Shown one piece after another: positions 1-64,000 of a DNA stretch of 64,000 bases; the stretch's first letter is position 1, and the number at the start of each line of letters is the position of its first letter. The stretch is from assembly GCF_025384765.1 (NCBI RefSeq), contig NZ_VHLL01000007.1, positions 1 to 64,000 of the forward strand, read 5' to 3'. The DNA is from Methanoculleus formosensis. Lineage in GTDB: Archaea > Halobacteriota > Methanomicrobia > Methanomicrobiales > Methanoculleaceae. Under the pieces are notes generated by a model that ran no database searches, had not been told where the DNA came from, and was given only the letters and a program-made list of their open reading frames with translations. The position numbers and the translations under genes were made by a program.

Positions 1-127
1 AGGTCGTCTTCTTGCTTTTGGCAAAAGGCATGAGGGGACGCCTGCAAACGATATAAATCTTTCGTTTTTGTGCGGGTTTCCGGGTTCGGCAGAGAATATG
101 CTGGTTCGAAAATTAGCGAAGTACTGA

Positions 128-529
128 AACTCCAATATCAGAAACCCGATTCTTGCATCGTACGTCGCAAAGGGACTGCTACCGTACCGCGGCCTTGGCT
201 CCGGTATCAAGCGGGCACTCGAAGACTGGCCCGAGATCGACTTTACCGACGATCAAGAGGGGGATCTTTTCACCGTCACGGTTCACCGAAAAGAGGAGAG
301 AAGTTCGGAGAAAGGTTCCCAGAAAAGTTCCCCAAAAGGTTCCCAGAAAAGTTCCCAGAAGATCATTGAACTCATGCAACATGACCCAACCGTGACCATT
401 GCTGAACTCGCCCGGAGCGTAGGTGTAACCGACCGAGCGATCAAGAAACAGATCGAAAAATTGAAACAGCAAGGCCGGCTCCGTCGCATCGGCCCTGCCC
501 GGGGCGGTCACTGGGAGGTGCTGGAATGA
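128..529 (+). pseudogene. C-terminal remnant of a RecG-like HATPase/winged-helix regulator
   Basis: The open frame after the stop at 125-127 reads NIRNPILASYVAKGLLPYRG, then a linker of repeated KGSQ/KSSQ, then a winged-helix domain (IIELMQHDPTVTIAELARSV) ending GGHWEVLE. This is the C-terminal third of the RecG-like ATP-binding regulator family (AlbA_2 plus HATPase_c_4 plus wHTH). The N-terminal DNA-binding and ATPase parts are missing, there is an in-frame stop just before the fragment and no start codon fits, so it is a decayed gene. It is the left flank of the restriction island and belongs to the same HATPase-wHTH group as the intact gene at 3176. Confidence 0.7.
298..357 (+). repeat. 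12-bp in-frame tandem repeat in the remnant's linker
   Basis: Four units of type GAAAGGTTCCCA/GAAAAGTTCCCA run from 310 to 357, with a degenerate fifth at 298-309. The 12-bp period keeps frame and encodes a four-residue linker repeat, unlike the 11-bp repeat at 4413. Confidence 0.85.
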
Positions 530-795
530 CCTTCACCGAAGCATGCTCCATCCCCGGGACAGGTGAGCCGCCACATAATCGAGGGGAAAGACCGGCTCCG
601 TGAGGAGATGTTGCCCGGGCTACCTGAACCTGCTCGTGACACGGGAGTAAAACAAAAGAACAAACTACCGTCCCACAACGGAACGGTAGCGGGTATAACA
701 GGTACACCTATTGCACAATCTCATAAGTGGTTTTCGGTGCTCAACAGATCCAGAACAGGGCGTTATAGATCAGCGAAAAATTAGCGCTCCTCCCA
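530..795. other. Intergenic stretch with a short inverted repeat
   Basis: No convincing gene is seen here. CTACCG at 665-670 and CGGTAG at 684-689 form an inverted repeat that could act as a terminator or a transposon scar; nothing else stands out. The short open frame 563-784 has no recognisable domain. Confidence 0.4.
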
Positions 796-1179
796 TCACT
801 GCGCCGCCTTCTTCTCCTGCACCGGCGGATTCTTGATCGTAACGTCGACCGACTTCGAGTTCTTCCCGCGAACCTCCACCTTATACGTCCCCGCTGCCGG
901 GAACTTGTGCGCGAAGAACGTGTAGGTCTGCGGGCCGCCGGCCGAGAGATCCTGCTTCTTGCCGACCTGTTCGCCGTTGATCCACAACTGCGCCTTGAAG
1001 TGCGTGTCCCAGTCCGAAGAGGGAACTCCTTCGTTGTCGAACCAGTAGCCGATGCTCACCGAGACGTTCGGGAAGAAGTACACGTTGCCCTTCTCGTCGC
1101 GGCCGCCGCCCGTGCTGCCGCTGACCGTGGCAGTCGCTTCGACGGAGTTGATGGTTGCATCACGGTATGTTGGAGACAT
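796..1179 (-). CDS. Hypothetical beta-sandwich (Ig-like/CARDB-like) protein
   Basis: A 127-residue protein with alternating hydrophobic and polar strands typical of an immunoglobulin-like sandwich: SVSIGYWFDNEG, then FKAQLWINGEQVG, then FPAAGTYKVEVRG. No signal peptide or membrane segment is seen, so it is probably cytosolic. The frame extends upstream to 1284, but I chose the ATG at 1179 because a TATA-like TTTATTATAC at 1210-1201 (minus strand) lies about 26 bases before it, giving a leaderless transcript. A run of seven G directly precedes the ATG. Function unknown. Confidence 0.65.
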   Translation of the reverse strand: MSPTYRDATINSVEATATVSGSTGGGRDEKGNVYFFPNVSVSIGYWFDNEGVPSSDWDTHFKAQLWINGEQVGKKQDLSAGGPQTYTFFAHKFPAAGTYKVEVRGKNSKSVDVTIKNPPVQEKKAAQ

Positions 1180-1679
1180 GCCCCCCCATTTATAAAAGTA
1201 GTATAATAAATTGCCCTTCCAGTGTACTAGTGCTACATCTCGCCGAACTCCGTCCTGAAGGTTACGGCGATGTACCAGGGGCATGTCAATTCTCCAACAA
1301 TGAGATGGAGATTTACACAGCGAGTTCTGGCGTCAGAAGCCTTTCTTCTTTCAAACTTCAGTGCAGAAAGTCATTTTTGAGGCATACACGTCCTCAGAAA
1401 ACTCGTACGGACGGTGCGAGGAATATGTGGGTGATATTATGCTCGGGTTATAACTGTTCGATTTGCCACCAAACATTAAACGAAAAGGCATCATACAAAT
1501 TTAGAATTGGGAAAAATCAAAAGATACCGGAATATGGAAATTGGTAAGTTAATATAGTCCCGATCCAAAATTGATACTTAACGTGTTGCAACGACCCGAG
1601 AGGGAAGGCTGGATGGAATCTGTAGAGAGATAGCCCGCCTCCCCCCGCGGTCCTTGCACAGTTCTCTTGAGGTCAAACA
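1180..1679. other. Long A+T-rich intergenic region before the restriction operon
   Basis: It holds the minus-strand promoter of the 796-1179 gene (TATA near 1205) and presumably the promoter of hsdM; a TATA-like AGTTAATATAG lies near 1546, which would give a leader of about 100 bases. Base composition is clearly poorer in G+C than the flanking genes. The 130-codon frame 1155-1547 shows no domain. Confidence 0.45.
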
Positions 1680-3179
1680 ATGGTCACCACGACAACATCC
1701 CTTGCTCAACTCGAATCCCACCTCTGGGAAGCTGCCAATATCCTGCGTGGACCTGTCGACGCGGCCGACTTCAAGACGTATATCTTCCCGCTGCTCTTCT
1801 TCAAACGGATCTCCGATGTTCACGATGAAGAGTATCGGGCAGCTCTCGCCGAATCCGGGGGCGATGAAGAGTATGCCCGGTTTCCGCAGAACTACCGGTT
1901 CCAGATCCCTCATGAGTGCCATTGGAACGACGTTCGCAAAGTGACGACAAACGTCGGGCAGGCCCTGCAGAAAGCAATGCGCTGCATCGAGACGGCGAAT
2001 CCGGATACACTCTACGGCATCTTCGGCGACGCACAATGGACAAATAAAGATCGCCTCTCCGACGCCCTGCTCCGTGACCTCATCGAACACTTCTCCCGGA
2101 TCAACCTCGGAAACGAGGCCGCCGAAGCCGATATCCTCGGCCAGTCCTACGAGTACCTCATCAAGAAGTTTGCCGACCTCACGAACAAGAAAGCGGGAGA
2201 GTTCTATACCCCACGGGCGGTGGTGCGGTTGATGGTCAACATTCTTGACCCGCACGAGGGCGAGGCGATCTACGACCCGGCCTGCGGGACAGGCGGCATG
2301 CTGCTCGAAGCCGTCCACCATGTGCGCGAGGCTCATGGCGACGACCGAACACTCTGGGGCAAACTCTTCGGCCAGGAGAGGAACCTCACTACCTCGGCCA
2401 TCGCCAGAATGAACCTCTTCCTGCATGGCGCGGAGGACTTCTCGATCGTGCGTGACGATACCCTCCGTCGCCCGGCGTTCTTTTCGGGCGACAATCTCGC
2501 GACCTTCGATTGCGTTATCGCCAATCCCCCCTTCTCGCTTGAGAAATGGGGCGAGGAGGTCTGGGCCAGCGATCCTTTCGGCCGCAACTTCGCCGGAATG
2601 CCGCCGGCGAAGAGCGGCGACTACGCCTGGGTGCAGCACATGATCAGGTCGATGGCACCCGGGACCGGCCGCATGGCTGTTGTGTTGCCGCACGGAGTGC
2701 TCTTTCGTATGGGAAAAGAAGGTGCCATCCGGAAGAAGATCCTCGGTATGGACGTGCTCGAAGCGGTGATCGGCCTGGGTCCAAACCTCTTCTACGGCAC
2801 CGGCCTCGCCGCCTGCATCCTCGTCTTCCGCCAGCGCAAAAGCGACGACCGGAAGAAGAAGGTGCTTATCGTCGATGCTTCAAAGGAGTACAGAACCGGC
2901 CGCGCCCAGAACGAGTTGCTCCCCGAGCACGTCGACCGCATTTACGGGTGGTATCGAGATTTTGCGGACGTAGAGGGTGTTGCCCGGGTGGTGGCGTTTG
3001 AGGAGATCGCGTCGAACGACTACAACCTGAATATCCCCCGCTATCTCGAGCCGAAGGTCGAGGAGGAAGTGCCGACCGTCGAAGAGGCGCTGCAGAAACT
3101 CCGCGAGAGCGCGGAGGCGGCGTTTGCGGCGGAGGAGCGGCTTATCGCTATCCTGAAGCGGGAGGGCCTGCTGTCATGA
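1680..3179 (+). CDS. hsdM: Type I restriction-modification methyltransferase subunit HsdM
   Basis: N6-adenine DNA methyltransferase subunit of a type I system, 499 residues, a normal length. The HsdM N-terminal helical domain starts at residue 8 (LESHLWEAANILRG); the SAM-binding motif DPACGTGGM is at about residue 199 and the catalytic NPPF at about 282. GAGGTC eight bases before the ATG is a fair ribosome site. It overlaps the next gene by four bases. It is clearly a paralogue of the HsdM half of the gene at 4675, sharing long stretches such as IETANPD-LYGIFGDAQWTNK. No separate hsdS follows, so how it recognises DNA is unclear; it may borrow the specificity half of the downstream fusion. 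Confidence 0.95.
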   Translation: MVTTTTSLAQLESHLWEAANILRGPVDAADFKTYIFPLLFFKRISDVHDEEYRAALAESGGDEEYARFPQNYRFQIPHECHWNDVRKVTTNVGQALQKAMRCIETANPDTLYGIFGDAQWTNKDRLSDALLRDLIEHFSRINLGNEAAEADILGQSYEYLIKKFADLTNKKAGEFYTPRAVVRLMVNILDPHEGEAIYDPACGTGGMLLEAVHHVREAHGDDRTLWGKLFGQERNLTTSAIARMNLFLHGAEDFSIVRDDTLRRPAFFSGDNLATFDCVIANPPFSLEKWGEEVWASDPFGRNFAGMPPAKSGDYAWVQHMIRSMAPGTGRMAVVLPHGVLFRMGKEGAIRKKILGMDVLEAVIGLGPNLFYGTGLAACILVFRQRKSDDRKKKVLIVDASKEYRTGRAQNELLPEHVDRIYGWYRDFADVEGVARVVAFEEIASNDYNLNIPRYLEPKVEEEVPTVEEALQKLRESAEAAFAAEERLIAILKREGLLS

Positions 3180-4678
3180 AGAGGCTCGGCCTGTTTGTCA
3201 GTTCCCACCAGAAGGAGTTTGCTGAAGAGCGGCAAGCGATACGTGACTATATTAACGGCAATCCTCTGTTCCGCCGATTCTTCGATGCATTTCTCTTCGA
3301 AGACCTGCCCGCTTCCGGCCAGCGACCGGATAAGGCTTATCTGACGGAGGTAGATCGCTGTGATGTCTATCTCTGTCTTCTCGGGAATGAATACGGCCAT
3401 GAGGATGCCGATGGCCTCTCCCCCACCGAACGTGAGTTTGATCGGGCCACTGCCGGAGGTAAGGAGCGTCTGGTCTTCGTTAAAGGCAGTAACGACTCGG
3501 TGCGCGGTCCGAAGGTGCGTGCCCTTCTGCGCAGAGTCGAAGATCAACTCATTCGACGCCGCTTCAACAGCGTTCCTGAGTTGACTACAGAGATTTATTC
3601 CAGCCTCGTCGAATATCTGGCTCACACAGGCATGCTACGGATCCGCCCGTTCGACGCTTCCGCATGCACCGATGCTACGCTTGATGACATCTCGCAGGAG
3701 AAGATTGCAGAATTCCTCTCACGTGCCCGGCGGAGTCGTGGATATGCCCTCGACCCCGATACTCCGTTGCGCAAGGCGCTGGCTCACCTTAACCTGCTGG
3801 ATGGCGATCAACCCAGCAACGCAGCCGTGCTCCTGTTCGGCAAACAACCTCAGCGTTTTCTCATCACCTCCGAGGTCAAATGCCTTCACTTCCATGGCAC
3901 CGAGGTGAGTAAACCCATCCCCTCCTACCAGATCTACAAGGGCACCGTCTTTGAGTTGGTCGACCAGTCGCTCGACTTTGTACTCTCCAAGATTGCCTGC
4001 TCTATCGGCACCCGGGCCGAGGGTCCTACAGCGCCGATGAACTATGAGGTGCCCCAGGAGGCCGTGGGCGAAGCCATCATCAACGCCATCGCGCACCGAG
4101 ACTACGTCTCAAACGCTTCCGTTCAGGTCATGCTCTTCTCCGATCGGCTGGAAGTATGGAATCCCGGCCAGTTGCCGCCATCGCTGTCGCCCGAAGCGCT
4201 CCGTGCCCCGCATCCTTCCATCCCGCGCAATCCTCTCATTGCGGAACCGCTCTTCCTGACCCGCTACATAGAGAAAGCCGGTACGGGCACTCTCGATATG
4301 ATCGAGCAGTGCTCTCGTGCGGGCCTGCCGCCGCCGGAATTCCGGCAAGACTGCGGGCAGTTCGTCCAGGTTCTCTGGAGACCAGAGCGCAATGGGACAA
4401 CAGAACTTAAAATGGGGGACCAAGTGGGGACCAAGTGGGGACTAAGTGGGGACCAGGTTGTTGTGCTACGTGCCTGCGTGACGGAGAAGTCCGTCTCCGA
4501 ACTCATGGATGTTGTCGGCAGGACGAGTCGAACCAAGTTCAGGAACTCCGTGCTGAGACCGTTGATGCAGGCCGGGTTTATCGAGATGACCATCCCGGAG
4601 AAGCCCAGAAGCAGCAATCAGAAGTACCGTATTACGGATACGGGCCGCGCCCTGCTTGCTGGGAGGGAGACGCCGTGA
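3176..4678 (+). CDS. DUF4062 - HATPase_c_4 - winged-helix protein inside the type I RM operon
   Basis: 500 residues in three parts. Residues 1-150 are a DUF4062 domain (LFVSSHQKEFAEER, CDVYLCLLGNEYG, SPTEREFDRA), a TIR-like fold often found as a sensor or effector in defence NTPases. Residues about 230-400 are a divergent GHKL ATPase with the N-box EAIINAIAHRDY at 299-310 and a GTGT loop at 369. After a linker encoded by an 11-bp tandem repeat comes a winged helix (about 430-495). It overlaps hsdM by four bases and hsdMS by four bases, so it is translated with them. A regulator or backup effector of the RM system is inference; no experimental role is known to me. Confidence 0.85.
   Translation: MKRLGLFVSSHQKEFAEERQAIRDYINGNPLFRRFFDAFLFEDLPASGQRPDKAYLTEVDRCDVYLCLLGNEYGHEDADGLSPTEREFDRATAGGKERLVFVKGSNDSVRGPKVRALLRRVEDQLIRRRFNSVPELTTEIYSSLVEYLAHTGMLRIRPFDASACTDATLDDISQEKIAEFLSRARRSRGYALDPDTPLRKALAHLNLLDGDQPSNAAVLLFGKQPQRFLITSEVKCLHFHGTEVSKPIPSYQIYKGTVFELVDQSLDFVLSKIACSIGTRAEGPTAPMNYEVPQEAVGEAIINAIAHRDYVSNASVQVMLFSDRLEVWNPGQLPPSLSPEALRAPHPSIPRNPLIAEPLFLTRYIEKAGTGTLDMIEQCSRAGLPPPEFRQDCGQFVQVLWRPERNGTTELKMGDQVGTKWGLSGDQVVVLRACVTEKSVSELMDVVGRTSRTKFRNSVLRPLMQAGFIEMTIPEKPRSSNQKYRITDTGRALLAGRETP
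4413..4456 (+). repeat. 11-bp x 4 tandem repeat within the DUF4062-HATPase gene
   Basis: Four contiguous units: TGGGGGACCAA, GTGGGGACCAA, GTGGGGACTAA, GTGGGGACCAG. The period is not a multiple of three, so gain or loss of a unit changes reading frame between the ATPase and winged-helix domains. Deleting one unit (11 bases) moves translation into the frame that stays open from 4435 to 7308, i.e. the HsdM-HsdS frame. Confidence 0.95.
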
Positions 4679-7308
4679 CCGCCCGCATCACACAGCAGCA
4701 GCTCGAATCCTACCTCTGGGGAGCGGCGGTGCTCCTCCGGGGAACCATCGATGCCGGCGACTACAAGCAGTTCATCATGCCGCTGCTCTTCTACAAGCGC
4801 CTCTGCGATGTCTACGACGAAGAGACAGAGACAGCACTTGCGGAATCAGGCGGAGATGTTGATTTCGCCGCGTTCCCGGAGAACCACCGGTTCCAGATCC
4901 CGCCCGAAGCCCACTGGCGTGAGGTGCGGAAGGCTGCGCGGGACGTCGGGCAGGTTCTCCAGGCCGGCATGCGGGCGATCGAGACCGCGAACCCGGATAA
5001 ACTCTACGGGATCTTCGGCGACGCGCAATGGACGAACAAGGACCGCCTCTCCGACGCCATGCTCCGCGATCTCATCGAGCACTTCTCCTCGCTCGAACTC
5101 ACCATTGCGAACCTTCCCGAGGACGAACTCGGGAACGGCTACGAGTACCTGATCAAGAAGTTCGCCGACGACTCCGGCCATACCGCAGCCGAGTTCTACA
5201 CCAACCGGACCGTCGTCCACCTCATGACCGAGCTGCTTGAACCGCAGCCGGGCGAGACCATCTACGACCCGACCTGCGGCTCTGGGGGCATGCTCCTCTC
5301 CGCCATCGCCCACCTCCGCCGCCAGGGACTGGAGTGGCGCAATGTCCGCCTTTACGGGCAGGAGCGCAACCTGATGACCTCCTCCATCGCCCGGATGAAC
5401 TGTTTCCTCCACGGCATCGAGGACTTCCACATCGTTCGCGGCGACACCCTCTCCGAGCCCAAATTCGTGGAAGGCGACCGCCTGCAGCGGTTCGATGTGG
5501 TGCTGGCAAATCCTCCGTATTCCATCAAACAGTGGGACAGGTCTGCCTTTGCCGCAGATCCCTGGGGACGCAATATTTTTGGTACGCCGCCGCAGGGCCG
5601 GGCCGACTACGCTTTCTGGCAGCACATCCTGGCCAGCATGGACAAAGAGACCGGCCGGTGTGCCATCCTCTTCCCCCATGGCGTCCTCTTCCGGCAGGAG
5701 GAGGCGGAGATGCGGCGGAAACTGATCGAGGCCGACCTGATCGAGTGCGTGCTGGGCCTCGGGCCGAATCTCTTCTATAACTCGCCGATGGAGGCGTGCG
5801 TGGTCATCTGCCGCACAAGGAAGCCCGAGGAAAGACAGGGGAAAATCCTCTTCATCAGCGCTGTGGGCGAAGTCACCCGGGAACGGGCGCAGAGCTTCCT
5901 CACGGAAGAGCACATTGAGCGGATCGTCGGGGCCTATCGGGCGTTCAGGAATGAATCAGAGTTCGCTCATGTTGCAACAATTGAGGAAATTCGTGAGCAG
6001 GGATGGAGCATCAACATCCCTCTCTATGTCATAAACCAGGAGTATCGCCGGACAAATATTCGTTCACCTGACAGCTCGTTAGATGAGACATTTGCTACAT
6101 GGTTGAAAAATTCGTCCCATATCCAGCAGATCGTCGCCACTATACTTGGTAATGGAGAGAACCTCGATCCACTGGCTGATGCACATCAATTCAAGGTAAA
6201 TACTCCACCATGGCTCGATCGCTCGAAATGGCAGCGTTTTCGATTTGATCAAATCGCGGAGAACATTCGGGAAACTGGACAGCCAACGCCAGATGACTCT
6301 GCGACCTATATTGGTTTAGAGCACTTGGAGTCCGGCACTCTACATGTTCGCCGGTGGGGGAGTGAAGCAGATCTGAAAGGTCAAAAATTGAAGATGCGGA
6401 AAGGCGACATCTTATTTGCCAAACGCAACGCCTATCTGCGCCGCGTGGCCATTGCTCCTCATGATGGATACTTCTCGGCACATGGGATGGTTCTACGAGC
6501 GAAACCGGAAGCAGTACTACCGGAGTTCCTTCCTTTTTTCATGATGAGTGATACGTTCATGAATCGAGCTATAGAGATCTCGGTCGGATCGCTCTCGCCT
6601 ACTATCAACTGGACAACGCTTCGGCATCAGGAGTTCGATCTCCCGCCGCTCGACCAGCAACGCCGTATTGCAGATGTCCTTTGGGCGATTGATTCCGAAA
6701 TAAATTCATACATAGCCGTTACCGATGCCCTCACAGAATATCAGAGATCCTTATTCGGCGACCATCTTACGAAGTACGATTTAGAGCCTCTTTCGGAGGT
6801 CGTAGAATTTCTTGATGGGAAACGGGTTCCACTGAGTGAAAAACAAAGGGCAATAAGAAAGGGGCCGTATCCATATTATGGAGCCTCGGGAGTAATCGAC
6901 CATATTGACGATTATCTTTTCGATGAGCCATTGGTCTTGCTAAGCGAGGACGGTTTTAATCTTGTCAACCGCACTTCACGCATTGCTTTCAAAGTTGAAG
7001 GAAAGATATGGGTGAATAACCACGCTCATATTCTCAGGCCAAAACCGGGAGTCAGCATTGATTTTTTGGCTAACTATTTAGAGTCGATTTCTGTTGAACC
7101 TTACATCACAGGAACGTACCAGCGGAAATTGAACAAATCAGAATGTGAGCGGATTCCGGTAAGGCTACCACCTATCACGGTGCAGAATGAAATTGCGAAA
7201 AAAGTTCAACACGTTGCCAGATCTGTTTCATATATTAATCGATACATAGCAGCATCTAGAAATTTGACTTCTGCATTATCCTCACAAATCGTGGAGGTTA
7301 AACCATGA
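4675..7308 (+). CDS. hsdMS: HsdM-HsdS fusion: type I methyltransferase with built-in specificity subunit
   Basis: 877 residues starting at the GTG that overlaps the previous stop (GTGA); the frame is open further upstream to 4435 but that part is antiphase to a real gene. Residues 1-490 are HsdM (SAM motif DPTCGSGGM at 198, catalytic NPPY at 279). Residues about 510-877 are an HsdS-like specificity module with two target-recognition domains, each followed by the typical helical spacer (LPPLDQQRRIADVLWAID; LPPITVQNEIAKKVQ). Combining M and S in one chain is uncommon for type I systems. From about 5960 the DNA becomes visibly richer in A+T than the HsdM half, as expected if the recognition half was exchanged. 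Confidence 0.92.
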   Translation: MTARITQQQLESYLWGAAVLLRGTIDAGDYKQFIMPLLFYKRLCDVYDEETETALAESGGDVDFAAFPENHRFQIPPEAHWREVRKAARDVGQVLQAGMRAIETANPDKLYGIFGDAQWTNKDRLSDAMLRDLIEHFSSLELTIANLPEDELGNGYEYLIKKFADDSGHTAAEFYTNRTVVHLMTELLEPQPGETIYDPTCGSGGMLLSAIAHLRRQGLEWRNVRLYGQERNLMTSSIARMNCFLHGIEDFHIVRGDTLSEPKFVEGDRLQRFDVVLANPPYSIKQWDRSAFAADPWGRNIFGTPPQGRADYAFWQHILASMDKETGRCAILFPHGVLFRQEEAEMRRKLIEADLIECVLGLGPNLFYNSPMEACVVICRTRKPEERQGKILFISAVGEVTRERAQSFLTEEHIERIVGAYRAFRNESEFAHVATIEEIREQGWSINIPLYVINQEYRRTNIRSPDSSLDETFATWLKNSSHIQQIVATILGNGENLDPLADAHQFKVNTPPWLDRSKWQRFRFDQIAENIRETGQPTPDDSATYIGLEHLESGTLHVRRWGSEADLKGQKLKMRKGDILFAKRNAYLRRVAIAPHDGYFSAHGMVLRAKPEAVLPEFLPFFMMSDTFMNRAIEISVGSLSPTINWTTLRHQEFDLPPLDQQRRIADVLWAIDSEINSYIAVTDALTEYQRSLFGDHLTKYDLEPLSEVVEFLDGKRVPLSEKQRAIRKGPYPYYGASGVIDHIDDYLFDEPLVLLSEDGFNLVNRTSRIAFKVEGKIWVNNHAHILRPKPGVSIDFLANYLESISVEPYITGTYQRKLNKSECERIPVRLPPITVQNEIAKKVQHVARSVSYINRYIAASRNLTSALSSQIVEVKP

Positions 7309-10289
7309 TCTTCACCGAATCCTCCACCGTCGAGCAGCTGATCCTCGACACCGTCACCCTCCAGCGACGGGCCGAGCGCCTGACCGTCCGAGAACCCCTT
7401 CCCGACCGGGGCGGATCCCTCGGCGGCGACCTCCGCCCGGCCCGCTGGGACTACGTGCCCCCCGCCCAGATCCCGCGCCGTTCCGGCGACGTGATGGTAG
7501 AGCCGTGGCTGCGGGACGCGCTCATCCGTTTGAACCCCGAGATCGCTGCCGAGCCCGACCGGGCCGACGAGGTGATCTACAACCTCCGCGCCGTCATCCT
7601 CGCCGTGCAGGCCGACGGCCTCGTGCGGGCGAACGAGAACTTCATGGCCTGGCTCCGGGGCGAGAAGACCATGCCCTTCGGGCAGAACGGCGAGCACGTC
7701 CCGGTGCGGCTCGTCGACGCCGAGAACCCGGGCAATAACCACCTCGTCGTCACCAACCAGTGGACCTACCAGATCGGCCCGGTAGAGAAGCGGTTCGACA
7801 TCGTCTTCGTCGTCAACGGACTGCCGCTCGTGATCGGCGAGGCAAAGACCCCCACCCGGAGCGCGGTGACCTGGTTTGACGGTGCGTTCCAGATGAATGA
7901 GATCTACGAGAAGCAGGTGCCGGCCATGTTCGTCCCCAACGTCTTCTCCTTCGCCACCGAGGGCAGGGTCTACCGCTACGGTTCGATCAGGATGCCCATC
8001 GACCTCTGGGGACCGTGGCGGACGGAGGAGAACGAACCGGAGGGAACGCTTGCCGATGTGCGCCGGGCGGTCGAGAGCATGCTCCAGCCGGAGATTGTGC
8101 TCGACCTCCTGCAGTACTTCACCCTCTTTGCCACCGACAAGAAACACCGGCGGATCAAGATTATCGCCCGGTACCAGCAGTTCACCACCGCCAACCAGAT
8201 CGTCGAACGGGTCGTAAAAGGCTATCCGAAGAAAGGGCTCATCTGGCACTTCCAGGGCAGCGGAAAATCGCTGCTCATGGTCTTTGCCGCGCAGAAACTC
8301 CGCCTGCACCAGAGACTCGGCAACCCCACGGTGATGATCGTGGTCGACCGCATCGACCTCGACACCCAGATCACCGCCACCTTCAACGCTGCGGACGTCC
8401 CGAACATGGTGGGCGTCGCCACACGGCAGGAACTGCAGACCCTCCTCGCACAGGACGTCCGAAAAGTGCTCATCACCACCATCCACAAGTTCGCCGAAGC
8501 CGATGGAAGCCTGAACGAACGCTCCAACATCATCGTGATGGTCGACGAGGCGCACCGCACCCAGGAAGGGGATCTCGGCCGCAAGATGCGCGAGGCGCTG
8601 CCGAACGCGTTCCTCTTCGGTCTCACCGGGACACCCATCAACCGGGCCGACCGCAACACGTTCTGGGCATTCGGCGCAGACGAAGACGAGAAGGGCTACA
8701 TGAGCCGTTACTCGTTCCAGGAGTCCATCCGCGACCGGGCCACCCTGCCGCTGCACTTCGAGGCACCGGAGGTGAAGTTACAGGTCGATAAGGCGGCGAT
8801 CGACGAAGCCTACCAGGAGATCACCGGCTCCTTGAGCGAACAGGACCGCGACGACCTCGCCAAACGGGCGGCGAAGATGGCGGTGCTCGTGAAGAACCCC
8901 GAACGCGTTCGTGCCGTGGTGAACCACATCGTCAGGCACTACCAGACCAGGGTAGAACCAAACGGTTTCAAGGCGCAGGTGGTGACCTTCGACCGCGAGT
9001 GCTGCGTGCTCTACAAACAGGTGATGGACGAGTTGATTGATCCTGAAGCAAGCGCCATCGTGATGATCAGCCAGTCCGGCGATCCGCCCGAATGGAAAAC
9101 CCATGCCCGTGACAGGGATGCCGAAGAGAAACTGCTCGACCGCTTCCGCGACCCGGCGGACCCGCTCAAGTTCATCATCGTCACCAGCAAGCTGTTGACC
9201 GGTTTCGATGCGCCGATCCTGCAGGCGATGTATCTCGACAAACCGATGAAGGACCATAACCTCCTGCAGGCCATCTGCCGGACAAACCGCACCTTCGGCC
9301 AGAAGAAGACCCACGGCCTCATCGTGGACTACATCGGCATCTTCGACGACGTGGCTCGTGCGCTCGACTTCGACGAGAGAGCCGTGCAGCAGATCATCAC
9401 AAACATCGACGAACTGCGTAAAGCGCTGCCCGTCCGGGTGCAGAAGTGCCTTGCCTTCTTCCCGGGAGTAGATCGGACAAAAGGCGGCTACGAAGGGCTT
9501 ATGGAAGCGCAGCAATGCCTGCCCGACAACGAAGTCCGCGACAGGTTTGCAGCGGAGTATTCCGTGCTCGGTACCATCTGGGAGGCACTGTCTCCCGACC
9601 CCGTGCTCGGGCCGTACGAGAGAGACTTCCGGTGGCTCACGCAGGTCTATGAATCCGTCAGGCCTCCGAGCGGCCACGGGAGGCTGCTCTGGCACGCCCT
9701 CGGCGCGAAGACGGTCGATCTGATCAACCAGAACGTCCATGTGCAGTCGATGCGGGACGATGTCGAGACGCTGGTGCTGGATGCGCAGGTGCTCGACGAG
9801 ATCCTGGGCGACGCCGAACCGGAGAAGAGAGCTCGCGAGATCGAGATAAAACTCATCGCCCGATTGCGCAGGCATGCAACAAACCCGGCGTTCATCGCGC
9901 TGGGCGAGCGACTGGAAAAAGTGAGGGAACGCCACGAGCAGGGCTTCCTCACCAGCCTGGAGTTCCTCAAGGCCATCCTCGAGGTGGCGAGAGACGTCGT
10001 CGAGGCCGAACGGGAGACCGATCCGGAGGAAGAACGCGACAGGGCAAAAGAAGCCCTCACCGAGCTCTTCAACGAGGCAAAGAACAAAGGCACTCATATC
10101 ATCGTCGAGCGAATCGTGACCGATATCGACGAGATCGTGAAGAAAGTGCGTTTCCCCGACTGGCAGCATACCTCGCAGGGTGAGCGGCTGGTGCAGAAGG
10201 AACTCCGGCGCACCCTCCTCAAGTACAAACTCCACACCGACCAGGAGCTCTTCGACCGTGCCTATGCCTACATCCGGCAGTATTACTAG
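7305..10289 (+). CDS. hsdR: Type I restriction endonuclease subunit HsdR
   Basis: 994-residue motor/nuclease subunit. The N-terminal nuclease core shows RFDIVFVVNG followed by VIGEAK (about residues 164-184), the D...ExK arrangement of the PD-(D/E)XK fold. Walker A FQGSGKS is near residue 318 and the DEAH box (MVDEAHRTQ) at 414; helicase motifs SKLLTGFDAP and QAICRTNR follow, then a C-terminal helical region that binds the methylase. Start ATG overlaps the fusion gene's stop (ATGA). All key motifs are present, so the nuclease should be active. Confidence 0.96.
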   Translation: MIFTESSTVEQLILDTVTLQRRAERLTVREPLPDRGGSLGGDLRPARWDYVPPAQIPRRSGDVMVEPWLRDALIRLNPEIAAEPDRADEVIYNLRAVILAVQADGLVRANENFMAWLRGEKTMPFGQNGEHVPVRLVDAENPGNNHLVVTNQWTYQIGPVEKRFDIVFVVNGLPLVIGEAKTPTRSAVTWFDGAFQMNEIYEKQVPAMFVPNVFSFATEGRVYRYGSIRMPIDLWGPWRTEENEPEGTLADVRRAVESMLQPEIVLDLLQYFTLFATDKKHRRIKIIARYQQFTTANQIVERVVKGYPKKGLIWHFQGSGKSLLMVFAAQKLRLHQRLGNPTVMIVVDRIDLDTQITATFNAADVPNMVGVATRQELQTLLAQDVRKVLITTIHKFAEADGSLNERSNIIVMVDEAHRTQEGDLGRKMREALPNAFLFGLTGTPINRADRNTFWAFGADEDEKGYMSRYSFQESIRDRATLPLHFEAPEVKLQVDKAAIDEAYQEITGSLSEQDRDDLAKRAAKMAVLVKNPERVRAVVNHIVRHYQTRVEPNGFKAQVVTFDRECCVLYKQVMDELIDPEASAIVMISQSGDPPEWKTHARDRDAEEKLLDRFRDPADPLKFIIVTSKLLTGFDAPILQAMYLDKPMKDHNLLQAICRTNRTFGQKKTHGLIVDYIGIFDDVARALDFDERAVQQIITNIDELRKALPVRVQKCLAFFPGVDRTKGGYEGLMEAQQCLPDNEVRDRFAAEYSVLGTIWEALSPDPVLGPYERDFRWLTQVYESVRPPSGHGRLLWHALGAKTVDLINQNVHVQSMRDDVETLVLDAQVLDEILGDAEPEKRAREIEIKLIARLRRHATNPAFIALGERLEKVRERHEQGFLTSLEFLKAILEVARDVVEAERETDPEEERDRAKEALTELFNEAKNKGTHIIVERIVTDIDEIVKKVRFPDWQHTSQGERLVQKELRRTLLKYKLHTDQELFDRAYAYIRQYY

Positions 10290-10726
10290 TGATCATATCA
10301 ATCCTCAAGTTTCAGCTGGAGGAGAATCAAAGGAGCGCTCCAGATGGAGAGATAATATTGAGCAAAGAGGGATTTCATGGGAAAGCACGCTTGAAGTGGT
10401 CAATTTACTACGCTGAACGAGAGGGCTCTAAAGTGCGGGTTAAACGCTCGGCAGACAAACGAGGCGAAGGCATAATGACACCAGAGAGAATCAAAGCACA
10501 GATACTTCCGTATCTGGGCGTATGGGGGATACAACTGCCGATTGTGATCAAGACATATTATTCTGTCAAACCATCTGGATTAGCTACCACAATGCGTGGT
10601 GGAAAACCGGCATTTACACCAGCAAGTCCAAAAATGGATACAGAGGAATATTCATTCTACATCGATGGAGATCAGACAATTTTTGAGGTCGTCAATGAAA
10701 TGGAGATCCAGCAGATTAATAGTTGA
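10289..10726 (+). CDS. Hypothetical protein at the end of the RM operon
   Basis: 145 residues starting with a GTG that shares one base with the hsdR stop codon, so it is probably co-translated. The sequence is beta-rich (ARLKWSIYYAEREG, YSFYIDGDQTIFEVV) with no motif I recognise. The DNA is A+T richer than hsdR. It ends 11 bases inside the 3' end of a convergent gene. Its position suggests an accessory role in the island, but no function can be assigned. Confidence 0.6.
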   Translation: MIISILKFQLEENQRSAPDGEIILSKEGFHGKARLKWSIYYAEREGSKVRVKRSADKRGEGIMTPERIKAQILPYLGVWGIQLPIVIKTYYSVKPSGLATTMRGGKPAFTPASPKMDTEEYSFYIDGDQTIFEVVNEMEIQQINS

Positions 10727-11081
10727 ACACTTTCTTTTCAACCATTGCTGTTAGATCTTCAAAACCCTCATATGTCGCTTTTATTCCGGCAACATAGTTT
10801 CCGTCATCAAGAGATGTGCCAGCACTGCCGATGGCATTCCGTGTTTTTCGAAAGATTGGATCTTGATAACGCTCGAACAACTCTTCTAAGTCTTTGCACA
10901 CGTTTTTAGATACCTGTTTCAGTACAACTCGCGTAAGAGCCATCTGGTCAGGGTTCTGGTTTGCCTGTTCCAATAATCTTACGTGTCCATAGAGGTCCTG
11001 GAGGAGGAGAATTTTCCCAATTACCCGTTGAGTTCCAATATTGAGCAGTTGTCTATGCTGCTCGCCATCAAGTGGTTCCAT
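10716..11081 (-). CDS. Hypothetical helical protein
   Basis: 121 residues, largely alpha-helical (RVIGKILLLQDLYGHVRLLE, LTRVVLKQVSKNVCKDLEEL). It overlaps the convergent gene by 11 bases. The ATG at 11081 has only a weak ribosome site (AGGGTG), and the frame continues upstream for 19 protein-like codons (YIPFEAEGLYSSAGKTG) to a stop at 11139-11141 without any ATG, GTG or TTG. The true N-terminus may have been lost or start at a non-standard codon. No family recognised. Confidence 0.55.
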   Translation of the reverse strand: MEPLDGEQHRQLLNIGTQRVIGKILLLQDLYGHVRLLEQANQNPDQMALTRVVLKQVSKNVCKDLEELFERYQDPIFRKTRNAIGSAGTSLDDGNYVAGIKATYEGFEDLTAMVEKKVFNY

Positions 11082-11299
11082 GCACCCTGTTTTTCCAGCA
11101 CTGGAATAAAGCCCTTCCGCTTCGAAAGGAATATAGAATTAAGGCGATCTCGTCAAGGTTCAGAATGTTCAAACCTTAGAAAACGTGGGACGAACTTTAT
11201 TTGAGAGGAGACACTTTCGGACAATCTCCTAGGTATCATCGTTCATTTGCCGGAGGTGGCTTCTCCGGTTAAATAATGCCAAAGATTAAATTCACGGAA

Positions 11300-11384
11300 T
11301 GCGAGGGGTGGGATTCGAACCCACGGACTCCTTCGAGAACGGATCTTAAGTCCGTCGGTGTTGGCCGGGCTTACCTACCCTCGC
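11300..11384 (-). tRNA. tRNA-Leu (anticodon UAA)
   Basis: Class II cloverleaf on the minus strand. The acceptor GCGAGGG pairs with CCCTCGC followed by discriminator A; anticodon stem ACGGA/TCCGT encloses loop CTTAAGA (anticodon TAA); a variable arm follows; the T arm is GTGGG/CCCAC with loop TTCGAAT. The D stem is the atypical GGT/ACC. CCA is not encoded. The 3' end faces the restriction island, the usual orientation for an island that entered at a tRNA. Confidence 0.95.
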
Positions 11385-11485
11385 TCAAAAGATCCAATAA
11401 CTATTGTTGATTGCACGTAATAAGTCCGACGCCGGATGACGGCTTCGGCAGACGGCGAGATCTAGTAACCTTTTTTAGTATTAAA

Positions 11486-11526
11486 TCTTAAGTCCACCGC
11501 CTTTGGCCGGGCTTGGCTACCCTCGC
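11486..11526 (-). pseudogene. 5' half of a second tRNA-Leu(UAA)
   Basis: The minus strand repeats the first half of a leucine tRNA: GCGAGGG acceptor arm, a canonical GCC/GGC D stem, anticodon arm 5' strand GTGGA and loop CTTAAGA, then unrelated A+T-rich DNA. The 3' half is missing, so no cloverleaf can form. About 50 bases upstream also resemble the upstream region of the intact gene (both contain GGACTTA then TAC and TGC), so a promoter copy may be present. Confidence 0.8.
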
Positions 11527-11675
11527 TCGAAAAGTGCCATTACCTATTCTCCACCGCATGTATTAAGTCCAGCGCCCGCATGCCGCCGGGGAAAAACCCG
11601 CTCCGGCAACCATTCTCCAGGGCGACTCCCGAGGCCAAAGGTATTTGAGGACGGGCCCGAAGACTGGAGGCTACC

Positions 11676-12137
11676 ATGGAGAGAGACCGTAACCCGGACA
11701 CGCCCGAAGTCCCCTACTGGCACGTCTGGACCGACGAGAACGGCGTGAGTCGGCAGGACCGCTGCCGGCTTACCGACTTCGCGTTCGCAAGCGTATCGCA
11801 GGGTGCCGCGCCGTCGTGGATCGGGAGACCCGGCGACCCGGCAGCCCGCGTCGTCGTCCTCGTCCTGCCCGCGGGCTGGGTCGGCGAGTGGCGCGAGTTC
11901 CCGGAACCGCAGTGGATCGTGCCGCTCTCGGGCCGCTGGTTCGTCGAGACGATGGACGGCACCCGCGTGGAGATGGGGCCGGGGGAACTCTCGTTCGGGA
12001 ATGACCGGAATACCCGGCCCAACGGGCAGGGGCACAGGGGCCATAGATCGGGGACGGTGGGCAACGAACCCGCGGTGCTGATGCTCGTCCAGGTAGAGCG
12101 GCGCTCAAGCCCCGGCCGGCCCTGCCTGCCGGAATAA
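11676..12137 (+). CDS. Cupin-fold protein
   Basis: 153 residues forming one cupin barrel: PAGWVGEWREFPEPQWIVPL, then GRWFVETMDG, then VEMGPGELSFGND. The pattern matches small RmlC-like cupins. The usual metal-binding histidines of cupin motif 1 are not evident, so catalysis is uncertain. GGAGGCTACC lies before the ATG. It is followed at 27 bases by a membrane protein gene in the same direction. Substrate unknown. Confidence 0.65.
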   Translation: MERDRNPDTPEVPYWHVWTDENGVSRQDRCRLTDFAFASVSQGAAPSWIGRPGDPAARVVVLVLPAGWVGEWREFPEPQWIVPLSGRWFVETMDGTRVEMGPGELSFGNDRNTRPNGQGHRGHRSGTVGNEPAVLMLVQVERRSSPGRPCLPE

Positions 12138-12164
12138 CCGACCGCCACGACCGGAGATAAACCG

Positions 12165-12788
12165 ATGACCAGAACACGTCTCGCAGTACTCTCGCTCGCG
12201 GTTGCAGGCGCCTGCTTCTTCGCGTATCCCGCGATCCGACCGTACACCGTCGAAGCGTCCCTCGCCGGCGCCGGGGCATTCGCCTCCACCGCCTGGCTCC
12301 TCTCGCACACGCTCGCCATGATGGGGTTCATCCTGCTCGTTCTCGGATTGCTCGGCCTCTACGGCATCCTGCGCGAGACAAAGGCCGAACCCCAGGGCAT
12401 CGCGGCGCTCGTCCTGACCTGGACCGGCGTCGGGCTGATCCTCCCCTATTACGGGGCCGAGACGTTCGCGCTCGCCGCCGTCGGCCGGGAGGCGATCGAG
12501 CAGAACAGCGTCGATCTTCTGGTAACGCTCACGGACGCGATCCGGTTCGGGGCAGGCGTCTGGCTCTTCGGTGCGGGCCTCCTCGCTCTTGCGGCAGGCA
12601 GCATCCTCTTCGGGGCCGCGATCTGGCGCTCGGGCATCCTCCCTGGGTGGAGCGGCATCCCGCTCGCGCTCGGGTTCGTGCTCTTCCTCCCGCAGTTCTT
12701 CGCGCCCCCGGCGGTCCGGATCGCCCACGGGCTGCTCGTCATGATCGGATGCTGGCTCATGGCGTGGAGCATGACGAAACGCCGGTAG
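12165..12788 (+). CDS. Hypothetical integral membrane protein
   Basis: 207 residues with about six hydrophobic segments (residues near 5-22, 45-68, 80-100, 120-150, 160-180, 183-203) and short loops. The first segment could be an uncleaved signal anchor. It resembles small DUF4386-type membrane proteins in general layout, but I cannot assign a family firmly. It is convergent with the aminotransferase gene, with six bases between stops. Confidence 0.6.
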   Translation: MTRTRLAVLSLAVAGACFFAYPAIRPYTVEASLAGAGAFASTAWLLSHTLAMMGFILLVLGLLGLYGILRETKAEPQGIAALVLTWTGVGLILPYYGAETFALAAVGREAIEQNSVDLLVTLTDAIRFGAGVWLFGAGLLALAAGSILFGAAIWRSGILPGWSGIPLALGFVLFLPQFFAPPAVRIAHGLLVMIGCWLMAWSMTKRR

Positions 12789-12794
12789 CCCCTC

Positions 12795-13973
12795 TCACGC
12801 CAGCCGCCGCACCACCCTCGCCAGCCGGTGGATCCCCTCCGCGATCTCCTCCTCGCCAGCCGCCGAGAAGTTCAGCCGGATCGTATCCTCCCCGCCGCCG
12901 TCGGCGTAGAACGGAACCCCGGGGAGGACCGCTACGCCCTCCTTGACACCCTCTGAAAAGACCTCCATCGACGAGATCCCATCCGGCAGCGTCGCCGTCA
13001 TGAACATCCCGCCCTCGGGGTTCGTATGGGTCGTCCCCGGCGGCATCAGGTCGTTGAGGAGGTCGCACATCAGCCGGCAGTTTGCGCCGTAGACCGCCGC
13101 GACGCGGGCGACGTGGGCATCGAGATCGTGCGTCGAAAGGTAGCGGTGCAGGATCACCTGGCAGAGGAAGTTCGAGTGGAGGTCGGCCGCCTGCTTCGCG
13201 ACGTTGAACTCCCGGAGGATCGGCGCCGGCGCGTATATCCAGCCGATCCGCATCCCCGGCGCGACGATCTTAGAAAACGACCCCGAGATCACCGTTTGCT
13301 CCGGAAGGTAGCGCTTCACCGGCGGCCGGGGCTTTCCGTCGAAGAAGAGCTCGCCAAACGCATCATCCTCGTAGAAGACCGTATCCGTCCCTTCGAGGAC
13401 CTCCGCGACCGCCCGCCGCTTGCCTTCCGAGTAGGTCGTCCCCGAGGGGTTCTGCGAGTTCGGGATACCGTAGAAGAACTTCGGCGCATGGTCGCGGATG
13501 AGCGATGCGAACGCCGCAAGGTCCGGGCCGTCCTCCTCCAGGGGAACCGAGTGAACGACTGGTTCGTAGAGGGAGAAGGCCTCGATCGCGCCGAGGTAGC
13601 CCGGCCGCTCCATCCCGACGGCGTCCCCCGAGTCGAGGAAGATCTTCGCGACCAGGTCGAGGCACTGCTGCGAGCCGTTCACGATCTGGATCTCTTCAGG
13701 CGTCGCCGGGAGGCCGAGCCTCCGCCGGTAACGGTCGGCGATGAACTCCCGGAGAGGGAGGTAGCCGTCCGTCGTCGTGTACTGGAGCGCCGCCCGCCCT
13801 TCGTCGGCGAAGACCTCGCGGGCCGCCTCCCGGATCCCCTCGACGTCGATGTATGCCGAGCCCGGCAGGCCTCCAGCAAACGATATCACCCCGGGCACCG
13901 CCGAGACCCGGAAGAGCTCTTCGAGGAACGACTCCGGGGCACGCCCCATCCGACCAGCGAACCGGTAGTTCAT
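12795..13973 (-). CDS. PLP-dependent aminotransferase, class I/II (LysN/AadR-like)
   Basis: 392 residues, fold type I aminotransferase. The PLP lysine is in SGSFSKIVAPGMRIGWIYAP, the substrate and PLP region in IVNGSQQCLDLVAKIFLDSG, and the YEDDAFGEL segment carries the aspartate that contacts the pyridine ring. The overall pattern matches the 2-aminoadipate/aromatic aminotransferase subgroup common in archaea. It is a single gene between convergent and co-directional neighbours; the true amino donor cannot be read from sequence. Confidence 0.88.
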   Translation of the reverse strand: MNYRFAGRMGRAPESFLEELFRVSAVPGVISFAGGLPGSAYIDVEGIREAAREVFADEGRAALQYTTTDGYLPLREFIADRYRRRLGLPATPEEIQIVNGSQQCLDLVAKIFLDSGDAVGMERPGYLGAIEAFSLYEPVVHSVPLEEDGPDLAAFASLIRDHAPKFFYGIPNSQNPSGTTYSEGKRRAVAEVLEGTDTVFYEDDAFGELFFDGKPRPPVKRYLPEQTVISGSFSKIVAPGMRIGWIYAPAPILREFNVAKQAADLHSNFLCQVILHRYLSTHDLDAHVARVAAVYGANCRLMCDLLNDLMPPGTTHTNPEGGMFMTATLPDGISSMEVFSEGVKEGVAVLPGVPFYADGGGEDTIRLNFSAAGEEEIAEGIHRLARVVRRLA

Positions 13974-14016
13974 GATAGGGGTTGGGCGTGCAGAAAGAAA
14001 AAGGGCGTTCCCGCCC

Positions 14017-15756
14017 CTACTGGAGCGCGATATAGGCGAGGACCGAGAGCAGGAACGCGAGGATGAGGATCATCAGGCTCAGCGGGGCGATGAACGCGAG
14101 CATCGCGTTCACGGTGCTCGCGAGCTGCGAGACCCGCTGCGACCCGAAGACGACGACCCCCTCGCACGAAGCCGTCGCCGCCCCCACGCGGGCCGGCGCG
14201 AGATCGGCGATCGCTTCGCGGACTGCCTGCTCGATGTAGGGAACGATCGCCTTCGCCGGCACCACGTAGCCGACCGGGTTCTTACCGGTGATCGTGTTCA
14301 CCGTGTGCGTATCGGTCGTCATGATCTCCGCCTCGTCGACGTCTTCGAGCGCCACCGCCCGCAGTTGCTCCCGGACGCCCGGAGCAACGTTGTTCCCGTC
14401 GATCAGGACATAGGCCGCCCGCTTCCCCTCGACCTCCGTCACCAGCGCCTGCACCCCGAGCGACCCGAACCCCTGCTCGCGGGTGAACGGAACCCTGACG
14501 TGGGAGACACCGATCGAGAGCGGCTCCGCCGGGAGGTCCCGTGCGGCCCGGAATCCCTCGCGTGCGGCGGCGATGTACTCCGTCGCGATCTTCGTCGCCG
14601 GGAGGACCGGGGAGCCCACGCTGGTCATGCAGTTGTGAGCGTCCACGAACGCGACCTCTGAGAAGTCGCACCGCCCCTCGGCCATGATCGCCATCCCGAT
14701 CGAGTAGTCGAGGTCCTCTGTGCGCTCCGGCGACCGGGTGCTCACCATCAGGAGGGCGTCCCCGAACCGCTGGCAGAGGATCGAGACCGAGCCCGATTCG
14801 ACCCGGACAGGACGGCTCGCGGTGGTAGAGTAGGCGAGCCCCTCCCGCGACGCCTCGACGGCGCGGGCGATCTTCTCGATCTCGCTCTCCGAGACCAGGT
14901 TGAAGTCGTGGGTGGCGCAGCCGTGGGCGACAAGCGTCTCCTCGGGGAAGGTGTCGTGGAGGATCCGGGGGAGGTTCCCGCCGCCGACGTCGCCCATCGG
15001 GCCGGGGTGGACGTTCGGGACGGTGAAGAGGACGTTCTTCCCCGAGTCACGGGAGAAGAAGAGGGAGATCTGGGGCACATAGACCTCCTCGCCGATCTCG
15101 CGGAAGAAGTCCTCCATGTTCTTCGACCCGTCGGTCAGGTGGGCGATGAAGGTGTTGAGGAAGTTGAGCCCGCTGATCTGGAACGCCCGCTTCAGCGGCC
15201 GCTCGATCACCCAGATCAGGAAGACGAAGACCAGCCCGAAGACCACCTGGAGGAGGAGGGCGTAAGGCGCGAACCCGGGGGTGAAGAACCAGGCTCCGAC
15301 CGCTATGGCAACCGCACTCTGGGTGAACGCGGGGAGGACCATCCGGGAGATCCGGTAATCGGCGACGGCTACGAGAACCAGCAGCCGGAGGCCGAAGGCC
15401 AGGCCAAACGCGATCGCATAGAGCGTGGGAAAGAGAGCACGACCGAAGAGAAGCACCGGCGAGAGGCTCAGGATCACCGCAAGAACCGTGCAGGCCAGGG
15501 CGAGGAGCGCCGAGCGGTTCCAGGTGATGTAGCCGCCGAAGGCCCGCACCAGCGGCACCGCCAGCAGGAGAGCGACCAGTGCCGGGACCGAGAACCCGAG
15601 GGTGCCGACCAGGAACAGCTCGTCCCACACCCGGTAGGTAGCAGCATCGATGACGAGGCCGAGCACGACGATGAGTGCAAGCGACCGCGGCCAGGACGGG
15701 GCGGAGAAGATGTAGCGGGTGAGCCGCTCGACACGCACGTCGGGGCCGGACTCCAT
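14017..15756 (-). CDS. DUF2070 family membrane protein
   Basis: 579 residues. The N-terminal 190 residues hold seven or so membrane helices; the long soluble part contains conserved segments such as VHPGPMGDVGGGNLP and ATHDFNLVSE, and a last helix (PLSMILILAFLLSVLAYIAL) anchors the C-terminus. This is the archaeal DUF2070 family, of unknown function; the HPGP and Asp/His-rich segments suggest a metal-dependent domain. GGAGGCGCC before the ATG supports the start. Confidence 0.85.
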   Translation of the reverse strand: MESGPDVRVERLTRYIFSAPSWPRSLALIVVLGLVIDAATYRVWDELFLVGTLGFSVPALVALLLAVPLVRAFGGYITWNRSALLALACTVLAVILSLSPVLLFGRALFPTLYAIAFGLAFGLRLLVLVAVADYRISRMVLPAFTQSAVAIAVGAWFFTPGFAPYALLLQVVFGLVFVFLIWVIERPLKRAFQISGLNFLNTFIAHLTDGSKNMEDFFREIGEEVYVPQISLFFSRDSGKNVLFTVPNVHPGPMGDVGGGNLPRILHDTFPEETLVAHGCATHDFNLVSESEIEKIARAVEASREGLAYSTTASRPVRVESGSVSILCQRFGDALLMVSTRSPERTEDLDYSIGMAIMAEGRCDFSEVAFVDAHNCMTSVGSPVLPATKIATEYIAAAREGFRAARDLPAEPLSIGVSHVRVPFTREQGFGSLGVQALVTEVEGKRAAYVLIDGNNVAPGVREQLRAVALEDVDEAEIMTTDTHTVNTITGKNPVGYVVPAKAIVPYIEQAVREAIADLAPARVGAATASCEGVVVFGSQRVSQLASTVNAMLAFIAPLSLMILILAFLLSVLAYIALQ

Positions 15757-15836
15757 CAGGCGCCTCCGGGTAGTCTCGGGCCGGAAACGGCAGCCGGCAG
15801 AGAGATGCCGGCTATCTGCGCTGTATTACCCATAAT

Positions 15837-16727
15837 TCAGATAATAATTTCGCCGGGCTCGCCAAAGACCTTCCGATACCGTGCAAGCATCCGCTCCCAG
15901 TCGGGAAGGTTCGTCTGGGTGCCCGTCCTCTCGACGACGAAGGACGAGACCACCGCCCCCGCACGGCAGCAGTCGAGCGGGGCGTAGCCCCTCCGGAACG
16001 CCGTGAGGAACCCGGCACGGTAGCCGTCTCCGGCACCGGTGGGGTCGACGGCCTCGACCGTGACCGCCGGAACGTGATACTCCTCGCCGTCCACGCAGAG
16101 GATGCTCCCCTCCACCCCCCGGGTCGTGACGGTCATCGGGATCGACGCGACGAGTGCGGTCCGCTCCAGCCCCAGCATATCGCACATCCGGTCCATCTCA
16201 TGGTTGTTCGAGAAGAGAATGTCGATGTTCGCGAGGATGATCTCGAGCTGGTCCGGGGTGTAGCGGAGGAGATCCTGCCCCGGGTCGAAGGAGGCGAACT
16301 TGCTCTTCTGGGCCACCCGGACGTTGAAGTCGGGGTCGGCCGTCGCCATGTGGACGAAGTCGAGAGCGGGAGCCTCCGCGCGGGAGAACGCGGTCGACGC
16401 GCCCCACTCAAAGAAGGTCTCCTGGTCGCCGTCGTCGTCCGTGAAGACGTACGCGGTCGCGGTCCGGGCATCGTTCACCTGGGTGAAGTCCTGCACGATC
16501 TCGAGGCCGTGCAGCCAGCGGTCGTAGTCGCTCCCCGGAAAGTCCCCGCCGACCGCGGAGACCAGCCGGCACCGTTCCCCGAGCACTGCAATCCCGGCCG
16601 CGATGTTCGCCGCCCCGCCGCCGAAGTAGACCTCGTGGCCGGCGATGTAGGTCGAGTTGTGCCGCCCGGGGAGTTTCGGCACCTGGAAGAGATGGTCGAT
16701 GGCGGTATGCCCGACGACGGAGATCAT
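15837..16727 (-). CDS. PfkB-family carbohydrate/nucleoside kinase
   Basis: 296-residue ribokinase-fold kinase. The PfkB signature [15 protein letters not shown] holds the catalytic Asp and the anion hole; the N-terminal substrate lid shows [17 protein letters not shown]. Archaeal members phosphorylate nucleosides or sugars; the substrate cannot be deduced. The start codon overlaps the end of the UPF0212 gene by four bases, so the two are co-translated. Confidence 0.88.
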
Positions 16728-17062
16728 AACTCCTGCACTTCCTGGACTTTCAGCGGCACGTCGTGCAGCGCTTTCCCGACGACTGACTTTGCAATCCTTG
16801 CCGCGTGCTCTTCGGACTCCGCACGGAAGACCTTCATCTCCAGCATGAGCCCGACAAGGGCGGTGCCGGCGACCACGAGCGCGGTGTTCAACTCCCCCTC
16901 ACAGAAGGGGCAGGCGATCATCCCTGCCTCGATCTCCACGAACTTCGCCGAGGGGTTGAGCCTTTTGCCGGCCTCGCTGATCGCAATGCTCACGGCGTCG
17001 TCCATAGACTTGACGTCTTTAATTATCCACGCTGATTCAAGCGTAACCAAATAATCCGACAT
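16724..17062 (-). CDS. UPF0212 (DUF555) family protein
   Basis: 112 residues, starting [20 protein letters not shown] at the ATG at 17062, with GGAGAG as ribosome site; the open frame reaches further upstream but that part lies opposite the nitroreductase gene. A CPFC pair ([12 protein letters not shown]) suggests metal binding. The family is confined to archaea and its role is unknown. It is upstream of, and overlaps, the PfkB kinase gene. Confidence 0.9.
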
Positions 17063-17085
17063 ATTCTCTCCGAAAATGGTTAGTC

Positions 17086-17613
17086 CTACCAGGTCTCGCG
17101 GTGTACGTGCTCGTCCACCGGCATCCGTTTCATGGGTTCGAGCGGCGGCCTCCCCTTCCCGACCGCGAGGAGCGCGACGGGACGGACATGCTGCGGGAGG
17201 CCGAGAAGCTCGCGAACCTCGTTCTCCTCGAACGCCCCCGTCCAGCACGAGTGCAGGTTCCGGGCATGGGCGGCGAGCATCATGTAGGTGCAGGCGATCG
17301 TCGCGTCCTCGAGCGCGTAGAGGATCCCCCGCTCCCCGTAGTGCGACATCGACCGGACGTAGTTCGCACAGACCACCAGGACCGCCGGGGCCTCCCGGAT
17401 ATGCACCTGCTCGAGGGCCGCCGACGCGAGTTCCAGCCTGACATCGTCGTCGGTGACGACGACGAGATCCCATGCCTCGCGGTTGCCGGCGCTCGGCGCC
17501 GTACTCGCGCAGGCGAGGATGTAGTCGAGATCCTCCGGATCGAGCGGCTCCCCGGAGTATTCCCGGACCGACGACCGCGCTCTCAGAAATCGGAGGATAT
17601 CAGAGGAGTTCAT
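17086..17613 (-). CDS. Nitroreductase-family flavoprotein
   Basis: 175-residue FMN-dependent oxidoreductase. The N-terminal FMN-binding segment is [17 protein letters not shown], followed by [20 protein letters not shown], and the C-terminal half has the [15 protein letters not shown] strand typical of the family. Physiological substrate unknown. Its start overlaps the end of the upstream helical protein gene by 14 bases, suggesting translational coupling. Confidence 0.88.
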
Positions 17614-17956
17614 GCTCTTTGAGCGTCTCCCATGCCGCCTGGGCTGCAGTTGTGGCAGCGCTGACGGCTCTTCCTATCCGTTCCGACGCAGCGCCGAGAT
17701 CCATGCTCTCCGTCAGGCTGATCGCCTCGTTGAGGTGATCGATGGCCTTCTTGAATTCGGAAAGTCCCGTATCCCCATACGCGAAGTCGAGTTCCGAGCG
17801 GATCGACTCGAGCACCATCACAAGCATCCGTTTCCCGCCGGGCTTCTCCGTGAGCGGAAACTGGATCAGGGCTGTCGTCAGGTGCGACCCCACAATCAGT
17901 TCGGATTTCGCCCGTTCGGCAAACTGATAGGTCCTGATGGCGGATTTGAGATCCAT
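17600..17956 (-). CDS. Hypothetical helical protein upstream of the nitroreductase gene
   Basis: 118 residues if translation starts at the ATG at 17956 (MDLKSAIRTYQFAERAKSEL); a slightly longer frame to 17977 is possible. The protein is almost entirely helical and ends [10 protein letters not shown]. It resembles small four-helix-bundle proteins, but no family is recognised. It overlaps the nitroreductase gene by 14 bases. Confidence 0.6.
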   Translation of the reverse strand: MDLKSAIRTYQFAERAKSELIVGSHLTTALIQFPLTEKPGGKRMLVMVLESIRSELDFAYGDTGLSEFKKAIDHLNEAISLTESMDLGAASERIGRAVSAATTAAQAAWETLKEHELL

Positions 17957-18012
17957 ACCACATACTGGAACTCTCAAGTATAAAAAGTATTGAAGGAGAA
18001 GAGGGGGACGGC

Positions 18013-18324
18013 TTATCTCGATTTCTGCTTGGTCCCGAGAGCCGACACCTTGGCGCGCCGTATGCCGCGGCGTACCCGCACGTCCATCGTAGGAGTGCCG
18101 CCGCCTCCCCTGCCGCCGCGCCCGCCGCGTCCACCGCGCCCGCCACGTCCGCCGCGCCGCTGGTCCTGCCCTTCTCTGCTCGCCCGCTTCCGGATATCCG
18201 CTGCCGGCTTGAACCGCTGGTTCGGGCCGGGTTTCTTCACTTCGCCTTCACTTGCAGGGACGAGCCGGATCTGCCCCTTGACGCCCTTGACCTGGGCCCA
18301 CTGAACACTGCCTGTCTTTCCCAT
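18013..18324 (-). CDS. DUF5350 family protein with an RGG-repeat segment
   Basis: 103 basic residues beginning MGKTGSVQWAQVKGVKGQIR, the signature of the methanogen DUF5350 family. Residues about 57-76 are a run of GGR repeats followed by GGGG, an RGG-box of the type that binds RNA in eukaryotic and some archaeal proteins. AAGGAG precedes the ATG at good distance. The extreme basic charge and the RGG run suggest nucleic-acid or ribosome binding; this is inference. Confidence 0.8.
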   Translation of the reverse strand: MGKTGSVQWAQVKGVKGQIRLVPASEGEVKKPGPNQRFKPAADIRKRASREGQDQRRGGRGGRGGRGGRGGRGGGGTPTMDVRVRRGIRRAKVSALGTKQKSR

Positions 18325-18398
18325 GATAAAACTCCTTTATATTTATGCACTGATCCGATGATAAAAGTAACCCGACCGGGAGGGACCCGGGCCGGGGA

Positions 18399-20258
18399 TC
18401 AGGAGAGTAACCGCTGGAGCTCGCGTCGGAGGGTCTCGCTGATGACCTTCCCGTCGACGCTCCCGCGGAGTTCCTGCATGACGACGCCCATCAGGGGGCC
18501 GAGCGCGCCCATACCCTTCTCCCGGGCGAATGCCTCCCGTTCGGCGACGATCCGCCGGACAATCGCCTCCACATCCGCCTGCGAGACGGCCGGCCCCATC
18601 TTCTCGATCGCCGCGTCCACCCGAACGCCCGGTTCCCCGGCGTCTCCGGCGGTCTTTGCGAGTTCGGTGAGGAGATCGGGGATCGCCTCCTTCGCCGCCC
18701 GGCCGCCCTCGACCGCCGAGAGAAGGGCAAGGATCTCCTCCTCGCTCACCCGGCCGACGTCGACGCCGTCGCGGGCGAGCTCCCGGCAGGTGGCAAGCAG
18801 CGTCCGTGCAGCAAGATTGGGGCGGACGCCGGCGGCGACCGCCTTCTCGAAGAGCGGCAGCCGTTCGGAGAACGCGACCTGCCGTGCCAGCCCTTCGTCG
18901 AGCCCGAACTCCCGAACGAACCGCTCGGCGCGGGCGGTGAGAAGTTCGGGGATCACGATCCTCTCCCAGAGGCCCCCGTCGATCGCGACCGTAAAGACGT
19001 CGGTCTCGGGGTACATCCGGGCGGCTCCCGGGAGCGGGCGCATGTAGGCGGAACTCCCCTCCTCGAGCATCTTGCGCGTCTCTTCGGGGACCCCGGAGAG
19101 CGCCATCTCCGCGCGGATCATCACCTGCTCGGCCGCGCACCCGGCGCGCTCCCTTCCCGCCGCGACAATGACGACGCAATCGTTCTCCGCGGCCCGGACG
19201 AACTCCCGGAGGCGCGCCACCTCTTCGGCCGTGACGCCGTAGGCGGGGAGCTCGTCGGTGTGGAAGATCCCGCCGACGCCGCACTTCTTCGCGTAGTCCG
19301 ACATCTCGCTCCCGAGACGCCTGCCGGGCTGAATCTCGCGCCCAACGAGCCCGGCAAACCCGCAGAGCCGGACCGCGAGGACGGCTTTCGCCTTCTTCAG
19401 GATCGCGGACTTCGTCTCGGCAAAGAGGGCGGTGACGTCGACGACGGTGTGATCGACCCGGGCACTCCGTGCCCGGAGTTCGTCCCGGATCTCAACCAGA
19501 TTGACCTGCCGCTCGACCTCGCGCCGCACCACCTCGGCGATGAGATCGAGTTCCTGGACGCCCTTGATCTCCACCCGGGCGCCGTCGGCGATGGAGACGT
19601 TGATGTCCTGCCGGATCGTCCCGAGCCCGCGCTTCACCCTCCCGGTCGAGCGGAGGATCATCCCAATATGCCCCGCGACCTCCTGGACGGCCTCGGGGGT
19701 GCGCATGCAGGGGGCGGTGGTGATCTCGACGAGCGGGATCCCCAGGCGGTCGAGGGAGAAGGTCTCGTCCTCCACCCGCTGCGCCGCCTCCTCTTCAAGG
19801 CAGATCGTCTCGACCCGGCAGCCGCCGGGAAGGGCGCCGGAGAGCGCGACGAGCGCCGTCCGCTGGAACCCGCTGGTGTTCGAACCGTCGATGACGAGCT
19901 TGCGCATCGTGTGCACCTGCTCGACCGGGGTCATATCGAGCATCTTTGCTATCGTGAGGCAGACCTCGAGCGCCTCGGGGTTCATCGGGGACGGGGGCTC
20001 CTCGTCGTGCTCCGCCAGGCAGACCGTATCATAGGTGTAGTAGCGGAACTTCCGGACGAGTTTCATCTCCTCCCGCGCCGCCCGGTCGATCTCCCCGAGC
20101 TCGCTCTCCGTCGCCCGGAGGTAGCGGTAAAACTCCCCCGTCCGCTCGGAGACGTCGCGGAGGCAGGTCGGGCAGCGGCAGAAGAGCTTCTCGGCGGTGT
20201 CGAGCTGCTGGTGGATCTCGATGCCGGCCTTGAGGCCGAGTTTCCCGTAGTCCATCAT
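18399..20258 (-). CDS. gatE: Glu-tRNA(Gln) amidotransferase subunit E
   Basis: About 619 residues: the tRNA-binding, glutamyl-kinase partner of GatD, which converts Glu-tRNA(Gln) to Gln-tRNA(Gln) in archaea. The kinase part opens LGLKAGIEIHQQLDTAEKLF and contains FCRCPTC; an inserted AspRS-like GAD domain lies in the middle, and the C-terminal YqeY-like tail binds the tRNA elbow. I placed the start at ATG 20258, which overlaps the gatD stop (ATGA); the longer frame upstream is only the gatD complement in another phase. Confidence 0.95.
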   Translation of the reverse strand: MMDYGKLGLKAGIEIHQQLDTAEKLFCRCPTCLRDVSERTGEFYRYLRATESELGEIDRAAREEMKLVRKFRYYTYDTVCLAEHDEEPPSPMNPEALEVCLTIAKMLDMTPVEQVHTMRKLVIDGSNTSGFQRTALVALSGALPGGCRVETICLEEEAAQRVEDETFSLDRLGIPLVEITTAPCMRTPEAVQEVAGHIGMILRSTGRVKRGLGTIRQDINVSIADGARVEIKGVQELDLIAEVVRREVERQVNLVEIRDELRARSARVDHTVVDVTALFAETKSAILKKAKAVLAVRLCGFAGLVGREIQPGRRLGSEMSDYAKKCGVGGIFHTDELPAYGVTAEEVARLREFVRAAENDCVVIVAAGRERAGCAAEQVMIRAEMALSGVPEETRKMLEEGSSAYMRPLPGAARMYPETDVFTVAIDGGLWERIVIPELLTARAERFVREFGLDEGLARQVAFSERLPLFEKAVAAGVRPNLAARTLLATCRELARDGVDVGRVSEEEILALLSAVEGGRAAKEAIPDLLTELAKTAGDAGEPGVRVDAAIEKMGPAVSQADVEAIVRRIVAEREAFAREKGMGALGPLMGVVMQELRGSVDGKVISETLRRELQRLLS

Positions 20259-21487
20259 GGGATCGACCTCCGCCGGATCTCGCCCGCGAGATCGGTCTCT
20301 ATCAGCGTCTTCGCCCGTTCGGGATCTCTCTCGTTCCCGAGCACCCACATCAGTTTGACGAGCGCCGCTTCAGGCAGCATATCCTCGCCCTCGACGACCC
20401 CGGCGGCGAGGAGATCCCTTCCTGTGTTGTAGACCCGGTCGCAGACCCGGCCGTGCAGGCACTGCGACGTCATGACGACGGTCGTCCCGTCCTCGATCAT
20501 CTCCCGGACCTTCGGGACCCAGTCCGTTGCCACGTGCCCGAGCCCCGTCCCCGATATGACCAGACCGGCGTAGCCCTCGAAGACGTCGAGGACGCTCGCA
20601 GGCATCCCGGGGTAGAAGTGGAGGAGAGCGCACCGCTCTTCGAGCGCGTCATGGAGTTCAGGCTCCTGTGCACCCCGGCGGACCGCCTCGTCCGAGAGGG
20701 TGACTGAGAGGGAGGGGTAGTCGACGTAGCCGAGCGGTTCCATCCCCATGCTCTGGAAGGAGTCGCGCCGGGAGGTGTGCATCTTGCGGACTCTCGTCGC
20801 CCGGTGGATCGCGCAGCGGTCGTCGTTCGTCGTCGCGTGCATCACCACCGCCACCTCGCCGAGATCGCCGGCGGCGACGGCGGCGCTACAGAGGGTGTTC
20901 ATGGCATTGTCGGAACTCGGGCGGTCGGCAGACCGCTGCGACCCGACAAAGACGATCGGCACCGGCGTCTTGAGCATGAACCTGACCGCCGCCGCCGAGT
21001 AGGCCATCGTGTCGGTGCCGTGGGTGACGATCACCCCGGTGACGCCGGTCCGGATCTCGTCATAGACCGCCCGGGCGAGTTCCCGCCAGAGCGCCGGCTT
21101 CATATTCTCCGAGAGGATGCTTGCGATCTGGCGGTCGCGGTAGCGGGCGACGTCCCCGAGTTCAGGGATCGCCCGCAGGATATCGCTCGCCGAGAACTGG
21201 CTCATCACCGCGCCGCTCCGGTAGTCCACCCTGCTCGCGATCGTCCCGCCGGTGGATATGACGGCGAGTTCCGGGAGGTCGGGGTTCTGGACGACGACCC
21301 CGGCGCCTGCCGGCGGCTGCGGGGCGGGGCGCTCAACGAACTCGATCTTCTCGGGCGACGCCCCGATGTTGTAGCCGCTCTCCAGTTTGACGACGGCCAT
21401 CCCGTCCCGTTCGGCGATATAGGTGCCGGTGAGCGCGGTACCGCCGTTTGTGTACCGCACCAGGTCTCCGGTCTCGAGTCTCTCCAT
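20255..21487 (-). CDS. gatD: Glu-tRNA(Gln) amidotransferase subunit D (asparaginase-like)
   Basis: 410 residues. The N-terminal SH3-like domain (about 1-75) is followed by an L-asparaginase fold with ISTGGTIASRVDYRSG (first catalytic Thr) and VTHGTDTMAYSAAAV (second Thr with the Asp). It releases ammonia from Gln or Asn for GatE. Order argH-gatD-gatE with one- to four-base overlaps makes a single transcription unit. Confidence 0.96.
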   Translation of the reverse strand: MERLETGDLVRYTNGGTALTGTYIAERDGMAVVKLESGYNIGASPEKIEFVERPAPQPPAGAGVVVQNPDLPELAVISTGGTIASRVDYRSGAVMSQFSASDILRAIPELGDVARYRDRQIASILSENMKPALWRELARAVYDEIRTGVTGVIVTHGTDTMAYSAAAVRFMLKTPVPIVFVGSQRSADRPSSDNAMNTLCSAAVAAGDLGEVAVVMHATTNDDRCAIHRATRVRKMHTSRRDSFQSMGMEPLGYVDYPSLSVTLSDEAVRRGAQEPELHDALEERCALLHFYPGMPASVLDVFEGYAGLVISGTGLGHVATDWVPKVREMIEDGTTVVMTSQCLHGRVCDRVYNTGRDLLAAGVVEGEDMLPEAALVKLMWVLGNERDPERAKTLIETDLAGEIRRRSIP

Positions 21488-22965
21488 TATGCTGCAAACC
21501 TCCGTGCTTTCAGGATAAGGTCTTCAAATGCGCTTGATAGTGCTGATTCAGTCTCCTCCGCCCACTCTTCGTCGCGGGCAAGGAGTTCTCTCTGTTCATC
21601 GATCTGAACGGCAACCGCCGCGGGCGCCGGGCCGCCGACGATGCTCCGCACCGCAACAGCGTGGGCCGGGTCGAGAACGGCATCGATCCGCTCCTGGTTC
21701 AGCCCCCGTTCCACGACCGAGATCCCGGCCGCTTCCCGGGCGGCGCCCTCGACCGTGGCGAGGTCGAGCGAGCCGTGCCGTACCGCCCGCCCGACGATGC
21801 GGTGGGCGGTGCGGAAGGGAAGTCCATACTCCCGGACGAGGACGTCCGCAAGCTCCGTCGCGGTAGAAAAGCCCCTGCCCGCCTCGGCGGCCATCCGCTC
21901 CGTGTTGAAGGTGGCGGTGCCGATCATCCCTGCGAGGAGCGGGATGCTCTGTTGGGCGCCCTCCACACCCCGCCGGAGGTGAGGGGTCAGCTCCTGGAGG
22001 TCGCGGTTGTAACTCATGGGGAGACCCTTGACGATGGTGACCGCCGCGGTGAGTGCACCGGCAACCGTCCCGGCTTTTGCCCGCATGATCTCGGCCACAT
22101 CCGGGTTCTTCTTCTGGGGCATGATCGAGGAGGAGGAGCAGTAGGCGTCTTCGAGCTGGACGAACCCGACGAACGCCGTGCTCCAGAGGACGAGCTCTTC
22201 ACAGAGCCGGCTCGCCGTCGTCATCATGGCCGTTGTATCGGCGAGCACCTCGATCGCGAAGTCCCGGGCGGCGACCGCGTCCATGCTGTTTGGTGCCGGG
22301 CGGGAGAAACCGAGGAGAGCCGCAGTGTAGGCACGGTCGAGGGGGAACCCGGTCGAGGCGAACGCCGCTGAGCCGAGGGGGGAGACGTCCACCCGGGCAT
22401 ACGCTTCGCGCAATCTGGCCGTATCCCGGGAGAAGGCCTGCTCGTAGGCGAGGAGGTAGTGGGCGAGCGTCGTGGGCTGGGCGTGCTGGAGGTGGGTGAA
22501 GCCCGGCATCACCGTCTCCGTGTGGGCGGCGGCGACGTCGAGAAGGGTCCGCCGGAGGTCGGCAAGCGACCGCACGAGGGCGATCATCTCTTCTTTGAGC
22601 CGAATCCGTATGCAGGTCGCGACCTCGTCGTTCCTGGACCTGCCCATGTGGAGGCGGCCGCCGAAGTCCTCGCCGACCCGATCGATGAGGCAGGCTTCCT
22701 TGCCCGCGTGGACGTCCTCGAACTTCTCGTCGAACGCCTCCTCCGGGATGCCGTGGTCGTGGAGGTCGAGGAGCGCCGCCATCAGGGCCCGTGCCGGGGC
22801 CTCATTGATGATATCCTGCCGCACAAGGCCGAGGAGGTGCGCCATGTCCACGAGGAGATCCGCCTCCGCGATCCAGCGGTCGGTCTCCATCGATGCAAGA
22901 AAGTGCTCGAGATCGCCCGACCGTTCACCGGCGAGACGGCCCTGCCGAATCTGATCCGAACGCAT
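21487..22965 (-). CDS. argH: Argininosuccinate lyase
   Basis: 492 residues, last step of arginine synthesis, cleaving argininosuccinate to arginine and fumarate. Fumarase/aspartase superfamily signature SSSIMPQKKNPDVAEIM, plus GRSRNDEVATCIRIRLKEEM and TVMPGFTHLQHAQPTTLAHY. It is the first gene of argH-gatD-gatE and shares one base with gatD (ATAATG). No clear ribosome site is seen before its ATG, suggesting a short leader. Confidence 0.96.
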   Translation of the reverse strand: MRSDQIRQGRLAGERSGDLEHFLASMETDRWIAEADLLVDMAHLLGLVRQDIINEAPARALMAALLDLHDHGIPEEAFDEKFEDVHAGKEACLIDRVGEDFGGRLHMGRSRNDEVATCIRIRLKEEMIALVRSLADLRRTLLDVAAAHTETVMPGFTHLQHAQPTTLAHYLLAYEQAFSRDTARLREAYARVDVSPLGSAAFASTGFPLDRAYTAALLGFSRPAPNSMDAVAARDFAIEVLADTTAMMTTASRLCEELVLWSTAFVGFVQLEDAYCSSSSIMPQKKNPDVAEIMRAKAGTVAGALTAAVTIVKGLPMSYNRDLQELTPHLRRGVEGAQQSIPLLAGMIGTATFNTERMAAEAGRGFSTATELADVLVREYGLPFRTAHRIVGRAVRHGSLDLATVEGAAREAAGISVVERGLNQERIDAVLDPAHAVAVRSIVGGPAPAAVAVQIDEQRELLARDEEWAEETESALSSAFEDLILKARRFAA

Positions 22966-23062
22966 TATATCAACAGTCCTGTCTGTATCGTTTGGCCGCG
23001 GGGGAGATTAAAACAACGCACGGATAGGATGGTTGCTCTGGATCTTCTCCGGTTCACCCCGG

Positions 23063-23112
23063 GCAGTGGACCGTGGTGGGCATCACAATGGAGAGTCTCC
23101 CGCGCACGGCAC
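23063..23112. repeat. Fragment of the G-rich intergenic repeat family
   Basis: Contains GCAGTGGACCGTGGTGGG at 23063-23080, the recurring core box found also at 58526 and 59306 and, in the other orientation, at 48018. It passes directly into the tnpB remnant. Confidence 0.6.
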
Positions 23113-23113
23113 C

Positions 23114-23245
23114 CATCATGACTGCGACGTCAACACGGCGGTCAATATCAAGAGAAACGCCGGAGAAGATCAGAATCCTTTCGGGGTAGCGGGTTCGGAA
23201 CGCACCATTGTGCCCGTGAACCCGGTCCCGATAGAGAAAGGATGA
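23114..23245 (+). pseudogene. tnpB: C-terminal remnant of IS200/IS605-type TnpB
   Basis: The frame reads HDCDVNTAVNIKRNAG and ends PVPIEKG-stop. DxDVNxAxNI is the third RuvC motif of TnpB, the RNA-guided nuclease of IS605 elements (and ancestor of Cas12). Only the last 40 or so residues survive; the RuvC I and II motifs, zinc finger and tnpA are absent. The element is dead, but its right end follows at 23246. Confidence 0.75.
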
Positions 23246-23278
23246 AGCAGGAGGCCTCGCCCCGAAGGGCGGGGTAGT
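23246..23278 (+). mobile_element. Right end hairpin of the IS200/IS605 remnant
   Basis: Right after the tnpB stop comes GAAGCAGGAGGC and a hairpin, CCTCGCCC/GGGCGGGG at 23255-23274 with a CGAA loop, then GTAGTTT. This is the usual right end of IS605-group elements, which also encodes the 3' part of the TnpB guide RNA. The end abuts the stop codon of the HMA gene on the other strand. Confidence 0.7.
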
Positions 23279-23512
23279 TTACTTATCTTTAACCTGAGAT
23301 TTTATGACTACATATCCAAGTGCAGTAATGGCCTTTTCGACATCCTCGACGGATGTTTTCTCAGCATCAAAGTCAAATTTTACTTTGCTTGCGTTAAACA
23401 GCACCTTTACACTCTCTTTTTCCACACCGGCCAGAGATTTTGTTGCTTGTTCAATCTTCTGGACACATGACGGGCAGGCCAATGCTTCTAACTGGATCGT
23501 TGCTTTCTTCAT
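23279..23512 (-). CDS. Heavy-metal-associated (HMA) domain protein
   Basis: 77 residues, one ferredoxin-like HMA domain. The metal pair is Cys14 and Cys17 in LEALACPSCVQKIEQATKSL. It is probably a soluble metallochaperone for the P-type ATPase encoded next to it, which lacks its own HMA domain. I chose ATG 23512 over the GTG two codons upstream because GGAGAGG then stands five bases away. Composition is A+T rich compared with the core genome. Confidence 0.85.
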   Translation of the reverse strand: MKKATIQLEALACPSCVQKIEQATKSLAGVEKESVKVLFNASKVKFDFDAEKTSVEDVEKAITALGYVVIKSQVKDK

Positions 23513-23535
23513 CTTCACCTCTCCTTAACCTCATA

Positions 23536-25392
23536 TCATAATCTGTACCGGAGGAGTCGCATTCCGTTTAGAATTACGACCAATATGCTTGCTTCGTGTA
23601 CCAGCATCGCTATCGACATGTTCATCCAGTCACTTAAAAATACACTGGCAAGCAGGACTAACACAACTCCTACTGCGATAACGATATTCTGGTGCATGTT
23701 AGCAGCCGTTGCTTTTGTTAAGCCCAGTGCATGTGGCAGGCGACTGAAATCCGAATTCATCAGGACGACATCCGATGTTTCAATCGCGACATCTGTGCCG
23801 CCCCCCATAGCAATCCCGATATGCGCCAGAGCAAGGGATGGGCTATCGTTTACTCCGTCTCCAACGAATGCTACGATATGACCTTTAGATTGTAACCCTT
23901 CAATATATTTCGACTTATCTCCGGGTAACATATGTCCGTGCGCTTCTGTCAAACCCAGTTCACGCGCCACCAGATCAACTGTCCCCTGGTTGTCTCCCGA
24001 GAGAACTACCAGATTTTTAACGCCCAATTTCTTTAATTTTTGCAGGTCCTCCCTTACACCCGGACGGGTCTGGTCACGGATACCCATCAGTGCTTTCAGT
24101 TCGCCATCGACGGATGTTAAAACAAGGGAGTTTCCGCTCTTTCCGAATCGGGCAATGTCTGCATGGGCCTTTTCAGATAAATGAACATCCTCCCGCTCCA
24201 TGAGCGCAACATTGCCTACCGCAACCCTGTGTCCATCGATGTAAGCGACAATTCCAGCGCCTTTTACAACATCCGTTCGTTCTACTCGACGTAGTTGTAT
24301 ATCTCCGATGTATTCTACAATTGCATTGGCCAGGGGATGGTCCGATTCACTTTCAACGCTTGCAAGATACGCTAATACCTCTCGAACGTCGTCCGCGTAA
24401 AATTCTTTGTCGGCTACTTTTGGATTGCCTATCGTCAATGTACCTGTTTTGTCGAAAACGATGGTATCGACCCTGCTAAAATCGCCGATAACTTCACTGC
24501 CTTTTAAAAGAACGCCATGCCGTGCTCCGTTACCAATGCCCGCTACGTTTGAAACGGGTACGCCGATGACCAGTGCGCCGGGGCATCCCAGAACCAGTAA
24601 TGTGATGGCCAGTTCAACATCTCGCGAAATTAACCATGTGATGATGGCAAGCCCTAAAACTGCCGGAGTATAGTATTTAGAAAATTTATCAATGAAGCGT
24701 TCCGCTTCGGATTTTGAATCCTGCGCTTCTTCAACCAACTCTATAATTCTACCAAAAGTAGTATCTTCACCTACACGGTCGGCGACAATCTGAAGTGTTC
24801 CATTCTCCAGAATCGTTCCGGCATATACACCTGAATCTTTCTTTTTTCCGACCGGGACGGACTCGCCGGTGATACTTGCTTCGTTGATGTGGCCAACTCC
24901 AGACAGAACGGTTCCATCAACAGGAACCTTCGCACCGGTCTTCACCAGTAATATATCGCCCTCATCGACTTCATCCACATTTACTTCTTCAAATACACCA
25001 TTCTCCATCTGTTTTAGGGCGCTTTCCGGCGCCATTTCGGTCAACTCTTTTATGGCCGAACGCGTCTTGTTCAATGTCCGCTGCTCCAGATAAGCACCGA
25101 ACAAGAACAAGAAGGTGACAATGGCGGATTCTTCAAAATTCCTGAGGAGAAACGCCCCGATGACCGCGACGGTGACTAGAACATCAATACTGACGACTCT
25201 AACCTTCAATGCTTGATAGGCCTGGATTGCAATAGGCGCAACCCCTAAAATTGAAGCGATGGCCAGGGACCAGGTAGCCACAGTCTCATTATTAAAACCC
25301 AGTCCACTGATAAACCCGAGAACGATCAGAATAGCGCAGATCAGCGTTATATGATTTTTCTTACTCAGTATAAATCTCTGCAAAACGCTCAC
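23536..25392 (-). CDS. P1B-type heavy-metal translocating ATPase
   Basis: 618 residues. Membrane helices flank an actuator domain (ASITGESVPVGKK), the phosphorylation site DKTGTLT (Asp314), the ATP-binding HP motif (ESESDHPLANAIVEY) and the hinge VGDGVNDSPSL. The membrane metal motif is CPG (Cys270) in GCPGALVIG instead of the usual CPC, and there is no N-terminal HMA domain; the HMA protein is a separate gene 23 bases downstream. The metal is therefore uncertain. GTG start. A+T-rich, clostridial-looking codon use suggests transfer. Confidence 0.9.
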   Translation of the reverse strand: MSVLQRFILSKKNHITLICAILIVLGFISGLGFNNETVATWSLAIASILGVAPIAIQAYQALKVRVVSIDVLVTVAVIGAFLLRNFEESAIVTFLFLFGAYLEQRTLNKTRSAIKELTEMAPESALKQMENGVFEEVNVDEVDEGDILLVKTGAKVPVDGTVLSGVGHINEASITGESVPVGKKKDSGVYAGTILENGTLQIVADRVGEDTTFGRIIELVEEAQDSKSEAERFIDKFSKYYTPAVLGLAIITWLISRDVELAITLLVLGCPGALVIGVPVSNVAGIGNGARHGVLLKGSEVIGDFSRVDTIVFDKTGTLTIGNPKVADKEFYADDVREVLAYLASVESESDHPLANAIVEYIGDIQLRRVERTDVVKGAGIVAYIDGHRVAVGNVALMEREDVHLSEKAHADIARFGKSGNSLVLTSVDGELKALMGIRDQTRPGVREDLQKLKKLGVKNLVVLSGDNQGTVDLVARELGLTEAHGHMLPGDKSKYIEGLQSKGHIVAFVGDGVNDSPSLALAHIGIAMGGGTDVAIETSDVVLMNSDFSRLPHALGLTKATAANMHQNIVIAVGVVLVLLASVFLSDWMNMSIAMLVHEASILVVILNGMRLLRYRL

Positions 25393-25418
25393 CGTCTTCT
25401 CTGTATTATAACGATCTA

Positions 25419-25458
25419 AGCACGATATGCCCTATCCAGCACGATATGCCCTATCCAG
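25419..25458. repeat. Perfect 19-bp tandem duplication at a gene end
   Basis: AGCACGATATGCCCTATCC occurs twice in a row (25419-25437, 25438-25456) plus AG. The second copy encodes the last residues of the RIC-like protein; without the duplication that protein would end one residue earlier at an equivalent TAG. Confidence 0.9.
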
Positions 25459-25737
25459 ATCGGCCAGCATACTGTAGACAGCCTCATAGCTCTCGCACAC
25501 ACCTTCCGGGACGGTGTAAGTATCCGTAACCTCCTGCAGTCGGGCAAACTCTTCGTTCAATTCAGGTTTATCTGGGCCCGCTGCTTTTGTTTTTTCAACG
25601 ATTGTATCGAACAACCTGTGAACTTCACCAAATTCCGGGTGATTGCTCCCATGAACTCTTGCTACGATCGGCACATACAGTTCCAATGTCTGAAGGTGCT
25701 TCTTCATCGCCTGGTCAAATGTTAAGGTATCTGTCAT
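25432..25737 (-). CDS. Degenerate RIC/hemerythrin-like protein
   Basis: 101 helical residues. The stretch VPIVARVHGSNHPEFGEVHR matches the core of the RIC (repair of iron centres, ScdA/YtfE) di-iron domain, which normally reads V-x2-HG-x2-HPEL. The family's later HMxKEE segment with the remaining metal ligands is missing, so a full di-iron site is doubtful; it could bind one metal. GGAGGAAGAG precedes the ATG. It lies upstream of and on the same strand as the metal ATPase and HMA genes and shares their A+T-rich composition. Confidence 0.6.
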   Translation of the reverse strand: MTDTLTFDQAMKKHLQTLELYVPIVARVHGSNHPEFGEVHRLFDTIVEKTKAAGPDKPELNEEFARLQEVTDTYTVPEGVCESYEAVYSMLADLDRAYRAG

Positions 25738-26068
25738 TCACTCTTCCTCCTGCATTCACAGATAGATGGTTTTCGGTAATCATACGCGGGCATTCCACCT
25801 ATGTATTGTAGATTAAATAAGATGCTACAAGCCATCGCGTATCGCCACGCGGGGGAGGGTGTCCCGGCAGAGGCATCTCTGGACCGATCTCACCCGGCAA
25901 CGTGCGCCTCCGCCCCCACATTACCCGGCACTCATTTATTCAATATGGAAAAATATCAAACTAATTTTAATACTATAGTATAATATAACTGCAAATTTTC
26001 GACACTACTATATACCGACAGCGTGATGATTACTCAGTATACAACTACCCATACAGATGGAGATACAT
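25738..26068. promoter_or_regulatory. Divergent promoter region, metal module / sulfonate-type transporter
   Basis: 331 bases without a gene. The last 130 bases are very A+T rich, with a perfect palindrome TACTATAGTA near 25971-25980 and TATA-like ACTATATACC near 26005-26014, the likely promoter and possible operator of the transporter operon. The rest shows no feature I can name. Confidence 0.45.
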
Positions 26069-27055
26069 ATGAAGCAACTCACTGCAATTCTTCTGGCCGT
26101 GGCCCTGGTCGCGGCGTTCACGTTTGTAAGCGGATGCACCGGCACCGACAGCGGCGATGTGACGCATCTGCGGATCGGCTACCAGCCGAGCACCCACCAG
26201 ACCGCTCACACCACCGCGATGGATAAGGGATGGTGGCAGGAGGACCTCGCGCCGTTCGGCATCACGCAGATAACCGATTACAACTTCCCCACCGGCGCGC
26301 CCGAGATGCAGACGATGCTCGCCGGGGACCTGGACATCGCCTACGTCGGCTCCGCCCCGTTCATAGCAGCCGTGAGCACCGGACTTGACGCCAAGATCGT
26401 TGCTGCAGTGCAGACCCAGGGCTCCGATCTGGTGCTCAGGAACGAGATCCCCTACTCGACCCCTGCCGACCTCGTGGGCAAGACGATCGCCACCTTCCCG
26501 CCGGGAACCATCCAGGACACCATCCTGCGGACCTGGCTTGAGGAGAACGGCGTCGACCCGGCGAGCGTCAACATCAAGGCCATGGACCCCGGCGCCGCCA
26601 CCACCGCCCTCTCCGCAGGCCAGGTCGACGGCGTCTTCCTGCCCCACCCGTCCCCGTCCGTCATCGCAGCCGAGGGCACGGGGAGGACCGTCGTGCAGTC
26701 GGGCGAGATGATGAAAGACCACGCCTGCTGCGTTCTGGTTGCAAGCGGCTCCCTGATCCGCGAGCACCCCGAGATCGTCGAGCAGGTCGTCCGGACCCAT
26801 ATCAAGGCGACGGAGTACAACATCGAACATCCCGACGAGGCCGCAGCCATCTACTCAAAGAAGACCGGGCAGAACGTCGAGACCGTGAAGGCATCCTTCC
26901 GGGACTGGGACGGCACCTGGACCGCCGACCCGAACGTCATCACGACCTCGGTGGTCGAGTACACGAACCTCCAGTATGAACTCGGCTACATCAACAAACC
27001 CCTCACCCAGGACGACCTCTTCGACCTCTCGTTCTACGAGAAGGCCCGGGCATAA
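26069..27055 (+). CDS. ABC transporter substrate-binding lipoprotein (TauA/SsuA/NrtA type)
   Basis: 328 residues. Lipoprotein signal with lipobox VSGC after a hydrophobic stretch, then a periplasmic-binding fold of the NMT1/ThiY-like group (IGYQPSTHQTAHTTAMDKGW; DIAYVGSAPFIAAVSTGLDA). Family members bind taurine, alkanesulfonates, nitrate or thiamine precursors; the ligand here is unknown. Start taken at ATG 26069, preceded by GGAG; an ATG four codons upstream has no ribosome site. First gene of a three-gene ABC operon. Confidence 0.88.
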   Translation: MKQLTAILLAVALVAAFTFVSGCTGTDSGDVTHLRIGYQPSTHQTAHTTAMDKGWWQEDLAPFGITQITDYNFPTGAPEMQTMLAGDLDIAYVGSAPFIAAVSTGLDAKIVAAVQTQGSDLVLRNEIPYSTPADLVGKTIATFPPGTIQDTILRTWLEENGVDPASVNIKAMDPGAATTALSAGQVDGVFLPHPSPSVIAAEGTGRTVVQSGEMMKDHACCVLVASGSLIREHPEIVEQVVRTHIKATEYNIEHPDEAAAIYSKKTGQNVETVKASFRDWDGTWTADPNVITTSVVEYTNLQYELGYINKPLTQDDLFDLSFYEKARA

Positions 27056-27185
27056 CCCGGGACCTCTCTGTTTTCTTCTCCAAAAGTATCTTTTACGGCG
27101 ATGCCGATGAAGTAATAGAAAAGGTTCCTGAGGTGATCGGCCAGCGATCCACTCCGGCACCCGTCATGAGCAGCGGAATAGAACC

Positions 27186-27962
27186 ATGAAGCAGCAGACA
27201 CAGAAACGACTCCTCGGCATCGCAGCGGTCGCCGTCGTGGCGATAGTATGGCAGATCATCGCCGATTACGTGGTGGGGCGATCATTCATCCTCCCGAGCG
27301 TCACCGACGTCGCCAGCGCATTCATAAACCTCCTCGGGTCCGGCACGCTCCTCACCGACCTTGCAGTGAGCCTTGAGCATTTCGGGATCGGGATCATCGC
27401 GGCGTTCATCCTCGGCGTCCCCCTCGGGATCCTGATGGGATGGTTCCGGGTGGCGGATCACCTCCTCGACCCGATCATCGAGACCCTCCGCCCCATCCCG
27501 CCGCTCGCCTGGATCCCGTTCGCCATCATCTGGTTCGGGCTCACCACCCAGGCGGCGGGCTTCGTCATCTTTGCAGGGGCGTTCTTCCCGATCCTGACCG
27601 CGACCTATGCCGCGTTCCGGGACGTCCCGAAGGTCTTCGTCGAGGCGGGCAAGGTGCTCGGGTGCGACACCTCGTTTGAGCTGATCCGCTACGTCGCCCT
27701 GCCCGCCGCCGTCCCGGCGATCGCCTCCGGCGTCAGGATCGCCATGGGCGTCGGCTGGATGTGTCTTGTCGCCGCCGAGATGTTCGGCGTCTCCACCTAC
27801 GGCCTCGGCTACCAGCTCTGGCACAACTACTACCTCCACCAGATGCCCAATGTCGTCGTCTACATGCTGATCCTCGGATTTACGGGGCTCATCATCGACC
27901 GCATCTTCAGGAACTACGTCGATAAGCAGCTCCTGCGGTGGCGGGCAGGGGAGGTGGCCTGA
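27186..27962 (+). CDS. ABC transporter permease (TauC/SsuC type)
   Basis: 258 residues with six membrane helices. The cytoplasmic coupling loop, EAGKVLGCDTSFELIRYVALP, is the EAA motif of binding-protein-dependent importers. It lies 130 bases after the binding protein and is followed by the ATPase with one base between. That 130-base gap contains no clear terminator. Confidence 0.9.
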   Translation: MKQQTQKRLLGIAAVAVVAIVWQIIADYVVGRSFILPSVTDVASAFINLLGSGTLLTDLAVSLEHFGIGIIAAFILGVPLGILMGWFRVADHLLDPIIETLRPIPPLAWIPFAIIWFGLTTQAAGFVIFAGAFFPILTATYAAFRDVPKVFVEAGKVLGCDTSFELIRYVALPAAVPAIASGVRIAMGVGWMCLVAAEMFGVSTYGLGYQLWHNYYLHQMPNVVVYMLILGFTGLIIDRIFRNYVDKQLLRWRAGEVA

Positions 27963-27963
27963 A

Positions 27964-28725
27964 ATGAGCGGAGTCTCGGTCGCGAACGTCGGCAAGGCCT
28001 TCCCAAAGGAGGACGGCACCTTCACGCAGGCGCTCGAGGGCGTCAACCTGGAGATCGGCGACACGGAGTTCATCTGTCTGGTCGGGCCATCGGGGTGCGG
28101 GAAGACGACGCTACTCCGGATCATCGCCGGCCTCGAGACCGCGACGACCGGGAGCGTGACGATCGAGGGGCGCGCGGTCACCGGCCCGGACCCGAAGCGC
28201 GGGATGGTCTTTCAGGAGTACTCCCTCTTCCCCTGGCGGAGGGTGATCGACAACGTCGCCTTCGGCCTCGAGATGAAAGGGGTCGGAAAAGAGGAGCGCC
28301 GGCGGACGGCGGACCGCTACATCGAGCTGGTCGGCCTCTCCCAGTTCAGGGACGCCTACCCCTACGAACTCTCCGGCGGGATGCGGCAACGGGTGGCGAT
28401 CGCAAGAGCGCTCGCAAACGACCCCGATGTCCTCCTCATGGACGAACCGTTCGGGGCTCTGGATGCCCAGACCCGCAACCACATGCAGAAAGAGCTCCTC
28501 TCCCTCTGGAAACAGACGAAGAAGACGATCGTCTTCGTCACCCACAGCGTCGACGAAGCGGTCTACCTCGCCACCAGGATCGTCGTCCTCACCCCGAGGC
28601 CGGGTTCCATCCGGGAGGTCATCGAGATTCCCTGGCCGCACCCCCGGGATCGCACCAGTCCCGAGTTCGCGGAAGTCCGGCGAAGGGTGCTCAGGATGAT
28701 CGACGAGAGCGAAAACATCCAGTAA
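27964..28725 (+). CDS. ABC transporter ATP-binding protein (TauB/SsuB type)
   Basis: 253-residue nucleotide-binding subunit. Walker A GPSGCGKTTLL, Q-loop FQEYSLFPW, signature LSGGMRQRVAIARAL, Walker B VLLMDEPFGALD and switch histidine FVTHSVDEAVYL are intact. It completes the importer begun at 26069. Confidence 0.93.
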   Translation: MSGVSVANVGKAFPKEDGTFTQALEGVNLEIGDTEFICLVGPSGCGKTTLLRIIAGLETATTGSVTIEGRAVTGPDPKRGMVFQEYSLFPWRRVIDNVAFGLEMKGVGKEERRRTADRYIELVGLSQFRDAYPYELSGGMRQRVAIARALANDPDVLLMDEPFGALDAQTRNHMQKELLSLWKQTKKTIVFVTHSVDEAVYLATRIVVLTPRPGSIREVIEIPWPHPRDRTSPEFAEVRRRVLRMIDESENIQ

Positions 28726-28747
28726 GGTTTATTAGAGGAAATTCCCA

Positions 28748-28756
28748 TTTTATAAA
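28748..28756 (+). promoter_or_regulatory. TATA box of rpl10e
   Basis: TTTTATAAA lies about 35 bases before the ribosomal protein start and 23 bases after the end of the transporter ATPase gene, giving a short leader that contains GGCAGGAG. Confidence 0.6.
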
Positions 28757-28786
28757 GCACTCAAAGATCGGCAGGAGTTTTTAACG

Positions 28787-29299
28787 ATGGTACGAAAACC
28801 AGCGAAGATGTACAGGAATCTCGCAAAAAAAGCATATACACGCAGGGAATACATGGGCGGCGTGCCGGGCAGCAAGATCGTGCAGTTTGATATGGGCAAC
28901 CTCACCGAGGATTTCCCGGTCGAACTCTCCATCGTCGTTGAGGAGACATGCCAGATACGGCACACGGCGCTTGAGGCCGCTCGTATCGGCATCAACCGGC
29001 AACTCCAGAAGGAGATCGGGAGGGCGAACTACCACCTGAAGATCCGGACCTTCCCGCACCACGTCCTCCGTGAGAACAAACAGGCGACCGGCGCAGGTGC
29101 GGACCGTGTCTCGGAAGGCATGCGCCTCGCCTTCGGGAAGGCCGTCGGCACCGCGGCGCGGGTGGACAAGGGCCAGAAGGTCTTCTCCGTCTGGACAAGC
29201 CCGCAGTACACCGAGAAGGCCAAGACCTCGCTCAGGCGCGGCATATACAAACTTCCGACTCCAGCAAGGATCGTCGAAGAGCGGGCGCCGACAGCGTAA
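28787..29299 (+). CDS. rpl10e: Ribosomal protein L10e (uL16)
   Basis: 170 residues, archaeal/eukaryotic L10e, the homologue of bacterial L16 in the central protuberance near the A site. Recognised from [40 protein letters not shown] and [15 protein letters not shown]. It stands alone with its own promoter between the transporter and the fumarase operon. Confidence 0.97.
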
Positions 29300-29403
29300 A
29301 CCCGCACCATTTCCCATCTTTTTTCCGGGGAACCCCCCACAAGGCGGCGTATCCGCAACCAGGGGAAATACAGGTATTATATAGTCTCTTCCCACCAGTA
29401 TAG

Positions 29404-30243
29404 ATGATGGTTAATCCGGCAGATCCTACGCTTTCGAGCGCACTGGCAGACGCCACAGCGAGAGCCCTCGCCGAGGCCGAGATCCGGCTGCCCCCCGATG
29501 TGCTCGCGGCGCTCCGGAGGGCAGCGGCGGCCGAGAGGGACGAGATCGCGCGCCGGGAACTCGGCAACATTCTCGAGAACATCGCGCTTGCAGAGGAACG
29601 GCAGGTGCCGATCTGCCAGGATACCGGCGTCCCGGTGGTCTACCTCACCCTTCCGCCCGACATCGCGTTCTCACCCGCTCTCTTTGAAGGGGTGCGGGAG
29701 GGAGTGCGGAGGGCGACGGCCGCGATCCCCCTCCGCCCGAACGTCGTCGATCCCCTCACCCGCGAGAACACCGGCGACAACACCGGCCCGGGGATGCCTG
29801 CCGTCCACGTGACGCCCGGCGACCGGCTCACGGTGACGGTTCTCCCGAAAGGCGCGGGTTCCGAGAACGTCTCACGGATCGGGATGCTCCTTCCCTCGCA
29901 GGCAAAGGAGATCCCCCGCTTCGTCGCCGAGACGATGCTTCTCGCGGGCGGCAAACCCTGTCCGCCCGTGATCCTGGGCGTCGGGATCGGCGGGACGTTC
30001 GATATGGCCGCCGCGCTCGCAAAGGAGGCCCTGCTCCTCCCGGTCGACACCATGGACGATTACGAGCAGGAACTCTGCGACGCGGTCAACGCACTCGGGA
30101 TCGGGCCGATGGGGCTCGGCGGCGACACGACGGCGCTCGCAGTGAAGGTGAAGCGCGCCGCCTGCCACACCGCCTCCCTCCCGGTTGCGGTGAACGTGCA
30201 GTGCTGGGCCTGCCGCCGGGCGACCGTGGAGGTGGAGCGGTGA
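29404..30243 (+). CDS. fumA: Fumarate hydratase, alpha subunit (class I)
   Basis: 279-residue N-terminal half of an oxygen-sensitive [4Fe-4S] fumarase. Cluster cysteines are visible in VPICQDTGVPVVYL, GGKPCPPVILGVGIGG and VNVQCWACRRATVEV. In methanogens it dehydrates malate to fumarate in the reductive branch toward 2-oxoglutarate. First gene of a long same-strand block with kor and suc genes; it overlaps the beta subunit gene by four bases. Confidence 0.95.
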   Translation: MMVNPADPTLSSALADATARALAEAEIRLPPDVLAALRRAAAAERDEIARRELGNILENIALAEERQVPICQDTGVPVVYLTLPPDIAFSPALFEGVREGVRRATAAIPLRPNVVDPLTRENTGDNTGPGMPAVHVTPGDRLTVTVLPKGAGSENVSRIGMLLPSQAKEIPRFVAETMLLAGGKPCPPVILGVGIGGTFDMAAALAKEALLLPVDTMDDYEQELCDAVNALGIGPMGLGGDTTALAVKVKRAACHTASLPVAVNVQCWACRRATVEVER

Positions 30244-30782
30244 ACCTCAAGACACCGCTCGGCGACGAGGTGCTCGACCTCCGTGCGGGAGATACGGTCA
30301 CGCTCTCGGGGACGATCTACACTGCCCGGGACGAGGCCCACCTCCGCATGATGGAGGAGGGCATCCCCTTCGACCCGGAGGGTGCCGTGGTCTATCACTG
30401 CGGCCCGGTGGTGCAGGACGGCCGGCTCGTCGTCGCCGGCCCCACAACGTCCGCCCGGATGAACGCCATAACGGGGTTCCTCATCGACGCAGGCGTCCGC
30501 GCCCTCGTCGGCAAAGGCGGCATGGGGCCGGAGGTGGTCGAGCGACTCCGGGGGCGCGGAGTCTACCTCGCGCTCACGGGGGGGTGCGCCGCGCTCGCCG
30601 CAGACCGCATGAGTCTCTCGGGCGTCTATTTCGAAGACCTCGGCATGGCCGAGGCGGTATGGGTCATCCAGATCGATAACCTGCCGCTGACGGTCGGGAT
30701 CGACGCCCACGGCGGCGATCTCTTCCGCGCAGTACGGGAGAAAGCGAAAACACAATTTCACCAGCGATTCAACATAAGATAG
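30240..30782 (+). CDS. fumB: Fumarate hydratase, beta subunit
   Basis: 180 residues from the GTG overlapping the alpha stop (GTGA), the C-terminal half of class I fumarase. Characteristic segments: GDTVTLSGTIYTARDEAHLR, GPTTSARMNAITGFLIDAG and VGKGGMG. Start at GTG 30240 (VNLKTPLGDEVLDLRAGD) fits homologues better than the ATG at 30201. Confidence 0.94.
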   Translation: MNLKTPLGDEVLDLRAGDTVTLSGTIYTARDEAHLRMMEEGIPFDPEGAVVYHCGPVVQDGRLVVAGPTTSARMNAITGFLIDAGVRALVGKGGMGPEVVERLRGRGVYLALTGGCAALAADRMSLSGVYFEDLGMAEAVWVIQIDNLPLTVGIDAHGGDLFRAVREKAKTQFHQRFNIR

Positions 30783-30793
30783 GATACCGTCTC

Positions 30794-31066
30794 ATGAAAC
30801 TCGTCATCGATGAAAGCCGCTGCAAAGGATGCAATCTCTGCGTGCTGGTCTGCCCCTACGGGATATTTCGGGAGGGAACGGAACTCAACAGCCGGGGGAT
30901 CGTCGCCCCGGTCCTCGACCGCCCCGAACGATGTACGAACTGCAGGCTGCAGGCCCTCTACGGCAGGATGCTCTGCGGGGTCTGCCACATGATCTGTCCC
31001 GACCAGGCCATATCCTGGGTCGAGGAGAAGCCGTTCGAGCCGCACAGAGTGGAGGTGGAGTTTTGA
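30794..31066 (+). CDS. korD: 2-oxoglutarate:ferredoxin oxidoreductase, delta (ferredoxin) subunit
   Basis: 90 residues with two cysteine clusters for [4Fe-4S] binding: CKGCNLCVLVCPYGIF at the N-terminus and CTNCR...CGVCHMICPDQAI further on; spacing in the second is longer than in a standard 2[4Fe-4S] ferredoxin. It passes electrons to the KorAB core. Eleven bases after fumB; overlaps korA. Confidence 0.92.
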   Translation: MKLVIDESRCKGCNLCVLVCPYGIFREGTELNSRGIVAPVLDRPERCTNCRLQALYGRMLCGVCHMICPDQAISWVEEKPFEPHRVEVEF

Positions 31067-32163
31067 GCAGGACCGAGTTCATGCAGGGGAACGCCGCCTG
31101 CGCAGAGGGCGCGCTTGCCGCCGGGTGCCGGTTCTTCGGCGGCTACCCGATCACGCCGTCGACCGAGATCGCCGAGACGATGGCCCGGAGACTCCCGAAG
31201 GCCGGCGGGGTCTTCATCTCGATGGAGGACGAGATCGCGAGCATCGCCGCCGTCATCGGCGCCGCGTGGACGGGGGCGAGGGCCATGACCGCGACGAGCG
31301 GCCCCGGGTTCTCGCTGATGATGGAGAACATCGGCTACGCGGCCATGACCGAGACGCCGTGCGTCATCGTCAACATCCAGCGCGGCGGGCCAAGCACCGG
31401 GCAGCCGACGCGGGCGGCACAGGGAGACATGCTCCAGTGCCGGTTTGGGTCGCACGGCGACTACAGCACCATCGCGATCACCCCGAACTCCGTCCAGGAG
31501 ATGTTCGACCTGACGGTGAAGGCGTTCGACCTCGCGGACCGGTTCCGGGTCCCCACCTTCCTGATGTCCGACGAGATCGTCGGCCACATGCGCGAGCGGG
31601 TGACCATCCCCGACGCGGTCGATATACAACGCCCCCGCCCGCTCGCGGAAGGCTCTCTTCCTTTCGCGGCCGGCGAGGACAAAATCCCCGGGTTCGCGCC
31701 CTTCGGCTCGGGGAGAGCCGTCCACGTGACCGGCCTCACCCACGACGAGCGGGGTTACCCGGACACGACCGATCCCGAGGCGCATGACAAACTCGTGCGG
31801 CGGCTCGTCGCGAAGGTCGAGTCGGCACGCCGCGATATCGCCGACTACGAGATCGTGAACCCCGGCGCCGAGACGGTCTTCGTCACCTACGGCCCGCCGT
31901 CGCGGACGGTGGAGCAGGTGATGCGCGACCATCCCGACGACTCGATCGGGCACCTCCGGCTCAGGATCGTCTGGCCGTTCCCGGAGTTCGCCCTGAAAGA
32001 ATTCCCGAACGCAAAGGTCTTCCTGATGCCGGAACTGAACATGGGCCAGGTGGTGCGGGAAGTCCAGCGCCACGTCGACCAGCCGGTCGTCTCCATCCCG
32101 AAGATCGGAGGCGAATTGCATACCCCTGCCGAACTCGTGCGGGTGCTGGAGGCGCACCGATGA
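31063..32163 (+). CDS. korA: 2-oxoglutarate:ferredoxin oxidoreductase, alpha subunit
   Basis: 366 residues if started at TTG 31063, which overlaps the korD stop and has GGAGGTGG five bases upstream; the ATG at 31081 (MQGNAACAEGALAAGC) is the alternative. Pyruvate-ferredoxin oxidoreductase domains I and II are evident: GGYPITPSTEIAETM, TSGPGFSLMMENIGYAAMTE and GGPSTGQPTRAAQGDM. It makes 2-oxoglutarate from succinyl-CoA and CO2 with reduced ferredoxin. Confidence 0.95.
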   Translation: MSRTEFMQGNAACAEGALAAGCRFFGGYPITPSTEIAETMARRLPKAGGVFISMEDEIASIAAVIGAAWTGARAMTATSGPGFSLMMENIGYAAMTETPCVIVNIQRGGPSTGQPTRAAQGDMLQCRFGSHGDYSTIAITPNSVQEMFDLTVKAFDLADRFRVPTFLMSDEIVGHMRERVTIPDAVDIQRPRPLAEGSLPFAAGEDKIPGFAPFGSGRAVHVTGLTHDERGYPDTTDPEAHDKLVRRLVAKVESARRDIADYEIVNPGAETVFVTYGPPSRTVEQVMRDHPDDSIGHLRLRIVWPFPEFALKEFPNAKVFLMPELNMGQVVREVQRHVDQPVVSIPKIGGELHTPAELVRVLEAHR

Positions 32164-32948
32164 TCGCGCCCGACTGGTTCCGGGGTGACCGGCTCCCCCA
32201 CATCTACTGTACAGGGTGTGGGAACGGGACGATCATCAACTGCACCCTCGCGGCCGTCGAGGAGATGGGCTGGAAACGCGATGAGACGGTCTTCGTCTCC
32301 GGGATCGGGTGCTCATCCCGGGCTCCCGGCTACATCCTCACCGACTCGCTCCACACCACCCACGGCCGGGCGCTTGCGTTCGCGACGGGCGTGAAGATGG
32401 CGCGGCCGGAGTTCAACGTCGTCGTCTTCACGGGAGACGGCGACCTTGCCGCCATCGGCGGGAACCACTTCATCCACGCCTGCCGCCGGAACGTGGACAT
32501 GACCGTGGTCTGCATGAACAACCACATCTACGGCATGACCGGCGGGCAGGGGAGTCCGACGACCCCGCCGGGAGCCATATCGTCGACGACGCCATACGGG
32601 GCGAGCGAACCGGCGTTCGACCTCGCGGAGCTCGCGGTCGCCGCCGGCGCGAACTACGTCGCCCGGTGGACCTCCTACCACGTCAAGGAGCTCACGAAGG
32701 CCATCACCGTCGGGATGCAGACGCCGGGGCTCGCCTTCATCGAGGCACGGACGCAGTGCCCGACGAACTACGGCCGCCACAACAAACTCCGGACCGTCCC
32801 GGCGATGATCGAGCACCTCCGGAGCCACGCGATACTCGTTGCAAAGCGTGATCGGCTGGTCGCGGAAGGAGAGCCGATCCCTGAAGGGGCGTTCACCGTC
32901 GGGGAACTCGTCCGGCGAAACCAGCCTGCGATGGGGGTGCGGCGATGA
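32160..32948 (+). CDS. korB: 2-oxoglutarate:ferredoxin oxidoreductase, beta subunit
   Basis: 262-residue thiamine-diphosphate subunit. The TPP/Mg motif is VVFTGDGDLAAIGGNHFIHA followed by NNHIYGMTGGQGSPTTP; cluster-associated YCTGCGNG and GIGCSSRAPG are present at the N-terminus. Overlaps korA and korC by four bases each. Confidence 0.95.
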   Translation: MIAPDWFRGDRLPHIYCTGCGNGTIINCTLAAVEEMGWKRDETVFVSGIGCSSRAPGYILTDSLHTTHGRALAFATGVKMARPEFNVVVFTGDGDLAAIGGNHFIHACRRNVDMTVVCMNNHIYGMTGGQGSPTTPPGAISSTTPYGASEPAFDLAELAVAAGANYVARWTSYHVKELTKAITVGMQTPGLAFIEARTQCPTNYGRHNKLRTVPAMIEHLRSHAILVAKRDRLVAEGEPIPEGAFTVGELVRRNQPAMGVRR

Positions 32949-33475
32949 GGCATGAGATCCGGTTCTCGGGATACGGCGGGCAGGGGATCATCCTCTCCGC
33001 GGTCATCCTCGGGCGGGCGGCGGCGCTCTACGACAACAAGTACGCCGTCCAGACCCAGGTCTACGGCCCGGAAGCGCGGGGCGGGGCCTCGATGGGACAG
33101 GTGGTGATCGACGACGAACCGATCCTCTACCCCGAGGTGGCCAGGCCCGATATCTACGTCATCATGTCGCAGCAGGGGTTCGAGAAGTACGGGGCCCGTG
33201 CCGGGGAGGACGCGGTCATGCTCATCGATGCCGACCTCGTCCGGTCGCGCCCGGGATGCCGCTGTTACGAGATCCCGGCGACATCGGAGGCGAAAGGCGC
33301 TCTCGGACGGGAGATTGTCGCGAACATCGTGATGATCGGCGCTCTCGTGACCGCGACCGGGGTCGTGAGCAGAGAGGCGATCGAGCGTGCGGTGCTCGAC
33401 AGCGTCCCGAAGGGCACCGAGGAACTGAACCTGAAGGCGTTGAAGAGAGGATTCGAACTCGGAGAGCGAGCGTGA
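32945..33475 (+). CDS. korC: 2-oxoglutarate:ferredoxin oxidoreductase, gamma subunit
   Basis: 176 residues, 2-oxoacid oxidoreductase gamma domain: IRFSGYGGQGIILSAVILGR and QTQVYGPEARGGASMGQVVI are hallmark segments. It completes korDABC and is followed four bases later by sucC, which supplies its succinyl-CoA substrate. Confidence 0.94.
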   Translation: MRHEIRFSGYGGQGIILSAVILGRAAALYDNKYAVQTQVYGPEARGGASMGQVVIDDEPILYPEVARPDIYVIMSQQGFEKYGARAGEDAVMLIDADLVRSRPGCRCYEIPATSEAKGALGREIVANIVMIGALVTATGVVSREAIERAVLDSVPKGTEELNLKALKRGFELGERA

Positions 33476-33479
33476 ACTT

Positions 33480-34565
33480 ATGAAACTACTGGAATACGAG
33501 GCAAAACGGGTTTTTTCTGAGTACGGGATACCGGTCCCGAAAGGGGCGGTTATACGGGCGGCGGAGGAGGTCGCGGCACACCTGCCCGATCTCGGCGACG
33601 GCGTGGTGCTGAAGGCGCAGGTGGACGTCGGCGGGCGCGGAAAGGCCGGCGGCGTCCTGATGGCCGACCGCACGACGGCGGCCGAGACCGCCCGAGACCT
33701 CTTCTCCCGGGAGATCAAGAGCGTGCCGGTACGGGAGATCCTCGCGGAGGAGCGCCTCCCGATCGAGCACGAATACTACGTGAGCATCGCCGTCGACCGG
33801 TCGAGCGGACAGCCGGTGGTGCTCTTCGCCGACGCCGGCGGCGTGGAGATCGAGAAGATGGCGGAGGAGGATGAGTCTGCCGTACGGAGGGTCGTCGTAT
33901 CCCCCCTCCTCCGCGACATCCCGCCGTTCTTGATGCGGGAACTCCTCGGCGGCGCGCCCAAAGAACTCGCGCCGGTCATCAACAGCCTCTACCACGTATT
34001 CCAGGGGAAAGATGCCATGCTTGCGGAGATAAACCCGCTCGTGACGACGTCGCGGGGGGTCTACGCGGCGGACGCGAAACTGATCATCGACGACAACGCC
34101 CTCGCCCGCCAGGGGATAGCAGTCAACCGCGACCTCTCTGAGCGGGAGCGCGAGGCCGAGAAGCACGGCTTCTCCTACGTGGAACTCGACGGGAGCATCG
34201 GGGTGATCGGCAACGGTGCCGGGCTCACGATGTCGACGCTCGACCTCATCGAGTTTTACCACGGCCGGGCGGCGAACTTCCTCGATGTCGGGGGCGGCGC
34301 CGACCAGGAGCGCGTGATGCACGCCGTCAAACTCGTCGCGAGCATGCCCGGGGTGAACGTGATCGTCGTCAACCTCCTCGGGGGGATCACCCGGTGCGAC
34401 GAGGTGGCAAAGGGGATCATCGCCGCCGGCGTCGCGCCGACGGTCATCGTCAGGATGGCCGGGACGAACGAGGAGGAAGGCCGGCAGTTACTTGCCGAAT
34501 GCGGCTACCGGATGCTCGAGAGTATGGATGCGGCCGTGAAAGCAGCGATGGAGGTCGCAGAATGA
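33480..34565 (+). CDS. sucC: Succinate-CoA ligase (ADP-forming), beta subunit
   Basis: 361 residues: ATP-grasp domain (MKLLEYEAKRVFSEYGIPVP; VDVGGRGKAGGVLMA; EINPLVTT) plus CoA-ligase domain (NGAGLTMSTLDLIEFYHG; FLDVGGGAD). With SucD it makes succinyl-CoA for KorDABC. Slightly shorter than bacterial SucC. Overlaps sucD by four bases. Confidence 0.95.
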   Translation: MKLLEYEAKRVFSEYGIPVPKGAVIRAAEEVAAHLPDLGDGVVLKAQVDVGGRGKAGGVLMADRTTAAETARDLFSREIKSVPVREILAEERLPIEHEYYVSIAVDRSSGQPVVLFADAGGVEIEKMAEEDESAVRRVVVSPLLRDIPPFLMRELLGGAPKELAPVINSLYHVFQGKDAMLAEINPLVTTSRGVYAADAKLIIDDNALARQGIAVNRDLSEREREAEKHGFSYVELDGSIGVIGNGAGLTMSTLDLIEFYHGRAANFLDVGGGADQERVMHAVKLVASMPGVNVIVVNLLGGITRCDEVAKGIIAAGVAPTVIVRMAGTNEEEGRQLLAECGYRMLESMDAAVKAAMEVAE

Positions 34566-35428
34566 TTTATGGGGATAAGGATCTCGGCGTGATCGTCCAG
34601 AACATCACCGGCAAGCAGGGCACGTTCCATACGGAACTGATGAACGCCTACGCCCGCGAGGTCGGCGGGCGGGGCGTCGTCGCCGGGACCGCGCCCGGGA
34701 AGGGAGGACGGGAGGTTCATGGCGTTCCGGTCTACAACACCGTAAAGGAGGCGCTCCGCGAGCACGACGCGACCGCGAGCGTCATATTCGTGCCGGGCGG
34801 CGCTGCAGGCGACGCAATCATGGAGGCGGCGCACGCGGGGATCGAACTTGCCGTCGTCATCACCGAGCACATCCCGGTTCATGACGTTATGTCGGCGATC
34901 GCCTATGCGAAACTCCACGACTGCACGGTCATCGGCCCGAACTGCCCGGGCCTCCTCTCGCCGGGGGAGTGCAAGCTCGGGATCATGCCGGCCCACCTCG
35001 CCCGCCGCGGCAACGTCGGCGTCGTCTCCCGGAGCGGCACCCTCACCTACGAGGTGGTCGACGAACTCACCCGGGCCGGCATCGGCCAGAGCACGGTCGT
35101 CGGGATCGGCGGCGATCCGGTGATTGGCCAGACGTTCGTGGATGTTCTCGCGCGGTTCGAGGAGGACCCGCAGACGAAGGCGGTCGTCGTCATCGGCGAG
35201 GTAGGGGGGAACCTCGAGGAGGAAGGCGTCCGGTCGACCGATCTTCCCGTCGTCACTTACATCGCCGGCGTGAGCGCTCCGCCCGAGAAGAGGATGGGCC
35301 ACGCGGGCGCGATCATCGAGGGAGGCGAGGGCGACGCCCGGTCCAAGGTCAGGCGGCTCCGCGACCAGAACATCCCCGTCGCATCCCGTCCATCTGAGAT
35401 ACCCGGACTGATCCACGAGGTCATATGA
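34562..35428 (+). CDS. sucD: Succinate-CoA ligase (ADP-forming), alpha subunit
   Basis: 288 residues from ATG 34562 ([20 protein letters not shown]). The CoA-binding Rossmann part is followed by the ligase domain; the phosphorylated histidine is His247 in [32 protein letters not shown] is also typical. The ATG overlaps sucC and the stop overlaps the diadenylate cyclase gene. Confidence 0.95.
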
Positions 35429-36237
35429 ACGGCGAGCTGATGCTCGCAACCGCCTGCGCGGTGGCGGAGAATATCGGGGCTCGGGCAGTCGTATCCTTCG
35501 TCGAACCGGCCCCGGTTCTCGCGGAGGCGCCCGATGTCCCGATCATCCAGGTGCAGGAGCTCCAGCTCGACGTTCTAAAAGACCTCACCATGCACGATAT
35601 CCTGGAGGTGAGCGAACGGCATATGCTCGACGCCGCCGTCCACCTCTACCTCCGGCGCAACCTGGAGAACGGGCTCGTCGTCGGCGTCTTCTCCTACGCC
35701 CTCATCATCTATGATATCGAGGAGGGGAAGAACTTCATCAACTTGAAAGACTTCTCCGACATCGTCCCCCGCGAGGTGCTTCATTCGGCCCTCTCGCTCG
35801 CCCTCGAGATCGCGGTCGAGGGAAGGGAAGGGAGAGCCATCGGCACCGCGTTCATCATAGGAGACCCGGAGGAGGTCTTCCGGCACTCTCACCAGGCGAT
35901 CCTCAACCCCTACCAGGGACATCCCGCAGCGCTACGGGACATCAAGAACAAGGATAACTGGGAGAGCGTCAAGGAGTTCGCCCAGCTCGATGGGGTCTTC
36001 GTCATCGACAAGACCGGCGAGGTGCGGTCGGCGGGCCGCTACCTGGACGTCACCGGGCGGGGCATCTCTCTTCCCGGCGGCCTCGGGGGGAGGCACCGCG
36101 CAACCGCGTCCATCACTCACGAGATCCCGGTCATCGGCATCACGGTCTCCGAGAGCGGAGGCATGGTGCGCATCTTCAGGGACGGGCAATGCAAGATCAG
36201 CATCCGCTCCGACATCCGCCTCCGTAGTGACGGTTAG
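35425..36237 (+). CDS. dacZ: Archaeal diadenylate cyclase (c-di-AMP synthase)
   Basis: 270 residues. The C-terminal DAC (DisA_N) domain has the DGV form of the DGA motif at 189-191 and RHR at 223-225 (LGGRHRATASITHEIPVIGI), the ATP-binding and catalytic elements. The N-terminal part (about 1-110) is the archaeal extension with a pyruvate-kinase C-terminal-like fold. It is not DisA: the helix-hairpin-helix DNA-binding part is absent. Its start overlaps the sucD stop by four bases, tying c-di-AMP synthesis to the carbon-fixation operon. Confidence 0.9.
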   Translation: MNGELMLATACAVAENIGARAVVSFVEPAPVLAEAPDVPIIQVQELQLDVLKDLTMHDILEVSERHMLDAAVHLYLRRNLENGLVVGVFSYALIIYDIEEGKNFINLKDFSDIVPREVLHSALSLALEIAVEGREGRAIGTAFIIGDPEEVFRHSHQAILNPYQGHPAALRDIKNKDNWESVKEFAQLDGVFVIDKTGEVRSAGRYLDVTGRGISLPGGLGGRHRATASITHEIPVIGITVSESGGMVRIFRDGQCKISIRSDIRLRSDG

Positions 36238-36297
36238 AAATGGTTATATGAATTGCAATCATTTCTCTTATCATACTTTAGAACTACGGTGGATTTA

Positions 36298-37500
36298 ATG
36301 ACCAGGAACATCAGCGTAGAATGGCTTGACCAGATCCCGATCGAGAAGCAGCGGATTGAACTGGTGGAGAGGAAGTGCCTCGGCCACCCGGACAGCCTCG
36401 CGGACGGCATCGCGGAGTCGATCAGCAGGGCACTCAGCAGGTCGTACCTGGAAGAGTGCGGCAGCGTCCTGCACCACAACACCGACCAGGGCGAGGTCGT
36501 TGCAGGAGAGTCGATCCCGAAGTTCGGCGGCGGCCGGATCACGAGACCGATCTACTTCCTCATATCGGGCCGGGCCACGAAGACGTTCAACGGCATAAAC
36601 ATCCCCGCCGATGCGATCGCCGTCGAGGCTGCACGCGACTACATCAAAGAGATCCTCCCCACCATCAACATGAACCGCGATATCATCGTCGATTGCCGGA
36701 TGGGAAACGGATCGACCGATCTGCAGGATGTCTTCCGGTCATGCGAGGGGAAGGTTCCGCGGGCGAACGACACCTCGTTCGGGGTCGGGCACGCGCCGTT
36801 CAGCGAGGCGGAGAGCATTGTTAAGGGCGTCGCAGCATACATCGACGACACCCTCCGCCCGAAGTACCCCGTCATCGGCCAGGACTGCAAGATCATGTGC
36901 CTGCGTGACGGCGATGCCGTCACCCTCACCGTCGCGATGGCGTTCGTGGACCGCTACTGCTCGAGCATCGCCGAGTACGTCGAGCAGAAGAACTTCCTGA
37001 CGGAGCAGATCGCGGCGGTCGCAAAACAGTTCACCAGAAGGACGGTCAACGTCGCGATCAACACCGCCGACGACCTCGAGGCCGGCAGCGTCTTCCTGAC
37101 GGTCTCGGGTACCTCCGCCGAGATGGGCGACGACGGCTCGGTCGGCCGCGGCAACCGCGCGAACGGGCTGATCACCCCGAACCGCCCGATGAGCATGGAA
37201 GCGACGAGCGGCAAGAACCCGATCAACCACATCGGCAAACTCTACAACCTCCTCGCGACGCAGGTTGCGCAGGACTGCGTCGCGAAGGTCGACGGGATCG
37301 AGGAGATGTACGTCCGCATGGTCTCCCGGATCGGCTACCCGATCGACCAGCCGCACGTGGCAAGCGCCCAGATCCTCACGAAACCGGGCTATGACATCAA
37401 CTCCATAAAACCCGATGTCGAGTCGATCATCGACGAATGGCTGGAGAAGACCCCCGCCATCACCGAGAAGGTTATCAGGGGAGAACTCTCTACATTCTAA
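36298..37500 (+). CDS. mat: Archaeal methionine adenosyltransferase
   Basis: 400 residues from ATG 36298 ([20 protein letters not shown]), preceded by GGTGGA; the open frame reaches to 36253 without support. Recognised by [39 protein letters not shown] and [18 protein letters not shown]. It makes S-adenosylmethionine and is unrelated in length to bacterial MetK. A TATA-like TTATATGAA at about 36244 fits a short leader. Confidence 0.96.
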
Positions 37501-37532
37501 ACCTTCTAACATTTTTGGAGTTGTTCTGACCC

Positions 37533-38435
37533 ATGAGTAAACCGTCACCCCGGCAGCCCGTGCCCGGACCCGGGCTCGTTCGCCTTGCCATCCCGAACAA
37601 AGGAAGGATTGCCGGGCCCATCAACGAACTGATCGAGAAGAGCGGCCTCCACCTGGCCGAAGGCGGGAGCGATCGGAGGCTGATCACCCGGACCCGCGAC
37701 CCGAACGTGGAGATCCTCTTCGCCCGCCCGATCGACATACCGGAGTACGTGGCGAGCGGCGTCGCCGATCTCGGTATCACCGGGAAGGATATGGTGATGG
37801 AGCGGGGCTCGGTGGTCGAAGAGGTCCTCGACCTGCAGACCGGGAAAGCCACGCTCGTCGTCGCCGTGCCGGAGGAGTCGGACGTCGAGACCGTCGCCGA
37901 CCTTGCAGGTGCAAAGGTGGCGACCGAGTTCCCGGCGATCACCCGCGCGTTCTTCGACCGGCATAACGTTGCCGTCACGATCGTGACCGTCGGTGGGGCA
38001 TGCGAGGCGACGCCGCACCTCGGGATCGCCGACGCCATCGTCGACCTCTCCTCCTCGGGGACAACCCTCCGGACGAACCACCTCCGCGTCATCGACGAGG
38101 TGCTGACCTCCACGACCGTCCTGGTGGCGAACCCCGCCTCGCTCACGGCCAAGCGGGAGAAGATCGACGAGCTCGTCCTCGCTCTCGAGAGCGTCATCCG
38201 CGCGAAGGGACAGTGCTACCTGATGATGAACGTCCACCGAAGCGCCCTTGCGGACGTACGGGAGGTCTTGCCCGGCCTCTCCGGCCCGACGGTGATGGAG
38301 GTGGCATCCGACCAGAACCTGGTTGCCGTTCACGCCGTCGTGAAAGAGGAGCGGGTCTATCAACTGATCAACCAGGTAAAACGCGCCGGCGCAAAAGACA
38401 TATTAGTCATGCCCATCGAACGGATCATACGCTGA
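37533..38435 (+). CDS. hisG: ATP phosphoribosyltransferase (long form)
   Basis: 300 residues, first step of histidine synthesis. Catalytic core [27 protein letters not shown] and [20 protein letters not shown]; the extra C-terminal HisG_C domain ([20 protein letters not shown] to the end) is the allosteric histidine-binding part of the long form, so no HisZ is needed. Four bases before hisA. Confidence 0.95.
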
Positions 38436-38439
38436 GAAG

Positions 38440-39159
38440 ATGGAGATCTATCCTGCAGTTGATATCCTGGACGGGCGGTGCGTGCAGCTGGTGCAGGGTC
38501 GGCCGGAGGCGGCGACGGTCTACGGAGAACCGGCCGCCTGGGCGCACCGGTGGCTCGATGAGGGAGCGGACGGCCTTCACGTCGTCAACCTCGACGGGGC
38601 GTTCGGCCGGGCGCAGAAGAACGCCGACCTGATCCGGAAGTTCACCCGCGAGACGGAGACGTTCGTCGAACTCGGCGGCGGCATCAGGAGCGTGGAGGAT
38701 GCCGCGGGGTGGCTCGACGCCGGGATCGACCGGGTGATCGTCTCGACCCAGGCCGTCCGGGAGCCGGAGATCGTCCGGACGCTTGCCGACGAGTTCGGCG
38801 GCGAGCGGGTGATGGCGGGTATCGATGCCCGGGCCGGCGAGGTGATGATCGAAGGGTGGGAGCGCCCGGCAGGGAGTTATCTCGTCTGGGCGGAGCGGTT
38901 CGAAGGCCTCGGCGCAGGATCGCTCCTCTATACGAACGTGGACGTGGAGGGGCTCCAGCAGGGGATCGCCATCGAACCCGTGAAGGAACTCCTCCGCCGG
39001 GTGAAGGTTCCGGTCGTCGTCTCGGGTGGGATATCGAGTTCCGGGGACGTCGCGGCGCTCCGAGAAGCCGGAGCGGCGGCGGCGGTCCTCGGGTCCGCCC
39101 TCTACGCCGGGAAAGTACGGCTTCCGGAAGTCATGGAGGCAGCGCATGCGAACGAGTGA
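38440..39159 (+). CDS. hisA: ProFAR isomerase HisA
   Basis: 239-residue TIM barrel of histidine synthesis. Catalytic Asp in [17 protein letters not shown] and the second in [11 protein letters not shown]; half-barrel phosphate sites [17 protein letters not shown] and [15 protein letters not shown]. Overlaps hisB by 14 bases. Confidence 0.95.
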
Positions 39160-39727
39160 GATCCACCGCGCGACACGGGAGACCGATATCAGGCTCTCCC
39201 TCGACCTCGACGGAACCGGGGCGGGAACCATCGAGACCGGGGTGCCGTTCTTCGACCACATGCTGACTTCGTTTGCCCGGCACGGGCGGCTCGATCTCTC
39301 AATCCGCGCGACCGGCGACCTCGCCGTGGACGCCCACCACACCGTCGAGGATATCGGGATCGTCCTCGGGACGGCCCTTGCCGAAGCGGTCGGAGACGGG
39401 AGAGGGATCACCCGGTTCGCCGACGCCGCCGTCCCGATGGACGAGGCGCTTGCCCGGGTGGCGCTCGACGTAGGCGGCCGGGGTTACCTCGTCTTCGAGG
39501 GCGGCTTCTCGCCGGTGGGGCCGGGCGGCATCCCCGGCGACCTCATCGAGCACTTCTTCTACAGCCTCTGCACCAACGCCGGGATCACCGCCCACATCGC
39601 GGTCACGGGCAGCAACGACCACCACATCTGTGAAGCGGCGTTCAAGGCGTTTGCACGGGCGCTCCGGGCAGCCGTGGCGGTCGATCCCTCGATAGGCGAC
39701 GTGCCGAGCACCAAAGGGACACTGTGA
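39146..39727 (+). CDS. hisB: Imidazoleglycerol-phosphate dehydratase HisB
   Basis: 193 residues from ATG 39146 ([20 protein letters not shown]), beginning inside the end of hisA. Metal-binding repeats are clear: [40 protein letters not shown] and [20 protein letters not shown]. Last gene of hisG-hisA-hisB; the repeat-filled gap follows. Confidence 0.95.
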
Positions 39728-39860
39728 GCCCCGAAAACGGTAATTTTTTGTCAGTGGTGCGTTGCACCCGATTGTTGGCTCTCGCGGGGCTGTGAGGGGC
39801 GCGGTTTTGCTCTATCAGGAAAGGGGAGCGCGGGTGGGAGTTACGAAAAGATCCGTGTGG

Positions 39861-40090
39861 GGTAGAGGCAGGAGAGGGGGGATGCTCCGCCCCTCCCCCA
39901 ATGGCGATACCCCCCACTGCATGGGGAGATGCTAAAAAGTGTGGTGTGTGCCCCGAGACACGGCTTCCCACCGGCTATCACCATGACTGCCCCCGCCCCT
40001 TGTGGGCGGGGGAGGAGCGCGAAGCGCGGGCGGGGTGGGGGCTACAGTCACCCCGGGAGGTAGAGACAGGGAAAGGGGAGACCCACTCCC
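39861..40090 (+). repeat. G-rich palindromic repeat unit, copy A
   Basis: Reads, in order: GGTAGAGGCAGGAG (box 6), CCCCCAATGGCGATACCCCC (box 1, 39895-39914), ACTGCATGGGGAGATGC (box 2), ACGGCTTCCC (box 3), hairpin CCCCCGCCC-CTTGT-GGGCGGGGG at 39990-40012 (box 4), small hairpin GCGC-GAA-GCGC, GGGCGGGGTGGGGGCTACAG (box 5) and box 6 again at about 40055. The same boxes recur at 44272 and 47997. It lies between convergent hisB and the histone gene. No coding potential is evident. Confidence 0.85.
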
Positions 40091-40421
40091 CGAGGGCGGC
40101 ATCCGCCACGCACTACCCTGGATCCGGCCCGCCTTCCTGAAGTGGAGCGCCTCGCCCGCGAGCGCTGTAACGGCTCATAGAACCTCCACGGTGCAGCAGA
40201 CGTAAAAACCCCCGATATGTCGGGACAACCGGGCTGGAATCGCCGCTGTGAGCGTCTGACACACATCTGCGATCTGTCTGCCGGGCCGGGAGGAGCAGAA
40301 CGCCGTCAGGGGCATCTCCGGGAAGGAGAATCATCCGAGCGTTCGGCATGTATGCTGCCGGAGTGAGATGTGAAAAGGGGCCCGTAAGAACCCCGGTAAA
40401 GAGAAGGAAAGATAGGTCGAC
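40091..40421. other. Intergenic DNA downstream of the histone gene
   Basis: No gene recognised. A 78-codon frame on the minus strand (40113-40349) has no known domain. The last 100 bases before the histone stop show nothing notable. Confidence 0.5.
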
Positions 40422-40628
40422 TTACGCGGACTTAACCGCGAGGTCGACATCTTCCGCCTTGATCGTCTTGCGTCCCGCGTGCTGGGCAAGCCTGTTGGCT
40501 TCCTTGGTCAGCTCGGCGATGTACGCCTCAGCCTTGGTAACCAGTGCGGCAGCGGCATCGCTCCCGACTCTCTCAGCACCATTCTTCTTTGCGATACGTA
40601 CAACCGCAGCAATAGGTAGATCTGCCAT
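40422..40628 (-). CDS. Archaeal histone
   Basis: 68 residues, a single histone fold of HMf type: LPIAAVVRIAKKNGAERVG, then a long central helix, then ANRLAQHAGRKTIKAEDVDL. It forms dimers that wrap DNA and stack into longer arrays. No tails. Its own promoter and a striking palindrome lie directly upstream. Confidence 0.97.
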   Translation of the reverse strand: MADLPIAAVVRIAKKNGAERVGSDAAAALVTKAEAYIAELTKEANRLAQHAGRKTIKAEDVDLAVKSA

Positions 40629-40637
40629 AATCTCATT

Positions 40638-40674
40638 CCACCTCTAAAAAGAGGTGTCTCAGTTAATATTTAAA
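40638..40674 (-). promoter_or_regulatory. Histone promoter with palindrome over the ribosome site
   Basis: On the minus strand TTTAAATATTAAC (plus 40662-40674) is a TATA box, followed by the perfect palindrome CACCTCT-TTTT-AGAGGTG at 40639-40656; its second arm contains the ribosome site AGAGGTGG, 7-8 bases before the ATG. If transcription starts 26 bases after the TATA centre, the palindrome straddles the start site and is a DNA operator; if it starts earlier, it is a leader hairpin that hides the ribosome site. Confidence 0.6.
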
Positions 40675-40814
40675 CGTTTCGGGATTATCTCGGGAATTTG
40701 CGTTTCTCTTTCCCATTGAGGGTGTGTCTGGACAGGGCACCCCGATAATCGGCAGGTAACGGTGCCGATTGGAATAACGGACTTTAGAACCCCAATTGAT
40801 AATCAGAGGCATAA

Positions 40815-41576
40815 TCAGGGACTTTCCGATTGCGCCAGAGATTTCGCGAGAATTATCGCATTGGTATAATCTGCAGAGGCGCGCGACGTATCCACGAAAA
40901 TTCTATCGATATTTACCACTGGAGCACCATGCCCCGCCCCGGCTCCGAGGAACGTGAGTGTCCGAAAGATCAGGTTCCCGGAGATCCCGTCGGGAGCCAC
41001 GACCATCCCGTACCTTCCCACCGCCTCCTCGATCAGGATCTCGGTGTGCTCCGCCCCGGTCAGGCGTGCAACGAGTTCGGCATCCGCCATCGTCCGGTCG
41101 ACGGCCGGGTGCCGCCCGAGATCCCCGAGCCGTCCTCCCGAGAGGACCGCCACCCCCTCCGGGAGCCCGAACCTTCGGGCGATGTCCCGGCCGGTTCGAG
41201 CGAACCGCACCTTCTCCTCGACCGTCCAGCCCTCGTCGACCCCGACCGGGGCGAGGAGGAAGAGATGCCCGTCGGCGGCCTCGAGGAGGGCAATCCGCTC
41301 CAGGTGATCGACACCTGCCGCCTGCTTGAGCGCCTTCAGCGTCGAAGAGGCGGGGAGAGTGCCCCTGACGGCGGCATCGATCCTGCCGGCATAGAGCGCT
41401 TCGATGAGGGCGATCTGCGGCTCCTCGGACTCGACGACCGTAACTGAATCAGGAAACGAGCCGGCGGTTCCCGGCGGGGAAAAAAGGATGAGATCGACCT
41501 CCCGGCCGACCGCCCGGACGGTCGAGAGGATCTTCGCGTCGGGGGACGCCGCACCAAGCCCGACCGTTACCGGCAT
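40815..41576 (-). CDS. mtxX: Methanogenesis marker protein 4 (MtxX)
   Basis: 253 residues of the phosphate acetyl/butyryl-transferase-like fold known as MtxX or methanogenesis marker 4. Recognised by VTVGLGAASPDAKILSTV, ALYAGRIDAAVRGTLPAS and APDGISGNLIFRTLTFLGAG. Found in nearly all methanogens; function not established. Its start overlaps the end of the marker 2 gene by ten bases. 140 bases of upstream histone region without features follow its 3' end. Confidence 0.92.
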   Translation of the reverse strand: MPVTVGLGAASPDAKILSTVRAVGREVDLILFSPPGTAGSFPDSVTVVESEEPQIALIEALYAGRIDAAVRGTLPASSTLKALKQAAGVDHLERIALLEAADGHLFLLAPVGVDEGWTVEEKVRFARTGRDIARRFGLPEGVAVLSGGRLGDLGRHPAVDRTMADAELVARLTGAEHTEILIEEAVGRYGMVVAPDGISGNLIFRTLTFLGAGAGHGAPVVNIDRIFVDTSRASADYTNAIILAKSLAQSESP

Positions 41577-42577
41577 GCCCCTCCGTCCGAAAAGATCCCC
41601 ATGATACCGTCCTGGTCGAGATCAAAGACCTGCGTCTCCCGGCCCAGGTACCTGACGGAGAGCCTCCCAGTTCCGTCAACCTCCCCGATGGCGGTGGCGG
41701 TGATCCCGACGTCGTCAAACCGGCGGCAGACCTCCTCCACGTTCTCCGGCCTGACGGTCAGGATGAACCCCATGCCGGGATACATGCGCACCCACTGTTC
41801 AAAGGGGAGACCGAGGGCGGAGAGGTCCGGTCGGGGTATCGCCTCAAGGTCGATCACCGCGCCCTTTCCGCTCACCTCAAGGAGCATGCCGAGGGTTCCG
41901 ATGACGCCCGGGTTGCTGATGTCCTTGCCGGCCGTCACCAGGCGCTCTTTTCCCAGGTCCTCCATCACCCTGATCTGAGCCCGCACCGTCTCCGCCGACT
42001 TCATGGTGACCGAGTCCCAGTTGAAGCTGCATGACGGGTGCACCCGGCCATCGAGGTCAATCGCCGCGACGACCACGTCCCCTTCCTCTGCCGTGTTCGA
42101 GAAGATGAGCTGGTCCATCCTGGCCGTCCCGAGGATCGCCAGATCCACAACGCTGTAGGGCGTCTCCGGATGGAGATGCCCGCCCACGATCGGGACGCCG
42201 AACTGTGCGGACGCCGTGACCATGCCCCGGGTCACCTCGTCGCGGATATGGTCGTTCGTGGCAGAGAGGACATCGACCATCGCAACCGGCCTTCCGCCCA
42301 TGGCGGCGATGTCGTGAACGTTCACGAGCACGGCGCAGTACCCCGCCCAGAACGGGTCCGCCTCCATTAACCTGCTCCAGATACCATCCGCCGCAAGAAG
42401 CAGCGCGTCCTCTGCATTATGCCGGATGACCGCGGCATCCTCACCGAACGAAGCGATAACGTCGGGGCTCTCTATCCGGAGAGACCGGATCATATCCCCG
42501 ATCTCCCTCTTCCGGGTGACGCCTTCGTATTCCCTGACGGCCCGTGCTACCGTATCGGTGGAGCAATCCTTCACCAC
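41567..42577 (-). CDS. Methanogenesis marker protein 2 (AIR-synthase-like)
   Basis: 336 residues of the PurM/SelD/ThiL superfamily: the N-terminal domain has the Asp-rich ATP/Mg site (FGEDAAVIRHNAEDALLLAADG, CAVLVNVHDIAAMGGRPVAM) and the C-terminal domain KDISNPGVIGTLGMLLEVSG. This is the methanogen-specific marker 2 group; its substrate is unknown. It is co-translated with mtxX. Confidence 0.9.
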   Translation of the reverse strand: MVKDCSTDTVARAVREYEGVTRKREIGDMIRSLRIESPDVIASFGEDAAVIRHNAEDALLLAADGIWSRLMEADPFWAGYCAVLVNVHDIAAMGGRPVAMVDVLSATNDHIRDEVTRGMVTASAQFGVPIVGGHLHPETPYSVVDLAILGTARMDQLIFSNTAEEGDVVVAAIDLDGRVHPSCSFNWDSVTMKSAETVRAQIRVMEDLGKERLVTAGKDISNPGVIGTLGMLLEVSGKGAVIDLEAIPRPDLSALGLPFEQWVRMYPGMGFILTVRPENVEEVCRRFDDVGITATAIGEVDGTGRLSVRYLGRETQVFDLDQDGIMGIFSDGGACR

Positions 42578-42799
42578 AAGAACACCAACACTCCACGTTT
42601 CTTTATGGTATTCTGCCTCATCAAAGATAATGTATTTGATTCACCGGTATTATGCACTCTGTTCCCTGAACCGATCAAGGAGAGAACGGTCGGCATGTAT
42701 CCGGCCGGGATGACATGGCTCCCCTGCGGCGCGCCCTCCCGGTCCTTCTGCACCCGCACCGGGGTGGCATTTTTGATGCCCCGCGTCGAATAGTCTGGT

Positions 42800-44164
42800 A
42801 TGGACTGGGTGGAGAAGTACAGGCCGCAACATCTCCAGGACATCGTGGGGAACTCCGGTGCCGTCAGGCAGATATTCGAGTGGGCGCGGGACTGGTCGCG
42901 GCAGAAGAAACCGCTCATCCTGTACGGAAAACCCGGCACCGGCAAGACCTCGAGTGCGCATGCCCTCGCGAACGACATGAACTGGGAGGTCGTGGAACTG
43001 AACGCCTCCGACCAGCGGACGAAAGCGGCCCTCGAGAAGGTGGCGGGTTCGGGCTCCACCACGGCAAGCCTCTCCGGCGCGAGCCGAAAACTCATCCTGC
43101 TGGACGAGGCCGACAACCTGCACGGGCAGGCCGATCGGGGAGGGGCGAAGGCGATCATGGAGATCATCGCGGCGGCGCAGCAGCCGATCATCCTGATCGC
43201 AAACGACTACTACTCCCTCACGAGAGAGCTCAAGGCGGTCACGGAACCGGTGCAGTTCCGGGCGCTCCAGGCCCGCTCGATCGTCCCCCGCCTCCGCCAG
43301 ATCTGCGCCGCGGAAGGCGTGACATGCGATCCCGCCGCGCTCGACGAGATCGCGAACCGGGCCGACGGCGATATGCGAGCCGCGGTGAACATGCTCTACG
43401 CCGCGGCCATCGGGAAGGAGCACCTCACGGCGGGCGACGTCCACACCTCCACAAAGGACGAGCGCTTGACCATCTTCGAACTCGTCGGAGCGGTCTATAA
43501 GGGGAGGAGGGATGCCGACCTGCTCCGCATGGCGGTGGAGGTCGAGGACACCCCCGACACTGTCGAGCAGTGGCTCGAGGGGAACCTCGAACACATGCCG
43601 GATCTCGCCTCTCTCGCAAAAGGCTACGCCAGCCTCGCGAGGGCGGACGAGTATATCGGCCGGACGTACCGGCGGCAGTACTACACCCTCTGGCGCTACG
43701 CAAACGCGGTGATGCTCCTCGGCGTCGCCGACGCCGCCGGCGGGCACGGCGTCCGCGGCCGCATCATGCCGCCGGCGCGCTGGCAGAAGATGGGTGCGTC
43801 GAAGAAGCAGAAGGCGGTCCGGGCAGGGCTCTCCCGGAAACTCAGCGAGATGACGCATATCCCTGAGGATGCGCTGCGGGAAGACTTCTTCACCGCGATC
43901 AGCATCCTCGTCGAGCAGGACCCCGAAAAATACGTCCGCGGGTTCGAGCTCGACGCCGACGAACTGACTCTCTTCATCCACGACAAAGCCCGGGCGACGA
44001 AGATCGTCAAAGACGTGGCAAAGGAGGAGAAGGAGAGGGCAAAGAAGGCCGCCGCCGGAGAGAAGGCGGCCCGAAAGACCAGGAAGTCCCGGGACGACGA
44101 CCCTCCCGCCGATACCGGAGAATCGCGGCGGGACCCGCCCCCGGGCCAGGCGACGCTCTTCTAG
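42800..44164 (+). CDS. rfcL: Replication factor C large subunit
   Basis: 454 residues, the large subunit of the clamp loader that places PCNA on DNA. Walker [10 protein letters not shown] at 43-51, Walker [11 protein letters not shown], arginine and sensor regions in the AAA+ core, an RFC C-terminal helical domain, then a charged lysine-rich tail. The chain ends with the PCNA-binding (PIP) box GQATLF. No good ribosome site is visible before the ATG. Divergent from the marker 2 gene; the 222-base gap shows no other feature. Confidence 0.96.
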
Positions 44165-44271
44165 AACACCAGATCATCATATTTTTGAAGAATTTGGCGC
44201 GTGCGGCTCTCCACCTGTGGGGATGACAGATATCCTGAACAGGAAGAGATACGGGAAGGCCATACCCCCGA

Positions 44272-44478
44272 GCCCCCATCCCCCAATGGCGGATATTCTC
44301 ACAGTCCAGTGCATGGTGAGATTCTGGAGAAGGATAGTTCGCCGGCTTGCTCCCAGAACACGGCTTTCCCGTGGCAACGCCCGGGCACTGCCCCCGCCCA
44401 CGAGGGGCGGGGGAGGAGGCCGAAGGCCGGGCGGGGTGGGGGCTATCGGAAGAGACATACAGGCCTACATACCCCGGC
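44272..44478 (+). repeat. G-rich palindromic repeat unit, copy B
   Basis: Box 1 CCCCCAATGGCGGATA, box 2 CAGTCCAGTGCATGG (44301-44315), box 3 ACGGCTTTCCC, hairpin CCCCCGCCC-ACGAG-GGGCGGGGG at 44391-44413, small hairpin GGCC-GAA-GGCC, box 5 GGGCGGGGTGGGGGCTA and the start of box 6 (TACCCCGG) that runs into the last codons of the UPF0146 gene. It lies between convergent rfcL and UPF0146. The small hairpin differs from copy A on both arms yet still pairs. Confidence 0.85.
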
Positions 44479-44872
44479 GGTGGTAGCAGTGAAGGAGAAC
44501 CGGGCCGCAGTCCACGATCTCGCCGCCACCCCCGTAGATCTCGCATCCCAGGTGGTAGACCAGGAGATCGCTGTCGATCCGGTCGGCAAGCGCGATCAGC
44601 GGCGGGACCATCTCCACGCCGGGCCTCACCGCGTAGATCAGGTCCGCGCCCTCATACAGTCGGATGTCCGGTTCAAAGACATCGTCGGTCACCACAGTAA
44701 GCCCGTCGTGCCGGATCCCCGGCCTGACGTCGGTGCAGAGCATCAGGGCACCGGCGGCCCTGATCAGCCTTGCGGCCTCGGGGTTGTTGCCGATACCCAC
44801 CTCCACGGCCCGCCGGTAACGGCCGGCGATATATTCCCCGATACTCCGTTCAATACGTTTATAGTGACACAT
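44465..44872 (-). CDS. UPF0146 family protein
   Basis: 135 residues with a Rossmann-like core (AVEVGIGNNPEAARLIRAAG, LMLCTDVR, GADLIYAVRPG). Archaeal UPF0146 proteins resemble small SAM-dependent methyltransferases but lack a defined function. Only 17 bases separate its start codon from that of the divergent archaemetzincin gene. Its last codons fall in repeat copy B. Confidence 0.85.
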   Translation of the reverse strand: MCHYKRIERSIGEYIAGRYRRAVEVGIGNNPEAARLIRAAGALMLCTDVRPGIRHDGLTVVTDDVFEPDIRLYEGADLIYAVRPGVEMVPPLIALADRIDSDLLVYHLGCEIYGGGGEIVDCGPVLLHCYHRRGM

Positions 44873-44906
44873 TACCCAGAGATTAGGTAATGGGCATCAA
44901 TATTCT
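44857..44906. promoter_or_regulatory. Overlapping divergent promoters, UPF0146 / archaemetzincin
   Basis: GTTTATAG (plus, 44857-44864) lies about 28 bases before the archaemetzincin ATG but inside the UPF0146 gene; GAATATTG (minus, 44906-44899) lies about 30 bases before the UPF0146 ATG but inside the archaemetzincin gene. Each gene would be leaderless with its TATA box in the partner's coding sequence. Confidence 0.6.
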
Positions 44907-45429
44907 TTGGGACCCTCAGGCACCGGGAGGTATCGAACTCCCGGTCATCAGGATGATCGCGATGATCCTCGAAAGAGATCCCGTACTCGTCGAATACCCG
45001 TTCCTCATCGACGGCTACGACCGGAACCGCGACCAGCACGATGCTCAAAAGATCCTGGACCGCCTGCAGGACACCCTCACGCGCAGATACGATATCGACG
45101 GCCCCCTGCTGCTCGTCACCTCCCGCGATCTCTACGCCAATGGATTCGACTTCGTCTTCGGCCTCGCGAGACCGGCATGCGGCGTCGCCGTCGTCTCGAC
45201 CGCCCGTCTCGGCAACGACTACTATGACCGGACGCCGGACGACACCGACCTCGTCGACCGGACTGCCAAAGAAGGCGCGCACGAACTCGGGCACCTCCTC
45301 GGACTCGACCACTGTCCCGACCCCGAGTGCGTCATGTTCCGGCCGAAGACCCTGGACGAACTGGACCGGAAGAAGAAAAGGCTCTGCCCGGCCTGTCGGG
45401 AGGCGCTCGCGTCTTTAGGCGAGCGATGA
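44890..45429 (+). CDS. amzA: Archaemetzincin zinc protease
   Basis: 179 residues. The metzincin site HELGHLLGLDHC starts at His131, and the four-cysteine second zinc site is formed by DHC...ECVMF and CPACR, as in the archaemetzincin family. Length matches archaeal AmzA. Substrate unknown; structures show limited peptidase activity for related proteins. Confidence 0.95.
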   Translation: MGINILWDPQAPGGIELPVIRMIAMILERDPVLVEYPFLIDGYDRNRDQHDAQKILDRLQDTLTRRYDIDGPLLLVTSRDLYANGFDFVFGLARPACGVAVVSTARLGNDYYDRTPDDTDLVDRTAKEGAHELGHLLGLDHCPDPECVMFRPKTLDELDRKKKRLCPACREALASLGER

Positions 45430-45573
45430 CGGCAAACCCGGTGCGCCACAAGGCCGGTTCCGACTGCCGGCAAATCACGCCAGGGGAGCGCCTTCCGGCA
45501 AATCGAGAGTAAGCGGGCGCGGAATCGGCCAAACAAAAGTATTAAACCAGCGCGCCGGGATACCTAGATCACA

Positions 45574-46116
45574 ATGGGATACTCTTCTTCCTTGATCCAG
45601 CGAAAGTTCAAAGATATCGTCGGGAAGCGGTACGACTCGGTCCTGAAGGATTACAGCGAGTTCCTGCTGACCGACGAAGAGATGGTCGTTCCTGAGATCC
45701 GGTCGATCCTGGTGCCGCTCGACTCCTTCGTTCACGACATCGGTGACGAAGCAATCGACGTCTTCTCTGCCTACGACGCCACAATATCGCTCGCCTACAT
45801 AACCGACGCCGGGGTGATCGACCTCCTCAAACAGACGCTCGGCCATGAGTCGGCGGAGGAGTTCCGGGCAAAGAAGGAAGAGTACGGCCAGAGACTCCTC
45901 GAACGGACTGCAGCAAAACTCGAAGAGCGTGGGTTTTCAACCCAGACGCGGATGTTTGTCGGACACAAAGGCGACGACGTTGCCCGGATGGCAAAGAACC
46001 ATGACATGGTTGCGCTCTGCCGCAGTTACGCCGACGGGGAGTCGACCGGCGACTCGGTGAGCCCGATCGTTCTGCGCCTCTGCCAGCGGGTCCAGACCCC
46101 CGCGCTCATATACTGA
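45574..46116 (+). CDS. Universal-stress-like protein with N-terminal extension
   Basis: 180 residues. After a 45-residue helical extension, a Usp-type fold is visible: IRSILVPLDSF, ATISLAYITDAG, the long helix region, then VARMAKNHDMVALCRSYADG and SVSPIVLRLCQRVQTPALIY. The usual G-x2-G-x9-G-S/T ATP loop is not conserved, so it may bind no nucleotide. Ten bases upstream of the transporter gene. Confidence 0.7.
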   Translation: MGYSSSLIQRKFKDIVGKRYDSVLKDYSEFLLTDEEMVVPEIRSILVPLDSFVHDIGDEAIDVFSAYDATISLAYITDAGVIDLLKQTLGHESAEEFRAKKEEYGQRLLERTAAKLEERGFSTQTRMFVGHKGDDVARMAKNHDMVALCRSYADGESTGDSVSPIVLRLCQRVQTPALIY

Positions 46117-46126
46117 AGGGTGCACA

Positions 46127-47449
46127 GTGGATACGGTTGCACTGATCGCGGTAGCGGTCTTCCTCTTCACCTACGCGCTCATCATCGACGAACGGATCCA
46201 CCGGGCGGTCGCCGCCATGCTCGGTGCGGCGATCGTGGTCTTCATCGGGATCGTCCCCTGGGATGCGCTCCTCGAGCACATCGACTTCGGAACGATCTTC
46301 CTGCTCATCGGGATGATGATCATCGTCAACACCGCACGCGGCAGCGGCCTCTTCGAGTACATCGCGATACGGACAGCGAAACTCGCGGGTGGGAGCCCGA
46401 TACGGGTCCTCATCCTCTTTGCGATCGTGACCGCGGTGGTGAGCGCGTTCCTCGACAACGTCACCACCGTCCTCCTCCTCACGCCGATGCTCCTCTACGT
46501 CGCGAAGGTGATGGAACTCAACCCCATTCCGTTCCTGGTGACGGAGATCTTTGCCTCCAACATCGGCGGGGCCGCAACACTCATCGGCGACCCGCCGAAC
46601 ATCATGATCGGTTCGGCCGCCGGCCTCTCCTTCAACGAGTTCCTGATTCATCTCGGCCCCATCATGGTGATCAATATGGTGATCCTCCTCGGGATGATGT
46701 ACCTCATCTACGGTCGCTCGATGAAGGTGAACCCCGAAGAACAGAAGGAGATGGTCAAGACGCTCAACGGTCTCGACGAGCGGGCGGCGATCACCGACCG
46801 GTCGCTCTTCTATAAATCGGTGACCGTCATCCTCTTCGTGGTCCTCCTCTTCTTCGTCCACGACCAGATCGGAGCAATCCTGCACACGGTCCTGCCGTTC
46901 GTCGACCCGGCGATGGGCCTTGAGCCTGCAGAGGTGGCCCTCATCGGTGCTGCGATCCTCCTCGTCTGGAGCAGGCAACCGCCTGAGGAGATACTCGAGA
47001 AGATCGAGTGGCCGGCCCTCTTCTTCTTCGGAGGGCTCTTTGTCATCGTCGGTGCTCTCGTCGAGACCGGCGTCATTGCAGGCATCGCCTCGGTCATGAT
47101 CGAGAACATCGGTTCGACCGGAGAGGCGATATTCATCGTGACCTGGTTTGCCGCCATCGCATCGGCGATCTTGGACAACATCCCCCTGACCGCGGCGATG
47201 ATACCGCTTATCCAGAGCATGGGGTCGACGATGGACGTCTACCCGCTCTGGTGGGCACTCGCCCTCGGTGCGTGTCTCGGCGGGAACGGGACTGCCATCG
47301 GGGCGTCGGCAAACGTGGTCGTCATCGGTATCGCTGAGCGCGAGGGGTTCCACATCTCCTTCGTCGAGTTCCTGAAGGTGGGGATGCTCGTGCTCTTCGT
47401 GACGGTGGCGGTTGGGTTTGGAATACTCTGGCTGAAATTTGTGGTGTGA
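46127..47449 (+). CDS. ArsB/NhaD-superfamily ion transporter
   Basis: 440 residues, eleven or twelve membrane helices in the ion transporter (SLC13/ArsB/NhaD) fold. Conserved segments include FLDNVTTVLLLTPM and its second-half partner ILDNIPLTAAMIPL, and TLIGDPPNIMIGSAAGL, all typical of this superfamily (Na+/H+ antiporters, arsenite and dicarboxylate carriers). The ion is uncertain. GTG start. Lies between two universal-stress-type genes and overlaps the second by four bases. Confidence 0.85.
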   Translation: MDTVALIAVAVFLFTYALIIDERIHRAVAAMLGAAIVVFIGIVPWDALLEHIDFGTIFLLIGMMIIVNTARGSGLFEYIAIRTAKLAGGSPIRVLILFAIVTAVVSAFLDNVTTVLLLTPMLLYVAKVMELNPIPFLVTEIFASNIGGAATLIGDPPNIMIGSAAGLSFNEFLIHLGPIMVINMVILLGMMYLIYGRSMKVNPEEQKEMVKTLNGLDERAAITDRSLFYKSVTVILFVVLLFFVHDQIGAILHTVLPFVDPAMGLEPAEVALIGAAILLVWSRQPPEEILEKIEWPALFFFGGLFVIVGALVETGVIAGIASVMIENIGSTGEAIFIVTWFAAIASAILDNIPLTAAMIPLIQSMGSTMDVYPLWWALALGACLGGNGTAIGASANVVVIGIAEREGFHISFVEFLKVGMLVLFVTVAVGFGILWLKFVV

Positions 47450-47901
47450 TCATGAAGATACTCGTGCTTATCGATGGTTCGAAGTGGAGCCAGAAAGCGG
47501 CTCTGCATGCGATTGAAGTGGCAAAGCGGAAGAACGCCGAGGTAGTCCTCTTCTCGGTGCTGGATATCGTGGAAGCCAAAGCGATGGCGTTCAACTTCTG
47601 CACCCAGAGCGGCATCTGCGCCCAGCTGAAGGATTATGAAGGCCGGATCTGGGAAGACATGCACAAAGATATCCAGGACGAGCAGAACAGCCTTCTTTCC
47701 CGCTACAAGGGCGAGAAGATCCAGTGCTCCGCAAAGGTCGTGGAAGGGCGTGTCAGGGACGAGGTCATCAGGGAGGCAAACTCCGGCGGATACAGCCTGG
47801 TCGTCATGGGCACGTTCGGCAGAAGCGGGAAGAACCGGGTCAGCGCTCTGCTCGAACAGATCGGCGGTGCGGTCAGACCGCCGCTGCTCGTCGTCCGGTA
47901 A
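47446..47901 (+). CDS. Universal stress protein (UspA family)
   Basis: 151 residues: KILVLIDGSKWSQKAALHA at the N-terminus and the nucleotide loop VMGTFGRSGKNRVSALLEQI near the end, matching the ATP-binding type of Usp. Start overlaps the transporter stop (ATGA), so the protein is made with the transporter and may regulate it. Confidence 0.88.
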   Translation: MIMKILVLIDGSKWSQKAALHAIEVAKRKNAEVVLFSVLDIVEAKAMAFNFCTQSGICAQLKDYEGRIWEDMHKDIQDEQNSLLSRYKGEKIQCSAKVVEGRVRDEVIREANSGGYSLVVMGTFGRSGKNRVSALLEQIGGAVRPPLLVVR

Positions 47902-47996
47902 GCCGTCCTCTTTTTCAGCCCGGGCGGCCGGGACAGCCGGAGCGGTTTGCTGGCGGTTGCCTCTCGTTGTTATCGTGAGGGGGCCCTCACCGCGAG

Positions 47997-48330
47997 TCGC
48001 CTCCCCCAATGGTAATACCCCCACGGTCCACTACGATGGGGATACCGGAGAAGAACCTTGCACGGCTTTTAACCGGGCATCGCCACGCACTGCCCCCGCC
48101 CCTGGGGGCGGGGGAGGAGCGCGGGCGGGGTGGGGCTACAGGTATCCAAGATGGGGAGAGACAGGGGAGGGGGGATGCCCCCGCGGGCCGCCTCCCCCAA
48201 TGGCGATACCCCCAGTCCACTGCATGGGGAGATGCCGGAGGAGGGTGGAGGTCCGGCTCACACCGCGAGCCAGATGGAGTGGGGGTTCCAGATACCCCGG
48301 ATAGGTAGGAACAGGAGAAGGGGTGTCCTC
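47997..48330 (+). repeat. G-rich palindromic repeat, copies C1 and C2 in tandem
   Basis: C1 begins CTCCCCCAATGG at 48001, has box 2 CCACGGTCCACT at 48021, hairpin CCCCCGCCCC-T-GGGGGCGGGGG at 48093-48114, box 5 and box 6 (GGGGAGAGACAGGGGAGG). A second box 1 begins near 48191, giving a period of about 190 bases. C2 lacks the hairpin but keeps box 2 (CAGTCCACTGCATGGGG) and box 6 (TACCCCGG, then AGGTAGGAACAGG). Located between convergent usp and acetolactate decarboxylase genes. Confidence 0.85.
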
Positions 48331-48431
48331 CTCCCGACCGGGACGTCTCAGACAGGCCCCGCCATCAATACCGCACGCGAGACCGCGGGATCTCGCAAAA
48401 GCGCGCCATAAAAAAAGGGTTCTTCCCGGAT

Positions 48432-49256
48432 CTACTCAACCCTTTCAAGGTCTTCCGAGAGGTCTCCTGAGAGGTCGACCGTCCAGAAGTCGCCCCCGGA
48501 CGGGAGCGCCATGGTGAAGTTCGCCGTGGTGTCGACCTGCACGGTGCCCTCCGCCAGGATCATGTCGAGCACATGGCCGCCGGCGGTCCGGTCGTCGGTG
48601 ATGAAGTGAAGGTGGTAGCCGGGGACATTGACCCCTTCCGCCAGTGCCGGCGTCCAGAACCCGACGGCGGTTCCGGTGATGTTCTCAAACGTAAAGACCG
48701 TCTGGTTTGCCGTCACATCGACGAGCCGCGGGTAAGGCTTCTCCTGGGCGGGCACGCTCCGGGTCACCATATGCGAGAAGGTGCCGTCCACCCTGATCGC
48801 GTAGAAGAGGTTCTCTGAAGGAAACTCCGACTCCACACGGTTCTGGAGAGCGGTCAGGTTCATCGGTTCATCGATCACGACCGAAACGTCCTGATCGAAG
48901 AAGGTCGCGGCCGCAAACGGTGTCGTCGCGTTCCCGGAAACCGGGTAGGCCCGACCATCGACCCGGATCAGGTACCACTCGCCGTCGATGCCGATCAGCT
49001 CCCCATCGAGCCGGTCGCCGCACCCGATCCCGAAGTCCCCGTGCCTCGCGAGCTCGTCAAACGTCATGCTCCCGTCATAGGTGCCCTGGAGGAGCGCATC
49101 GATCGTCGAGACCTGAAAGAGTGTATCCCTATCTCCGGACGCGGGAACGGCCGGGAGAGGAGCGACCGCAAGACCGATCAAGACCCCGGCGATGAGGCAG
49201 GCGACGGCAACGGCGGTGTAGCGGAAGAACGTGTCCCCGGCCATAAACCGCCTCAC
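48432..49256 (-). CDS. budA: Acetolactate decarboxylase with N-terminal membrane anchor
   Basis: 274 residues. A hydrophobic helix at about 12-33 (YTAVAVACLIAGVLIGLAVA) precedes an alpha-acetolactate decarboxylase domain. The zinc ligands H-x-H-x10-H are His215, His217 and His228 (YHLHF to GGHV). The enzyme makes acetoin; the anchor places it outside the membrane or at its outer face, unlike the usual cytosolic form. GTG start overlaps the deaminase stop by four bases; an ATG four codons in, with GAGGCGG upstream, is the alternative. Confidence 0.85.
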   Translation of the reverse strand: MRRFMAGDTFFRYTAVAVACLIAGVLIGLAVAPLPAVPASGDRDTLFQVSTIDALLQGTYDGSMTFDELARHGDFGIGCGDRLDGELIGIDGEWYLIRVDGRAYPVSGNATTPFAAATFFDQDVSVVIDEPMNLTALQNRVESEFPSENLFYAIRVDGTFSHMVTRSVPAQEKPYPRLVDVTANQTVFTFENITGTAVGFWTPALAEGVNVPGYHLHFITDDRTAGGHVLDMILAEGTVQVDTTANFTMALPSGGDFWTVDLSGDLSEDLERVE

Positions 49257-49693
49257 AACTCCCCGATATCCTCGTACCAGAGGTCGGGATGCTCCGCGAT
49301 GAACGTGCCCATCATCTCCTTGCAGACGTCGAGATCGAGATCCAGCACCTCGACTCCGTGCGACTCAAGGAACTCCCGCGCCCCCGCGAAGTTCTTCGAC
49401 TCCCCCGCCACGACCTTCCCGATCCCGAACTGGACGGCAGCCCCCGCACAGAGGTAGCAGGGCATCAGCGTCGAGTAGAGCGTGCATCCCGCGTAGCTGC
49501 GGACCCGTCCGGCGTCCCTCAGGCAGTCGATCTCGGCGTGGAGAACGGGATCGTCATCCTGGACCCGGCGGTTCCGGCCCCGCCCAATGATCCGGCCGTC
49601 GCAGACCAGCACCGAGCCAATGGGTATTCCGCCCTCCCTCAGGCCCGTTTCCGCCTCCTCAACGGCGCACTTCATGAATATGTCCATGTCCAT
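49253..49693 (-). CDS. Cytosine/cytidine deaminase-family protein (yeast FCY1-like)
   Basis: 146 residues of the CDA fold with zinc ligands HAEIDCLRD (His and the proton-shuttling Glu) and TLMPCYLCAGA (two Cys). This layout and length are closest to fungal-type cytosine deaminase and relatives. Two ATGs two codons apart (49693, 49687) are possible; GGAG is six bases before the second. TATA-like GTTTATATGC lies at 49722-49713. Confidence 0.85.
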   Translation of the reverse strand: MDMDIFMKCAVEEAETGLREGGIPIGSVLVCDGRIIGRGRNRRVQDDDPVLHAEIDCLRDAGRVRSYAGCTLYSTLMPCYLCAGAAVQFGIGKVVAGESKNFAGAREFLESHGVEVLDLDLDVCKEMMGTFIAEHPDLWYEDIGEL

Positions 49694-49712
49694 CTCCTTC
49701 TGGGCGCTCAGC

Positions 49713-49722
49713 CAGGCATATA
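49713..49722 (-). promoter_or_regulatory. TATA box for the deaminase/acetolactate decarboxylase operon
   Basis: GTTTATATGC on the minus strand, about 24 bases before the first ATG of the deaminase gene. Both downstream genes overlap and are likely served by it. The 100 bases beyond show nothing else. Confidence 0.55.
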
Positions 49723-49829
49723 AACCGATTGCAACACCCTATCAGATATAAGAAGACGTTCCTGGATAATAAACGCATACAAAACGCGACCGCCAGCAGG
49801 GGAGGACCGGACTGAGAGCCGCACCCTCT

Positions 49830-50372
49830 TCAGACGCTCGGTATCTCCCGCTCGGTTCCGATCTCGTCGAGCGCCTGCCGCCCGGCAACCCTGACATCGC
49901 GGTCGGCATCCCCGAGAAGGCGCAAAAGTGGTTCCCGGGCCCGCGGGTTGCCTATCCGGCCGAGCGCCCAGGCCGCCATCCTCCGGACCCGGGGTTTCGT
50001 GTCGTCGAGTAACCGGATCAACGGTTCGACCGCCCGGGGATCGCCGATCTTCCCGAGCGCCCAGGCCGCCCCCACCCGGACCCAGGGGCTGTCGTCCTCC
50101 AGGCTCCGTATCAACGGGAGGACGGGTTCGCGCCCATCGATGAGCCCGAGTGCCTTCGCCGCCTTCCACCGGACATCGACGTACTCGTCCTCCAGCGCTT
50201 CGATGAGCGGCTGTACCGCGCGACTGTCGCCGAGTTCCCCGAGCGCGTCAGCAGCCCGCCACCGTTCGTTGAGATCCCCCGACCCGAGCATCGAGAGATA
50301 CCTATGGAGTCTCTCCTCCCTCTCAAGGCCTTCGGTCTCTCTCCCCGGCACCGGGGGATCCCTCCCTGCCAT
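49830..50372 (-). CDS. HEAT-repeat (PBS lyase-type) protein
   Basis: 180 residues. After a 30-residue leader come about five HEAT repeats of 31 residues, each with R-x2-AA-ALG-IGD-RAVEPLI (ERWRAADALGELGDSRAVQP; RVGAAWALGKIGDPRAVEPL; RRMAAWALGRIGNPRAREPL). Such repeats usually serve protein binding. Start at ATG 50372 with GAGGTGG upstream; the longer frame is opposite another gene. No signal peptide. Confidence 0.85.
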   Translation of the reverse strand: MAGRDPPVPGRETEGLEREERLHRYLSMLGSGDLNERWRAADALGELGDSRAVQPLIEALEDEYVDVRWKAAKALGLIDGREPVLPLIRSLEDDSPWVRVGAAWALGKIGDPRAVEPLIRLLDDTKPRVRRMAAWALGRIGNPRAREPLLRLLGDADRDVRVAGRQALDEIGTEREIPSV

Positions 50373-50474
50373 GGGCCACCTCACGCCCATCTGGGGCCGG
50401 TCGGGTATAAGGTTTTGCCCCGGAAGATGCTCACAACGGGTGCATTTTTCTACTCTCCCTGCCTTCACCATAGT

Positions 50475-50900
50475 ATGGAGAGTCCGACGGTTAAACCGGA
50501 GGGTACGGCGTTTCCCCCGGACCTGGAACGTCTCGGCATCGTTGCCGGAGCGAAGATCGATATCAGAGACCTCGATAAAATGGGACGGCGCCACAACTTC
50601 CAGGTCTTCCTCTACTTCGAGGAGGATCTGGCGAGAGATTCCACGCTCCAGGAGGACCTGCAGAAATACGGCGATGTTTCCGAAACGGAACGCCCGTTCG
50701 TCGACCTGAACGAATTCCTCCGGTTCGCCGCCGAGCAGGACCCCCTCTTCACCCGGCAACTGAACGAGCTCCCGCTGATCATCGAGATCGTGGCCTACGG
50801 AGAACACAGGACAGAGAAGGGCAAAACCAGACCGTATGTCAAAGGGCTGATGCCGTTCCTGGACGAGCTCACGATGGAGGAACCCGGGACCGCATCTTAA
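50475..50900 (+). CDS. Conserved hypothetical protein
   Basis: 141 residues from ATG 50475 (MESPTVKPEGTAFPPDLERL). Mixed alpha/beta, acidic, no signal or membrane helix. The segment LGIVAGAKIDIRDLDKMGRR and the C-terminal IVAYGEHRTEKGKTRPYVKG look conserved, but no family is recognised. Divergent from the HEAT gene and convergent with nadC (ten bases between stops). Confidence 0.65.
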   Translation: MESPTVKPEGTAFPPDLERLGIVAGAKIDIRDLDKMGRRHNFQVFLYFEEDLARDSTLQEDLQKYGDVSETERPFVDLNEFLRFAAEQDPLFTRQLNELPLIIEIVAYGEHRTEKGKTRPYVKGLMPFLDELTMEEPGTAS

Positions 50901-50910
50901 ACCCCTCTTT

Positions 50911-51771
50911 TCACGGAAGCCTGACGATACCCGCACCCTTCAGGATATCCAGGCTGACGTCGAAGTTCCTGACCGTATGGGTGAGGGCACCCATGCTGAT
51001 GATATCGATCCCGGTCGCGGCATACCGGGCAAGGGCGCCGCCGGCGACACCCCCCGAGACCTCGAGGGTGACACGTTCGCGAAGACCGCGGGCCGCCAGC
51101 GCCCCGACCGTCTCCCTGACGGCTTCCGGCGACATGTTGTCGAGAAGGACGACATCGGCACCGGCAGCCGCAGCCTCGACGGCGTCCTGTGCCGTCTCCA
51201 CCTCCACCTCGACCGCCCGATAGCGGCTCCGCGCCTTTGCCTTCCGGATCGCCTCGGCGAGCGGCACCAGCGCGAGGTGGTTGTCCTTGATCAGGACCAT
51301 GTCCGAGAGAGAGTACCGGTGCGGATCGCCCCCGCCGAGGACCACCGCCTTTTTGTCGAGCATCCGGAGCCCCGGAGCGGTTTTCCGGGTCGCGGCAACC
51401 CGGACGTCGGGAGAGACCGCCCGGACGGCCTCGACCGCCTCCTGGGTCCGGGTTGCGATCCCGCTCATCCGCCCGATGATGTTGAGCGCCGTCCGCTCCA
51501 CGAGGAGGACGGCCCTCGCGGGGCCGTCGAGTTCGAGAAGAGTCTCCCCGGGGGCAACCGCCCTGCCGTCGGGGATGCGCTGGCGCACCGTGACCCCGAA
51601 GTGCTCAAAGAGCGCCCGTGCTTCCTCGAGGCCGGCGACGGTTCCCGTATCCTTCGCCCGGATCACCGCCCGGCAGGCGACGTCGGGAACGACCGCCTCG
51701 GAGGTGGCGTCGCCCCACGGCGCATCCTCGCGGATGAACCGGAGCAGGTCGTCGATCGGGATCATCCGCAT
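50911..51771 (-). CDS. nadC: Nicotinate-nucleotide pyrophosphorylase (quinolinate phosphoribosyltransferase)
   Basis: 286 residues from ATG 51771 (MRMIPIDDLLRFIREDAPWG), which overlaps the nadA stop. Catalytic and phosphate residues in ERTALNIIGRMSGIATRT, ATRKTAPGLRMLDKKAVVLG and VVLLDNMSPE; C-terminal GGVAGGALARYAATGIDIIS closes the barrel. Converts quinolinate and PRPP to nicotinate mononucleotide. Last of nadX-nadA-nadC. Confidence 0.96.
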   Translation of the reverse strand: MRMIPIDDLLRFIREDAPWGDATSEAVVPDVACRAVIRAKDTGTVAGLEEARALFEHFGVTVRQRIPDGRAVAPGETLLELDGPARAVLLVERTALNIIGRMSGIATRTQEAVEAVRAVSPDVRVAATRKTAPGLRMLDKKAVVLGGGDPHRYSLSDMVLIKDNHLALVPLAEAIRKAKARSRYRAVEVEVETAQDAVEAAAAGADVVLLDNMSPEAVRETVGALAARGLRERVTLEVSGGVAGGALARYAATGIDIISMGALTHTVRNFDVSLDILKGAGIVRLP

Positions 51772-52667
51772 CACGCTCCGACGGCGATCATCCGCTCGAT
51801 CGCCCGCCGCGCCCGGTCCATGACGTCCGGCGGGAGGACGACCTCGTGCTCCCCGGACTCGAGCGCCCGGCGGAGATCGGGAAGAGAGATCTTCTTCATA
51901 TCCGCGCAGACGGCCTCCGGTTTCTCGTAAAAGACCCTTCCGGGGTAGAGCACCCGCAGGCGGGAGGCCATCTCCCGCTCGGTGAAGACCCACCAGGGCT
52001 CATCCCCGCCGGCCGCGGCGTCCCGGACCATGCCCCCCGTGGAGGCTATCCGGTCGGCCCGCTCCTGAACCTCCGGCGGGCATTCAGGGTGGCAGACGAT
52101 TGTGCCGCCTTTCTTCCGGGCCGCCTCGACGTCGGCGAGCGTGAACCCCGCGTGGACGTAGCAGTGGCCGCCGGGTGGGAGGGGGATGATCGTCTTTTCG
52201 GGGAGTTCACGCTGGACGTATCCCGCGAGGTTTGCGTCCGGCCCAAAGAGGATCGTGTCGTTTGAGAGCGATTGGACGATCCGAACCGCGTTTGCCGAGG
52301 TGCAGGTGACGTCGGCAAGCGCCTTGCTCTCCGCCGTGCTGTTGACGTAGACTACCACGGCCGCGTCGGGGTGCCGCCGGCGTGCCTCCCGGATCATATC
52401 CGGGGTCAGGAAATCGGCAAGCGGGCATCCTGCGTCCTCAACCGGGATGACCACCTTCCGATCGGGGTTGAGGATCTTTGCCGTCTCGGCCATGAACCGG
52501 ACACCGCAGACGACGATCAGGTCGGCCGCGGTCTCCTTCGCCTTCACCGCGAGCTCGAGGCTGTCGCCCACCACGTCGGCGAGCGCCTGGATCTCCAGAG
52601 GCTGGTAGTTATGTGCCATGACGACTGCGTTCTTTTGGGCCTTGAGCGCACGAATCTCCTTTTCCAT
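51771..52667 (-). CDS. nadA: Quinolinate synthase
   Basis: 298 residues. The [4Fe-4S] enzyme joins iminoaspartate and dihydroxyacetone phosphate. Three cluster cysteines are in IVVCGVRFMAETAKILNP, YVNSTAESKALADVTCTSAN-type region, and CHPECPPEVQERADRIASTG; VMAHNYQPLEIQALADVVGD is the N-terminal signature. Three bases separate it from nadX. Confidence 0.95.
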   Translation of the reverse strand: MEKEIRALKAQKNAVVMAHNYQPLEIQALADVVGDSLELAVKAKETAADLIVVCGVRFMAETAKILNPDRKVVIPVEDAGCPLADFLTPDMIREARRRHPDAAVVVYVNSTAESKALADVTCTSANAVRIVQSLSNDTILFGPDANLAGYVQRELPEKTIIPLPPGGHCYVHAGFTLADVEAARKKGGTIVCHPECPPEVQERADRIASTGGMVRDAAAGGDEPWWVFTEREMASRLRVLYPGRVFYEKPEAVCADMKKISLPDLRRALESGEHEVVLPPDVMDRARRAIERMIAVGA

Positions 52668-52669
52668 TG

Positions 52670-53428
52670 TTACGTACCAACCACCAGGGGGTTCTCGAGG
52701 TTCTTTAAGAGCGTCAGTATCGAGAGTGCCGCCATATAACTCGTCGCCGGGTTACCGGGGCTCGGGACGTTCCTGACCCGGACGTAGATGTCCCCGAAGT
52801 CTCCCTCGACGAATATCTCGTGTGTGTTCCTCTCCGCCGCAGGATCGACCCAGAGTTCCACATCGGCGTCCCTGCCGGCAGCGAGTCCCAGCGCTACCGC
52901 GACGTTGATGTTTTTGGGGTATTGCTTTATACACTCGTGTGCCAGCCCCTTAAATATCTCGGTCGGGGCTTCGGCGGTCATCCCGAGCGACGCGGGAGGT
53001 TTCGTCGTCCGCAGGAGGAGTTGCCGCGGCGGCGAGATCTGACCGACCTTGAGGTTGTCGAGGCCGATGATGGCTCCGCTCGGGATGCGGATCTTCTTTC
53101 CCATCTCCCGTGCGACCTCGACGAGGTGCTCGCGGAACTCGTCGTCCGCGAGAGCTCCCGCGGAGAGCACGGCGATGTCCCGCCCAGACCGGAGGACGGC
53201 CTCGCCATATATCCTGACGGCGTCGACCGAGGCGGCTTCCACGACGATCGAGAAGTCGTCCTGCATGAAGGCGTCGAAGTCCGTGTACGGCTGGGCATGG
53301 CAGAGTGCCGCGAGTTCCTCCGCCCGCCCGGGGATGATATCGAAGACGGCCGTGACCTGGATGCTCTCGGCATTTGTGGCGATGATATGCCCGACGTTGC
53401 CGCATCCCAGCAACCCTATTTTAATCAT
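52670..53428 (-). CDS. nadX: L-aspartate dehydrogenase
   Basis: 252 residues: NAD(P)-binding Rossmann domain (KIGLLGCGNVGHIIA) and aspartate dehydrogenase catalytic domain (IPSGAIIGLDNLKVGQISPP; PKNINVAVALGLAAG). It supplies iminoaspartate to NadA in place of NadB. Start at ATG 53428. First gene of the NAD operon. Confidence 0.95.
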   Translation of the reverse strand: MIKIGLLGCGNVGHIIATNAESIQVTAVFDIIPGRAEELAALCHAQPYTDFDAFMQDDFSIVVEAASVDAVRIYGEAVLRSGRDIAVLSAGALADDEFREHLVEVAREMGKKIRIPSGAIIGLDNLKVGQISPPRQLLLRTTKPPASLGMTAEAPTEIFKGLAHECIKQYPKNINVAVALGLAAGRDADVELWVDPAAERNTHEIFVEGDFGDIYVRVRNVPSPGNPATSYMAALSILTLLKNLENPLVVGT

Positions 53429-53574
53429 CGGATAAAGAAGTTGTAATGTCAGCGGTTAAGTATTGTGCTCAGGCCGAGACCGGCCGGAAGGGGTGAAAAG
53501 TATCCTCCGACCGATAGGGGCAACCACACCGCCGGGAACCCGGGCCGGCCGCCGACCGCGCGCAAGGAGAGTCG

Positions 53575-54819
53575 ATCGCCATCACGTTTGAGGAACTGCG
53601 AGGAAGACGGGTCTACATCGAGACCTACGGGTGCACCTACAACCATGCCGACAGTCAGAGGCTCGCGGCGATACTGGAGGGGCTCGGCTGCACCATGACC
53701 GAACGGCCGGAGGAGGCGGACGCCGTCATCGTCAATACCTGCACGGTGATCGGCGCGACCGAACGAAAGATGCTCCGGCGCCTCGCTCTATTCGCCGACC
53801 GCGACCTCTACGTGACCGGGTGCATGCCGCTCGTCCAGATGGAGAGGATCCGTTCGGTCTGCACGCCGCACGTCATCCATCCGGACGAGATCCACGAACG
53901 TGCCGGCAGCGTCGGCACCCGGGGGCCGGGGGCGACCGGCGTGGTGCAGGTGGCAAGCGGGTGCGTCGGCCGGTGCAGTTACTGCATCACCCGGCTCGCC
54001 CGGGGGCGGCTTATAAGTGCACCGCGCGAGGCGATCGTCGACGCCGTCCGGGCTCTCGTCGCCTCGGGCGCCTATGAGATCCAGCTGACCGGGCAGGACG
54101 TGGCGGCGTGGGGGCTTGACCGCGGCGAGTCGCTCCCCGGGTTGCTGCAGGAGATAGCGAAGATCCCCGGGAGGTTCGCCGTCAGGCCGGGGATGATGCA
54201 CCCGGCCACGGTGCTCGGGATTCTTGAGCCCCTCGTCGAGGCCTACAAGAGCGAGAAGATCTTCCGGTTCCTCCACCTCCCCGTCCAATCGGGCTCCGAT
54301 ACCGTCCTCGAGCGGATGCAGCGCGACTACACCGCTGCCGACGTCGTCAGGATCGTCGATACGTTCCGGGAACGCTACCCGGATATGATGATCTCCTCCG
54401 ACTTCATCACCGGCTTTCCCGGGGAGACGGATGAGGAGTTTTCACAGACGCTTGCTCTCCTCCGGAGGGCGGCGTTCGTGAAGGTGAACATCACCCGCTA
54501 CTCCCGGCGGCCGGGCACGCCCGCCGCGGCCTTAAAAGACCTCCCCGAACGGATACGAAAAGATCGCTCCCGCGCACTTCTTGCCGAAGCAAACCGGATC
54601 TACGATGCCTACAACGAGCGCTGGGTCGGGCGGGAGACACCGGTCGTCGCGACCGAGAAGAACGCGCCGGGCTCGACCGTCTGCCGCAATCCCTGCTACC
54701 TCAACGTCGTCGTAGAAGGGGACCTGCCGTTCGGGTTTGCCGGGCGGGCGGTGATAACCGGGAACCATCGGCACTACGTCGCCGCCGAACTGATCCCGCC
54801 CGGGGACGAGAAAGTTTAG
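53575..54819 (+). CDS. tRNA methylthiotransferase (MiaB-like, archaeal CDKAL1/MtaB type)
   Basis: About 414 residues, radical-SAM enzyme that adds methylthio to t6A37 of tRNA. UPF0004 cysteines: YIETYGCTYN, VNTCTVIGATERK and VTGCMPL; radical-SAM cluster CVGRCSYC; the TRAM domain ends the chain. The first ATG in frame (53695) would cut off the first cluster cysteine. The open frame begins at 53518 and holds no ATG, GTG or TTG before it; AAGGAGA at 53564-53570 points to an ATC at 53575 or 53581, so I placed the start there. A rare start codon or a sequence error is possible. Confidence 0.8.
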   Translation: MAITFEELRGRRVYIETYGCTYNHADSQRLAAILEGLGCTMTERPEEADAVIVNTCTVIGATERKMLRRLALFADRDLYVTGCMPLVQMERIRSVCTPHVIHPDEIHERAGSVGTRGPGATGVVQVASGCVGRCSYCITRLARGRLISAPREAIVDAVRALVASGAYEIQLTGQDVAAWGLDRGESLPGLLQEIAKIPGRFAVRPGMMHPATVLGILEPLVEAYKSEKIFRFLHLPVQSGSDTVLERMQRDYTAADVVRIVDTFRERYPDMMISSDFITGFPGETDEEFSQTLALLRRAAFVKVNITRYSRRPGTPAAALKDLPERIRKDRSRALLAEANRIYDAYNERWVGRETPVVATEKNAPGSTVCRNPCYLNVVVEGDLPFGFAGRAVITGNHRHYVAAELIPPGDEKV

Positions 54820-54834
54820 CCCCGGCGAAACTTT
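54811..54834. promoter_or_regulatory. Inverted repeat upstream of the DtxR-type regulator gene
   Basis: AAAGTTT-N10-AAACTTT, perfect 7-base arms, overlapping the stop of the methylthiotransferase gene and lying 29-52 bases before the regulator ATG. The left half AAAGTTTAG recurs before the metal transporter at 55333, making it a candidate operator for the regulator. Confidence 0.55.
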
Positions 54835-54862
54835 TTCTTCCGGCAGGACATACCCTCTCCCC

Positions 54863-55306
54863 ATGCAGGGGATCACCGGCCAGGAACTCTCCTCGAAGAA
54901 GGCGGAATACCTCAAATACATCCACATGCAGGGCGACGTCGTGAAGACGACCGAGATCGCCGCCCACTTCTCCGTCGCGCCCTCGACGGTGACGAAAGCG
55001 CTCACGGAGATTGCAAAAGCGGGATACATTGAGCATACGCCCTACCACGGGGTGAGGCTCACGCTAACCGGTGCCGAGTATGCCCGGTTCCTGATCCGCC
55101 GCCACCGGCTCGTCGCCCTGGTGCTCAGCCGTCACGGGCTCGAGCCCGAAGAGGCTTGCAGAGAGGCAGGGAAGATCGAGCAGTGCTTCTCGAAGGACCT
55201 CACCGACAGGATGTGCACGTCGCTCGGGCACCCGATGATGAGCGTCTGCGGGGAGATCGAGCACGATCATTGCTGTTGCAGAACTCCCGGCGGAGACCGC
55301 AGGTGA
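54863..55306 (+). CDS. DtxR/MntR-family metal-dependent repressor
   Basis: 147 residues. Winged-helix N-terminus (KKAEYLKYIHMQGDVVKTTE, then STVTKALTEIAKAGYIEH) and a dimerisation/metal domain with FLIRRHRLVALVLSRHGLEP and CSKDLTDRM-type residues; the C-terminus is rich in Cys and His (CGEIEHDHCCCR). It probably senses Mn, Fe or Zn and controls the transporter that follows 64 bases later. Confidence 0.9.
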   Translation: MQGITGQELSSKKAEYLKYIHMQGDVVKTTEIAAHFSVAPSTVTKALTEIAKAGYIEHTPYHGVRLTLTGAEYARFLIRRHRLVALVLSRHGLEPEEACREAGKIEQCFSKDLTDRMCTSLGHPMMSVCGEIEHDHCCCRTPGGDRR

Positions 55307-55332
55307 CGGCGGAGCACCTCCGCCCCTGTGCA

Positions 55333-55356
55333 AAAGTTTAGACAGATACCAAACCC
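55333..55356. promoter_or_regulatory. Candidate operator before the metal ABC transporter
   Basis: AAAGTTTAG-N9-AAAC, a partial match to the inverted repeat at 54811; 15-38 bases before the binding-protein ATG. The right arm is degenerate (AAACCC). Confidence 0.45.
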
Positions 55357-55370
55357 AGAAGGGGAGAACG

Positions 55371-56252
55371 ATGGGGATGCAGAAGAGTCTCGTTGCAGCC
55401 GTATTCACCGTCCTTTTGCTCGTAGCAGCCACGGCGGGATGCACCGGCACCGACCGGCAGGACACCGGGGAGGTCGTCGTCGCGGTCACCATACCGCCCG
55501 AAGAAGAGTTCGTCGAGAGGGTGGGGGGCGATCATGTCCGGGTGATCCTGCTGGTGCCGCCGGGGGCCGACCCGCACACCTACGAACCCCCGCCGGGGGT
55601 TCTCGCCGAAGTCGCAAGGGCGGATATGCATGCCGCGGTCGGTTCGGGGATCGAGTTCGAACTCGCCTGGCGGGACAAGATCGCCGCCCTGAACCCGGAG
55701 ATGCTGGTCGTCGACTGTTCGCGCGGCGTCGACCTGATCAGGGCCGGTGACGGCGAAGATGGGGGAGCCGACCCCCATATCTGGACGTCCCCAAGAAACG
55801 CGAAGGTCATGGTCGAGGAGATCCGCGAGGGGCTCATAGCGGTCGACCCGGATAACGCCGAAGACTACCGCCGGAACGCCGACGTCTACCTCGGGGAACT
55901 CGACGCCCTTGACGCGGAGATCGCCGGTGCGCTCGCTCGATCGGGGGTGAAGACGGTCATGGTCTACCACTCGTCGTGGGCCTACCTTGCCCGGGACTAC
56001 GGCTTTGCTGAAGTGCCGATCGAGAGCGAAGGAAAGGAACCCTCGCCGCAGAGGATAGAGCACCTCATCAGGCAGGCGGAGGAGGAGCATATCAGGGTGA
56101 TATTCGCGTCGCCCGAGCACTCCACCCGGAACGCCGAGGTGATCGCGGACGCGGTCGGGGGCAGGGTGGTGACGGTGAGCCCGCTCGAAAAGGCTTACAT
56201 CGCGAACATGCGGCACGTGGCCTCGGCGTTTGCAGAGAGCGGCAGACCATGA
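55371..56252 (+). CDS. Metal ABC transporter substrate-binding lipoprotein (ZnuA/TroA type)
   Basis: 293 residues. Lipobox TAGC after a signal helix; cluster A-I fold with VPPGADPHTYEPPPGVLAEV (metal-binding His), GGADPHIWTSPRNAKVM (second His) and VMVYHSSWAYLARDYGF (third His). Typical for Zn or Mn uptake. Two ATGs three codons apart; GGGGAG stands before the first. First gene of a three-gene operon behind the DtxR-type regulator. Confidence 0.92.
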   Translation: MGMQKSLVAAVFTVLLLVAATAGCTGTDRQDTGEVVVAVTIPPEEEFVERVGGDHVRVILLVPPGADPHTYEPPPGVLAEVARADMHAAVGSGIEFELAWRDKIAALNPEMLVVDCSRGVDLIRAGDGEDGGADPHIWTSPRNAKVMVEEIREGLIAVDPDNAEDYRRNADVYLGELDALDAEIAGALARSGVKTVMVYHSSWAYLARDYGFAEVPIESEGKEPSPQRIEHLIRQAEEEHIRVIFASPEHSTRNAEVIADAVGGRVVTVSPLEKAYIANMRHVASAFAESGRP

Positions 56253-57016
56253 CCGCTCCCGTGATCGAGGTCGAGGACGTCTGGGTCAGGCTGCGCGGCC
56301 ATACCGTCCTCGAAGAGGTGAACGTCGCCGTCTATCCGGACGACTTCTACGCGATCATCGGGCCGAACGGCGGCGGGAAGACAACGCTTCTGAAGGTGAT
56401 CCTCGGCCTCCTTCGCCCCACCCGTGGCACAGTCAGGATCCTCGGCGAAACGGGGGGGGCGGCGAGGAGGAAGATCGGCTACGTTCCGCAGTTTCGGACG
56501 TTCGACTTCGAGTATCCCATCACCGTGCAGGAGATGGTTCTCTCCGGCCGCCTCGGCCACATCACCCGAATCCCGCGGCGCTACGACGAGGAAGACCACA
56601 CCAGGGCACAGGAGGCTCTCGAGACGATGGGCATCGCCGGTCTCGCCGACCGGCAGATCCGGAACCTCTCCGGCGGAGAGCAGCAGCGGGCGATCATCGC
56701 CAGGGCGCTCGTCGGCGACCCGAAGGTGCTCCTCCTCGACGAGCCGACGGTCTACGTGGACGCCCCGACGGCGGCGCAGTTCTACCATATCCTTGATTGG
56801 CTCCGCAGACAGATGGCGATCGTCCTCGTGACCCACGACATCGGGGTGATCCCGGAGCACGTGACCCGGGTCGCCTGCCTGAACCGGCGCCTCTATACGC
56901 ACGACACGAACGAGATCACGCCGGATATGATCGAGGCCGCATACCACTGCCCGGTCGATCTCATCGCCCACGGGATCCCGCACCGGGTCTTCTCCGAGCA
57001 CGTAGAGGAGGAGTGA
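56249..57016 (+). CDS. Metal ABC transporter ATP-binding protein (ZnuC type)
   Basis: 255 residues: Walker A GPNGGGKTTLL, Q-loop VPQFRTFDFEYPITVQEMVL, signature LSGGEQQRAIIARALVGDPK, Walker B VLLLDEPTVYVD, switch LVTHDIGVI. Overlaps the binding protein gene by four bases. A run of eight G (56452-56459) encodes part of ETGGAA. Confidence 0.94.
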   Translation: MTAPVIEVEDVWVRLRGHTVLEEVNVAVYPDDFYAIIGPNGGGKTTLLKVILGLLRPTRGTVRILGETGGAARRKIGYVPQFRTFDFEYPITVQEMVLSGRLGHITRIPRRYDEEDHTRAQEALETMGIAGLADRQIRNLSGGEQQRAIIARALVGDPKVLLLDEPTVYVDAPTAAQFYHILDWLRRQMAIVLVTHDIGVIPEHVTRVACLNRRLYTHDTNEITPDMIEAAYHCPVDLIAHGIPHRVFSEHVEEE

Positions 57017-57018
57017 GT

Positions 57019-57828
57019 ATGTTCGAGGTGCTCGGGCTCGAGTTCTTCAGGAACGCCCTCATCGCCGGGGTGCTCGCGAGCATCGCCTGCGGCATCATCG
57101 GCACCTACGTCGTGGTGCGGCGGATGGTCTCGGTCAGCGGCGGCATCTCCCACGCGGCCTTCGGCGGGATCGGGCTTGGCTACTTCCTCGGGATAGACCC
57201 GCTCCTCGGCGCCGCCGCCTTCACCGTGGCGACGGCGCTCGGGATGGGCGCGCTTCAGCTCCGCGCCCGGCAGCAGATGGACACCATCATCGGCGCGGTC
57301 TGGGCGGCGGGGATGGCCATCGGGATCCTCTTCGTCTACCTGACACCGGGATTCGCCCCCGACCTCTTCTCCTACCTCTTCGGAAACATCCTCCTCGTCC
57401 CAGGGGGAGACATCCTGCTGATGGGGGTGCTCGTCGTCATCATCGTCGCCGTCGTGGCCCTCCTCTACCGGGAGTTCCAGGCGGTCACGTTCGACCCGGA
57501 CTACGCGACGGTCATGAACCTCCCGGTGGAGCGGCTCTCGCTCCTCCTCCTCGTGCTCGTCGCGCTCACGGTGGTGATGCTGATCCGGGTGGTGGGGATC
57601 ATCCTCGTGATCGCGCTCCTGACGCTCCCCGCGGCGATCAGCCGCCTCTACACCACCCGCATCTGGAGCATGATGCTCCTCGCGGTCGCCCTCGGCATCG
57701 CCTTCACCCTGACGGGGATAGGGCTCTCCTACATCGCGAACGTCCCCTCGGGCGCGACGATCATCCTGGTGAGCACGCTCGCGTATGCGGGCGCCCTCGG
57801 GGTCGAACGCCTTCGCCAGGACGATTAG
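57019..57828 (+). CDS. Metal ABC transporter permease (ZnuB type)
   Basis: 269 residues from ATG 57019; eight or nine membrane helices of the ABC-3 family. Hallmarks: IAGVLASIACGIIGTYVVVR, VSGGISHAAFGGIGLGYFLG and RVVGIILVIALLTLPAAISR. Two bases after the ATPase stop. Completes the zinc- or manganese-type importer. Confidence 0.94.
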   Translation: MFEVLGLEFFRNALIAGVLASIACGIIGTYVVVRRMVSVSGGISHAAFGGIGLGYFLGIDPLLGAAAFTVATALGMGALQLRARQQMDTIIGAVWAAGMAIGILFVYLTPGFAPDLFSYLFGNILLVPGGDILLMGVLVVIIVAVVALLYREFQAVTFDPDYATVMNLPVERLSLLLLVLVALTVVMLIRVVGIILVIALLTLPAAISRLYTTRIWSMMLLAVALGIAFTLTGIGLSYIANVPSGATIILVSTLAYAGALGVERLRQDD

Positions 57829-57878
57829 CAGGACAAACCGGTGCGCTTATGCTCGTATACGCAAGAGGTGAGTGAACA

Positions 57879-58403
57879 ATGGATCCGACCATCGAAGAGG
57901 GATACGCCCGCCTCCTCGAGACTCTTGAGGAACTGCAGGCGAAGAAGGAAGAATCGGCCTCGGAACTCCGGGGCAGCATGGGTGCCCTTCTTGCGCGGAT
58001 GGCCGTCGATACGGCGCCGGTCGTGAAACAGATCGGGCTTGAGATGCTCCGGCGCGCAAAGAGGGAGGCGTCGGGAGACCTCTACGACCAGGAGTTCTAC
58101 GGGAAGAAGATGATCGTTCTCGGGAAAGGCGACCCGCTCCCTTACCGCCCCGACGACCCAAGCATGCCCGTCGATGCGCAGATCTGCGTCCTCGACGAAG
58201 ACGGAGCCTTCCACGAACTGATGTACACGAACACCGAGATCCGGACGGACTCCTACCTTGCGCCGCTCGCGCCGGATGAGGCGTTCGATATCTACGGTTA
58301 CGACCTCGTCTTCATGCTCTACCGGGCGCTCTACGAGTACGCAGAGAAGGACGAGGAACTGACGGCCGCGCTCGCGCGGACGCTCGAGTATCTGGGATCC
58401 TAA
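57879..58403 (+). CDS. Conserved hypothetical protein
   Basis: 174 acidic residues. An N-terminal coiled-coil-like helix (YARLLETLEELQAKKEESAS) precedes a mixed domain with YDQEFYGKKMIVLGKGDPLP and FDIYGYDLVFMLYRALYEYA. Looks cytosolic. No family recognised; probably shared among Methanomicrobiales. GAGGTGAG precedes the ATG. Confidence 0.65.
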   Translation: MDPTIEEGYARLLETLEELQAKKEESASELRGSMGALLARMAVDTAPVVKQIGLEMLRRAKREASGDLYDQEFYGKKMIVLGKGDPLPYRPDDPSMPVDAQICVLDEDGAFHELMYTNTEIRTDSYLAPLAPDEAFDIYGYDLVFMLYRALYEYAEKDEELTAALARTLEYLGS

Positions 58404-58728
58404 AAACACTTCTTTTGAAAGCGCCCGATGTAGGGAGTGCCGGGGTTAACGGGCCGTCCTGGGGTTTTGACCACGGCATGCGTGTTGTCATAAAAGGACA
58501 GGCAGGACTCGATTAAAAGCCCGGTGCAGTGGACCGTGGGAGATCACCTTGAGGGGGTGGCGATATCCAATGGAAATCCGTGCACAGGTTCGTGGTGTCC
58601 CTATGAGCAATCGGCGGGGCACCCCGAGGCTTCGGCGGCAGGCTTCGGTACCCACAGGACATAGTGGGGCGGCCGGCAGAGGCAGGCCACCGTTATCAAC
58701 ATGCTGTTCTCCCCCACTACCTAATCCT
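58404..58728. repeat. Degenerate copy of the G-rich repeat (E) in a convergent gap
   Basis: GCAGTGGACCGTGGG at 58526-58540 is the box 2 core in inverted orientation; GAGGGGGTGGCGATATCC nearby resembles box 1. The remaining bases are G+C rich with no gene. Flanked by convergent genes. Confidence 0.55.
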
Positions 58729-59181
58729 TCACCGGCGCCCGAAGATGGGGATGAGCGGTTCGGTAGGATCGCGCCCGGCCCCGAGCGCCGTGACCGGATA
58801 CGAGCGCCGGAACTCCTGGCCTTCGGTATTCTCGTAGGTGACGACCGCTTTTGCCTCCGAGACCATCGACGCCAGGCTGAACCGGGACTTCTCGTCCGGG
58901 TCGAGCGAGGCGACCTCGAACTCGATGTCGAGCGGGACGAGGGCGACATGGATCTTCTGCGCCCTCGCAGTCCCGGTATTGATGACGGTGATCTCCCGCG
59001 CATTCTCCGAGAGCTCCGCGATGACGAGCGGGTAGTTCGCCGTATCTCCCATGATATGGAAGATCATCAGGAGAGCGATCACGAAGACGAGGGCGATAAG
59101 GGCGAAGATAGGCTCGATGAAGAGCAGTCCAAGCGTGACGAGGGCGGCGGCCGCGAGGACAATCTTCTGGTTCTTTTCCAT
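58729..59181 (-). CDS. Hypothetical membrane-anchored protein
   Basis: 150 residues. Two hydrophobic helices at about 7-23 and 25-43 are followed by a soluble beta-rich part (REITVINTGTARAQKIHVAL; VASLDPDEKSRFSLASMVSE) that resembles a COG1470-type Ig-like domain. Likely faces the outside. No function known. Confidence 0.65.
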   Translation of the reverse strand: MEKNQKIVLAAAALVTLGLLFIEPIFALIALVFVIALLMIFHIMGDTANYPLVIAELSENAREITVINTGTARAQKIHVALVPLDIEFEVASLDPDEKSRFSLASMVSEAKAVVTYENTEGQEFRRSYPVTALGAGRDPTEPLIPIFGRR

Positions 59182-59224
59182 AATAACGGATTGACCTTCC
59201 GGAGATTATAAGAGTAGGTTTTGT

Positions 59225-59402
59225 GTGCGGGATGTATCCGGGTGCCGTGCCCGGCCTTCGGCCGATGGGAAGGCCAGTACAGTTCTCTTCCGGGATATTC
59301 CCGGGCAGTGGACCGTGGGGGCATCCCCCCCTGTCTCCACCTACCCGGGGTAACTGTGCATCTACCCCACCCCGCCGCGTTCATGGTACAGGGAGGGGCA
59401 AC
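59225..59402 (-). repeat. Inverted copy F of the G-rich repeat upstream of serS
   Basis: On the minus strand it reads CGGGGTGGGGTAGATGC (box 5), TACCCCGGGTAGGTGGAGAC (box 6), then GATGCCCCCACGGTCCACTG (box 2, plus 59305-59326). Box 1 is missing, so box 6 joins directly to box 2. It sits in the promoter region of serS. Only about 45 bases separate it from the start codon. Confidence 0.75.
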
Positions 59403-59408
59403 ATGAAT

Positions 59409-59418
59409 CATATACCGT
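59409..59418 (+). promoter_or_regulatory. Possible TATA box of serS
   Basis: CATATACCG-type sequence about 30 bases before the ATG at 59446; GAGAGG serves as ribosome site. Directly downstream of repeat copy F. Confidence 0.4.
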
Positions 59419-59445
59419 CGTCACAAAGTATTACAGAGAGGCAGC

Positions 59446-60723
59446 ATGCTTGAGTTGAAGTTCGTTCGTGCACACCCCGAGATCGTCCGGGCAGACCTCA
59501 CGAAGAGAGGAGATACCGAGAAACTGGCCTGGGTCGACGAGGTGCTGGATATGGACAGGAGGGCCCGGGAGCTCACCGTGGCGATCGGGGAACTGCGCAA
59601 CCGGAAAAACGTCATATCCCGCGAGATCAGCCAGGCGAGGAAGGCAGGGAGAGATATCGCAGATCTCCTCGCCGAAACCGCAGGCCTCCCGGAACGGATC
59701 AAGGAGGCGGAGGCGGAGCACGAGACGCTCACCGGAGAGGTGCGGTATCGCCTGATGCGGCTCCCGAACATCCTCCACGAGAGCGTGCCCATCGGCAAAG
59801 ACGACACCGAGAACGTCGAGATCCGGCGGTGGGGCGAACCAAAGGTTCCCGCGTTCGACCTGGAGAACCACGGCGCTCTCGCCGTCGAGCACGACTGGGC
59901 GGACTTCGAACGCGCAGCAAAGATTGCCGGGGCAGGGTTCTACTTCCTGAAGGGCAGACTCGCTCTGCTCGATATGGCGCTCCAGCGGTTTACGATGGAC
60001 ATCCTCGTCGAGCGCGGGTACACCCCGATCATCCCTCCCTACATGATGAACCGGGCCGCATACGAGGGCGTGACCGATCTCGCCGACTTCGAGAACGTCA
60101 TGTATAAGATCGAGGACGAGGACGAGTACCTGATCGCGACGAGCGAGCACCCGATGGCCGCGATGTACAGCGGCGAGATCTTCGAGGAGAAGGACCTCCC
60201 GCTCCGGCTGGCGGGCCTGAGCCCGTGCTTCCGGCGCGAGATCGGGGCGCACGGGCTCGATACGAAGGGGCTCTTCCGCGTCCACCAGTTCCACAAGGTG
60301 GAGCAGTTCATCTACGCGACGCCTGAGCAGTCCTGGGACCTCCACGAGGAACTGCTCGCGAACGCCGAGGAGGTCTTCCAGCGCCTCGGCCTCCCCTACC
60401 GGGTCGTCCTGATCTGCACGGGGGATATCGGGACGGTCGCCGCGAAGAAGTACGACCTCGAGGTCTGGATGCCACGCGAGGAGCGTTACCGCGAAGCGGT
60501 CTCTTGCTCGAACTGCACCGCCTACCAGTCGGTCAGGCTGAACATCAAGGTGCGCGATCCGACCGAGTTCACCGAGAAGCGCTACCTGCACACCTTAAAC
60601 AGCACCGCGATAGCGACGTCGCGCGCGATCCGGGCAATCCTCGAGAACTACCAGAACGAGGACGGCTCGGTCACGATCCCGGAGGCTCTCAGGCCGTATC
60701 TCTACGGCGAGGAGACGCTGTAG
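59446..60723 (+). CDS. serS: Seryl-tRNA synthetase (bacterial/standard type)
   Basis: 425 residues: N-terminal coiled-coil arm (about 30-110; GELRNRKNVISREISQARKA) and class II core with motif 2 SPCFRREIGAHGLDTKGLFR and motif 3 TLNSTAIATSRAIRAILENY. This is the common SerRS, not the rare methanogen type with a zinc-bound active site. Confidence 0.97.
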   Translation: MLELKFVRAHPEIVRADLTKRGDTEKLAWVDEVLDMDRRARELTVAIGELRNRKNVISREISQARKAGRDIADLLAETAGLPERIKEAEAEHETLTGEVRYRLMRLPNILHESVPIGKDDTENVEIRRWGEPKVPAFDLENHGALAVEHDWADFERAAKIAGAGFYFLKGRLALLDMALQRFTMDILVERGYTPIIPPYMMNRAAYEGVTDLADFENVMYKIEDEDEYLIATSEHPMAAMYSGEIFEEKDLPLRLAGLSPCFRREIGAHGLDTKGLFRVHQFHKVEQFIYATPEQSWDLHEELLANAEEVFQRLGLPYRVVLICTGDIGTVAAKKYDLEVWMPREERYREAVSCSNCTAYQSVRLNIKVRDPTEFTEKRYLHTLNSTAIATSRAIRAILENYQNEDGSVTIPEALRPYLYGEETL

Positions 60724-60770
60724 GGGAAAGCCGGCACCAATCTTTCCGGCGGATGCAGGGCGCCAGACAA

Positions 60771-62831
60771 CTACTTTTTTCGCAGTTCCGCTATCTCGCC
60801 AAGCAGCATTCCATACGCCCGGCGCTCCTCGGTGATGTCCTCGTAGGTGACGTACTCTGTCCCGTCCGAGAGTTCGACCGGCCGGAAGAGGATCACCTTT
60901 TCAGTCCCATCCCGGCACCGGACGGGAAACGTCCGCGGGCGGGGCCGGCCGGGGCCGGCCAGTTCCCGGTCGGTCTTCCAGGCGGCGATCGCTTCGCGGC
61001 GCTGTGCCTCTTCAGGGAACGCGAGCCGGAGCCAGTCTTTCCCGGTGGGGATATCCGCGAGCGTATACCCGAAGAGGTCGGTGAACGCCCGGTTAATGTA
61101 GGTGTAGCGGCCGTCGCTCTCGATGACGGCCGATGAAATCGGCGAGGAGTCGACCAGGTCACGGAACCGCCGCTCACTCTGGAGGAGGTTCCCTCTTGCA
61201 CGACGGCGCAACAGGGCGACAGAGACCTGATTGGCGAACGCCTCAATGACTTCCCTGTTTGTAAGATCACCCGGCCGGGTGGGCTGGATCAATAGGCACC
61301 CCTGCGTTCCCTCCCTGCAGGAGAAGTTCCTCCCGAATCCCCTGCCGGGCCCGAGTTCTATCTCGGCCTGCACACAGCGCTCTTCGGGGATCCGGTGGAA
61401 GAGGGTGTGGTAGAGTGAAGAAATCTCAAATATCCTGCCTGCGGATACATCAAACCCGGATTGAAGCATCTCATCGATGGGGAACGGCACGTCAATGAGC
61501 TCAGTCCCGGTAACGTCCCGCAGATGGTCGATCTGTTCACTGTCTCCCACGATCGCCCTGAACCTGATCTCCCGCTGCTCCGCGTCCAGGGTGCAGACGA
61601 AGATGATGCTGTCGGGAGTGAGATCATGGAGACGATCTCCGATGTAGTGATAGATGTCGACGGAATCGTCCATCTCGATGAAATCCATCGCAGTCCGGGA
61701 GAGGAACAACAGGTTCCGGACCTGCTCCAGTTCGCGCGCGAGGCTCTGCCTGAGTCTGTCGTCGGCGATCTTCCTATCGATTGCAATCGCGGCCTGCCTG
61801 ACGAATGCCTCTATGAGTCCCTGGTTCGGCAGTTCAGTGCCCGCCTGGATGCTTATCCCGACATCTCCCACGATTCTCCCCCTGGAGACGAGGCCCATCA
61901 GATAGGTGTCGATGCCCCCTGCAGCCTCCTCAACCTGCTGGCAGCTCTCCTCAGGGACCTCCATGTGCATGAGCCTGTAGAGGGGAGGGGCCTTGACAAG
62001 TTTCAGGTGACGGATGAGTTCTGCCGTATCGGCTTTCGTGATAGGAAACGCCATCCCCTCCACCTTCATTCCTGTGAACTGCTCCGTGACCGCGATGGCG
62101 ACAGGGTCTCCGACGACGCTTTTTAGAACGAGCATCTGGTCCGATTCATCGATGATGCCAACCCAGACCAGGAATCCCGGAGCAAGAGTGTATAATTCCC
62201 GTGCAACGTACTGGTAGATGTCATCGGTCGCATCCATATCCTTGAAATCACGGCCGGTCCGGGCAAGAAACTCCATGTTCCTGACGTACCGCTTCCGCTC
62301 GGTGATATCCTCAAGGACGAGAGTGCAACCCTTCTCCCCGTCCTCAAACGTCGTCGGGATCGCCTGCATCTGGTAGAAGAACTCCCCGTCCTCCCGCGCG
62401 TAGCGAATATCGGCGACCACCTGCTCCCGCTCAAGCTCATCGATCACCGCGAGCGCTTCGGGGGTGGAGACGACGGGGAGGGCGGCCTCGCGGATCGTCC
62501 TGCCGATGAGATCGTCCTTCGACTGCCGGAGATGGCGGAGGCACTGGTCATTGACCTGGACGATCCGCTGGTCGTTATCGAGGATGAGAATCAGGTTCTT
62601 CGTGAAGCAGAGAAAGGCGGAGATCGGGACGCGCTGGGCAAGGGAGTAGAGTTTCGCATTCCCGATCTGCCGGACGTCGACTTTACCGGCGATCAGGAAG
62701 ATCTCAAGGTGTTTTGAGACTGAGTTCCGGGTGACGCCGAGCTGTTTTGCCACCTCGGTGATGGTCATGCCCTTCGGCCGGAACCGGAGGGCACGAAGGA
62801 TCCGGGCCGGGAGATCGTGCTCCTCCTGCAT
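60771..62831 (-). CDS. HTH-PAS-GAF-GAF-PAS sensory regulator
   Basis: 686 residues. Residues 1-60 form a winged helix (ALRFRPKGMTITEVAKQLGV, RNSVSKHLEIFLIAGK), then a PAS domain (NLILILDNDQRIVQVNDQCL; ITERKRYV), two GAF-type domains with a shared FLARTGRDFKDMDATDDIYQ / FLSRTAMDFIEMDDSVDIYH repeat, and a final PAS (SPISSAVIESDGRYTYINRA). No kinase or output domain follows, so it is a one-component regulator. Start ATG 62831 is leaderless relative to TATA at 62852-62861. Confidence 0.85.
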   Translation of the reverse strand: MQEEHDLPARILRALRFRPKGMTITEVAKQLGVTRNSVSKHLEIFLIAGKVDVRQIGNAKLYSLAQRVPISAFLCFTKNLILILDNDQRIVQVNDQCLRHLRQSKDDLIGRTIREAALPVVSTPEALAVIDELEREQVVADIRYAREDGEFFYQMQAIPTTFEDGEKGCTLVLEDITERKRYVRNMEFLARTGRDFKDMDATDDIYQYVARELYTLAPGFLVWVGIIDESDQMLVLKSVVGDPVAIAVTEQFTGMKVEGMAFPITKADTAELIRHLKLVKAPPLYRLMHMEVPEESCQQVEEAAGGIDTYLMGLVSRGRIVGDVGISIQAGTELPNQGLIEAFVRQAAIAIDRKIADDRLRQSLARELEQVRNLLFLSRTAMDFIEMDDSVDIYHYIGDRLHDLTPDSIIFVCTLDAEQREIRFRAIVGDSEQIDHLRDVTGTELIDVPFPIDEMLQSGFDVSAGRIFEISSLYHTLFHRIPEERCVQAEIELGPGRGFGRNFSCREGTQGCLLIQPTRPGDLTNREVIEAFANQVSVALLRRRARGNLLQSERRFRDLVDSSPISSAVIESDGRYTYINRAFTDLFGYTLADIPTGKDWLRLAFPEEAQRREAIAAWKTDRELAGPGRPRPRTFPVRCRDGTEKVILFRPVELSDGTEYVTYEDITEERRAYGMLLGEIAELRKK

Positions 62832-62851
62832 GGGAGCGGAGAAGGTACAGC

Positions 62852-62861
62852 ACCATATATA
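62852..62861 (-). promoter_or_regulatory. TATA box of the PAS/GAF regulator
   Basis: GGTATATATGG on the minus strand, centre about 26 bases before ATG 62831. Confidence 0.6.
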
Positions 62862-62997
62862 CCTTATCCACGCCGGCACCCGGGATAAAACAGCCGGAGC
62901 ACTCGCCCTTTCCCCCCGATGCTCCCCTCACAGGTGCCGAGTAACAGCCGGGGCCGATGTCTGCCGGCAGCGAAGCATCGTACTCCCCTCAAAAGAG

Positions 62998-63008
62998 ATA
63001 TCATATAA
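62998..63008 (+). promoter_or_regulatory. TATA box of the serine hydrolase gene
   Basis: ATATCATATAA lies about 28 bases before ATG 63032, consistent with a leaderless transcript. Confidence 0.55.
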
Positions 63009-63031
63009 CCGAAAAAATCATACGAAAATCT

Positions 63032-64000
63032 ATGCGCCTCTTTCCCTGTGCAAAGCCATATATCTTCCTTCTCATCGCTATCGCCGTAGCCGCGGCAGTC
63101 CTCTCCTCCGGGTGCATGCAGAGCGCCGGACCCGTGCAGGAGGCGGGCGACGCCTACCGAAACCCCCCGCCCACGGCGGTAATCTCCGATCTCAAGTCGA
63201 TCGTCTCGGCCGGGGTCCGGAATGCCGGCGTCCCCGGTACCCTGATCGAGATCTCGACGCCGGAATGGACCTGGAACTACGCGGCCGGCAACGCCTCGCT
63301 CTCCCCCGCGGTGCCGGCAAGACCGGAGATGCGGTTCATCATCGCGAGCGTGACAAAGACTTTCACGAGCGTCGCGATTCAGCAGCTCGCCGAGGACGGA
63401 AAACTCTCGCTCGACGACCCCATCGACCGCTGGCTCCCGGCGGACGTGGTGGAGGCGATCCCGGAGAGCGACACGATCACCATCCGCCACCTCCTCGACC
63501 ACACGAGCGGGATCGCGGACTACGACGAGAACGCGATCGTCCTCGAAGAGTACATGAACCCCGATACCCCGATTCCCTACCAGGAAGGGATGCGGCAGGG
63601 CCTCGAGGCCGGCCCCCTCTATCCGCCGGGAACGGATTACACCTACTCGAACGTGAACTACATCCTTCTCACGCTGATCATCGACGAGGCGGCCGGAACT
63701 CCCTACGAGGACTATGTCACCCGGAATATCTTCGTCCCGGCGGGGATGAACGACACGTTCGTCCACCGGACCAACCACATCCCCGGTCCACACATGCGGG
63801 CCCTGGAGAGCGATGAAGACGGGACCGTCATGGACTTCAGCGACCTCTACATCCAGTTCGACCGGGGCGCCGGGGATATCGTGAGCACGACGGCCGATCT
63901 CAACAGGTTCCACCGTGCACTCCGCTCGGGAGCGTTGATCAGCCCGGCATCGCTTGCAGCGATGGAGAACACCTCCCCACAGTCTCAGAAGATCGGGATG
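63032..64000 (+). CDS. Lipoprotein serine hydrolase, beta-lactamase class C family (partial)
   Basis: At least 323 residues; runs off the window. Signal peptide with lipobox LSSGC. Class C/DD-peptidase motifs: nucleophile SVTK (Ser106, Lys109) in FIIASVTKTFTSVAI and the second motif YSN (Tyr205-Asn207) in PPGTDYTYSNVNY. Expected at the outer face of the membrane; in archaea these act as esterases or peptidases of unknown substrate. The third motif lies beyond the end. Confidence 0.85.
   Translation, partial: MRLFPCAKPYIFLLIAIAVAAAVLSSGCMQSAGPVQEAGDAYRNPPPTAVISDLKSIVSAGVRNAGVPGTLIEISTPEWTWNYAAGNASLSPAVPARPEMRFIIASVTKTFTSVAIQQLAEDGKLSLDDPIDRWLPADVVEAIPESDTITIRHLLDHTSGIADYDENAIVLEEYMNPDTPIPYQEGMRQGLEAGPLYPPGTDYTYSNVNYILLTLIIDEAAGTPYEDYVTRNIFVPAGMNDTFVHRTNHIPGPHMRALESDEDGTVMDFSDLYIQFDRGAGDIVSTTADLNRFHRALRSGALISPASLAAMENTSPQSQKIGM

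Follow-up and report, generated by a model that had tools for sequence, protein, structure and literature searches.

Methanoculleus is a methanogen of biogas plants. The stretch of DNA analysed here (the window, 64,000 nucleotides) comes from a Methanoculleus formosensis genome of 2,645,187 bases on 19 contigs (2.65-Mb) and contains a four-gene metal-uptake locus. It encodes, in this order, a ZntR-like repressor of the DtxR family, ZnuA, an ABC ATPase and an ABC-3 permease. The regulator gene (54863-55306, plus strand, 147 aa; here called dtxR) lies downstream of the gene for a MiaB-like methylthiotransferase (53695-54819) and is followed, on the same strand, by the genes of a ZnuA-type metal-binding protein (55371-56252; PF01297, 235.1 bits), a ZnuC-type transporter ATPase (56249-57016; PF00005) and a ZnuB-type permease of the ABC-3 family (57019-57828; PF00950). 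The top NCBIfam models were an anchored-repeat ATPase, MntA and AztA for the ATPase and AztB for the permease, all of them below their cut-offs. Two plus-strand features precede the first two genes: a motif block before dtxR (AAAGTTTAG-N8-AAACTTT, 54811-54834), which was compared across 34 Methanoculleus genomes, and a 19-bp dyad before znuA (GTTTAGACAGATACCAAAC, 55336-55354), which is the predicted operator. A perfect G+C-rich hairpin (GGCGGAG-CAC-CTCCGCC, 55308-55324) stands directly past the dtxR stop codon, its 3' end 11 bp ahead of the znuA dyad; inspection by eye did not reveal it in the compared relatives.

The regulator comprises a winged helix, a dimerisation/metal domain and a Cys/His-rich C-terminus and is too short for an SH3 domain. 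Both Pfam domains of the DtxR family were found above their cut-offs (PF01325: 46.2 bits, cut-off 26; PF02742: 50.4 bits, cut-off 27), and an orthologue alignment, an AlphaFold2 model and a Foldseek search were used in addition for its classification. Named relatives of the regulator with 79-92% identity are mostly from Methanoculleus, the rest being methanogen or Euryarchaeota MAGs (18 loci); loci L032-L049, which largely repeat species of other loci, were used for the structure alignment only. The AlphaFold2 model has a mean pLDDT of 78.5, and the metal site is unreadable from it because residues 126-147 are not confident. The closest solved structure in both fold and sequence, and of similar size, is DR2539 (8pvt, 8pw0), a manganese repressor of Deinococcus that is annotated as manganese-dependent (Foldseek, 32-35% identity); the archaeal Cys/His-rich tail, in contrast, lies outside the sequence alignment and in the low-confidence part of the model.

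A first-pass annotation had drawn attention to AAAGTTTAG before both the DtxR-type and the ZnuA-type gene, with an AAAC element 8-9 bases later, and this observation was confirmed. The 9-mer occurs at 54811-54819 and 55333-55341, with no third copy on either strand of the window, and AAAC is spaced 8 bases after the first copy (54828-54831) and 9 bases after the second (55351-55354). The chance expectation in the window is 0.05 copies (mean of 100 dinucleotide shuffles), and none of the 100 shuffles reached two. The whole genome contains five copies, compared to 2+2 for the reversed-pattern control, and AAAGTTTAGN8AAAC is found at one place, as is its reversed control. Within the window, TTTRG-N6 or N7-CNAAA matches these two places only and no other gene. 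As had also been claimed, the first copy is part of an exact inverted repeat, AAAGTTT-N10-AAACTTT (54811-54834), but this symmetry is not conserved: the opening AAA of the 9-mer varies among relatives, and the exact AAAGTTT/AAACTTT repeat can therefore not be what has evolved as a unit; the exact 9-mer was ruled out as the conserved unit for the same reason. Judged from the relatives, the evolved unit exceeds the 9-mer and at znuA is a 19-bp dyad.

For the comparison within the genus, the upstream regions of 34 Methanoculleus genomes, the own one included, were used, with gene starts in the relatives extrapolated from tblastn. A 35th genome (G028, 83% complete) gave a weak regulator match only and was left out of all genus counts. 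One locus (L052) stops at a contig edge before znuA and is absent from the 33 znuA regions; its genome (G021) shows a TTTAGN6ACCAAA site. All 33 regions with znuA in the fetched stretch contain TTTAG-N7-CYAAR inside the 19-bp dyad. The sites have the form TTT-N11-AAA, and the strict pattern fits 31 of the 33, the remaining two ending in AAG. Among four other genera of the own family, it fits three znuA regions.

Genome-wide, TTTAGN6ACCAAA was found at 29 places in 35 Methanoculleus genomes, about one per genome, and its reversed control at 7. At 27 of these places the match lies at the dtxR-znuA junction, just 3' of dtxR where znuA begins; as the pattern was derived from the znuA sites, what counts in this result is that no more than two matches fall outside the junction. 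The relaxed pattern TTTRGN7CYAAA matches 61 distinct places in the 35 genomes, of which 32 lie before znuA, while its reversed control gave 117. Occurrence at random frequency, which the first-pass annotation had named as an argument against an operator, is thus not seen for the tight pattern but is seen for the relaxed one. Since the relaxed dyad outside znuA is not above background in these 35 genomes, the predicted regulon appears limited to this one locus. A larger regulon was considered and rejected: in the own genome the relaxed dyad added only TTTAGTATGGGTCCAAA on the minus strand (G000:C1:340405-340421; L155 2006-2022), located about 55 bp before a gene for a DUF2085 membrane protein, and no homologue of it could be found in the other 34 Methanoculleus genomes searched.

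The analysis was extended to other families of the same order, with a matrix for which the 33 Methanoculleus znuA sites were the only training data. The test set consisted of 39 loci, one per genome, which encode the regulator at 1e-25, and the control set of 17 znuA loci from genomes of the order in which the regulator search gave no hit at 1e-25. In a threshold-free ranking, the best position was located upstream (180 bp) of or just inside dtxR or znuA in 27/39 loci compared to 4/17 controls; none of the four controls exceeded 7.0, and low scores also occur among the 27. A score of at least 9 within 150 bp upstream of dtxR or znuA was reached at 24 of the 39 loci and at none of the 17 controls (nominal Fisher P 6e-6, relatedness ignored), but the threshold of 9 was set after the ranking scores and upstream regions were known, and the threshold-free ranking is the cleaner figure. 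At this threshold, the 10,187 bp in front of dtxR or znuA contain 26 matches and 126,580 bp elsewhere contain five, two of the latter preceding cbiM-like genes (L110, L111). Outside the own family the site takes the form TTTGG-N7-CCAAA. Sites above the threshold precede dtxR at 12/39 and znuA at 14/29 loci, the dtxR sites being mostly about 50 bp ahead of the start codon.

The recovery differed by family, with sites of at least 9 at 10/11 loci in f4, 10/13 in f5, 4/10 in f3 and 0/5 in f6. Altogether 15 of the 39 regulator-bearing loci outside the own family lack a site at this threshold, including six of ten in f3 and all five in f6 (L106, L119, L124, L173, L174), where regulator and znuA are kept without a recognisable site. 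Two of the latter (L106 and L119) have TTTTACCCAA-N-CGAAA before dtxR in common, which is perhaps an altered operator. Among the controls, L168 offers only about 110 bp of upstream sequence. In control L170 (genome G102), the DNA just upstream of znuA partially resembles the regulator (residues 99-139 at 44% identity), and a copy there may be broken or have diverged strongly; this control is possibly not regulator-free, and without it the control count is 0/16.

In 17 of the 33 Methanoculleus regions, the znuA site has a TATA-like box starting 20-27 bp ahead of it, and in 9/11 f4 loci such a box lies about 19-22 bp ahead, both being raw counts without a chance baseline. With the box 20-27 bp ahead, the dyad lies near the expected transcription start, and this position fits repression through a blocked polymerase. 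No upstream TATA-like box precedes the znuA site in the window and in 15 other Methanoculleus (n=33); in these cases, transcription of znuA may start at the dtxR promoter or depend on the AT-rich left half of the site as a weak box.

Before dtxR, the pattern TTTRG-N-[CG]GAAA is kept in 34/34 Methanoculleus. The left half is TTTAG in 33 genomes and TTTGG in one (L018), and the right half is CGAAA in 32, GGAAA in two and never has CC; TTT and AAA are 10 bases apart in 33/34 and 11 in one. In the window, the conserved core reads TTTAG...CGAAACTTTTT, and the block scores -5.7 on the znuA-site matrix. Of the four dtxR regions examined from other genera of the family, one fits the strict pattern. 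TAG at 54817-54819 also terminates the MiaB-like gene upstream. The box TAG is, however, not an in-frame stop of this gene in 7/34 genomes (a count anchored on TAGCC, which for L018 caught the stop rather than the TTTGG box), indicating that the DNA itself is kept and not only the codon; a stop-codon constraint as the sole cause of TTTAG before dtxR was ruled out on these grounds. The right part of the block, CGAAACTTTTTC (54826-54837), is located about 30 bp before the start codon and resembles the BRE and TATA consensus, as an apparent dtxR core promoter, so that a protein bound to the block would cover the promoter. By its sequence, the block is a degenerate, shorter-spaced version of the dyad, fused to the apparent core promoter, and with its left half site and promoter overlap 54811-54834 is a probable autoregulatory operator. 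The one-base-shorter spacing is awkward, as it is hard to fit with one dimer geometry. The layout of an autoregulated metal-uptake repressor that the first-pass annotation had expected is therefore upheld in part: a shared operator at znuA is well supported, whereas the support for autoregulation is less direct.

Taken together, these results make it quite probable that the dyad at 55336-55354 serves as operator for a ZntR-type zinc-uptake repressor, which in addition probably regulates itself. In a metal-replete cell (the metal being most probably zinc), a metal-bound repressor dimer would sit on the dyad and block transcription of the importer, and under scarce metal it would be released. 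Bound to 54811-54834, the repressor would lie over its own core promoter, most probably resulting in negative autoregulation. Four points support the shared operator at znuA: it is conserved within the genus, a matrix not trained on other families recovers it there, it is absent where no regulator was found, and it lies near the expected start. Two more DtxR-family proteins are encoded in the own genome and could be alternative binders of the sites.

Other explanations were weighed against this model. A repetition of the 9-mer by chance would agree with the fact that relatives keep neither its opening AAA nor the exact 7-bp inverted repeat, but is extremely improbable in view of the 0.05 copies expected in shuffles, the junction position of 27 of the 29 tight matches, the sites in 33/33 znuA regions, the matrix matches in other families and the core that was found to be conserved in relatives. 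Alternatively, the motif could be no operator but a core promoter element (BRE/TATA) of the general archaeal type, present before both genes by coincidence. The right half before dtxR, CGAAACTTTTTC, does resemble BRE plus TATA, some 30 bp before the start codon, and AAAAGTTTAGA could serve as such a box in the window and the 15 others of 33 Methanoculleus that show no other one before the znuA site. This reading is nevertheless quite improbable: TTTAGN6ACCAAA occurs about once per genome and almost always at the dtxR-znuA junction, the dyad is found at no other gene of the window, a separate TATA-like box is present ahead of the site in 17/33 Methanoculleus and 9/11 f4 loci (again without a chance baseline), and none of the 17 genomes of the order that gave no regulator hit has the site before znuA. 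A split interpretation, in which the znuA dyad is an operator and the dtxR block only a conserved core promoter, so that the regulator is not autoregulated in Methanoculleus, we regard as a possible, though not the favoured, one. It would explain the matrix score of -5.7 and the right half with CG or GG but never CC, and the conservation before dtxR does lie partly in the BRE/TATA-like stretch; TTTRG, on the other hand, is kept in 34/34 genomes although it is upstream of this stretch and not always a stop codon, and sites above the threshold precede dtxR at 12/39 loci of other families.

The metal sensed by the repressor is most probably zinc, a preference that rests on the transporter and on a literature name. 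The best solved relative of ZnuA is the zinc-uptake protein 2ov1 (E 1.2e-56), presumably ZnuA of Synechocystis, with which three metal-binding His are aligned, as expected for a ZnuA. Manganese or another ion in place of zinc would be in line with the manganese-dependent DR2539 as closest solved fold, with NCBIfam manganese models that match both the regulator and ZnuA below cut-off, and with a CbiM-like importer, of a family annotated for cobalt, as the partner in some relatives. We consider this alternative unlikely. Of four metal ligands of MntR (H77, E99, E102, H103), H77 and E102 correspond to H81 and E106, which are kept in 77/77 regulator orthologues, but E99 and H103 correspond to G103 and Q107 and are not kept; judged by sequence, the missing ligands argue against an MntR orthologue and not against the DtxR family. 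C99, C118, H123 and C129 are likewise invariant in 77/77 orthologues, and H134 and C138 are kept in 71/77 and 74/77. The regulator remained below the curated cut-offs of the MntR NCBIfam equivalogs (65.8, 58.8 and 41.2 bits versus 350, 153 and 138). Two of the CbiM-like proteins reached 55 and 59 bits with the named cobalt transporter model that matched best, whose cut-off is 205.

A DtxR-like predicted repressor of znuABC, ZntR (MA0022), has been described for Methanosarcina, and the title of a supplement announces candidate sites upstream of COG0523, ZntR and ZnuABC genes; the motif used in that study was trained on methanogen znuACB regions (PMC2770081). The main text names Methanosarcina and nowhere mentions Methanoculleus (PMC2770081). 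Both systems have a DtxR-like regulator in a methanogen, and the Methanoculleus locus differs in having one half site TTTAG; it also shows the features of the ZntR type, a DtxR-like gene linked to znuABC and shared candidate sites upstream, the dtxR site being degenerate in Methanoculleus. The locus thus adds another case, with good support, to a type of regulation that had been predicted for methanogens before (PMC2770081). No title among the literature matches listed dealt with this locus or these sites in Methanoculleus. Leyn and Rodionov, in 2015, reportedly used comparative genomics to describe palindromic DtxR-family sites before metal transporters for archaeal FetR, MntR and ZntR, zinc regulons included, and their work is said to extend the earlier methanogen ZntR prediction. 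The half sites of IdeR/DtxR operators, TTAGG/CCTAA, are 9 bp apart, whereas TTTRG/CYAAA in Methanoculleus are 7 bp apart. The bacterial operator is a 19-bp palindrome of CCTAA repeats to which two dimers bind, and it resembles the Methanoculleus dyad in length, dyad symmetry, similar outer half sites and the DtxR-family fold of the regulator (PMC8464063). For Methanothermobacter, a NikR homologue beside znuABC has instead been proposed as the zinc regulator (PMC3087415). The present analysis adds a precise predicted operator and a likely one-locus zinc-uptake regulon in Methanoculleus, with a motif that can be scanned for across the order.

In five genomes of the order without a ZnuA hit, a CbiM-like gene (protein start MAHIH) was found downstream of the regulator (L178, L179, L110, L111, L177). 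CbiQ- and CbiO-like genes lie between the two in the first four, and a CbiQ-like gene only in L177; in L109, L117 and L176, CbiQ- and CbiO-like genes follow until the stretch ends. Pfam assignments were made for three L179 proteins only (CbiQ, ABC_tran, CbiM), the others being assigned by eye from their likeness. A near-perfect site is located upstream of the cbiM-like gene in 2/5 genomes (L179, L110) and a weaker one (9.8) in L111, while the same rule gave no site before this gene in L177 and L178. No named cobalt model matched the 56-residue CbiM-like fragment of L110, and no solved relative was found for the L179 protein. We tentatively propose, as a possibility rather than an expectation, that one repressor and its operator persist across the order and that the controlled importer was swapped, with ZnuABC in most lineages and, in f3 and part of f5, a divergent cassette that is CbiM/CbiQ/CbiO-like. 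If true, the CbiM-like proteins with the N-terminus MAHIH..DG would import zinc instead of cobalt or nickel. The operator is also of help in working out which metal is carried by the divergent CbiM-type importer that other families have next to this regulator.

Regulator orthologues with 45-58% identity are also present in f8 and f14, two more distant families of the phylum. Eight of the 15 loci from these families have a site, one of which is probably an AT-rich false hit, and three of the 15 adjoin znuA with TTTGG-N7-CCAAA-like sites. At the more distant locus L195, znuA is preceded by two good dyads in tandem, which lie 543 and 583 bp away from the start of dtxR; another dyad stands before dtxR.
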